IMG/VR virus record: IMGVR_UViG_3300003877_000017
Coordinates: 1 to 27,541 of that record
DNA length: 27,541 nucleotides
From: a virus
Strand: one strand, 5' to 3'
Each line of letters opens with the position of its first letter. Positions within the stretch are counted from its first letter, which is position 1. This document shows, in pieces, positions 1-27,541 of this stretch. The notes under the pieces are model-generated. The model was given only the letters and a program-made list of their open reading frames with translations. It searched no databases and was not told where the DNA came from. Position numbers and translations under genes: made by a program.

Positions 1-851
1 GCATGGCGGAGCAAGTGAGGGTATATAGGTCTTATCCCTGCACGCTTTGAGGCATTTTTGAAAAGGGTCTTTAGTGTCGTATATGGTTTTTCGGTTTTTG
101 GATTCATAAAAACCCATCCGGATGCTTTCTTTATGGGATTTAGCAGCTCGGATATGTTAGGAGTTATAAAAGCTGTTCTCTGTCTCCCTCCTTTTGTAAT
201 AGTAAGGTGCACTGTGCCTGACAGCCAATCTATATTTTCCCACGTTAAATGTGATGCCTCTTTCCAGCGTAGGCCGCATTCCCACATAAACAAAATGAGA
301 GCTTTTTTCTCTGGTGATTTTATTTCTTTGAGAAAGTTTATTATATCTTGAGGATGTGGTATTTGCGGTATAGGCCGTTTATGCGGCATCTTTTCAATTT
401 TGAAGGGTAACGGGTGGGCATGTCCGTTTTTTACCGCATATTTGGCTATCGATTGGAAGTAAGCCAGTTCTTTGTTAATAGTGCGTCCTGAAAGCTTTGG
501 GTTTTGTTCTCTACGTAATTCTTTGTATTTTTCTATTACCGATGGGGTTATACGAGAGAACTGTAGCTTTCCAAAGTGTGGCAATAGTCTTTTTAGAGTG
601 TTTTTAACGTCGTTGTACGTTGCATCCGTTCGGTGGAGCTTTAGCCAGCGGAGGTATTCGGGGATAATATCGTTTATTTTGGGGTTTATAATTCTGCTTG
701 ACGGTGAAGTGTTCTGGCGGCGTAGTTCAAGCTCGTATTGTCGTGCATCGGCTTCGGAGCCAACAAACGTTGTTCGGCAGCGTTTGCCTTTTCTGCCCTG
801 TGGGTAGTAGTCTATTTGCCACTTGCCGTCTGACTTTTTACGTATTGACAT
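1..851 (-). CDS. int: Tyrosine recombinase / phage integrase, C-terminus cut by window edge
   Basis: My own translation of the minus strand gives an open frame of about 283 residues from ATG at 849-851 to the window edge. It begins MSIRKKSDGKWQIDYYPQGR, a typical phage integrase arm-binding N-terminus. A SAM-like core-binding domain follows at roughly residues 60-150. The catalytic domain shows the first Arg in CGLRWKE, the beta-hairpin Lys region TKGGRQR, and HLLRH just before the edge; the final His/Trp and the Tyr lie outside the window. It catalyses site-specific integration and excision of the element. The start codon overlaps the stop of the upstream gene by one base (TAATG at 849-853), which suggests coupled translation. 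The position implies that the attachment site and chromosome junction lie just left of the window. Confidence 0.93.
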   Translation of the reverse strand, partial: MSIRKKSDGKWQIDYYPQGRKGKRCRTTFVGSEADARQYELELRRQNTSPSSRIINPKINDIIPEYLRWLKLHRTDATYNDVKNTLKRLLPHFGKLQFSRITPSVIEKYKELRREQNPKLSGRTINKELAYFQSIAKYAVKNGHAHPLPFKIEKMPHKRPIPQIPHPQDIINFLKEIKSPEKKALILFMWECGLRWKEASHLTWENIDWLSGTVHLTITKGGRQRTAFITPNISELLNPIKKASGWVFMNPKTEKPYTTLKTLFKNASKRAGIRPIYPHLLRH

Positions 852-1147
852 TACACAAAGAATGCTTTTAGGACTAGAGAGAACACACCAGCAAACATAA
901 CCCCTATCATCCATTTAAGTAAGCGAAGTTCTCCCTTAACTTCAGCAATATCTAACTTCGTTTCAAGTTTTAGTTCTTTTATCCCTTGCTTAACTTCGAT
1001 AATATCGCTCTTGGTGGCTAGTTCTTCCAGGTGTGTTGCATTGACTTCTTTTATGACAGTCGAAAGAGCTTCGGCCTGTTCTTCTTTGAAGCCTGACTTT
1101 TCCAATGTTTTTATAAATTTATGTGTGTCAAAGGCTATTGCGCCCAT
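851..1147 (-). CDS. DUF1640-like coiled-coil protein with C-terminal membrane anchor
   Basis: The 98-residue product has a soluble N-terminus (MGAIAFDTHKFIKTLEKSGF), a charged heptad-rich coiled coil (about residues 35-75, with repeats such as KSDIIEVKQGIKELKLETKLD) and a hydrophobic C-terminal segment (about 78-98) that should anchor it in the membrane. This architecture is characteristic of the DUF1640/CCDC90-like family, whose bacterial members have no established function. A good AGGAG ribosome site lies 8 bases before the ATG. It sits 11 bases after the upstream 62-aa gene and overlaps the integrase start by one base, so it should be co-transcribed with the integrase. The family assignment rests on architecture and the EEQAEAL/LATKSDI pattern. 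Confidence 0.75.
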   Translation of the reverse strand: MGAIAFDTHKFIKTLEKSGFKEEQAEALSTVIKEVNATHLEELATKSDIIEVKQGIKELKLETKLDIAEVKGELRLLKWMIGVMFAGVFSLVLKAFFV

Positions 1148-1158
1148 GTATACTTCTC

Positions 1159-1347
1159 CTACAGGTTGTCAATAGAAACACTATTGCCTTTGTGATGCTC
1201 TTTCCAAACTTCATCTTTCATTTTTTTTAGGGCGTTAGCATAGTCCTTATTAATGGCGAAAAACAGTTGTTCTTGTTGCTCATCACTTAGTTTTCGTACT
1301 GTATCTACAATTTTATCAAACGGTAGGTTAATGGTAATTTGGGTCAT
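1159..1347 (-). CDS. Small conserved-looking protein, antitoxin-like N-terminus
   Basis: The product has 62 residues. An N-terminal beta strand (MTQITINLPFDKI) is followed by two predicted helices with LSDEQQEQLFFAINKDYANALKKM and a charged tail. Small proteins of this kind are often found alone or as antitoxin-type partners, but no toxin-like gene is adjacent and I cannot assign a family. A strong AGGAGAGG ribosome site precedes the ATG, so it is probably translated well. It lies between the putative protease gene (34-base gap) and the DUF1640-like gene (11-base gap) and probably belongs to the same leftward transcript as the integrase. Confidence 0.6.
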   Translation of the reverse strand: MTQITINLPFDKIVDTVRKLSDEQQEQLFFAINKDYANALKKMKDEVWKEHHKGNSVSIDNL

Positions 1348-1381
1348 AAGTACCTCTCCTTTTATGTCTCATCCTACTTAA

Positions 1382-2971
1382 TCATGGTATAAGCGGTTGT
1401 TTTTTAAACCACTCTATGATTTTAAAAGATGCTATTGTTTGTCTCAAGTCTGCTGGCCCTACCTCCTTAGTTATAAGATATTCCAGATTTTCTATATGAG
1501 ATACTTCCCTTAACATAAAAGAGACCATTTCATCATATTCAACAACATGAATAACAAACTCACCCTGTTCCAAGTCAGTTGCATCAAACAGTAAATCTAG
1601 CACAGCGTTATCTCCGCATATTGCTGTTGCACGCCAAATAAACCTAGGTAGCCCCTTAGTCAAAGCACTATTGCGGATAGTAGGGTTAATGTTGTTGGTT
1701 TTTAATATATCTGTCTTAAACTCATTACTAGTTGTAAGAAAAATATCCCACTCAATGGCTTCTTTTAATCCTAATTTCTTAAACAAGCCAAAACGTGTAA
1801 CAATCATGTTGAAGCCACATACAATATCGTAAATAGTTCTAAAAGGAATTCGTATTTTGTGATACAAAGGGATTAAAAGGGCAAAGGGAATAGCTCGGCA
1901 ATCTGGCCATGAAGAGATAGATATTGCTTTCTCCTCTTTTGAATGTTCATTTTTAAAAACAATTTCTTTACCATCAACATCCATACGCGCAAACGGCCCC
2001 AATTGGTCATCATGCACATATATTTTGTCTATACGAGAAGCTTTTAAAGGTGTTTTGCTGTCCATATAATCTTTTATCTCTTTATGTCCAAGACTAAAAC
2101 CTGTAATTGTAACAGCATGGTAACCATTAAAAGATGAACATTTTGTATCAACAAGTCTTATTCCCATCAACACAGGAATTTTGTTACGTAAATAGGCATA
2201 TAATATACTTTTCATTACAAATTCGCTATGTGTGTTTACACAATGTGGTTCTAGGCCGACCTCTCGAATTGCTTGTGCCATTTGAAACAAATCCAAGCCT
2301 TTATTGGGCATGCTTCGTGTTTGGTTGGGAACATTTTTTGTTGCTGCTTTGGTAATTTCTACAGGTGAAGGGATGACGTGGTGAAATAGCATTCCGGTCC
2401 CGTGAAATGCTGACCATAGAGCACTTGTAGCACAAGCGGCCACTTCACTGTCTTGCTCTTGAAAAGCAAGAGACTCCACCTCTAATTTCAAACCAAAAAG
2501 GTTAATATTGTAATTTCTAGTGGCTGAATAATATCTTCTATTGTTATCAGAAGAGTATGTTTTAAGGCAAGTACGGCCTATAATTGTTCTTGGAAGTGGT
2601 TTTACAACCATAAAACCAAGGTAGTTTTCTTTATTTAGTTTTCGGGCTAAGGTTTTGTTCTTGCCATTTAGGAGGTAAGTAAAACTCCGTTGAGTAAATG
2701 AATTCTTAAAGAAGTGAAATCGTAGGCATTTACGTGAATAATCCGTAAAGCAACGAGCATAATACCCTACAAAGTCATCTAAATAATCACGGTCTATGTA
2801 GTTATACTCGACAAGTACGGTTTTAACATCTAGGGCTGTTAAATATTTATTTAAGTAAGAAATATGGTTTTTCTTATCACTTATCGTTTTTTCACTTGCC
2901 TTGCTGTTCTCAGTGAAAAGTTCTTTTAGAGTTTCGGCTTTATATTCATGAACTTCAAATGCTTTAGTCAA
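1382..2971 (-). CDS. Putative papain/C39-fold cysteine protease-like protein
   Basis: The product has 529 residues and starts at TTG (2969-2971), 12 bases after the upstream 66-aa gene, with AGGA about 11 bases before it. No ATG is available nearby. About 165 N-terminal residues form a mixed, aromatic-rich domain. The centre has a Cys-protease-like layout: FQEQDSEVAACATSALWSAF with candidate nucleophile Cys180 and Gln171/Gln173 as possible oxyanion residues, NGYHAVTITGF with His285, and IYVHDDQLGPFARM with Asp321/322. The order Cys-His-Asp with strands around the His matches papain-like and C39-like folds. The roughly 190-residue C-terminal part is unassigned. No signal peptide or membrane segment is seen, so it should be cytoplasmic. 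The target is unknown; its place among prophage accessory genes makes a defence, toxin or processing role possible, but that is inference. Confidence 0.7.
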   Translation of the reverse strand: MTKAFEVHEYKAETLKELFTENSKASEKTISDKKNHISYLNKYLTALDVKTVLVEYNYIDRDYLDDFVGYYARCFTDYSRKCLRFHFFKNSFTQRSFTYLLNGKNKTLARKLNKENYLGFMVVKPLPRTIIGRTCLKTYSSDNNRRYYSATRNYNINLFGLKLEVESLAFQEQDSEVAACATSALWSAFHGTGMLFHHVIPSPVEITKAATKNVPNQTRSMPNKGLDLFQMAQAIREVGLEPHCVNTHSEFVMKSILYAYLRNKIPVLMGIRLVDTKCSSFNGYHAVTITGFSLGHKEIKDYMDSKTPLKASRIDKIYVHDDQLGPFARMDVDGKEIVFKNEHSKEEKAISISSWPDCRAIPFALLIPLYHKIRIPFRTIYDIVCGFNMIVTRFGLFKKLGLKEAIEWDIFLTTSNEFKTDILKTNNINPTIRNSALTKGLPRFIWRATAICGDNAVLDLLFDATDLEQGEFVIHVVEYDEMVSFMLREVSHIENLEYLITKEVGPADLRQTIASFKIIEWFKKQPLIP

Positions 2972-2983
2972 ATTTAAAAAGTC

Positions 2984-3184
2984 CTATATAGTCATTGGCC
3001 TATAAAAACTCTCAATATCTGTACGAGTTTCATCTTCGAACTCTTTTTTTGCTTTAACAGTGTCTTCTATAGCCATTCTAATAGCTTTTTCTCCTTTGGC
3101 AGAGTGTACAAATTCTGTTAGCTCTTTTCTAAGAGTTTCAATATCTCTTTTTGTCATGTTTTCTGGACTTTTCATATTTGCCAT
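2984..3184 (-). CDS. Small charged helical protein, partner gene of the putative protease
   Basis: The product has 66 residues, almost entirely helical and charged (MTKRDIETLRKELTEFVHSA, then TVKAKKEFEDETRTDIESFY), with no cysteine and no membrane segment. A GGGAG ribosome site precedes the ATG, and a TATACT box with an upstream TG lies at 3237-3242 on the minus strand. The gene ends 12 bases before the TTG start of the 529-aa putative protease, so the two are very likely translated as a pair. It could be an inhibitor, antitoxin, adaptor or substrate of that protein. I do not recognise its family. Confidence 0.65.
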   Translation of the reverse strand: MANMKSPENMTKRDIETLRKELTEFVHSAKGEKAIRMAIEDTVKAKKEFEDETRTDIESFYRPMTI

Positions 3185-3236
3185 TGAAACTTATGCTCCC
3201 TAACCTTTGATTAACGTTTTTTGTTAATTTTTTTTT

Positions 3237-3242
3237 AGTATA
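3237..3242 (-). promoter_or_regulatory. Probable extended -10 promoter of the 66-aa / protease operon
   Basis: Read on the minus strand, TATACT is preceded by TGT, giving an extended -10 element about 55 bases before the start of the 66-aa gene. No good -35 is seen at the usual spacing, as is common for extended -10 promoters. Confidence 0.4.
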
Positions 3243-3494
3243 ACAATCTTTTCAAGGCTCTGTTTTCTTGTGCTTCAGCATTACTATGTTCCTTAAGCCT
3301 TACAACATAAGTACTACTACATATTTATTGGATTAACAATTGAGTTAATTCTTAACATTTGCTTAGAATATATTATTCCCCTATTTTTTGTTGGGTCAAC
3401 AAAAACTTGTCAAATTAGTCAAAAGTAAACAGTATTATATTAAAAGTTGATGAGTTCATCAACAGTTATTGTATTTAAATATGAGAGTCTCAAG

Positions 3495-3536
3495 TTACAA
3501 CAAATCAGCAGTAGAAAAGCTAAAGTTTATTTCTCC
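3495..3536 (-). pseudogene. Decayed RadC-like C-terminal tail, copy 1
   Basis: On the minus strand this reads EINFSFSTADLL followed by TAA, preceded by an in-frame stop. It matches the second copy (4275-4346) codon for codon over FSFSTADLL, with differences only at third codon positions (TCT/TCC, ACT/ACC) and in the stop codon. The pattern FSF....LL-stop, preceded in copy 2 by LLDHIIIA, is how RadC/DUF2466-family JAB-domain proteins end. It lies just 3' of the membrane-protein gene. Confidence 0.5.
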
Positions 3537-4306
3537 TTATCTCTCATAGTTTTATCATTAATGATGACGTTTCTCAAACAAACCTGGTCTTCTTATCTCA
3601 CAATGTTTACTTTCAAAACAATACTTATAGTCCTCTAAGAGTTCGAGAATTTGAGGAGTAGAGCAATTAAGGTTTTTTATGATTTCTTGTATGTCTTCTA
3701 GTTTTTTGGGGTCTTTTACCTTTCCCCGTAAGAGTTTGATATCATCGGGTTTGTTAATCGCTAAAGTATTGGGAATAGCCTCAATTATCATTCCTCTGTA
3801 ATCAAATAGTACATAAAGTTTATATATAGACAAGGCCTCTTCAAATTGATTGTCTAATAAATCCATTTTATCTAATTTTTTAATAAGGTCTTTTTGCAAG
3901 ATTTCACCAATAGGGCCAAGTCCACCCCATCTTCCAGCACCTATAGTTAATCCTAGAACGGGTTTAGCAAAAGTGACAGCAAGTTTTTTAACATGTTCTA
4001 ATTCATCTTTTACCTTTCTCATTTCAGCTCGTATGGGGCCTATTCTAAAATTTGCGAACTGTTCTAAAGAAGTAAATATAAGCCCTAAAGCACCCACAGA
4101 AAGCCAAGCCCATAAAGTGGATTTAGAGTTAATATAATCGTGAATAAAGGGTGTTAACAAAACGAAAAGCAGGAAAACAAAAAAAAGAAATCTATTTGTT
4201 TTATCGAACATAATAAAAGTAGATACTCCTGTTTCTACGGTAAAAAGAGCTAGTATTTTTTACTGTACTTAAACTCACAACAAATCAGCGGTGGAAAAGC
4301 TGAAGT
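3497..4306. repeat. Imperfect 30-bp direct repeat flanking the 217-aa gene (3497-3526 and 4277-4306)
   Basis: The two copies share 27 of 30 bases and are exactly 780 bp apart, one on each side of the membrane-protein gene. Both are also the end of a RadC-like reading frame. This layout fits insertion of a cargo gene at the 3' end of a RadC-like gene with duplication of that end. Confidence 0.65.
3558..4211 (-). CDS. Two-pass membrane protein of unknown function
   Basis: The product has 217 residues. Two N-terminal hydrophobic segments (about residues 8-25 and 33-52) form a membrane hairpin. A basic, partly coiled cytoplasmic stretch (RIGPIRAEMRKVKDELEHVK, about 56-76) follows, then a glycine-rich strip (about 88-106, LTIGAGRWGGLGPIGEI) and a helical domain with cysteines near the end (C182, C199, C205). 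I do not recognise a family. It is a solitary leftward gene flanked by two copies of the same decayed RadC-like tail, suggesting it arrived as a cargo cassette. Accessory membrane proteins next to phage repressors often act in superinfection exclusion or host modification; that is inference from position only. Confidence 0.7.
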   Translation of the reverse strand: MFDKTNRFLFFVFLLFVLLTPFIHDYINSKSTLWAWLSVGALGLIFTSLEQFANFRIGPIRAEMRKVKDELEHVKKLAVTFAKPVLGLTIGAGRWGGLGPIGEILQKDLIKKLDKMDLLDNQFEEALSIYKLYVLFDYRGMIIEAIPNTLAINKPDDIKLLRGKVKDPKKLEDIQEIIKNLNCSTPQILELLEDYKYCFESKHCEIRRPGLFEKRHH

Positions 4307-4346
4307 GTTTGTTATTGGCTATGATTATATGGTCGAGCAGTTCTAC
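4275..4346 (-). pseudogene. Decayed RadC-like C-terminal tail, copy 2
   Basis: On the minus strand, codons from 4346 read VELLDHIIIANNKH then FSFSTADLL and TGA at 4275-4277. This closely resembles the C-terminal end of RadC-family proteins, in which (L)LDHIII is the conserved metal-binding-domain end and FSF...LL the terminus. Upstream the frame is closed by TAG at 4347-4349, and a shifted frame carries a possible continuation, so only a remnant survives. The 30-bp core (4277-4306) is 27/30 identical to 3497-3526. Confidence 0.55.
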
Positions 4347-4415
4347 CTATAAGTCTTGGCAGAAGTAGAAACAAGATTCTTTTGAAGATTTTTTCCAATA
4401 TATATACCATCGTTT

Positions 4416-5036
4416 TTACTCACACCACACATCACAGACATTTTTGTTTCTAAGATTTAAAAGTTCAGCGGAGGCACAAGCACCTAAAGGGCTACCTTCA
4501 AGAAAAATCACCTCGTCGCCCTCTTCAAAATCACTGCAATAACTTTGTGCTTTATACTTTTCGTCATTTATAATAAAAAACTCATCATTATAGGACACCT
4601 CAATCTCATAGCTCTCATAGCTCCTTGAAGAATAACTAGTTTTTTTTAGTTTCTTAAGATTATTATATTCAGCCAAATATTCTTTGAAACGTTGTAAAGT
4701 TTCTTTGTATGGCTGTTTTTTAGACTCCTCCGGTTCAGCATTTTTTCTAACTGGTTCTTTTGTTGGCCACTTTTGCAATCTTTCCAGCATTTGTTTTTGC
4801 ATTTCATAAAGCAATTGCCTTTGCATTTCTTCTAAGCTGAGATTGCTATACGATTCTTTGTTGGTACCAGCTGTAATAGTCTTATGTATGGGGTTGCTAG
4901 TAGGTTTATCAAGAGCATTTGTTTTAGCCTTGCCTTTGCTTGCTCCCAATACCACCTGGGTATTAAAGAAAAACTCAGCCGTAAAGCCAGATATAACCAC
5001 CAATATTACCAGTAAGAAATATTCTTTTTTATTCAC
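4416..5036 (-). CDS. Exported or membrane-anchored protein with four-cysteine C-terminal domain
   Basis: The product has 206 residues. The N-terminus (KK followed by hydrophobic residues 6-23) is a signal peptide or signal anchor. A low-complexity, Lys/Glu/Gln-rich linker (about 35-130) follows, with EEMQRQLLYEMQKQMLERLQ as a likely amphipathic helix. A compact C-terminal domain (about 140-206) has Cys167, Cys187, Cys201 and Cys205, an even number that could form two disulfides outside the cytoplasm. GGAAGGAAC before the ATG is a good ribosome site. The gene starts 16 bases after the repressor's stop on the same strand, so it is probably expressed in the lysogen as a conversion gene. Molecular function is unknown. 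Confidence 0.72.
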   Translation of the reverse strand: MNKKEYFLLVILVVISGFTAEFFFNTQVVLGASKGKAKTNALDKPTSNPIHKTITAGTNKESYSNLSLEEMQRQLLYEMQKQMLERLQKWPTKEPVRKNAEPEESKKQPYKETLQRFKEYLAEYNNLKKLKKTSYSSRSYESYEIEVSYNDEFFIINDEKYKAQSYCSDFEEGDEVIFLEGSPLGACASAELLNLRNKNVCDVWCE

Positions 5037-5052
5037 TGAATTGTTCCTTCCC

Positions 5053-5433
5053 CTATCCCGCTTTTTTCTTCAAGAATTCTTCTTTAAGTTCTTTGAGAAG
5101 TTTTTTGTCTTCAACGTTGCGCAAAACTTCGCGTCTCTCTTCTTCTGTCATGCCTTCCAGCATTATTAGAATCTTTTGCGAAACATTATCAAGGTTTTCT
5201 TTGTCTATTATATCCTTTATATCTTTTTTCTTAAACATTTCTCCTTCGCCAGTAAGGAGCCAGTCAATACTAACTTTGTAACATTTCTTTAATCGAATCA
5301 TCAGATTGCGTGATGGCTCGTTTTTGCCAGTTTCTATCTCAGCAATAACGCTTTGAGCAATCCCTAGCTCTTGCGCGAAAGCCTTTTGTGAAAGCTTAGT
5401 TGTTTCTCTCACTTGTTTAAGTCTTTTATTCAT
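5053..5433 (-). CDS. CI-like phage repressor, XRE-family HTH
   Basis: The product has 126 residues starting at the ATG at 5431-5433. The open frame extends further upstream but crosses the divergent promoter and loses protein-like composition, so the internal Met is chosen. Residues 1-65 form an XRE helix-turn-helix domain (LSQKAFAQELGIAQSVIAEIETGKNEPS) with the typical IDWLLTGEG ending. The rest is a charged helical tail (about 70-126, LEGMTEEERREVL) that probably mediates oligomerisation. There is no S24/LexA-type self-cleavage domain, so induction would need an antirepressor or another route. It is divergent from the early operon and shares a transcript with the exported-protein gene. Confidence 0.88.
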   Translation of the reverse strand: MNKRLKQVRETTKLSQKAFAQELGIAQSVIAEIETGKNEPSRNLMIRLKKCYKVSIDWLLTGEGEMFKKKDIKDIIDKENLDNVSQKILIMLEGMTEEERREVLRNVEDKKLLKELKEEFLKKKAG

Positions 5434-5460
5434 AACGCTCGGTAAATTCGATTCTTTTTG

Positions 5461-5489
5461 TTGACTTAATCGTAATATCAGATTATTAT
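5461..5489 (+). promoter_or_regulatory. Early rightward promoter
   Basis: TTGACT (5461-5466) is followed after 17 bases by TATTAT (5484-5489), close to the sigma-70 consensus with ideal spacing, and lies 60 bases before the first rightward gene. A weaker leftward candidate for the repressor (minus-strand TTGTTT at 5504-5509, TAATCT at 5480-5485) overlaps it, as expected for a lysis-lysogeny switch. Confidence 0.65.
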
Positions 5490-5492
5490 TGT

Positions 5493-5511
5493 ATTTGTTT
5501 GGTAAACAAAT
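5493..5511. promoter_or_regulatory. Palindromic operator candidate
   Basis: ATTTGTTT-GGT-AAACAAAT is a perfect 8-bp inverted repeat with a 3-base centre. It starts four bases after the -10 box, over the expected start of transcription, an ideal place for the XRE repressor to block the early promoter. Confidence 0.55.
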
Positions 5512-5548
5512 CATGTAAAAAAAACAGCCTCTACAAAAGGAGAAGCTT

Positions 5549-5698
5549 ATGAAAATTACAAAAACTAAAGACGGGTGCCCGACCGTCTGGACAATTGAAG
5601 CTATTACAGCAAATGAAGTATCAAGTACCGAAGGAGCTGTAAACTTTCTTAGGCAAAAAATGCACAAGTCTTGTGTTGTTACACATCGTCCCTTTTAA
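5549..5698 (+). CDS. First early gene, 49-aa protein of unknown function
   Basis: The ATG at 5549 is preceded by AAAGGAG at a good distance. The frame encodes MKITKTKDGCPTVWTIEAIT and ends ...VVTHRPF at TAA 5696-5698. It is the first gene behind the early promoter, a position often held by Cro-type or antirepressor proteins, but no HTH is seen. I do not recognise a family. Confidence 0.55.
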   Translation: MKITKTKDGCPTVWTIEAITANEVSSTEGAVNFLRQKMHKSCVVTHRPF

Positions 5699-5729
5699 GT
5701 TGTATTTCTTTCCGTAAAAGGTTCAGAAA

Positions 5730-5922
5730 ATGACTCCAAATGAAATAAAAGCCTCTCTAAAAAAAGTCCAAGTCAGACAGCCCACTATTGCACAAAAGCT
5801 CAAAATAAACAGATGCACGATTAATCGGGTAATAACTCCGACAGTCAGAATCACTCCAAGTTAAGCAGGCCATAGCCAAGGCCATTGGACAACCGTATAA
5901 CATTGTATGGGGGAGCGAGTAG
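5730..5922 (+). pseudogene. Ner/Nlp-like HTH regulator with a +1 frameshift
   Basis: From ATG 5730, frame 1 reads MTPNEIKASLKKVQVRQPTI then AQKLKINRCTINRVITPT and stops at TAA 5862-5864. Shifting by one base at about 5841-5845 restores SESLQVKQAIAKAIGQPY then NIVWGSE and TAG at 5920-5922. The joined 63-residue product is a full-length Mu Ner/Nlp-type DNA-binding protein: helix-turn-helix, then a basic helix and the usual I-W ending. AAAGG precedes the start. It would act as the early regulator opposite the repressor. The break could be a real mutation, a sequencing error or, less likely, recoding; no classical slippery site is visible. Confidence 0.65.
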
Positions 5923-5932
5923 CCCCTTTTTT
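5909..5932 (+). terminator. Short intrinsic terminator candidate
   Basis: A G-run (5909-5913) can pair with CCCC (5923-5926), followed at once by six T's (5927-5932). It overlaps the end of the Ner-like gene and may limit readthrough into the next gene. The stem is short. Confidence 0.4.
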
Positions 5933-5993
5933 AAACGTGTAGTTTAGCATGTTTTCTTTACTTTTTGTTTGGTTATTGTGTGGAATTCTCTAA

Positions 5994-6278
5994 ATGGTCA
6001 AGACTCCCCTCTCCCATAAAAATAAAAAAAACGAATTAGACGCAATGACTGCCATGAAAATGCAAATGGACAATCTTAGTAATGCAGTGGCGGCGCTGGA
6101 AGAGTCTAACAGGGTTCTTGTTTGTCGAATTGAAGAGCTCAGCGGGGGAACGTCTGACAAAGAGCTATATTTTCGGCGATTGGCTGCCGGAGGGCCAGCG
6201 GCTTTAAAGGAACATAACAGGCGGCAAATGGAACTTATGGGGATAAAGGACAGTAGGAAGAAGAAAGGTAGTAAGTGA
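5994..6278 (+). CDS. Coiled-coil early protein of unknown function
   Basis: The product has 94 residues. A basic N-terminus is followed by a coiled coil (about residues 17-50, MKMQMDNLSNAVAALEESNR and on) and a basic tail with ELYFRRLAAGGPAALKEHNR. The start is uncertain: no strong ribosome site precedes 5994, and internal Met18 (6045) is an alternative. Its TGA stop overlaps the next ATG (TGATG at 6276-6280). No family is recognised. Confidence 0.6.
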   Translation: MVKTPLSHKNKKNELDAMTAMKMQMDNLSNAVAALEESNRVLVCRIEELSGGTSDKELYFRRLAAGGPAALKEHNRRQMELMGIKDSRKKKGSK

Positions 6279-6454
6279 TGAATATTAGCGAAGTTGGAAC
6301 ATTGATAGATGATTTAGCAGAAAAAGCCTTTACCGGTCAATTAGAGCTTAATTTTCATCGTGGGGCGGTAGGGAAGGCGTATACCAAATCAAAAATACCG
6401 CAGGAAGGGGAGCAGGATGCAAATATTAATACTCGGCAGCCACGGCGTAGGTAA
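6278..6454 (+). CDS. 58-aa DUF2292/YezD-like small protein
   Basis: The ATG (6278-6280) overlaps the upstream stop. The frame encodes MNISEVGTLIDDLAEKAFTG, then QLELNFHRGAVGKAYTKSKI and a basic end, stopping at 6452-6454. The pattern 'short helix, F-G-x-L-x-L-x-FHxG-x-V-x-K' resembles DUF2292 (YezD-type) proteins, common in phages and of unknown role. It overlaps the following ATPase gene by 38 bases in another frame; the overlapped tail (QDANINTRQPRRR) is probably of little importance. Confidence 0.55.
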   Translation: MNISEVGTLIDDLAEKAFTGQLELNFHRGAVGKAYTKSKIPQEGEQDANINTRQPRRR

Positions 6455-7016
6455 AAGCACATTGGCGAAAGACCTTGTTAAGGGGCTGCTTGCAGAGAAC
6501 AGAGGCAACCCGCCGTACATAATAGACGGAGTTTCACGGACAGTAAAAGCACAGGGGTATGAAATAAACGAGAACGGTACGGGTGAAACGCAACTGGAAA
6601 TGTTTAACCGGATAATGTTTGAGTGTTGCAGGAAGCGGAAAGCTTCGCATGTAATACATGTATCATCCATCCCCCGCGTATGGGCTTATAGCTGCTGGAT
6701 ACATCAGGCCGGTAATGGAACAGAGCTATCAAACCAGTTTATGCACATGGTCAGGAATGTGGCAGGGTATCAGATAGCAGAGATGTTTGATATTGTTTTT
6801 TGGCTGCCGATTGAGTTTGATGTTGAGGCCGATGGTGTGCGTAGTGTTGAGGGGAAGTTTCAGAAATATATTGAACGGGCGGTACGTAGTTTGGCCGTGG
6901 CATATGCGCAAACAGGGAAAATAGTATCACTTACTGGAGACCGGCAAGAGCGGGTTGACGCTTCTTTGGAGGTGGTAACTAGGCTGGTTGAAGAACGAAA
7001 GAAGCATTTGCATTAA
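6417..7016 (+). CDS. AAA_28-like P-loop ATPase
   Basis: The product has 199 residues with a very strong GGAAGGGGAG ribosome site inside the preceding small gene. A Walker A motif GSHGVGKST lies at residues 7-15, and a hydrophobic strand ending in a basic/acidic motif (DIVFWLPIEF) lies in the second half. The overall size and the N-terminal MQILILGSHGVGKSTLAKDL pattern match AAA_28/NadR-type kinase-like P-loop proteins often found in phage early regions. The substrate is unknown; nucleotide or cofactor phosphorylation is possible from family resemblance only. It is cytoplasmic. Confidence 0.7.
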   Translation: MQILILGSHGVGKSTLAKDLVKGLLAENRGNPPYIIDGVSRTVKAQGYEINENGTGETQLEMFNRIMFECCRKRKASHVIHVSSIPRVWAYSCWIHQAGNGTELSNQFMHMVRNVAGYQIAEMFDIVFWLPIEFDVEADGVRSVEGKFQKYIERAVRSLAVAYAQTGKIVSLTGDRQERVDASLEVVTRLVEERKKHLH

Positions 7017-7034
7017 AAGAAGGAGTGGTAATAC

Positions 7035-7196
7035 ATGATAAAGCGATTGACAGAAAAGCAGGCAAAAAAGTTGAACTTACCTAAAAATAAGAAAGGGTAT
7101 TTTTTGAGTAAAAGTCTACCTGCTGTAAAGGTTGTCAATTCTGACACGGGGGAAGACGTTAAATTACTCAGTTTGAGAGAGGCTTTTGCTTTGTGA
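7035..7196 (+). CDS. 53-aa LPKNKxGY-module protein
   Basis: The ATG at 7035 follows a good AGGAG site. The product begins MIKRLTEKQAKKLNLPKNKK and continues GYFLSKSLPAVKVVNSDTGE, ending at TGA 7194-7196. Its whole length is paralogous to the first 50 residues of the next gene, but it lacks that protein's cysteine domain. No family is recognised. Confidence 0.6.
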   Translation: MIKRLTEKQAKKLNLPKNKKGYFLSKSLPAVKVVNSDTGEDVKLLSLREAFAL

Positions 7197-7225
7197 AAAC
7201 GTGCTGGTTATTTAGGGGTTGAGCC

Positions 7226-7546
7226 ATGTTAAGGAAATTATCAGACGAAGAAGTAAGGGTTAAGAATTTACCCAAAAATAAAAACGGGTATGCTATTGAG
7301 GGAGATTTTCACCCTCATGTTGGAAAAATTGTGGATTTGGATACACAAAAAGGCAAGACAAGAAAAGTAACTGCGCGTAAGGATTATGTTTGTGTTATGT
7401 GTGGACTGGCGATACTGAAGGGTGAACAGTACGAGAGCAGGTCAGCTTGTTATGACGGAACCTGGTATAGAAGTTGGGTTTGTCCTTTTTGTTGGAGTGG
7501 TCAAGGAACGGAAAAGATGGAGAATGGAGAGCATGAGCCTAGATAA
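7226..7546 (+). CDS. 106-aa LPKNKxGY-module protein with zinc-binding domain
   Basis: Residues 1-50 repeat the fold of the preceding gene (LPKNKNGY, then HVGKIVDLDTQKGKTRKVTA). Residues 53-95 carry CVMCG and CPFC pairs separated by about 30 residues containing one more Cys, a typical single zinc-ribbon or knuckle. It may bind nucleic acid or protein. GGGGTTGAG precedes the ATG. The end overlaps the next gene's start by about 14 bases. Confidence 0.65.
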   Translation: MLRKLSDEEVRVKNLPKNKNGYAIEGDFHPHVGKIVDLDTQKGKTRKVTARKDYVCVMCGLAILKGEQYESRSACYDGTWYRSWVCPFCWSGQGTEKMENGEHEPR

Positions 7547-7823
7547 GATTGACTATAAAGTTACGTGTGGTTGCGGAACAAGGGATGTAACGCGTTATGT
7601 TGTTGAGTGTGATTTTTGCGGCAAGCGGTATAACGAAAAGTGCAAGGGAAAGGAAACCCCAGACGAGGCGTTTAAGGCCGCTCTTGCCGGTGGCTTTAGT
7701 TTTGACAGGGGAGAAGGGTTTTTGGGTGATATGTGGGCGTGTGGAGATGAAAAGTGTATGAAAAAGTTTGATGAGGAAATGCGTAGGCGTGGTGAATATG
7801 CAAAATATTGCGAGGAAAATTAA
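7533..7823 (+). CDS. Zinc-ribbon-like early protein
   Basis: The start at ATG 7533 (MSLDKIDYKVTCGCGTRDVT) is preferred over the longer frame from 7422, whose extra N-terminus is an out-of-frame copy of the previous gene; 7524 is an alternative. The 96-residue product has CGCG, CDFCG and further single cysteines (KC, AC, KC), a cysteine set suited to one or two zinc sites, plus an acidic/basic C-terminus (FDEEMRRRGEYAKYCEEN). Function unknown. Confidence 0.6.
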   Translation: MSLDKIDYKVTCGCGTRDVTRYVVECDFCGKRYNEKCKGKETPDEAFKAALAGGFSFDRGEGFLGDMWACGDEKCMKKFDEEMRRRGEYAKYCEEN

Positions 7824-7825
7824 AT

Positions 7826-8008
7826 ATGTGGGAAGAGCAAATAGCATCAGTTGTTTTTGTTAAGCGCGGGAAACTTGGTATTTTTTGTGAGGTGTTGTTT
7901 TGGGATGGTAAGCGGGTATTTTTTGTGAGGTGTTGTTTTGGGATGGTAAGCGAACGACTCTTCGCGCGCCCGGCTTTGCTGGTTTTCGTGATGTTCTTGA
8001 GGCTATAG
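7826..8008 (+). pseudogene. Small early gene broken by a 38-bp tandem duplication
   Basis: ATG 7826 follows AGGA by about 10 bases and sits three bases after the previous stop. It encodes MWEEQIASVVFVKRGKLGIF then CEVLFWDGKR. A perfect 38-bp duplication (7877-7914 and 7915-7952) then shifts the frame by two, giving a hydrophobic junk tail to 8008. Removing one copy restores TTLRAPGFAGFRDVLEAIGN and a natural end at TGA 8050-8052, a sensible 62-residue protein. The gene is therefore disrupted in this sequence. Confidence 0.7.
7877..7952. repeat. Perfect 38-bp tandem duplication
   Basis: Positions 7877-7914 and 7915-7952 are identical over all 38 bases and directly adjacent. Since 38 is not a multiple of three, the duplication breaks the reading frame of the small gene that contains it. 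It is probably a recent slippage event. Confidence 0.95.
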
Positions 8009-8026
8009 GGAACAAGGGCAAAAATA

Positions 8027-8064
8027 TTAAAGCCTGCACAAGCGGAAACTGATACAGGCTTTAA
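8027..8064. other. 10-bp-stem hairpin upstream of the serine recombinase
   Basis: TTAAAGCCTG (8027-8036) pairs perfectly with CAGGCTTTAA (8055-8064) across an 18-base loop. It has no T-run after it, so a recombination or regulatory site is as likely as a terminator. Confidence 0.5.
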
Positions 8065-8085
8065 CAAAAGGTATTTCATCTTGAA

Positions 8086-8119
8086 AGAGCTTGGAAAGAA
8101 CAAACTCTTAACAAGCTCT
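8086..8119. terminator. 8-bp-stem hairpin, terminator or recombinase site
   Basis: AGAGCTTG (8086-8093) pairs with CAAGCTCT (8112-8119), again across an 18-base loop, followed by ATTTTA. It lies 23 bases before the serine recombinase start. It is a weak terminator by sequence and could be half of a recombination site. Confidence 0.4.
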
Positions 8120-8142
8120 ATTTTACCATAGGGAAATAGAAA

Positions 8143-8835
8143 ATGTCAAAAATAATTGGTTATTTGCGTGTGAGTACAGAGGCTCAGGATTTGGACAAGC
8201 AAAAACACCTGTTAAGAGAACATGCGGAAAAGAACAGGTTTTTTATAGATGAATATATAGAGGTGGCTATCTCTTCACGGAAGTCAAAAGTTGAGCGGAA
8301 AATTGACGAGTTGTCAGGGAAACTAAAAAATGGGGATATGCTTCTTGTTGCTGAGCTTTCGAGGCTTGGGAGAAATATGTTTGAAACACTCGACATAATA
8401 AACGCACTTGGAGAAAAAGGCATAAAAATAGTATTTGTTCGGCAGCCGGAGCTTTCAACCAACGGCGCGCATGGGAAATTATTATTGGCCATATACAGCT
8501 ATTTTGCTGAGGCTGAGCGGGAATACATTTCAATGCGTACCAGGCAGGGCTTAGCCGCAGCAAAGGCAAATGGAAAACAGCTTGGTAGGCCAGAGGGGAG
8601 CAAAAATAAAAACGGTAGTAGATGCCGCCAGTTTTTTGACATGATTAAGGATAATTTGGCGGGCGGAGTACCCGTTAGAAGTATTCAAAAACTCATAAAC
8701 CTGCAAGCAAAAAAGCCTATCAGTTATACAGCTTTGAAGCACTACATTGACAATAGTGAGCTGCTAAGCTGGACAAAGGAAGAGGGGAAGAATAAAGAAG
8801 TTGAGTTTGAACAGTTGCAGGAGGCTAACGTTTAA
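8143..8835 (+). CDS. Serine recombinase, DNA invertase/resolvase family (Mpi-like)
   Basis: The product has 230 residues. The N-terminal resolvase domain begins MSKIIGYLRVSTEAQDLDKQ with the catalytic Ser11. Active-site arginines are in ELSRLGRN (R74, R77), and IKIVFVRQPELST plus LLLAIYSYFAEAEREYIS complete the domain. GRPEGS marks the domain end, followed by a C-terminal HTH-like region (about 160-215) longer than in the shortest invertases. It makes double-strand breaks with a 5' phosphoserine link at paired sites to invert, resolve or integrate DNA. It lies among early genes, far from the tyrosine integrase, so it probably acts on an internal or plasmid-like resolution site. Its stop overlaps the next start (TTTAATG). 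Confidence 0.88.
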   Translation: MSKIIGYLRVSTEAQDLDKQKHLLREHAEKNRFFIDEYIEVAISSRKSKVERKIDELSGKLKNGDMLLVAELSRLGRNMFETLDIINALGEKGIKIVFVRQPELSTNGAHGKLLLAIYSYFAEAEREYISMRTRQGLAAAKANGKQLGRPEGSKNKNGSRCRQFFDMIKDNLAGGVPVRSIQKLINLQAKKPISYTALKHYIDNSELLSWTKEEGKNKEVEFEQLQEANV

Positions 8836-11786
8836 TGGCAGATTTTAAAGAGACGGTACTGCTAAAACTGCGTCATAGTGATGTGTACGGGAAAGTGGAA
8901 AAGCAGAAGGCTGGAACGGGTGATTGGATTAACGGGTTGTGTCCTTTTCATGAGGACACAACCCGTTCTTTTAGTTTTGACGTACGTAGTCTTGCCTGGA
9001 AATGTCACAGTGGTTGCGGTGGCGGGGATGCCTTCGGATTTGTCATGCAGCAGTTAGGAATGGATTTTAAACAGGCTCTTGCATATCTGGCGGAGCTTGT
9101 TGGAGTGGAGAGGGTGAAGAAGAAAAAGCCAAGACCGCCTATCCCAGAAACACTTGTTGATGAACTCTGTAGCAAACTCCCCTCTGAGGCCAGAAAATAC
9201 CTTCATGATAGGGGGATATCTGAGAAAACAATCAAAAACTTTCAGCTTGGTTGGGATGACGGACGGAAACGGGTAAGTATTCCCGTTCGTGATGAAAAGG
9301 GGAACATTCTTAACATTAGATATTATAGCTGGACGCAAAAGCTAAAAATGTTTAACCATATTATCAAAATAGATAAAGACGGGAAAACAGAAGAACATAG
9401 ATATGGCTCACCGGCCCGACTTTTTAACCTGGTGGAACTGGCAGAGACTAAGAAACGCCAGGTGTATCTTGTTGAGGGAGAATTTGACTGTATGCTGCTT
9501 CGGCAGGAGAGCGGCGCTGTTGTCGTGAGTGGAACTCACGGGGCGGGAACATTCCCTTCAGGGTGGGCAAGGTATTTTGATAACAAGGACGTTGTTATTA
9601 TTTACGATTGTGACCACCCCGGCAAAAGTGCCGTAAATAAGATAGTTATTCCGGCACTGAAACACAAGGCCAAGAGCATTAAAAATGTTGTTTTGCCCTT
9701 AAAGGGAACAAGGGCCGACAAGGACATATCCGACTGGTTTGTTAAACGGGGAAAGTCATGGGAAGAATTAAAGGCTGTCATTGACGAAACGCCGGAATGG
9801 GAAGAGCCGCCAGACGAAAACGAAGAGATTATAGACCTGGACTCATTTGTGTGGATTGAGAACAAAAAATATGTTGATAAGAAAATTAGGTGTGAAATTA
9901 CAGTTTGTGGTGAGACGGAAGAGAGTTTTCATGCGGTGGAAGAGTTTATAGTTGAATCCTGCACAAAAAGAGAAAAAGGCGACTGCTGCGAATGTCCCAC
10001 TGATACACCCATGCAGCTAGAGCCAGGGGCCAGGGAGTATATAGGTTCGTGCATGTCAACAGATGTGCAGGTCACACAGGCTTTGCGCTCATATTGCTGC
10101 AAGCTCGGCCAGCGGCCAGTTATAAACATTACCAAGAGGGCAACCATTAAAGAGTTTTTCTGTCATCAAAAGCTTGTGCGAACAACCAGCACGGATACGG
10201 GTGTTGATGAAGACAGTCTTATTGATAACGGCCTTAATCAAGAATTGATTGAAAAACGTGTTTACTATATGTCCTCAAAGGATGTAAAACCCGGTCCTTA
10301 TTTGGCAGTGGGTTGGGTGAAAACACACCCGAAGACGCAGCACGTCACATTTTTAATTGAAAGCCTGGAACCTCAAGAAGAAGACTTCCAGGCGTTTAAA
10401 CTTAAAGACTGCATTCCGCTGCTTAAGCAGTACCGGAAGCTGAGTATCCCTGAAGTACTGGAAGACTTGACGGAGCATGTAACCCGTATTTATCAACGGC
10501 AGGAACTCTTATTGTCAACACTCCTTACGCTTGCATCCCCGCGGTGGCTGCCCTTTAACGGTGAAACAATTCGTGGCTGGCTATTTGTTGTTGTTATGGG
10601 TGACTCCGGCCAGGGCAAAAGTTTAGTATTTAACTCAATTTCTACCTATGCCGGAGTCGGAGACATTGTTTCCGCTCTGACAAGCTCAAGAACCGGCCTA
10701 GCCTATGCCCTGGTTGAACACAAACAAAAGGGCTGGCAGGTGAAAATAGGGCGTTATCCGGCAAACAACGGCAAGCTTCTAACCGTTGACGAAGCGCAGC
10801 ACTTACCAGAGTTTGACCTGCGCTGCTTGTCCATAGCTATCGAAAAGGGCTTTATGCAGATTGACCGCGTACAGAGCAAAGGCTTTGACTGTCAAACACG
10901 CCTCTTGCTGCTGTGTAACCCCAAGAATGACAAAATTATGGACAGTCAGACATTTGGTTGTGAAACCCTCAAAGGGGTTTTCCCAGCGCCGATTATTAGA
11001 AGGCTTGACTTTGCTGTGTTCGTCAACACAAGCGACCTGAGCGATAACCTGGAGTTTATTAATAAGCGCAAAGACCCAAACAGTAAGCCCAAGATATCAC
11101 CTGAAATGCTGCGTGCTGTTATTTACTGGGTTTGGAACCTACGGCCAAAGGATATTGAATTTCACGAAGACGCAGAGAAACGGTGTTTGTCTGAGGCGGG
11201 AAGGCTTGGCGGAATCTTTGGATTTGCAACGGATATCCCCCTTGTATCTCCGGCAGACTTCAGGCACGCATTAGCTAGAATATCAGCGGCATTTGCTGGA
11301 CTGGATATGTCGGCATCAGATGATTTTAAAAAGATGCACGTACTTGAAAGGCACGTTGTTATGGCCGTGGGGATGATTGAGAAAATATACACGCATGATA
11401 ATTGTGGTCTTGATGAGTATTCAGCGGTAATAAAATATAACACGCAATTGCATGACTACGATGTGATTAAAGCCGCCTTCCTTAAAAAGCATAATGATGG
11501 TTGTCATTCCGCCGTTCCAAGCGAAGAAGGCATATCTACCTTTATGCAGGCTGTGCAGGTTTTAAGGGTCAGTGAGTGCGTCAGGCGGGATGATTTGGCC
11601 GACCAGATAGGCATTCATAAAGATAACGTCACGGAGATAATATCCTTCCTGCGGAGGTTTAACCTGGTAGACAGTACCCGTAAGGGATATTTGAAGAAAC
11701 CTAAGTTTGTAAAGTTCTTAAGGCAGTTTATAAAAGACTGTCCTGAAATGCTTACAGAATTTACGAAGGTGAGTGTAAGTAATTGA
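8835..11786 (+). CDS. Primase-helicase: DnaG-type CHC2/TOPRIM fused to MCM-like AAA+ ATPase
   Basis: The product has 983 residues with a strong GGAGG site. The CHC2 zinc finger has Cys36 and His39 (CPFH), Cys57 and Cys61 (CHSGCG). A TOPRIM domain follows with VEGE (E214, E216) and YDCD (D258, D260). The middle region (about 340-540) includes a cysteine cluster (ESC...CCEC, 376-387) suggesting a second zinc site, like an MCM N-terminal domain. The AAA+ motor has Walker A GDSGQGKS (589-596), Walker B LLTVDEAQ (648-655), a sensor LLLCNPKN (691-698) and an arginine-finger-like IIRRLD (720-725). The C-terminus (about 915-970) looks like a winged helix. It should unwind DNA and make primers for phage replication. 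The family call for the motor is by motif only. Confidence 0.85.
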   Translation: MADFKETVLLKLRHSDVYGKVEKQKAGTGDWINGLCPFHEDTTRSFSFDVRSLAWKCHSGCGGGDAFGFVMQQLGMDFKQALAYLAELVGVERVKKKKPRPPIPETLVDELCSKLPSEARKYLHDRGISEKTIKNFQLGWDDGRKRVSIPVRDEKGNILNIRYYSWTQKLKMFNHIIKIDKDGKTEEHRYGSPARLFNLVELAETKKRQVYLVEGEFDCMLLRQESGAVVVSGTHGAGTFPSGWARYFDNKDVVIIYDCDHPGKSAVNKIVIPALKHKAKSIKNVVLPLKGTRADKDISDWFVKRGKSWEELKAVIDETPEWEEPPDENEEIIDLDSFVWIENKKYVDKKIRCEITVCGETEESFHAVEEFIVESCTKREKGDCCECPTDTPMQLEPGAREYIGSCMSTDVQVTQALRSYCCKLGQRPVINITKRATIKEFFCHQKLVRTTSTDTGVDEDSLIDNGLNQELIEKRVYYMSSKDVKPGPYLAVGWVKTHPKTQHVTFLIESLEPQEEDFQAFKLKDCIPLLKQYRKLSIPEVLEDLTEHVTRIYQRQELLLSTLLTLASPRWLPFNGETIRGWLFVVVMGDSGQGKSLVFNSISTYAGVGDIVSALTSSRTGLAYALVEHKQKGWQVKIGRYPANNGKLLTVDEAQHLPEFDLRCLSIAIEKGFMQIDRVQSKGFDCQTRLLLLCNPKNDKIMDSQTFGCETLKGVFPAPIIRRLDFAVFVNTSDLSDNLEFINKRKDPNSKPKISPEMLRAVIYWVWNLRPKDIEFHEDAEKRCLSEAGRLGGIFGFATDIPLVSPADFRHALARISAAFAGLDMSASDDFKKMHVLERHVVMAVGMIEKIYTHDNCGLDEYSAVIKYNTQLHDYDVIKAAFLKKHNDGCHSAVPSEEGISTFMQAVQVLRVSECVRRDDLADQIGIHKDNVTEIISFLRRFNLVDSTRKGYLKKPKFVKFLRQFIKDCPEMLTEFTKVSVSN

Positions 11787-11974
11787 TAATAATAGACGAT
11801 ACTGCAAATGCAGCAATGACTCACCTGCGTAAATCAAAAAAAGGCTCCACCTATATAATTACGTTGACAACGTAAATTTAGGGGTGAAAGCAATTCCCAG
11901 ATTACGAAGGTGAGTCATTGAGATAATTAATATTATTCTTAACAAAAACAATGCTTTAAACTCACCTTCGTAAA
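11760..11974. repeat. Nested, exactly symmetric inverted-repeat array; candidate replication origin
   Basis: A 15-bp motif (TTTACGAAGGTGAGT) occurs four times: 11760-11774 (+), 11819-11833 (-), 11901-11915 (+) and 11960-11974 (-), with at most one or two differences. The outer pair, the inner pair (extended to 11814-11834 and 11900-11920) and a central palindrome TTACGTTGACAACGTAA (11859-11875) are all centred on base 11867. Both outer-to-inner gaps are 44 bases. The array starts inside the last codons of the primase-helicase gene and ends 19 bases before the next gene. Symmetry plus position suggests an origin or initiator/regulator site. Confidence 0.8.
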
Positions 11975-11993
11975 ATAGCAAAATAGGCTAAAA

Positions 11994-12323
11994 ATGGATT
12001 TTAACGATATATTTGCAAAAAGTGAAGAAAAAGTAGGTAAGTGTGTAAAACAAGAAGAGGAAAAGAAGGAAGAGAAAGACGCAATTAAATATGCTGTTTT
12101 TTCCTTCCCTTTCCTTAAAGAAAAAATAGCGGTTGTGTACGTAAAAGCATACTGGAAAGAAGCAAAAGAAAGATTCCCTCAATTAGTCCTATTTACGAGC
12201 TTAGAAATGCAGGAAATACTCAATGCTTGTCAAAATATAAACAAGCAGGAAAGAGAAGAATTACTAAAAAAGGTTTATTTCATCAAGAAAGAGTTTGGAG
12301 GTTATATTATACCCAAGACATAG
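11994..12323 (+). CDS. Early protein of unknown function
   Basis: The product has 109 residues. An acidic/basic linker (about 10-28, EEKVGKCVKQEEEKKEEKD) is followed by a compact domain, AVFSFPFLKEKIAVVYVKAY then WKEAKERFPQLVLFTSLEMQ, and a helical end. No strong ribosome site is seen. The fourth copy of the 15-bp motif ends 19 bases before the ATG, so its product or the replication protein may regulate it. I do not recognise the family. Confidence 0.6.
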   Translation: MDFNDIFAKSEEKVGKCVKQEEEKKEEKDAIKYAVFSFPFLKEKIAVVYVKAYWKEAKERFPQLVLFTSLEMQEILNACQNINKQEREELLKKVYFIKKEFGGYIIPKT

Positions 12324-12340
12324 ATGGAGTTTATTGCATT

Positions 12341-12466
12341 ATGAAAGTAATTTGTTTCCAGTGTAAAACCCTCATTATGGTAATTCCTAATGTCTTAGGA
12401 AAGGCTGTTTCTAAAATTTTATGTAGTTGTTGTTACAAAAGTATAAAAAAAAGAACAGCCCTATAA
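12341..12466 (+). CDS. 41-aa zinc-knuckle-like protein
   Basis: ATG 12341 follows TGGAGT by about 12 bases. The product, MKVICFQCKTLIMVIPNVLG then KAVSKILCSCCYKSIKKR, has a CFQC pair and a CSCC cluster about 20 residues apart, a typical small zinc-binding layout. A longer overlapping frame from 12227 is out of frame with the preceding gene and is less likely. Confidence 0.45.
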   Translation: MKVICFQCKTLIMVIPNVLGKAVSKILCSCCYKSIKKRTAL

Positions 12467-12492
12467 ATATATAATAAATAAGACTGTTCTTT
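12450..12492. terminator. Bidirectional terminator candidate between convergent genes
   Basis: AAAGAACAG (12450-12458) pairs with CTGTTCTTT (12484-12492) around a 25-base AT-rich loop, with A's on the left and T's at the right arm. It sits between the rightward 41-aa gene and the leftward HTH gene, where a shared terminator is expected. The large loop weakens the call. Confidence 0.4.
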
Positions 12493-12549
12493 AACTGGGT
12501 ATAGTTGTTATCTCTCTATAGTATTATAGTAAAGTTTTGTTTTATATAG

Positions 12550-12750
12550 CTATATCCTTTTCCTTTCCTTTAACCATTCTTTTAGCTGTCCTGGTTTGAT
12601 TGTGTACTGTTTAAAAACCGGGTGTTTCTCTGCTTCTAGTTTTTTTCTACGAATGGCCGTTCTTACTGCATCTTTGTCTAGCTCAATATCCCACTTATCT
12701 TTAGCGTAAGCTATAGATTGCTTGACAGTTAAAAACCTTACTCTCTCCAT
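12550..12750 (-). CDS. Excisionase/AlpA-like HTH protein
   Basis: The product has 66 residues: MERVRFLTVKQSIAYAKDKW, then DIELDKDAVRTAIRRKKLEA and KPGQLKEWLKERK. The order 'L-T-V-K-x-(A/S)-I-x-Y, helix-turn-helix with Arg-rich recognition helix, then L-x-x-W-L' is that of winged-helix excisionase or HTH_17 proteins, which direct excision or regulate transcription. It is the only leftward gene between early and late regions. The region just upstream of it carries repeated TTTAGTGA sites that it might bind. G-rich sequence precedes the ATG. Confidence 0.6.
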   Translation of the reverse strand: MERVRFLTVKQSIAYAKDKWDIELDKDAVRTAIRRKKLEAEKHPVFKQYTIKPGQLKEWLKERKRI

Positions 12751-13108
12751 TCCCCCGAATCCCCCATGTTTTTTTTTAATCTGTAAAGAAAGAATGTCTA
12801 AATCCAGTTTTTGAAGCCTTTTATCGCTATATACAGTATATGTTTACTGCCGTTTTATTATCCTGTTTTTCATCAATAAAGCAGGAAGAAACAGAAAAAT
12901 ATACATAGTTGTGTCGATATTTTGCCGGAAATTACCGGAATTGTGCTTTTTTAGGGTTTTTAATGTCCTTTGACCTCTGCATGTGTCAAACAAAACAAGG
13001 CGTTAAAGTCAGTATGGGCAAAATCAGATAAGCTATTGAAATTATTTATCGGAAGGAAATAACCGCCAGCTCTTATAAATACCTCAAAAGGCATTTTTTG
13101 ACCGCAAT

Positions 13109-13216
13109 TCACTAAAGAAACCATCGTTATTTTAGTGCTGTCCTCACTAAAATACTCACGACTACTTTAGTGAGTATCGGGACATAAAAAAGAATAAGTT
13201 GACGTTATTTTAGTGA
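13109..13216. repeat. Array of five TTTAGTGA sites in alternating orientation
   Basis: TTTAGTG(A) or its complement occurs at 13109-13116 (-), 13131-13137 (+, last base C), 13144-13151 (-), 13166-13173 (+) and 13209-13216 (+). They build two hairpins: ATTTTAGTG/CACTAAAAT (13129-13153, 7-base loop) and ATACTCAC/GTGAGTAT (13152-13177). CGTTATTTTAGTG occurs twice. These are likely regulator-binding sites just before the promoter candidate. Confidence 0.65.
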
Positions 13217-13233
13217 ACTTGGAAACAGGGCAT

Positions 13234-13262
13234 TTGACAACCTGGAAAAACGGAAGTATCTA
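13234..13262 (+). promoter_or_regulatory. Candidate late promoter
   Basis: TTGACA (13234-13239) is followed after 17 bases by TATCTA (13257-13262). The last TTTAGTGA site ends 17 bases before the -35 box. It would give a leader of about 570 bases before the small terminase. Confidence 0.4.
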
Positions 13263-13538
13263 ATATTTTTACAAAATTTATACAGAATCAATTTGTTTAT
13301 AGTGGGATTTCTACGTCCTGAATATAGAATAGCTTTGTTCTTAATATATTATCTTGTTGTTATATAAGGGGTTATAGTTTTGAATTGTGTTAAGGGTTTA
13401 GTTTTAGGAAGAGAGGAAAGCTGTCTTTCTTGTATTAGAGAGAGAAAGTATTAGTTATAAGTGTTTGTTTTTAAAGGGATTGATATTGTGTTAATGGTTT
13501 AAATTGTTGATATTATTGCTATTTATCCCTTTTCAGTA

Positions 13539-13574
13539 CCATAGGGGGGGGACACACTCCCCCCGTCCTTATGG
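13539..13574. other. Strong G8/C6 hairpin
   Basis: CCATA, eight G's (13544-13551), a 7-base loop, six C's (13559-13564), then TATGG (13570-13574) can form a long hairpin with an internal bulge. No T-run follows. It could be a packaging-site element or a structured leader RNA. Confidence 0.5.
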
Positions 13575-13637
13575 CAGTATACATATCGTAGTTGGCCCTT
13601 GAAATGTGGTTATTTTTCACGCTCTCTCTTTGACACA

Positions 13638-13841
13638 CTCTTAAAGGCCATGTTTAACGAATGGGGCGCGGGAAAGTCACCTAGTTAATAAGCCTCGCGC
13701 GAACAAATTGTATTTTTTCAGATAATAAGATGGCGACAGTTAGCACCCCTCTTAAAGGCAACGTTTGGCGAATGGGGCGCGGGGAAGTTCCAATATTAAA
13801 ACTCGCGCGAATCATTGTAATTTTTCAGGTAATAAAATGGC
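13638..13841. repeat. Imperfect tandem leader repeat before the small terminase (13638-13734 and 13749-13841)
   Basis: Both copies run CTCTTAAAGGC, GTTT, CGAATGGGGCGCGGG, CTCGCGCGAA, TTTTTCAG, TAATAA and end in ATGGC. In each, GCGCGGG can pair with CTCGCGC (one G-T pair) to form a 7-bp hairpin. The ATG of copy 2 is the real start of the small terminase; the ATG of copy 1 opens only a spurious frame. It is a candidate pac/cos recognition site or translational control element. Confidence 0.75.
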
Positions 13842-14259
13842 TAAAAAGAAAGACGCAACCTTTGTACTTCAGTCAACTTTTTTTGACAAGCTTCCAAACA
13901 AGCAAAAGGTAGCCTGGCTCTGTCTCTTGAAGAATCCAACGGCCACGTTCAAAGAGTTAATAGCCATGGCCATTAATGATTATGGCGCAAAAATATCAAA
14001 GAACGTCATTAGCGACCTGAAAAATCAAGATGGCTTTGAAACAGAGCGTGGGGCTGTATATCAGCAAATGTTTTCACTTGAAGAAGTTTACAAGGTGGGG
14101 CGTGTAATGCTTGAAGAGGCGCTTAAGCCAGACGGCAGCAAGGACAGAAAAAACATACTTCTTGTTTCTGGAAAACTGAACAAGGAAGAGAGTGCGCCTG
14201 TGCCTAACTCTCTTAAGATTCAAACAATATCACCAGATGGAAAAGAGGCGAATGAGTAG
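13837..14259 (+). CDS. terS: Terminase small subunit (putative)
   Basis: The product has 140 residues starting MAKKKDATFVLQSTFFDKLP. The longer frame from 13765 begins within the duplicated leader and is rejected. An AGGT site precedes the ATG. The N-terminal half has a helix-turn-helix-like region (KQKVAWLCLLKNPTATFKEL, then INDYGAKISKNVISDLKNQD) and the rest is helical (EEVYKVGRVMLEEALKPDGS). Small terminases bind the phage packaging site and recruit the large subunit. The call rests mainly on its overlap (8 bases) with the large-terminase gene, size and HTH character; sequence similarity is not obvious. Confidence 0.7.
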   Translation: MAKKKDATFVLQSTFFDKLPNKQKVAWLCLLKNPTATFKELIAMAINDYGAKISKNVISDLKNQDGFETERGAVYQQMFSLEEVYKVGRVMLEEALKPDGSKDRKNILLVSGKLNKEESAPVPNSLKIQTISPDGKEANE

Positions 14260-15682
14260 GGATGTTGTTATAAGCCCATACGGCATTGACAAAGAAACGG
14301 GGAAACCCAAAACGCCATTACCAAGCCAAAGAAAATTCCATGTGTCTCCAAAAAAGCTAAAGGCATTTATAGGTGGTTTAGGTTGTGGGAAAACTACGGC
14401 AGGTTGTCGAGAGGTATGGTTTAGAGCCAATCAATATCCTGGAACAATTATTGTAATTGCACGCAAAACGTACATGGAGCTTTGCGACACTACACGCCAA
14501 GAGTTTTTTGGAATGCTTGCCGAGATTACAGAAGAGTACACAGGGCACCCAGGCGACATATTTGACCCAAAGAGCTGCCCTTTCGTAAGGTCTTTTTCAA
14601 AAACCGAAAACGCCCTTGTTTTACAAATGGCGAAAGATAGAGCGCCTGTTCAAATTTTATTCAGAAGTCTTGATGCCTTTGAAAAGTTTAGGTCTCTTGA
14701 CCTAGGAATGTTTTACATTGATGAAGCATCAGAGATAGTTGATGAAAATATTTTTCTTACCCTTGTTGGTAGACTTCGTCACCCTGCGCAAAGAGGAGGG
14801 TATGCAGGAATAGTAACCAGTAATCCATGTGATGAAGACCACTGGATATTTGAACAGTTTTCAGAAGAACACAAAGACCGGTTGCTAATTCAGACACCAA
14901 CAAGCGAAAACGCAAAGAATTTGCCTGATGATTATGAAGAGGTATTGAGAAGTCTTTACTCATCAGACATGGTTGACCGCTATATATTGGGGCTTTTTGG
15001 GCCGGTGCTGTCCGGGAAACCTGTTTACCCAGACTTTAAGATTGAAACCCATGTAAGCCCTATTATGTACAACCCTAACTTGCCCATAGTAAGAGGGTGG
15101 GATTTTGGGTTTGAATTTCCTGCTTGCGTTATTTGTCAAATATACGGCGAGAACATCTTGATTTTGGAGGGAATACAGGGAAGTAACGAGCTAATAAACA
15201 CTTTTGGAGCACGGGTTAAGGCACATTGTGAGGTTACATACAAAGGCGCGCGCTATGAAGACTATTGCGACCCTGCCGGAAACCAAAAGAGTGATAAAAG
15301 TGAAAAGACCTCTATTGAGGTTTTGAATGGCTTGAAAATATTCCCTCAAAGCTATTGGCAGCATGTAAAAGATGGGATTCTTATTATCAACATGATGATG
15401 CAGCCCCAAAGTTCAGGAAAACCGGCAATCCTGATACACCCGGCTTGTCAGAAGCTAATAAAGGCGTTTAAGGGTGGTTATAGGTACTCTAACCTTCGGG
15501 ATAAAAACGGAGACCTAAAGCCAGAAAAGAAAAACGACCATCTCGCAGATGCGTGCCGTTATGTCATTGGCAAGCCCAGCTTTAAAAGCATATGGATGAA
15601 CAAACTAGTAAGAGCAAAAAACCCGGAAAGCGGAGATTCATTTAACAAGGCAAGGCGACGAGCTATAAAAGCAAGGAGATAA
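14252..15682 (+). CDS. terL: Terminase large subunit (packaging ATPase-nuclease)
   Basis: The product has 476 residues from ATG 14252 (MSRDVVISPYGIDKETGKPK), which has GAGG nearby; the upstream extension from 14192 overlaps the small subunit and is not needed. ATPase domain: Walker A GGLGCGKTT (41-49), Walker B MFYIDEAS with Asp157/Glu158, and a coupling motif TSNP (189-192). RNase H-like nuclease domain: RGWDFGF (Asp284), YEDYCDPAG (Asp340) and NDHLADACRY (Asp429, Asp433). It cuts concatemeric DNA and drives it into the prohead through the portal. Length and motif order are those of a complete, probably active enzyme. Confidence 0.96.
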   Translation: MSRDVVISPYGIDKETGKPKTPLPSQRKFHVSPKKLKAFIGGLGCGKTTAGCREVWFRANQYPGTIIVIARKTYMELCDTTRQEFFGMLAEITEEYTGHPGDIFDPKSCPFVRSFSKTENALVLQMAKDRAPVQILFRSLDAFEKFRSLDLGMFYIDEASEIVDENIFLTLVGRLRHPAQRGGYAGIVTSNPCDEDHWIFEQFSEEHKDRLLIQTPTSENAKNLPDDYEEVLRSLYSSDMVDRYILGLFGPVLSGKPVYPDFKIETHVSPIMYNPNLPIVRGWDFGFEFPACVICQIYGENILILEGIQGSNELINTFGARVKAHCEVTYKGARYEDYCDPAGNQKSDKSEKTSIEVLNGLKIFPQSYWQHVKDGILIINMMMQPQSSGKPAILIHPACQKLIKAFKGGYRYSNLRDKNGDLKPEKKNDHLADACRYVIGKPSFKSIWMNKLVRAKNPESGDSFNKARRRAIKARR

Positions 15683-15686
15683 AACC

Positions 15687-17093
15687 ATGCCACAGAACTC
15701 ACTTTATAACACATACAGGCCGCGAACACAACAGAGAGTGCAAAGCAGGCCGTTTGGAGGGACGGCAGATTGGACTATGACCGTGCCCAATTTACCTTTA
15801 GTGCCGGATAATCCTAACGAAGAGCAAACGAATACGTATAATGCCCGAAATATTAATTATAACGCTCAATTGGCACAGAATGCGTACAACCCGCTTTTGT
15901 CGGCTTTGATGGCGCGGATGAACGCGCCTTCTGCCCAGTTTACACAACCCCAGTACCGCAGCATACCGAGGTCAACATTACCAGGCAGGGTTTCAAATCT
16001 TGCAACCTTTAGAAGGCATTTTTCAAATGCAGGGATTGAAAACCCCACATATAATGCACAAAAATTTGTTGCTGGGCCGCAATACGCATCGTCACAATAT
16101 TACGCTGCGCCTTCTAGTTCCCCCAATGCGCAAAGAACAAGCTACACAGCAGCAGGTTTGCCACCAGGTGATTTTGAAGGGTTTGCAGACAGGTTAAGAA
16201 AACAGCAGGATATTTACCGCAAAGAGGCGGGCGACAGAATAGGCAACCGCCTGTCCGCGCGTGGAATTTATGGGTCTGGAATTGAGAATGATGCTATGGC
16301 CGACTTGGACAAATCGTTGGCGGACAAATTTACACTTTCATTGGGTGCAGAGGCGCAGAGGCTGGATGAGAGACGCAGCAGTTATTTAGCCAATGAGGCC
16401 GCCAGGAAAACAGCTTTTGACCAGGGAGAAAACCGCTTTTTGTATAACGCAATGTTGGATAAAGCCGGGATTGAGCGAGATGAGGCAATACGCCGAACAG
16501 GGTTTGAGCAAGGAGAAAACAGGTTTTTAACGGCCTTACAACAAACTGAGTCGGGAAGGCAGCAGGATGTTCTTTTTAAGAACGCTGCGTCAAGTGCAAC
16601 TTCCAGAGAGCAGGCGTTGGCCAGGATGATTAATTTTGCTAATCAGGAGACCAGTGGCTTGCAGCGTAACAACGATTTGCTAGCTGCGCTTAATGAAAGA
16701 GAATTTAATAATGCGAGGGAATATGAAAACCAGGGCTCGCTTCTTAATGTCAAAAATGACCAGTTAAGACGCGAAAATATAACGGCGGATTTAGCCAATT
16801 TTATCGCGTTTTTTACAGGGCAACCCGCAGGGGAGAATAATTCAAACTCGCTGTTAAGGGCAATGATGAGCGGACAGGATACCAGAAGGGTTGCAGAGAT
16901 AAAAAGGGAAGCGGAGCTTGAGAAGTCCAGGGCTGATTATAGGTCGTCTTTAATCAGTAATGGTGTAAGGGCTATACCGTCAATGTATAACATGGGAAGC
17001 TCCATTTACAACGCACTGTCTAATTACAATTGGGGCGATAATGCATCCAGCTCAATAGGAGCGATGGGAGCACTTTCAATGCAGCAGGGATAG
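15687..17093 (+). CDS. Virion structural protein of unknown role
   Basis: The product has 468 residues and a clear AGGAG site four bases after the terminase stop. The first 150 residues are rich in Asn, Gln, Tyr and Pro and look extended. The middle and C-terminal parts are helical, with LSARGIYGSGIENDAMADLD and two related blocks about 29 residues apart (TAFDQGENRFLYNAML and TGFEQGENRFLTALQQ, near 241-285). The C-terminus (YNMGSSIYNALSNYNWGDNA) is aromatic and polar. Similar proteins sit between terminase and portal genes in podovirus-like phages and are probably head-tail or injected proteins, but I cannot name the role. Confidence 0.6.
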   Translation: MPQNSLYNTYRPRTQQRVQSRPFGGTADWTMTVPNLPLVPDNPNEEQTNTYNARNINYNAQLAQNAYNPLLSALMARMNAPSAQFTQPQYRSIPRSTLPGRVSNLATFRRHFSNAGIENPTYNAQKFVAGPQYASSQYYAAPSSSPNAQRTSYTAAGLPPGDFEGFADRLRKQQDIYRKEAGDRIGNRLSARGIYGSGIENDAMADLDKSLADKFTLSLGAEAQRLDERRSSYLANEAARKTAFDQGENRFLYNAMLDKAGIERDEAIRRTGFEQGENRFLTALQQTESGRQQDVLFKNAASSATSREQALARMINFANQETSGLQRNNDLLAALNEREFNNAREYENQGSLLNVKNDQLRRENITADLANFIAFFTGQPAGENNSNSLLRAMMSGQDTRRVAEIKREAELEKSRADYRSSLISNGVRAIPSMYNMGSSIYNALSNYNWGDNASSSIGAMGALSMQQG

Positions 17094-17144
17094 AGCAGCA
17101 GAACTATCACGCAATGTATGTATGAAATTTTCGGGATTTTTTTT

Positions 17145-17822
17145 ATGGCTACAAAATTAAACTTTCTGGAACTTAGAACGCAGGTAAGGGTAAGGCTTGC
17201 TGAACCCACGGAGGGATTTTTTTATGACTCAGAGATTGACACGTGGATAAACCAGGCGCAGCTTGATATTGCCAAGGAAACTGACTTATTGCAGGGGATT
17301 TTCACGGGCAATACAACAGCCTTTGACGAAACCTATACTTTACCTGATGACTGTTTTTCGGTTCTGAAAGCGTATTCCCTGCTTAATGGGGGGTACAAGG
17401 AATTAGAAAATTATTCTGAGGACGAATATTTTTCTAAGGAAGCATTGGTGAGTACGCCTACACATTATCTTGTGTGGCAGGATTCACTATATTTATACCC
17501 CACACCGGCCACCGCAGTGACTAACGGGTATAGGATTCGTTATTGTGCCATGCCGCCTGAGTTGGCAAACGCCGCCGATATTCCTTTTTTGGGTTATAAG
17601 AGATTTTATCCTTATCACAATATTATCGTTTTGTATGCGGCAGCGCGAGGTAAGGAAAAAGAGGGAGAAACGCAAGAAGCACTTTTGTTTGAGAGTCAGT
17701 ATCAGGCTGGTTTGATAAAGATTAGGCGTGATGTGAACGGAACGCAAAAGGGGAAAAATTATGCGGCCAAGCCGTATGGCGGGGGAAGTAAAAAATTTGT
17801 TCGACTTCCAGAGCATTATTGA
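17145..17822 (+). CDS. Phage head-tail adaptor protein
   Basis: The product has 225 residues. The Met at 17145 (MATKLNFLELRTQVRVRLAE) is preferred to the frame start at 17118, which lacks a ribosome site. The N-terminal pattern 'LRxxVRxRLxEP...FFxDSEIDTWINQAQLDIA' is typical of podovirus/siphovirus adaptor (neck) proteins, which bind beneath the portal. A beta-rich middle (YTLPDDCFSVLKAYSL, LYLYPTPATAVTNGYRIRY) and a helical end follow, also as in that family. Its stop overlaps a TTG start for the portal gene (TTGA at 17819-17822). Confidence 0.8.
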   Translation: MATKLNFLELRTQVRVRLAEPTEGFFYDSEIDTWINQAQLDIAKETDLLQGIFTGNTTAFDETYTLPDDCFSVLKAYSLLNGGYKELENYSEDEYFSKEALVSTPTHYLVWQDSLYLYPTPATAVTNGYRIRYCAMPPELANAADIPFLGYKRFYPYHNIIVLYAAARGKEKEGETQEALLFESQYQAGLIKIRRDVNGTQKGKNYAAKPYGGGSKKFVRLPEHY

Positions 17823-17833
17823 GGGATAGTGAT

Positions 17834-19495
17834 GTGACAAAATTTACCAAGTGGAAAAACAATCTCAGTTGGGCGCGAAGGTATAACGAGGAAAAACGGC
17901 CTAAATGGGAAAAGGCGATTACTCTTTACGAAGCCCATAAGGACGGCAGCTTGACAATGAAAGTTCCTGAACTTTGGAGCGTTGTATCTACATGGCTCCC
18001 GTCAATATTTTCTGCACTACCGAAAATTATCGCCATACCTTCAACGCCGGATGGTATGAATGACGCGAAAATTATTGAAAAAATTATACAGAAGGAGCTT
18101 GAGAAAGCAGATGTTTTTGACGATTTACAAAACATAGTTAACTCCGCGATAGTCAAAGACGGCGGGTTCTCAAAGATTGGAGTTAGAACAGAATTTGCGG
18201 AAACAGAAGACGGGGAAATACCGACCGGCCATAGTATCTTTATTGATTATGTGCCGAATGACAGGGGCTTTGTTGACCCCGAAGCAAAGAACTTTGAAGA
18301 TTCAAAGTTTTTTATACATAGAATAACGATGAGTGAAGCGGAGTTTGTCAAACAGTTTGGGAAGGGTGCAATAAATCAGGCGAATTACCAGACCATGAAA
18401 ATAAATGACTCAGAAGACGGTGAGGATGTAAGCACATTTAAAGAGAGTGCAGAGGCCAAGCGGTATGAGGTTTTTGAGATATGGGATGCAATAGCAAAGC
18501 GAATACTTGTTATTTGCGATGGATGTGAGCGATTTCTTAAGGATGCGCCTTGGCCTGAGGGGTTTGAGTCACTACCTTTTGCGATGCTCACGTTGTCCAT
18601 CAAAGACGATGACATATATTCTGTAGCGGAGGTATTGCTTATGGGCGATGCGTCAGAGGCGTATGACCTGCTTATGACGAGAAAGAAAGATAATGCCGAA
18701 AGTGCACAGTCAGGATTCCTGCATCATCCAACCGCAATTTCATCCGACCAAAAAGACAAACTTGTAGAACCAGGAGAGAAAAAGCTTGTTGAAGTTGACA
18801 ATCCAGCAGGATTGATTCCGTATAAGTTTCCGGCAGTCCCAGAGGAAGTTTACGCAATGCTCGCAGACCTCCGCGGCATAATACAAAACACAACGCATGT
18901 TTCCTCAATGACCAGGCAAATGAGAGACGGGAAAAAGACAGCGACAGAGGTAGCGGCCATGTCGCAAAGCGCAAACGTTTTAACTGCATTCAAGGTACGC
19001 AGGTTTGAGAAGTTCTTCCAGCGTCTTATACAAAAGATTGTTCCCCTTATCCGAACATATTACACCGTTCCGCAGCTCATAAAAACGATGGGTAGTGAAT
19101 GGTACGAATGGACAGGGGCAGAAATAGGAGAATACACCTTTTCTATAGAGGCCGGTTCAACAGCATTTCAGAACGAAGCAATACAGATGCAGCAAAGTAT
19201 GCAATTGCTTGCGCTCATTAAGGACAACGGAAACTTTATACCTAATTTGCCTGTGCTTATGGAGGAAATTTTACGCAAACAGTTTAAACTTTTGGGGCTT
19301 GGAGCGGAAACAGTAAACAAGGGGTTTGAACCGCCACCGCCTCCGGAGGTGCAGCCAGAAGCACCCGCAGGAGTACCACCGCAGAACATACCGCCTGACA
19401 TGATGCCTATAGGGCAAAATGGCGGAGGTGTGCCGGAAGTGCCGCCAGAATTACTTTTACAAATGCAGAGCAACGAACAACCACTTAACAGATAG
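17834..19495 (+). CDS. Portal protein
   Basis: The product has 553 residues from GTG 17834, chosen because GAGG lies nine bases before it; a TTG at 17819 overlapping the adaptor stop is an alternative that adds five residues. Features match P22-type portals: KWKNNLSWARRYNEEKRPKW at the start, then SVVSTWLPSIFSALPKIIAI, a core with VPNDRGFVDPEAKNFEDSKF, the long helical MTRQMRDGKKTATEVAAMSQ stretch, and a proline/glutamine-rich C-terminal tail (about 490-553, PPPPPEVQPEAPAG). Twelve copies form the DNA entry channel at one vertex and dock the terminase. The gene precedes the scaffold-like gene by 11 bases, as in P22-like operons. Confidence 0.85.
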   Translation: MTKFTKWKNNLSWARRYNEEKRPKWEKAITLYEAHKDGSLTMKVPELWSVVSTWLPSIFSALPKIIAIPSTPDGMNDAKIIEKIIQKELEKADVFDDLQNIVNSAIVKDGGFSKIGVRTEFAETEDGEIPTGHSIFIDYVPNDRGFVDPEAKNFEDSKFFIHRITMSEAEFVKQFGKGAINQANYQTMKINDSEDGEDVSTFKESAEAKRYEVFEIWDAIAKRILVICDGCERFLKDAPWPEGFESLPFAMLTLSIKDDDIYSVAEVLLMGDASEAYDLLMTRKKDNAESAQSGFLHHPTAISSDQKDKLVEPGEKKLVEVDNPAGLIPYKFPAVPEEVYAMLADLRGIIQNTTHVSSMTRQMRDGKKTATEVAAMSQSANVLTAFKVRRFEKFFQRLIQKIVPLIRTYYTVPQLIKTMGSEWYEWTGAEIGEYTFSIEAGSTAFQNEAIQMQQSMQLLALIKDNGNFIPNLPVLMEEILRKQFKLLGLGAETVNKGFEPPPPPEVQPEAPAGVPPQNIPPDMMPIGQNGGGVPEVPPELLLQMQSNEQPLNR

Positions 19496-19506
19496 GAAAA
19501 AAAGAA

Positions 19507-20439
19507 ATGGAAGAACCAACACAGAGCACTTTGGACAGCAGTCCCATTAACCCAAACGCACAGGGTGGAGGCGATAACACAAACACAGGTACAGTCACAA
19601 CACAGGCTAATAATGGGCGTCCAAGCTTTGAAGAGTGTTACCTTCAGGCTAAGGAAGAAGTAGAGGGAACCGGCGAGCCTGCGCAGGTAGCAGCGGAACC
19701 AAAAGTTGAAGAGCCCACAGAGACTACAAAAACAGCCGAAGCGACAGAAGAACCCAGAGAGCCTGTTCCCGCCGATGCAGAGACCCCGTCTGCACAGGGC
19801 GACTTTAATTATCAAGAAGCATATGAGAATTCAAAGCCGGTATTAGAGGCCGTTGCGCGGGCAGCGCAGGGAGATGCGGAAGCACAGCGGGTTTTAGCAG
19901 AACATTTGGGTATACATATAGGAAACCAAGGGCAGGCAGCAGAAGCAGCACCCGACGCAAATATTCCGGCAGAGCCTACGGCAGTAGCGGAGTTAATGGA
20001 AAGTTTCTCTGTGGACACCTTTACAAATGCTGTAGAGTCAATACTTGAAAAGAAGTTGGAAACGTTTCAATCTGAGTATAACACACGGTACAACATGGAT
20101 ATGCAGCCCCAGAGAGAACAAGCCGTTCTTACTGCATATGATAAATTTATGGAGGCACACCCGGAAGCAAAAGACGCAAAAGTGCAGAGGGCCATGGAAC
20201 CGTATATCAGGGAAGGTTACACCCTGGAAAACGCTTTTAAAATCGCAAATTATGACAATTCGCTAAAAACGGCAGAGGATAAAGTAAGAACCGCACAGAC
20301 AAAAAAGGTTGAAGAGAGCAAGAAAGTGAATGATGTTTTACGGCAAGGCGGAGCAGGGAAAACGGTTCCGCCAAAACCAACCAAGTTTAAAGACTTTGGC
20401 GAATGTTATAGGTATACCAAGGCAAATATGGGTGGATAA
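19507..20439 (+). CDS. Scaffold-like capsid assembly protein (putative)
   Basis: The product has 310 residues. The N-terminal half is low-complexity, acidic and rich in Glu, Ala, Thr and Pro; the second half is helical and charged (about 165-265, VAELMESFSVDTFTNAVESI and SEYNTRYNMDMQPQREQAV). It ends in a basic segment (GKTVPPKPTKFKDFGECYRY). Highly charged, helical, acidic proteins directly after the portal gene are usually internal scaffolds that guide shell assembly and then leave. AGGA precedes the ATG. No protease domain is fused to it. The call rests on position and composition. Confidence 0.6.
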   Translation: MEEPTQSTLDSSPINPNAQGGGDNTNTGTVTTQANNGRPSFEECYLQAKEEVEGTGEPAQVAAEPKVEEPTETTKTAEATEEPREPVPADAETPSAQGDFNYQEAYENSKPVLEAVARAAQGDAEAQRVLAEHLGIHIGNQGQAAEAAPDANIPAEPTAVAELMESFSVDTFTNAVESILEKKLETFQSEYNTRYNMDMQPQREQAVLTAYDKFMEAHPEAKDAKVQRAMEPYIREGYTLENAFKIANYDNSLKTAEDKVRTAQTKKVEESKKVNDVLRQGGAGKTVPPKPTKFKDFGECYRYTKANMGG

Positions 20440-20444
20440 GAGTT

Positions 20445-21389
20445 ATGGCCTTAGTACCGTCTACAGAAAGATTGGCTGATAAATTTTTACAGGCTGGGCA
20501 GCAGCGTCTTTCCCCCGGGCTTGTACGGAGATTGGGAGAGAATAGGCGGCTGAATACGCCTGATATACGTAAAATGGGGAGTGTGGCTGAGCAGCCGACA
20601 ATTTATAAGCTTGGACAACCAAGAGTGCCAACGAACCTAAGCCCAGGGTTGAAACCGCTATCGATGATTGGCGACAAGCTTGCTTCTCAAAACGCTCATG
20701 GAATATATAGATATCCTGGCTATGCAAACATTGGAAAGGGAATCCAAGGAGTAGTTGCCGGGTATTCTGCGGCTGAGATGACGAAGAGATTGCTTGATAG
20801 AGGCGGGTACGGTGGCGGTGCTTCGGGGCTGTCTATGGGCACGGGAATTGCTGCGGGCTCTAGAGTTGTTGGAGGGGCTATAGGACCTGCTGGAGGGGCT
20901 ATAGGAGCTGCTGTGTCAAACATAGTCAACCCTGGAAGGCGAAACCCTTTGGATGAAATCGCTCCAATGATAAAGGGAAGTATATGGCAGAAGATTTTTT
21001 CAAGTCTACCTGAAGAACAGCAGATTGCTTTGACAGCCATGCCGGATGAAGGCGAAGACATTGAAAGCCGTATGCGGACTATAGCGGGCTTGAGAAACCA
21101 GGTTGAAAAAGAGTGGAATGAGGCCATACCTGAAAAAATTAGACCGCAAATAGGATTAATCACTGAAGAAGAGATTAATAATAATATCAAGAATTATAAC
21201 GAGATAGATAGGGGTAGAGGTCCGACTTCTGATTTATTAGAGGTTAGGCCGCCCATGAAATCAGTAGACGGATGGTTATATATTGACAGTGCGATGTCTG
21301 CCACATTACCGCCGCTTGATAGGCTAATTGTAAGTAACTATGGTTATCAACAGTATATAGATGCGTTGGAAAGGTTAAACGATGGGTAG
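20445..21389 (+). CDS. Glycine-rich virion protein, possible ejection or membrane-active protein
   Basis: The product has 314 residues and lies directly after the scaffold-like gene, where a major capsid gene would normally be. The sequence does not look like a capsid protein. Residues about 100-170 form a Gly/Ala-rich hydrophobic stretch (GTGIAAGSRVVGGAIGPAGG) that could insert into membranes, as in phage ejection proteins. A 16-bp DNA repeat (20870-20885 and 20891-20906) doubles GGAIG within it. The C-terminal third is helical and acidic. It overlaps the next gene by 8 bases. Confidence 0.55.
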   Translation: MALVPSTERLADKFLQAGQQRLSPGLVRRLGENRRLNTPDIRKMGSVAEQPTIYKLGQPRVPTNLSPGLKPLSMIGDKLASQNAHGIYRYPGYANIGKGIQGVVAGYSAAEMTKRLLDRGGYGGGASGLSMGTGIAAGSRVVGGAIGPAGGAIGAAVSNIVNPGRRNPLDEIAPMIKGSIWQKIFSSLPEEQQIALTAMPDEGEDIESRMRTIAGLRNQVEKEWNEAIPEKIRPQIGLITEEEINNNIKNYNEIDRGRGPTSDLLEVRPPMKSVDGWLYIDSAMSATLPPLDRLIVSNYGYQQYIDALERLNDG

Positions 21390-22560
21390 TTTGGGCAATA
21401 TAGCAATGCTTGACGGTGTATTAAAAGGGATTGTTGGTATAGGCAAGAGTGCGAAAAGCAAGGAACTTAACGAGTATTATAAACAGAAGGCAATAACCGA
21501 GAGGTTTAGGCAGCTTGAAGCCAGGAACAAATTACTCTCAGAGCCTACACCGAAAGAAGCTAAGAATAAGCGAGACGAAGACGCTCGAAAACTGGAGCTA
21601 GAGGCACAGCAAAAGTATGGAGACGCTTTGAAAGCAGCTTTGCTTGACATAGCAGCAGGGAAGATTGCACCGCCGCCTGCGGGGACAACGCCAGAAAATA
21701 TTCAAGAGTTTAATAAAACTGCCGCCATTGCGCGTCAATTTGGGGAGTTTAAGAGGCAGAAAGAAGCGGGAATAAAGAATTTACTGGCTGAACAAGCACT
21801 AGGCAGAACACTTGCTCTTGAGCGCGGGAAGGCCATTATTAAAAGTGAAGTGCAGCCGCCACCTTTGAGTACCAAAGACCTTATTGGCAATAAGGTTTTC
21901 GACCCTAAAACGGGCAAGTCAAAAACCTATACTGCGCCCAGATGGAACCAAGATAAGAAAAAGAAGGCAGCCTCACCTTACAAAATAGAGAACGGTAAGC
22001 TTGTGAAGAAAAAGAAGGCAGCCTCACCTTACAAAATAGAGAACGGTAAGCTTGTGAAGAAAAACAAGCAGGGAAGTAAGAAAGCTGGAAAGGAGCCGAC
22101 AGAGGCACAAGCAAGAGCACAACTTATTAAACTGATGCTACAGAAAAACAGCCTTAATAACAAGGGGAAAATTAACCCTGAATTACTGAAAGATACAACA
22201 TCTTTTGAAAAACAACAGTTATTAAAAGTTGCTGGTACTCCTATACCGCCTACTGTGCTTAACGCTATTAACACAGAGATAGATAAGCAAATAGCATATT
22301 ACAGCCAATTTGCAAACAAGCCAAGATTTGGGTTTGATAAGCCTGCAACTAAATTTTTATCACCAGATTTTATAGGCGAAGGTGAAAACCTTTCTATGTC
22401 GTTAATTCCTTTGCAGAATAGTCAAGCCTCTACCATACAGAAACTTGATAAAAACGACCCTGCTGACCAAAAGATAATGTGGGAAATTTTCAAAGAGGCA
22501 GGTCAAAACAGAGCCAAAGCTTTAGAACTAGCAAAACAAAAAGGGTATGTTTTTAAATGA
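21382..22560 (+). CDS. Basic, helical internal virion protein (putative)
   Basis: The product has 392 residues. It starts with a short Gly-rich hydrophobic segment (GSLGNIAMLDGVLKGIVGIG), then a long helical, Lys/Glu-rich region (about 25-150), a basic linker with a perfect 17-residue tandem repeat (AASPYKIENGKLVKK, near 194-228) and a helical C-terminal domain (about 235-392). The layout and position just before the large polyvalent protein suggest a protein packaged in the head and injected with the DNA. Its start overlaps the previous stop, and its stop overlaps the next ATG (ATGA at 22557-22560). Confidence 0.55.
   Translation: MGSLGNIAMLDGVLKGIVGIGKSAKSKELNEYYKQKAITERFRQLEARNKLLSEPTPKEAKNKRDEDARKLELEAQQKYGDALKAALLDIAAGKIAPPPAGTTPENIQEFNKTAAIARQFGEFKRQKEAGIKNLLAEQALGRTLALERGKAIIKSEVQPPPLSTKDLIGNKVFDPKTGKSKTYTAPRWNQDKKKKAASPYKIENGKLVKKKKAASPYKIENGKLVKKNKQGSKKAGKEPTEAQARAQLIKLMLQKNSLNNKGKINPELLKDTTSFEKQQLLKVAGTPIPPTVLNAINTEIDKQIAYYSQFANKPRFGFDKPATKFLSPDFIGEGENLSMSLIPLQNSQASTIQKLDKNDPADQKIMWEIFKEAGQNRAKALELAKQKGYVFK
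21961..22062 (+). repeat. Perfect 51-bp tandem duplication, in frame
   Basis: Positions 21961-22011 and 22012-22062 are identical. Each encodes 17 residues of a basic linker, so the reading frame is kept, unlike the 38-bp duplication at 7877-7952. Confidence 0.95.
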
Positions 22561-25500
22561 ATAATCCCTTCTCAATCTTTGCTGAAAAAGAACAGAAGAA
22601 AAACAAAGTGAAAGATGAAAACCCATTTTCAATCTTTGACGAAGAAGAAAGCCTCAAAGAGAAAGATGAAAACCCATTTTCAATCTTTGCTGAAAAAGAA
22701 CAGAAGAAAAACAAAGAGAAAGATGAAAACCCATTTTCAATCTTTACTGAAGAAGAAAGCCTCAAAGAGAAAGATGAAAGTCCCTTCTCAATCTTTGACG
22801 AAGAAAAACAATCACCCTCATTAATTCCCATGCACAAGACTATAGTTCCTGAGCTTATACCAACGTTTCAAGTAGAAAAAGAGCCGGAGGAGGTTATAAG
22901 CCAGGGCACAGAACCGGGGTTTATGGAAAATATCTTTCGGGGCGCAAAAGACCTTGTTTCTTATATGGGAGGTCAAGGAACATCAACAGCGGCCAAGCGA
23001 GCGGACGCACAGATTGCGCTTGAGGCCAGAGAGAAGGGACTGCCAAAAGAAGCGTATATGAGGGAGGTGTACCCGGAAGGTGAAGCCAGGCGGAGAGTTA
23101 GAAGGACACTAGATGCTACCGCAGGCGGCGCACTTGGCACGCTTGAAGGAATAGCGGGCTTTTCCGAGGCAGTTACAGGTGGAGCCGTAGGCGCAGACCT
23201 TGCGAACGAAGCGCAACAGTGGCGGCGAGAGCTACAATCTGAGGAAGTTGACTTTTATGATGAGTTGGCAAGCGGGTTAGGTTCGTCAGGTATATTTTTT
23301 GTGCCTGGTATGGGCGTTGCCAAAGGAGCAGAAGCACTTATGAGCGTGGCTCCACGATTGGCTATGTGGCTAGGAACTGGACTCTCTACCGGAATTGAAG
23401 CAGCTACGGAAGCGGGGCAAACATACCGCGATGTAATGGCAGAAACCAAGGGAAACAGAGGGGAAGCAGAAAAGGCCGCAGCAAAAACATTCTTTCTTAA
23501 TATCCCCACACTTGCACTTACAAACAAGCTTGGCGTGTTTTCAGAAACAGGCGGCATATTAAAAAAAGCCTTAACCTCTGCACCCCTTGAAGGAATACAG
23601 GAAGGCGCACAGGAAATTATATCAAGTTATGCACAGGACAAGCCTATTGATTGGGAGGCTGTAAAGCGTTCCGCTGAGGTTGGTGCTGTTTCTGGCGCGC
23701 TCTTTGGTGCCGGTGAGGGAGCTATTGAACATTTTTCAAGGGGAGAGAGAGAAATACACTTGCCAGAAGTGGAAAAAGAAAATGTCTCACTCTCAGAGAC
23801 CAAGGACACCCAGACTATAGATGAAATACTGGCTGAATTTGACGAGCCTAGTGATAACGAAAATATTGAAGATAATGACAAAGAACCCGTTACAGACGAC
23901 ACCGAAGAGGGGTTTATTGACGTTAAAACTCCTACACCACGCCTTAAAGTGAGTTTTAATACTGAGAAACATTCATTAACTGATTTTGTACGTCAACAGG
24001 GCGGACTTGTTTCTTCTAATCTTGCAGGGTTTAAAGGAGAACTCAAAGACCATTTTGCGGTAGGTACCGGATATGGAATGATTAACAATAAAACCGGCAG
24101 AAGCGTTGATGAAATGAGGATACTTGCCGAGGGTGAAGGTTTTACCGTACCGGAAACGGACGCAGACTTTCTGGAGATGATAAAGAAAGATGCGGACGCG
24201 AAAGTATATGACGAACCAAGTAAGCGGGTTTGGCATCCGGGGAAGCAGGAGTTTTCAGAGGTTGAAAGTGACTTTTACCCGCCTGAAATGAGCGGGGCTT
24301 ATGGCGACACTGGCGGGTACAGTGTTAAAGAAAAAGTTGACTACATGAAGAAGGAAAGGAATGTAATCAAGCTGCCTGAGATAGTTGAGCTTGTTAATGA
24401 ACTGATGGAGGGAAAATACCCCGGAATTAAAGAGAAAATAGGGCGTAAAGACAGTATTCAGGGCAGGTTTATCTTTGGTGGTAAGAAAGCCGGAAATATT
24501 GAGCTAAGAGCAGACCTCTTTAAAGACCCTCAGAAAGCAGCTTATACCCTCGCTCATGAAGTTGGACATTTGGTTGACTGGCTGCCGGACAAATATATGT
24601 CACGCGGCAACCTTTTAGGAAGGCTAGCCAGTTTAAAAAAGTACATGAAAGAGTGGGAGTTTACGAACGGTAAAACAAAGGGCATGGGCAGGCAGAACAG
24701 CGAAATACGAGAAGAACTAAAACGTCTTACGCAAACTATAAAACCATTTGACGAAAAAGCGAATGAGAAGTTTACCAAATATCGGTATTCGTCACCAGAG
24801 CTGTACGCTGATGCCTTCACAACATTGATTAATAACCCTGACTTGTTAAGGGATGTTGCGCCTACATATAAAAATGCTTTTTTTGAGTACCTGAACAAGA
24901 AGCCCGAAGTAAAACGTCTTTATGACAATATTGAGGGGCGTATACAGAACGCTGACGCTGTTTTTGAAAGGCGGCAGGAGAGAGTACACTCAGGGTATGA
25001 ACGAGCGGAAGAGGCACGAAGAAAAGAGCTTGAGCGCAGACAGAGTGAGCGTAAGCGCTCATGGAGCCAAGAAGTTATTGACGTTAATGCACCTATAATT
25101 GACAAGGTAAAAAGGGCGAGTAAAACCCTTGCTGAAAAATACGACCGTTTGAATGATGCTAATGCACATGTGAAAGAATTTGCACAGAACCGATTTGCTG
25201 AGAATAACCCTGAGTTTGCACTGGAAGAATCAAGCTATGCTAACTCCCAGGTAAAACTTTTCTTACAAGAGGTTGATGAAAATGTTTTAAACCCGCTTAA
25301 GGATAACGACCTAACACCGGAAGATATAGCAGACGTTCTGTTTCACGAACGAATAATAAACGAGCGCAAGGACATAGCAAACCCATTGGGATTTGACCCA
25401 TTAGAGTCAAAAGAACAGCTTAGAGGGATAGCCGCAAGAGTAGGTATTAAAAAATATATTGCTCTTACAAGAGCTGTACAAGAGTTTAGGAAATTACGAA

Positions 25501-27419
25501 AAGAGCATATTCTACCTGTTATAGAAGAAGCAAAAATGTTTGACCCTGCAATTATGCAGAAAATACGCGACAATGACCACTACGCAACGTTTAACGTTGC
25601 TCATTACCTGGAAGGCAAAAAAGGCGCAGGCTCCGGCACTGCAAAGATATTCAGGCAGATAGGAACGCTTAGCGAGATTGAAAACCCATTCACAGCAACA
25701 GTCATGAAAGAGATAGTTTTACTTAAGGCCGCAAAGCGTAAGATTGCAGCGGATAAAACTGTTGAATTTATGAAAGAGTTCTTCCCCAATGAAATACGGG
25801 AAGCTGACAGGGTGTGGAACGGTAAAACACGTGTTCCGAATGCGCCAAAAGACCCGGCCCTTGGCATGATTAGATACATGGAAAACGGAAAAGAAAAAGG
25901 CTATTACGTAGATAAATATATTGCAGAATCGTTTAATCTTGACCCGCAGGAGATGGGGCGCTTTGCTGGATTATTGAGAAGTTCAAACGTGCTATGGCGT
26001 GAAGTATTTGTGGGTAAAAACCCTGGGTTTTGGTTATTTAATATGATACGAGATTATAAACGAGCAGCAACCAATTTGCCCGGCATGTCAATAACCAGCT
26101 TCTTGCCACAATATTATAAGGCCATAAAACCAGCTTTCCGTGAGGTATTTGGAATACCCGAAGATGTAACGCGGGAGATGAACCAAAATAATATGCTTAT
26201 AAGCATGGAGTCAGCACACACGCTCTCGACTGAAGAGAAACAGCTAGAAAGGCTTTTAAAGTCATACGGTGTAAGTGAACGAAAGTGGGAAAACAATATT
26301 ACAAAGCCTATTATGAAGTTTTGGGACTTCTTAGGGAATATTACCGAAGTGGGGGAAAAGATACCGAAAATTGCTGCTTATCAGTACCTTAAAGAGCAAG
26401 GGAAGTTTTCAGAGAAAGAGATTGGACATATTGTCAGGACACAGGCGGGTAGCCCCGATTTCTTACGTCAGGGGAAAGAATACAGTCTTTGGAACAATTT
26501 GCTGTTGTTTTCAAATGCTGCTAAAGAGGGGTGGCGTGGTGACATCGAAGCTATGCAGAGAGATAGGACTGGATATTCTTTTAAAAGGCTTGGTTATGCA
26601 CTTATGCCTAAGCTCATTATGCTCGCTATGGCTGCGGGATATATGGGTGACGACAACAAGGAGATAATAGATAACCAATCAGAATTTATAAAGACTAATT
26701 ATAGTGTCATTCCTTTAGGGAAAACGTCCACCGGAAAGGGAGTTGCGTTAACTCTTCCTGAAGATGAAATAGGCCGATTTATTGGTGGTCTTTTTTGGAA
26801 GACGATGAACTTAAACAAAGAAAGGAGTCTTACCACCTTCTCTGAGGGGCTTTTTGATTATATGGCGGGGCAGGCTCCTACACTTACGCCTTCCCTTACG
26901 ATTCCGGGTGACATTGTGAACTATTTGGGAGGACGCAACCCCTATGATTCTTTTAGAGGCAGGACGGCAATACCAAAGAAAATATGGGAAGCGGGCGGCA
27001 CGAAAAGAAGAAATGCTTTTTTAAAGTATTTGTGGAATGAGGCCGGCGGCGGGATTTTATACCGTTTTAAAAATGATAACGTTGAGGATATCAAAACAGA
27101 GCTGGAAAAGGTAATAGGCTTGCCGGTAGCTAGTAATGTTATAGGGCGGTTTATACGGGTGTCAAACACTGGAAAAAGGCAGGAGCTTAGGTCTGTTTCT
27201 AGCGGAATAAGGCAGAAAGAGGCGAACAGGCAGCTTGAGCTTAAGGAAAAAATACTTGAGCATGTAAACGCGGGGAAGACAAGCGCAAAGGATGTGTATT
27301 ATTTGTTCCGTAGTTTGAAGAAAGATGGGTTGCTTTCTGCAAAGACAACGGATTCACAATTCAGGAGGATGTTTCAGCGGTATGCTTGCTTCCAGGAGAG
27401 CAGGAGACCCAAGAGTTGA
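22557..27419 (+). CDS. Large polyvalent/ejection-type protein with repeats and zincin-like site
   Basis: The product has 1620 residues. Residues 1-85 carry five NPFSIF-type motifs at 3, 22, 39, 58 and 75 with alternating 19- and 17-residue spacing. A Gly/Ala-rich, hydrophobic segment lies at about 170-290, a metallopeptidase site HEVGH at 667-671 with a candidate third ligand Glu748 in SPELYADAF, coiled helices at about 850-1010, and from about 1130 a domain with VFVGKNPGFWLFNMIRDYKR resembling LPD38, a domain common in phage large polyvalent proteins. These proteins are thought to be carried in the head and ejected into the cell. It may cleave the cell wall or host proteins; activity is inferred from the motif. 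The C-terminus is probably frameshifted at about 27380. Confidence 0.75.
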   Translation: MNNPFSIFAEKEQKKNKVKDENPFSIFDEEESLKEKDENPFSIFAEKEQKKNKEKDENPFSIFTEEESLKEKDESPFSIFDEEKQSPSLIPMHKTIVPELIPTFQVEKEPEEVISQGTEPGFMENIFRGAKDLVSYMGGQGTSTAAKRADAQIALEAREKGLPKEAYMREVYPEGEARRRVRRTLDATAGGALGTLEGIAGFSEAVTGGAVGADLANEAQQWRRELQSEEVDFYDELASGLGSSGIFFVPGMGVAKGAEALMSVAPRLAMWLGTGLSTGIEAATEAGQTYRDVMAETKGNRGEAEKAAAKTFFLNIPTLALTNKLGVFSETGGILKKALTSAPLEGIQEGAQEIISSYAQDKPIDWEAVKRSAEVGAVSGALFGAGEGAIEHFSRGEREIHLPEVEKENVSLSETKDTQTIDEILAEFDEPSDNENIEDNDKEPVTDDTEEGFIDVKTPTPRLKVSFNTEKHSLTDFVRQQGGLVSSNLAGFKGELKDHFAVGTGYGMINNKTGRSVDEMRILAEGEGFTVPETDADFLEMIKKDADAKVYDEPSKRVWHPGKQEFSEVESDFYPPEMSGAYGDTGGYSVKEKVDYMKKERNVIKLPEIVELVNELMEGKYPGIKEKIGRKDSIQGRFIFGGKKAGNIELRADLFKDPQKAAYTLAHEVGHLVDWLPDKYMSRGNLLGRLASLKKYMKEWEFTNGKTKGMGRQNSEIREELKRLTQTIKPFDEKANEKFTKYRYSSPELYADAFTTLINNPDLLRDVAPTYKNAFFEYLNKKPEVKRLYDNIEGRIQNADAVFERRQERVHSGYERAEEARRKELERRQSERKRSWSQEVIDVNAPIIDKVKRASKTLAEKYDRLNDANAHVKEFAQNRFAENNPEFALEESSYANSQVKLFLQEVDENVLNPLKDNDLTPEDIADVLFHERIINERKDIANPLGFDPLESKEQLRGIAARVGIKKYIALTRAVQEFRKLRKEHILPVIEEAKMFDPAIMQKIRDNDHYATFNVAHYLEGKKGAGSGTAKIFRQIGTLSEIENPFTATVMKEIVLLKAAKRKIAADKTVEFMKEFFPNEIREADRVWNGKTRVPNAPKDPALGMIRYMENGKEKGYYVDKYIAESFNLDPQEMGRFAGLLRSSNVLWREVFVGKNPGFWLFNMIRDYKRAATNLPGMSITSFLPQYYKAIKPAFREVFGIPEDVTREMNQNNMLISMESAHTLSTEEKQLERLLKSYGVSERKWENNITKPIMKFWDFLGNITEVGEKIPKIAAYQYLKEQGKFSEKEIGHIVRTQAGSPDFLRQGKEYSLWNNLLLFSNAAKEGWRGDIEAMQRDRTGYSFKRLGYALMPKLIMLAMAAGYMGDDNKEIIDNQSEFIKTNYSVIPLGKTSTGKGVALTLPEDEIGRFIGGLFWKTMNLNKERSLTTFSEGLFDYMAGQAPTLTPSLTIPGDIVNYLGGRNPYDSFRGRTAIPKKIWEAGGTKRRNAFLKYLWNEAGGGILYRFKNDNVEDIKTELEKVIGLPVASNVIGRFIRVSNTGKRQELRSVSSGIRQKEANRQLELKEKILEHVNAGKTSAKDVYYLFRSLKKDGLLSAKTTDSQFRRMFQRYACFQESRRPKS
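22560..22810 (+). repeat. NPFSIF repeat tract, alternating A-B-A-B units
   Basis: Five near-identical copies of a CCATTTTCAATCTTT-type core encode NPFSIF or SPFSIF. Two linker types alternate, EKEQKKNKxKD and EEESLKEKD, making a 36-residue (108-base) higher-order repeat. Confidence 0.9.
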
Positions 27420-27541
27420 CGCAATAGTATTTGCACACAGTAACAAGGAAAAAACAGCATTACTCAGGCATTACCGGGAAGGGATGAAGAAAGGCGAGTA
27501 TAACGGATTTTTAAGGCAGCTTAATGAAGAGGGGCTTATAT
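27382..27541 (+). CDS. Probable frameshifted C-terminus of the polyvalent protein, or small overlapping gene (partial)
   Basis: In the +1 frame relative to the polyvalent gene, ATG 27382 opens MLASRRAGDPRVDAIVFAHS, then NKEKTALLRHYREGMKKGEY and NGFLRQLNEEGLI up to the window edge. In contrast, the parental frame ends in a poor tail (ACFQESRRPKS). The +1 frame is open only from 27319. The content looks like the natural continuation of the helical C-terminal domain, so a one-base indel near 27378-27390 is the simplest reading. AGGAGG at 27363-27368 would also allow a separate start. Confidence 0.5.
   Translation, partial: MLASRRAGDPRVDAIVFAHSNKEKTALLRHYREGMKKGEYNGFLRQLNEEGLI

Follow-up and report, generated by a model that had tools for sequence, protein, structure and literature searches.

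A predicted phage primase-helicase joining a DnaG-type primase to an MCM-type motor, with a candidate replication origin at the end of its gene

In textbook systems, TOPRIM primases work with a RecA-type ring moving 5'→3' (bacteria, phage T7) and archaeo-eukaryotic primases (AEP) with an MCM ring moving 3'→5' (archaea, eukaryotes). A gene in IMG/VR virus record IMGVR_UViG_3300003877_000017, of which we analyzed positions 1 to 27,541 (27,541 nucleotides, hereafter the window), raises the question of whether a phage enzyme combines the primase of one pairing with the motor of the other. A first-pass annotation had read its product as a DnaG-type primase fused to an MCM-like helicase. The open reading frame, its coordinates, and every feature named were present in the sequence, including VDEAQ at residues 651–655 and IIRRLD at 720–725, and the pairing is indeed unusual compared with the textbook systems. 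The term “replicase”, by contrast, does not apply, as the protein is a primase-helicase lacking a polymerase domain. The features of the locus are collected in Table 1.

Table 1 Features of the primase-helicase gene and of the adjoining element, in window positions.
Feature	Residues	Position	Strand	Evidence or remark
TOPRIM-MCM primase-helicase gene	983 aa	8835..11786	+	
CHC2 zinc-binding domain (ligands C36, H39, C57, C61)	20-95	8892..9119	+	Pfam PF01807, E 6e-13
DnaG-type core and TOPRIM (E214-G-E216, D258-x-D260)	112-288	9168..9698	+	Pfam, PHROG, PDB profile, alignment
Predicted MCM-type N-terminal domain, OB-like strands and inserted cysteine cluster	~328-519	9816..10391	+	VIA (models 1, 2)
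MCM AAA+ motor and lid	~520-866	10392..11432	+	PDB profile, Foldseek, VIA
Walker A GDSGQGKS	589-596	10599..10622	+	motor alignment
Walker B (D652, E653)	648-653	10776..10793	+	motor alignment
Presensor-1 hairpin basic residue	R678	10866..10868	+	K/R in 33/33 aligned motors
Sensor 1 asparagine	N695	10917..10919	+	motor alignment
Arginine finger IIRRLD	720-725	10992..11009	+	R723, D725 invariant in TOPRIM-MCM, AEP-MCM, archaeal MCM
Sensor 2 arginine	R815	11277..11279	+	pairs with archaeal MCM LIRL arginine
Predicted C-terminal HTH/winged-helix-like region	~898-983	11526..11783	+	model helices and two-strand wing; weak Pfam HTH match
Symmetric four-site element, candidate replication origin		11759..11975	.	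overlaps last bases of gene
Site 1 TTTACGAAGGTGAGT		11760..11774	+	
Site 2 TTTACGCAGGTGAGT		11819..11833	-	
Site 3 ATTACGAAGGTGAGT		11901..11915	+	
Site 4 TTTACGAAGGTGAGT		11960..11974	-	
Small gene directly downstream	109 aa	11994..12323	+	homologues in same place in L004, L014, L016, L022 (tblastn)

The CHC2 match exceeded its Pfam cut-off, and the matches to DNAG_N (residues 112–143) and Toprim_2 (211–288) were both below theirs; the DnaG/TOPRIM assignment is backed by PHROG primases, the PDB profile search, and the invariant E214-G-E216...D258-x-D260. The four CHC2 ligands were invariant in every aligned row covering them, and the TOPRIM residues E214, E216, D258, and D260 among the relatives. 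The CHC2 finger, the TOPRIM domain, and the middle cysteine cluster (cysteines 353, 358, 376, 384, 385, 387, 406, 421, 422, and 443) that had been named at the outset were thus borne out by Pfam, PHROG, the PDB profile, and invariant residues. The window protein, with CHC2/TOPRIM at its N-terminus, gave no Pfam match to the AEP family PF01896.

The motor region (residues 551–730) matched the MCM P-loop domain PF00493 with 36.8 bits against a cut-off of 23.3. The same Pfam model, however, also scored over its cut-off in control bacterial genomes without MCM, so this match is insufficient to assign the class and was dropped as sole proof. Its ambiguity leaves some room for another helix-2-insert AAA+ ATPase (ChlI, ComM/YifB, or RavA/MoxR type) attached to the primase. 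The class was settled as MCM by PDB profile search and structure comparison. A profile of 17 relatives matched only DnaG/T7 gp4-type primases in the N-terminal half and only MCMs in the motor. Two models were compared, both of moderate confidence (pLDDT 75 and 79) and least reliable near the helix-2 insert and in some stretches of the N-domain. AlphaFold of residues 325–983 matched full-length MCM, with a best VIA Z of 30.7 over 466 aligned residues (SsoPfMCM). Model 1 aligned through residues 328–862 to the MCM N-terminal domain and AAA+ core, and across the models this joint match covered 439–466 residues at Z 24–31. In the best archaeal alignments the first MCM residue matched lay between about 62 and 105, and for crystal chain 6mii_E it was 103; the primase of the window protein appears to take up the place of the helical A domain at the MCM N-terminus. 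Among the matches listed, 50/50 by Foldseek for the motor half and 50/50 by VIA were MCM or MCM-containing replisome chains. A non-MCM AAA+ motor is therefore very improbable.

An ordinary phage primase-helicase with a RecA-like (DnaB/T7 gp4) or SF3 motor, suggested by the resemblance of the primase half to T7 gp4 and phage DnaG, can be dismissed almost outright: both classes were absent from the PDB profile matches of the motor and from the listed structure matches, the motor matches MCM in sequence and fold, its presensor-1, helix-2-insert, and arginine-finger positions pair with archaeal MCM, and DnaB_C had no match in the window's record, while the DnaB_C model matched all control genomes. 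The placement in one of these classes that the first-pass annotation had set as its refutation thus failed to appear.

K595 (Walker A), R/K678, N695, R723, and D725 were kept across TOPRIM-MCM, AEP-MCM, and archaeal MCM, as was the R815 position (R, with K in one), and the helix-2 insert (G621) was matched together with R/K678 in the archaeal MCM alignment. The models point to an N-terminal OB-fold domain of the MCM type, with the cysteine cluster as a putative zinc site. The proposed winged-helix end held in part, the models placing HTH-like helices and a two-strand wing there and the sequence-level HTH match being weak; this end may be described as HTH/winged-helix-like. The entire domain order is kept in relatives at 40–53% identity, which excludes chance. 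As judged from sequence and predicted structure, the product is a DnaG-type primase joined to an MCM helicase; the catalytic residues of both halves are conserved in relatives, and RNA primer synthesis would be expected.

The first-pass annotation had also called for a search for the same domain order; the pairing proved real, and the protein is no singleton but belongs to a coherent family of phage proteins that databases already contain. More than 40 records of cultured phages (Bacillus, Microbacterium, and others) had this order, and so did bacterial assemblies as well as related viral contigs; members of the family are annotated as “DNA primase” or “DNA primase/helicase”. Viral-contig scans, which use short peptides and undercount, yielded nothing with the BSP7 query and few matches with the Krampus and API480 queries. 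Bacillus BSP7, Microbacterium Krampus, Arthrobacter Wollypog, and Paenibacillus API480 share the domain order and primase clade with the window protein but are only ~23–27% identical to it and have their own PolA or DnaE. The sampled TOPRIM halves, these four and the window protein included, formed one clade in the tree, making a single fusion event likely. An SSB family was found, among the records searched, in API480 only. A Paenibacillus phage member, gp47, has been seen by mass spectrometry with nine unique peptides (PMC6937236). As far as searched, TOPRIM-MCM is a widespread phage enzyme family that is undescribed; no description of the architecture was found in the literature searched, and a prior mention in a survey of dsDNA-virus replication is possible.

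Some Bacillus phages join a related MCM motor to an AEP primase instead, indicating that primases have been exchanged. PF01896 was found in two AEP-MCM loci (L028 and L031), and the window motor half was 28.7% identical to an AEP-MCM motor over 489 residues (E 4e-49). In the best motor tree AEP-MCM lay between two TOPRIM-MCM groups, yet a single TOPRIM-MCM clade was not rejected (p-AU 0.21), so the swap may have run in either direction. BcMCM, a related fusion of AEP and MCM, is active both as a 3'-5' helicase and as a primase (PMC4538821). BcMCM and the phage and plasmid AEP-MCM proteins (e.g. of Bacillus phage vB_BboS-125) likewise carry an N-terminal primase and a C-terminal MCM half in one polypeptide, but their primase is of the PF01896 type, whereas that of the window protein is a DnaG-type TOPRIM.

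We consider it highly likely that the protein is the phage's own replicative primase-helicase, an MCM ring with a DnaG-type primase, of polarity opposite to that of T7 gp4 and probably reading an origin element. The replicative role is argued from the lack of DnaB_C matches in the viral records searched (the window, nine related viral records, and, within the superfamily, six complete phage genomes), from the PolA or DnaE encoded in those complete genomes, and from the recombination nucleases, RecD2, and terminase that neighbour the gene in the kin. The window record being a fragment of 27.5 kb, little can be read into a missing DnaB or polymerase there. Alternatively, the enzyme could serve replication restart or recombination-dependent replication, with host DnaB and DnaG doing the bulk. 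The bacterial hosts do encode DnaB; window-type relatives, on contigs of up to 77 kb, gave no PolA, DnaE, or PolB and have exonuclease, AAA_24, RecD2, and ERCC4 genes nearby. This reading is nevertheless unlikely, as the complete phages of the wider family have their own polymerase and no DnaB, and the presence of a symmetric element next to the gene suggests that an origin is recognized.

The element is ~215 bp long and comprises four inverted sites spaced 59/82/59 bp, spanning the primase-helicase stop codon. Its halves are inverted copies of each other, including an asymmetric spacer motif. The geometry was found in 12/17 window-type loci, each scoring over all shuffles, and both halves were profile-detected in 11 loci, two of them weak for one half. 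In five loci among the more divergent of the window type it was not found, and the same held for the surroundings of the BSP7, Krampus, Wollypog, API480, and AEP-MCM genes. The small downstream gene matched neither a Pfam nor a PHROG family. The sites of the element, repeated at fixed spacing, lie beside an initiator-candidate gene and are conserved in relatives, as expected of an iteron origin, and the element may be a replication origin at which initiator binding is predicted.

A serious competing possibility, to which we give somewhat less than even chances, is that the element has no connection with the primase-helicase and serves packaging (cos/pac), transcription, or recombination instead: in the window a terminase large-subunit gene lies ~2.2 kb downstream and a serine recombinase gene directly upstream. 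The terminase distance varies, however (~4.2 kb in L020), while the position at the gene end is constant among relatives, and no homologue of the serine recombinase was found in the relatives' loci. A structured RNA is improbable. The element does outdo its shuffles in folding by a wide margin (z -9.4, as DNA), but inverted halves with an asymmetric spacer motif are each other's reverse complement within one RNA strand, an Rfam search gave no match, and in several relatives the element runs into the end of the coding sequence.

For the replicative primase-helicase we infer hexamer formation, polarity, priming, origin recognition, and loading. MCM and CMG polarity and N-tier-first movement, and the 5'→3' movement of RecA-type rings, are as described (PMC13105403). 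About six copies would form an MCM ring around the leading-strand template, travelling 3'→5' with the N-terminal tier toward the fork. The DnaG-type primase (CHC2 and TOPRIM), at the N-terminus of the N-tier and replacing the MCM A-domain, would sit at the lagging-strand exit and lay RNA primers as the strand emerges. The four-site element would probably be read by the N-tier or by the winged-helix-like region at the C-terminus, with two rings loaded there in opposite orientation. This full picture of a one-protein replisome core, with the primase at the leading face of the MCM ring and two opposed rings on a gene-end origin, is put forward tentatively.

The T7 gp4 primase rides on a RecA-type ring moving 5'→3' along the lagging strand. 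The window protein shares with it a zinc finger and TOPRIM primase N-terminal to a ring helicase in one polypeptide, but has an MCM AAA+ motor in place of the 5'→3' RecA-type one. With archaeal and eukaryotic MCM it shares the N-domain, AAA+ core, presensor-1, helix-2 insert, arginine finger, and sensor 2; it differs in that the primase appears to fill the A-domain position, the phage SRF motif is RRxD or ARxD, and the phage motors form a separate clade. By analogy, the proposed system would work like the alpha protein of satellite phage P4, which combines primase (AEP-type), helicase (SF3-type motor), and origin recognition in one protein and has the ori/crr repeat sites as its cis element.

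The TOPRIM-MCM family crosses both textbook pairings, which shows that the type of primase can be separated from the polarity of the helicase; it also bears on the route by which a primase gets to the lagging strand while the helicase is on the other one. It offers a small single-polypeptide system, found as well in cultured phages of Bacillus subtilis and Microbacterium, and with the symmetric element at hand, recognition of an origin by the TOPRIM-MCM protein can be tested directly. If the proposed arrangement is true, it would be a single-gene analogue of the archaeal and eukaryotic origin-MCM-primase arrangement, built with a bacterial primase.

The window, a 27.5-kb virus record, carries a primase-helicase gene (table below) whose product matches DNA primases in PHROG over its N-half and, over residues 469–967, phrog_18685, a family of unknown function with 1028 positions. 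The Pfam MCM model alone is non-specific, scoring above its cut-off also in bacteria without MCM, so the motor was assigned by a PDB profile search and by structure comparison. With a query built from 17 relatives (alignment A2), the N-half matched, at E values as low as 8e-23, the primases of A. aeolicus, E. coli and T7, and the motor matched MCM chains only (archaeal MCM, E about 4e-12), the matching stretches falling between residues 506 and about 880.

Coordinates of the primase-helicase, its Pfam domains and other features of the window
Feature	Position	Strand	Remarks
Primase-helicase ORF	8835–11786	+	983 aa
CHC2 zinc finger	residues 20–95		Pfam
DNAG_N, partial	residues 112–143		Pfam, under own cut-off
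Toprim_2	residues 211–288		Pfam, under own cut-off
MCM P-loop domain	residues 551–730		Pfam
Four-site element	11759–11975		straddles the stop codon
CI-like transcriptional repressor gene	5053–5667	-	
Small P-loop protein	6417–7016		thymidylate-kinase-like (phrog_2107)
Two 38-bp direct repeats	7857–7932		head-to-tail, 76% alike, upstream of recombinase gene
Serine recombinase (resolvase/invertase) gene	8143–8835		ends at primase-helicase start codon
Perfect 15-nt inverted repeat	8931–8967		7-nt loop, within CHC2 coding sequence
Two 40-bp direct repeats	13638–13677, 13749–13788		88% alike, ahead of terminase genes, in a roughly 1.3-kb ORF-poor stretch
ORF of 1620 aa	22557–27419		structural region, no PHROG match

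Two AlphaFold models were built, one of the full-length protein (pLDDT 75) and one of residues 325–983 from a more diverse alignment (pLDDT 79, pTM 0.70). Among the Foldseek matches listed, 49 of 50 for the full-length model were MCM or MCM-containing replisome chains, the other being A. aeolicus DnaG, and 50/50 for the motor half were MCM or MCM-containing. The fusion of a DnaG-type primase to an MCM-like helicase proposed in the first-pass annotation is thus borne out by profile and fold, with the motor falling to MCM rather than to the SF3 or RecA-like classes. VIA aligned the full-length model with SsoPfMCM at Z 24.4 (439 residues, rmsd 4.9) and the shorter model at Z 30.7 (466 residues, rmsd 7.8); rmsd is large across the two tiers, and AAA+-only chains gave 3.5 Å over about 310 residues. 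Since this alignment takes in the N-domain of MCM, and residue 103 is where the archaeal crystal chain 6mii_E starts to align, the primase is predicted to occupy the place of the MCM A-domain. The cysteine-cluster middle region noticed earlier lies in the N-domain, where MCMs have their zinc site, and presumably binds zinc; C376 and C387 are retained in nearly all rows of both TOPRIM-MCM and AEP-MCM, the latter being the related fusion with an archaeo-eukaryotic primase.

In an alignment of 21 TOPRIM-MCM, six AEP-MCM and six archaeal MCM motors, K595 (Walker A lysine), N695 (sensor 1), R723 (arginine finger) and D725 were invariant. E653 (Walker B glutamate) was present in all except one archaeal row, sensor 2 R815 was arginine in all except one (lysine), and presensor-1 hairpin position 678 was K or R throughout. 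C36, H39, C57, C61, E214, G215, E216, D258 and D260 of the primase half were invariant in the relatives covering them, and nothing in the catalytic residues suggests a dead enzyme. TOPRIM-MCM is likely to be active because the related AEP-MCM protein BcMCM has 3′-5′ helicase and primase activity (PMC4538821).

The components are known and the family is already in databases; the literature covered, which did not take in the main survey of viral replication proteins from 2016, gave no account of TOPRIM paired with MCM, though an earlier mention is possible. A 2018 survey treated MCM in bacterial mobile elements together with AEP primases (PMC5862659). Close relatives (40–53% identity over the whole length) occurred both in IMG/VR contigs and in assemblies of bacteria labelled Candidatus Kuenenia, Planctomycetota, Acidobacteriota, Gemmatimonadota and Omnitrophota; those inspected were surrounded by phage genes (exonuclease, AAA_24, RecD2, Mom, ERCC4, terminase). 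The frame of one relative (L007:439-3373) is interrupted early, stopping at 1230, through sequencing error or mutation. tblastn returned 43 cultured-phage records with at least 80% coverage, annotated as DNA primase or primase/helicase and some as 'DNA primase small subunit'. The same domain order, which the first-pass annotation suggested looking for in other phages, was present in those checked with Pfam, namely phages BSP7, Krampus, Wollypog and API480, with the MCM matches of Krampus and API480 under the cut-off. Gp47 of Paenibacillus phage API480 (105 kDa, TOPRIM-MCM) was seen by mass spectrometry with nine unique peptides (PMC6937236). Public labels disagree among relatives L026, L032 and L035 and phage BSTP5 (MW354669), where the TOPRIM-MCM protein is called putative DNA primase, DNA directed DNA polymerase or DNA primase small subunit.

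A homologous MCM motor carries an archaeo-eukaryotic primase in Bacillus phage vB_BboS-125, a B. velezensis plasmid and 21 BboS-125-related IMG/VR loci. In the primase tree the 21 TOPRIM-MCM primases all grouped together, apart from the seven other DnaG-type primases included (support 99/95), pointing to a single fusion event. The motor tree placed AEP-MCM between the window-type and the remaining TOPRIM-MCM motors, with TOPRIM-MCM monophyly not rejected (p-AU 0.21). Together, the two primase types on homologous motors and the trees indicate that the primase was swapped at least once on the MCM motor, and the swap may have gone either way.

At the end of the primase-helicase gene, TTTACGAAGGTGAGT occurs four times with its orientation alternating (+11760, -11819, +11901, -11960; spacing 59/82/59), against 0.87 matches expected and four reached in 0/100 shuffles. 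We scanned for quartets of alternating sites whose two outer spacings were nearly equal, taking the spacing window from the first few loci. In the window and in each of seven relatives, the top-scoring place of the entire locus was this gene's end, far over background; their outer spacings are equal (51–66 bp), the inner spacing is 82–90 bp and the site sequences differ. In 12/17 window-type loci (window included), none of 40 shuffles of that region reached the score of the real sequence. The spacer in each half contains a conserved motif (about CTTA...GATTT), the two halves lie in inverted orientation around a centre, partly palindromic in several loci, and site similarity is best outer-with-outer and inner-with-inner (234/306 vs 209 and 204). 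A half-element profile built from eight loci detected both halves also in relatives L007 (close to L006), L014 and L016 (weaker half, E 3.2 in L014 and 0.37 in L016) and gave nothing convincing at other places in the examined loci. We give about an even chance to this element being an origin recognised by the primase-helicase. It may instead be a packaging or regulatory site; its position is tied to the primase-helicase gene and not to the terminase. Action as RNA fits less well than double-stranded DNA recognition, because each half contains an asymmetric spacer and the two are inverted copies of each other. The window record, with its CI-like repressor gene, looks like a temperate phage. No serine recombinase homologue was found near the primase-helicase gene in relatives.

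A search for the DnaB_C domain found none in the window, in nine viral records related to it or in six complete genomes of phages from the superfamily, and the primase-MCM fusion is therefore their sole recognisable replicative ring helicase. Complete genomes pair the motor with PolA (BSP7, API480, BboS-125, ctIqW946) or DnaE (Krampus, Wollypog). Window-type contigs of up to 77 kb, possibly incomplete, contained no PolA, DnaE or PolB, and these viruses may use the host polymerase. MCM and CMG move 3′→5′ with the N-tier in front, where the lagging strand is expelled, and RecA-type rings move 5′→3′ (PMC13105403). We infer the hexamer, polarity, priming and loading of TOPRIM-MCM; a primase joined to the N-tier would meet the emerging lagging strand. 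Eukaryotic Pol alpha-primase likewise meets the lagging strand as it emerges. Unlike T7 gp4, termed unique as a single polypeptide in a 2025 review, TOPRIM-MCM would place its primase at the lagging-strand exit.

Follow-up and report, generated by a model that had tools for sequence, protein, structure and literature searches.

What is the 215-bp symmetric element that begins at the end of a primase-MCM gene in this viral DNA, and is the neighbouring enzyme the protein that recognises it? The window analysed here is the whole viral record of 27,541 bases. A sequence-only reading had described nested repeats centred on base 11867, with two equal gaps of 44 bases, and had suggested that the primase-MCM or a partner protein loads there. 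We located the same centre, as the outer pair (11760-11774 / 11960-11974, 15 bp perfect, extended to 26 nt at 85%), the inner pair (11814-11832 / 11902-11920, 19 nt with a 95% match) and the palindrome at 11859-11875 all share an axis at 11867.0, and both gaps measured 44. The element does begin in the last codons of the primase-MCM gene, with site A overlapping these codons and the gene ending at 11786. The description of the two gap sequences as not clearly related was wrong, however, as they are weakly related by the dyad (20/44, p = 0.02 in the window).

A better description of the nested pairs is that a single site occurs four times, in the order -> <- -> <- (sites A to D), arranged around a partly symmetric spacer of ~75 bp (Table 1). 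The four arms are copies of one ~12-bp motif, TTACGAAGGTGAGT, with a single mismatch in site B. This motif occurs twice forward and twice in reverse in the 27,541-base record and nowhere else in it (control 0). When complementary runs were summed about every possible axis, axis 11867 was the top dyad of the contig and scored 26, whereas the next axis reached 11 and a shuffled sequence 7; no axis scored above 11 in 18 unrelated viral contigs (162.5 kb). The four-site score of the window was 69/72, while shuffles reached at most 48. The second-best dyad axis of the contig (13141, score 11) lies within a different region, at 13085-13270, where several TTTAGTGA / TCACTAAA copies in both orientations are found in a 1-kb non-coding stretch. 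A regulator may have its operators here, or the copies may form a second control site. A 40-nt direct repeat (13638-13677 and 13749-13788, 88%) is also present in non-coding DNA ahead of the terminase region.

Table 1 Coordinates of the array, its parts and the adjoining genes in the window.
Feature	Position	Strand	Remarks
Toprim primase - MCM AAA+ helicase - winged-helix gene, 983 aa, proposed initiator	8835..11786	+	Pfam, PDB profile, Foldseek
Predicted C-terminal winged helix, residues ~902-968	11538..11738	+	AF2 model, helix-helix-helix-wing, local pLDDT about 82-86
Recognition helix, residues 929-941	11619-11657	+	AF2 model; co-variation with site sequence
Outer site A (->)	11760..11774	+	Overlaps last codons of primase gene
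Left gap, 44 bp	11775..11818		Weak mirror relation to right gap, 20/44, p 0.02
Inner site B (<-)	about 11814..11833	-	One mismatch to consensus
A-tract CAAAAAAA	11835..11842	+	Left side of spacer only; kept in L030, L031, L032, L034, L036
CACC, left half-spacer	11848..11851	-	Mirror of GGTG 11883-11886 about 11867
Central palindrome TTACGTTGACAACGTAA	11859..11875		On dyad axis 11867
GGTG, right half-spacer	11883..11886	+	Mirror of CACC 11848-11851
Inner site C (->)	about 11901..11920	+	Array copy
Right gap, 44 bp	11916..11959		Weak mirror relation to left gap
Outer site D (<-)	11960..11974	-	Array copy
Small protein gene, 109 aa	11994..12323	+	Homologues after array in most relatives; fold unrecognised

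We scanned for relatives, with either the protein or a seven-homologue alignment as query, and obtained them from IMG/VR and MAG contigs; the MAG sources were Planctomycetota (including a Kuenenia), Acidobacteriota and others. Using a four-site search that maximises site similarity and leaves the gaps free, we identified an array of the same order after the primase-MCM gene in 11 relatives (L030, L031, L032, L033, L034, L035, L036, L037, L039, L043 and L045; L044 and L072 are near-identical copies of L033). The primase-MCM proteins of these 11 are about 47–53% identical, and as L033, L045, L034, L036, L030 and L031 are close in protein sequence, we counted about eight independent lineages. Four-site scores were 51–72/72, mostly far above shuffles (about 50 or less). 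The weakest alone was L030 (51/72, with shuffles up to 52), which rests on its close relative L031 at 61/72. In L043, the version from a Kuenenia prophage, all four sites are perfect. Relatives with this primase thus keep the arrangement, spacing and symmetry of the sites beside the gene, which was the main check that the sequence-only reading had proposed, and primase-MCM is the only gene linked to the array in all loci.

There were also loci that departed from this pattern. An array was not found beside the gene in L038, L040, L048, L061, L062, L077, L078 or L079, and a strong dyad was absent from the tested stretches of L077, L078 and L079. A four-site match at 11678 of L038 was rejected, as it is a coding tandem repeat. 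L047 retains the central module and, of the four sites, B and C alone (75 nt apart). In L041 (1176-1900), the gene is followed by an enlarged, rearranged array of many GGGTAxGGTTC-like sites in both orientations and in non-standard geometry. L034 contains an extra stretch between the array and the next gene (5370-5480), with a degenerate further copy, GGGGGGCAGGTTTTAAATTC.

An exact 16-mer search of IMG/VR gave 18 matches, compared to ~20 expected by chance, and broad genome searches found few further homologues, all distant. In Weizmannia phage Youna2, Bacillus phage BSP7 and Microbacterium phage Hiddenleaf, where the homologous protein is ~26% identical, the strongest dyad of the locus is beside the gene, in each case intergenic and upstream of it. 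The Youna2 axis scored 29 (next 7), with three nested pairs on 2143.5; that of BSP7 scored 17 (next 8) and that of Hiddenleaf 12 (next 8), with inverted CCCACAAT repeats. The position of the dyad is therefore not fixed, considering that in Youna2 and BSP7 it is upstream of the gene with one HTH gene between.

Across the window and the 11 relatives with the array, the letters of the sites change and their geometry is kept. Sites agree at 10.2/12 positions within a genome and at 6.9/12 between genomes. Raw A-B and C-D gaps are equal in nine genomes (48/48, 39/39, 43/43, 40/40, 43/43, 53/53, 51/51, 43/43 and 43/43) and exactly 10 bp apart in the other three (47/37, 53/43 and 49/39), where the extra 10 bp sits only in the left arm. 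In a common register (for the window, L030 and L035 the site registers were chosen by eye), the gaps are 42–44 or 53 and the spacer is 73–76, so the spacing shifts by one helical turn. The gaps of the relatives have a patch in common near their middle (about AAGGACTTA), and the extra turn is always on the side of this patch that faces the outer site. Such steps are as expected for a protein on duplex DNA.

The symmetry extends beyond the sites themselves. Gap-side flanks agree at 4.7/10 between A and the reverse complement of D and at 4.3/10 between C and the reverse complement of B, whereas outer and inner flanks agree with one another at 1.6–2.6/10 (chance 2.5). As outer flanks match outer and inner match inner, but not across, the axis is a real two-fold one with two kinds of position. 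Left and right gaps are mirror-related at p <= 0.02 in 11/12 genomes (p <= 0.012 in 10/11 relatives). In the spacer, CAC(CC) and (GG)GTG are mirrored around a central palindrome of varying sequence: CCACCC/GGGTGG are at matching symmetric positions in L033, L045 and L072, and relatives have other central palindromes, such as ACCCATGCATGGGT in L043. Taken genome by genome, the symmetry of the spacer reaches significance in about half.

The 983-aa product of the adjoining gene matched Zn_ribbon_DnaG (6e-13), MCM (2.9e-9, a P-loop domain) and Toprim_2 (0.0015) in Pfam, and its C-terminal half matched archaeal MCM among PDB profiles (3.6e-17) and MCM by Foldseek (E 1e-13). Similarity of the recognition helix in the predicted winged helix (Table 1) predicted site similarity after whole-protein similarity was removed (partial Mantel r 0.65, p 0.0002, n = 12 loci), with the qualification that the permutation removes shared ancestry only partly. 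Helices with E-T pair with TCAGGTT sites (6 loci) and helices with D-T-V-K pair with GCARGTT/GCGGGTT sites (3 loci). L045 has the TCAGGTT site and the E-T helix, like L037/L039 and not like the closer L030/L031, while the rest of its fragment is 86–88% identical to L030/L031 and 76–77% identical to L037/L039. By these comparisons, the recognition helix appears to track the site sequence beyond overall relatedness. Within the zinc-ribbon coding part of the same gene there is a perfect 15-bp stem with a 7-nt loop (8931-8967); no stem of more than 7 bp was found at the matching place in relatives.

We consider that the 215-bp element is probably the origin from which this phage family replicates, with the adjoining primase-MCM as the protein that recognises it. 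In this reading the enzyme would bind every ~12-bp site through its C-terminal winged helix. Sites A and B, whose centres are about 55 bp apart, would form one arm and assemble one complex, and the mirror arm of C and D would assemble a second, so that the two meet head to head across axis 11867. Strands would then open in the ~75-bp spacer, where the A-tract and the central palindrome lie, and two hexamers may start bidirectional replication there, with forks leaving the spacer in both directions. We put forward a further-reaching version only tentatively, as one that is possible but rather doubtful: a bacterial-virus MCM fused to a primase would find its own two-fold origin via the winged helix and load as a loader-free head-to-head double hexamer, with helix and four sites drifting together and the geometry fixed in one-turn steps. 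If the origin assignment is right, this is a concrete candidate origin for a widespread, unstudied class of phage primase-MCM proteins, and the strongest dyad adjoining a primase-MCM gene would serve as a rule to locate it in others. The natural variants (changed sites, changed helices and one-turn insertions) form a set for decoding how a winged helix reads DNA.

The interpretation offered by the sequence-only reading is, as a whole, partly supported. The conserved array beside the gene fits loading of the primase-MCM, but the 109-aa protein encoded after the array, also considered there as a binder, is an unlikely one because its conserved domain is lost in L033, L034, L036 and L072 with the array intact. 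We rejected it as the site binder, as its fold is unrecognised and the domain is dispensable. In these four loci the MNLRDLA N-terminus is kept and is followed by an unrelated ~170-aa sequence, a module swap right behind the array. A change of GC skew near 11867 had also been anticipated and none was seen; as skew here follows the gene strand, this is weak evidence against a bidirectional origin. The loci in which the array is missing, reduced or rearranged, and the upstream dyads of Youna2 and BSP7, also count against the origin reading.

Several known systems resemble this locus in part. On the features that can be computed from sequences and structure models, it would be placed with the self-loading initiators (SaPI Rep / P4 alpha): an AAA+ replicative helicase (MCM domain) is encoded beside the array, a C-terminal DNA-binding domain is predicted (winged helix, AlphaFold2), and the repeated sites adjoin the gene and differ with each initiator. 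SaPI Rep, like SCCmec Cch2 a self-loading initiator helicase of staphylococcal islands, has iterons directly downstream of its own gene that are recognised by its C-terminal domain, apparently by two hexamers (PMC7581432). The present locus is like SaPI Rep/ori and SCCmec Cch2 with its putative ori in having a helicase gene, a C-terminal DNA-binding domain (here predicted) and a repeat-containing region directly downstream. It is unlike both in that a Toprim-type primase is fused and the helicase is of the MCM family, and unlike the iteron run of SaPI Rep in that four sites form a strict two-fold array with one-turn steps. P4 alpha, as far as PMC4234260 (going back to Ziegelin and Lanka 1995 and Yeo 2002) and PMC7145576 describe it, joins a Toprim-type primase, a helicase and a C-terminal winged helix in one chain and uses short repeated sites, and is alike in these respects. 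The present locus differs from P4 alpha as described in those accounts in its helicase, whose profile and fold are MCM-like, and in its four-site dyad.

Cellular MCMs are loaded by ORC/Cdc6, and double-hexamer loading is usually studied with ORC and Cdc6. To our knowledge, no cellular MCM recognises a sequence adjoining the gene that encodes it. The viral protein resembles archaeal and eukaryotic MCM in its MCM-like ATPase core and C-terminal winged helix, and would differ in recognising its own site beside its own gene, without ORC/Cdc6. If this is true, a single protein that loads as a double hexamer on a 215-bp site of its own would offer a minimal model of MCM loading. SV40 T antigen and papillomavirus E1 are origin-binding helicases that use symmetric paired sites and form a double hexamer. 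The symmetric paired sites are shared with the present locus, where the double hexamer is a proposal; T antigen and E1, in contrast, bind via an N-terminal domain and are unrelated in sequence. Their origin recognition is mentioned in PMC7581432.

The origin of pRN1 lies directly downstream of a primase-helicase-winged-helix gene, with its structure kept and its sequence not (PMC4234260), and the region downstream of the present gene is like that of pRN1 ORF904 in both respects. A comparable origin read by its structure would require A to pair with D and B with C in a long, imperfect hairpin extruded from the region, and the enzyme to read the folded single strand as proposed for pRN1. As single-stranded DNA the region does fold, at -43.3 kcal/mol compared to -15.7 for shuffles (z -8.9, with the dyad present in relatives), arms A/D and B/C match beyond the common site, and pRN1 and phage BIP-1 provide precedent. 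However, such a stem needs only A to match the reverse complement of D and B that of C, yet all four sites are one sequence (A and C are alike at 10/12). In three genomes, the extra 10 bp of the left arm would also unbalance the hairpin, but leave helical phasing unaffected. The pRN1 origin is a stem-loop of ~100 nt without iterons, in which structure alone is read, whereas here one site occurs four times on duplex DNA; and pRN1 has an archaeo-eukaryotic primase and an SF3 helicase, whereas a Toprim/Zn_ribbon_DnaG primase and MCM are found here. With iterons as its sites and an enzyme built of different domains, this is not a pRN1-type origin, and we regard a structure-read origin in general as improbable.

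Only slightly below this in likelihood is a complex operator, at which a repressor or the initiator would bind the sites and, through a DNA loop, control the small downstream gene or the replication operon. The helical spacing is equally suited to such a loop, autoregulation is common among initiators, and the array ends 2–53 bp ahead of the next start codon in 11/12 loci, for which reason we keep in view that an operator role may exist on top of the origin role. Against an operator in place of an origin, promoter-like sequences in 11600-12100 were at chance level (3 compared to 1.9 +/- 1.4, with none spanning the axis on the + strand), as was the promoter/terminator scan in general, the body of the downstream gene is replaced in four loci with the array kept, and no regulator gene is common to all loci. 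A recombination or packaging site is very improbable. In the window, an invertase-like serine recombinase gene (8143-8835) is directly upstream of the primase gene, as would suit a res or inversion site, and a terminase 2.3 kb downstream would suit pac/cos; L043 also has a serine recombinase, unrelated and of the HTH-first type (4620-5333), 640 bp upstream of its primase gene. Such genes are thus upstream in 2/12 loci, neither recombinase has a relative beside the gene in other loci, the array is conserved in genomes lacking one, and the distance between its arms is too great for the paired half-sites of a resolvase. A serine-recombinase site was therefore rejected, as the array is not linked to a recombinase across loci, and linkage to the terminase was not seen either. 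The least probable reading is a centromere-like partition site used by an extrachromosomal prophage: short sites of defined orientation serve this purpose elsewhere in arrays and a small protein without known function is nearby, but its domain is dispensable, no ParA/ParB-type gene was found adjoining the array, and two-fold symmetry with one-turn spacing about one centre is not typical of such sites.

An RNA element was also considered. No Rfam family matches the window. Relative to site A, the primase stop codon is found between 8 bp ahead of it and 71 bp beyond its start, and most genomes therefore translate the left arm. As ribosomes would cross it, this argues against an RNA element, which we rejected.

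Some further genes were observed near the array in single relatives. A SpoVG-family gene (9545-9847, Pfam 3e-8) is behind the small gene in L045, and a protein similar to it by eye is encoded in the same place in L032 (9397-9687). L032 also carries a Mom-family DNA modification gene upstream of the primase gene (4643-5392, Pfam 3e-45).
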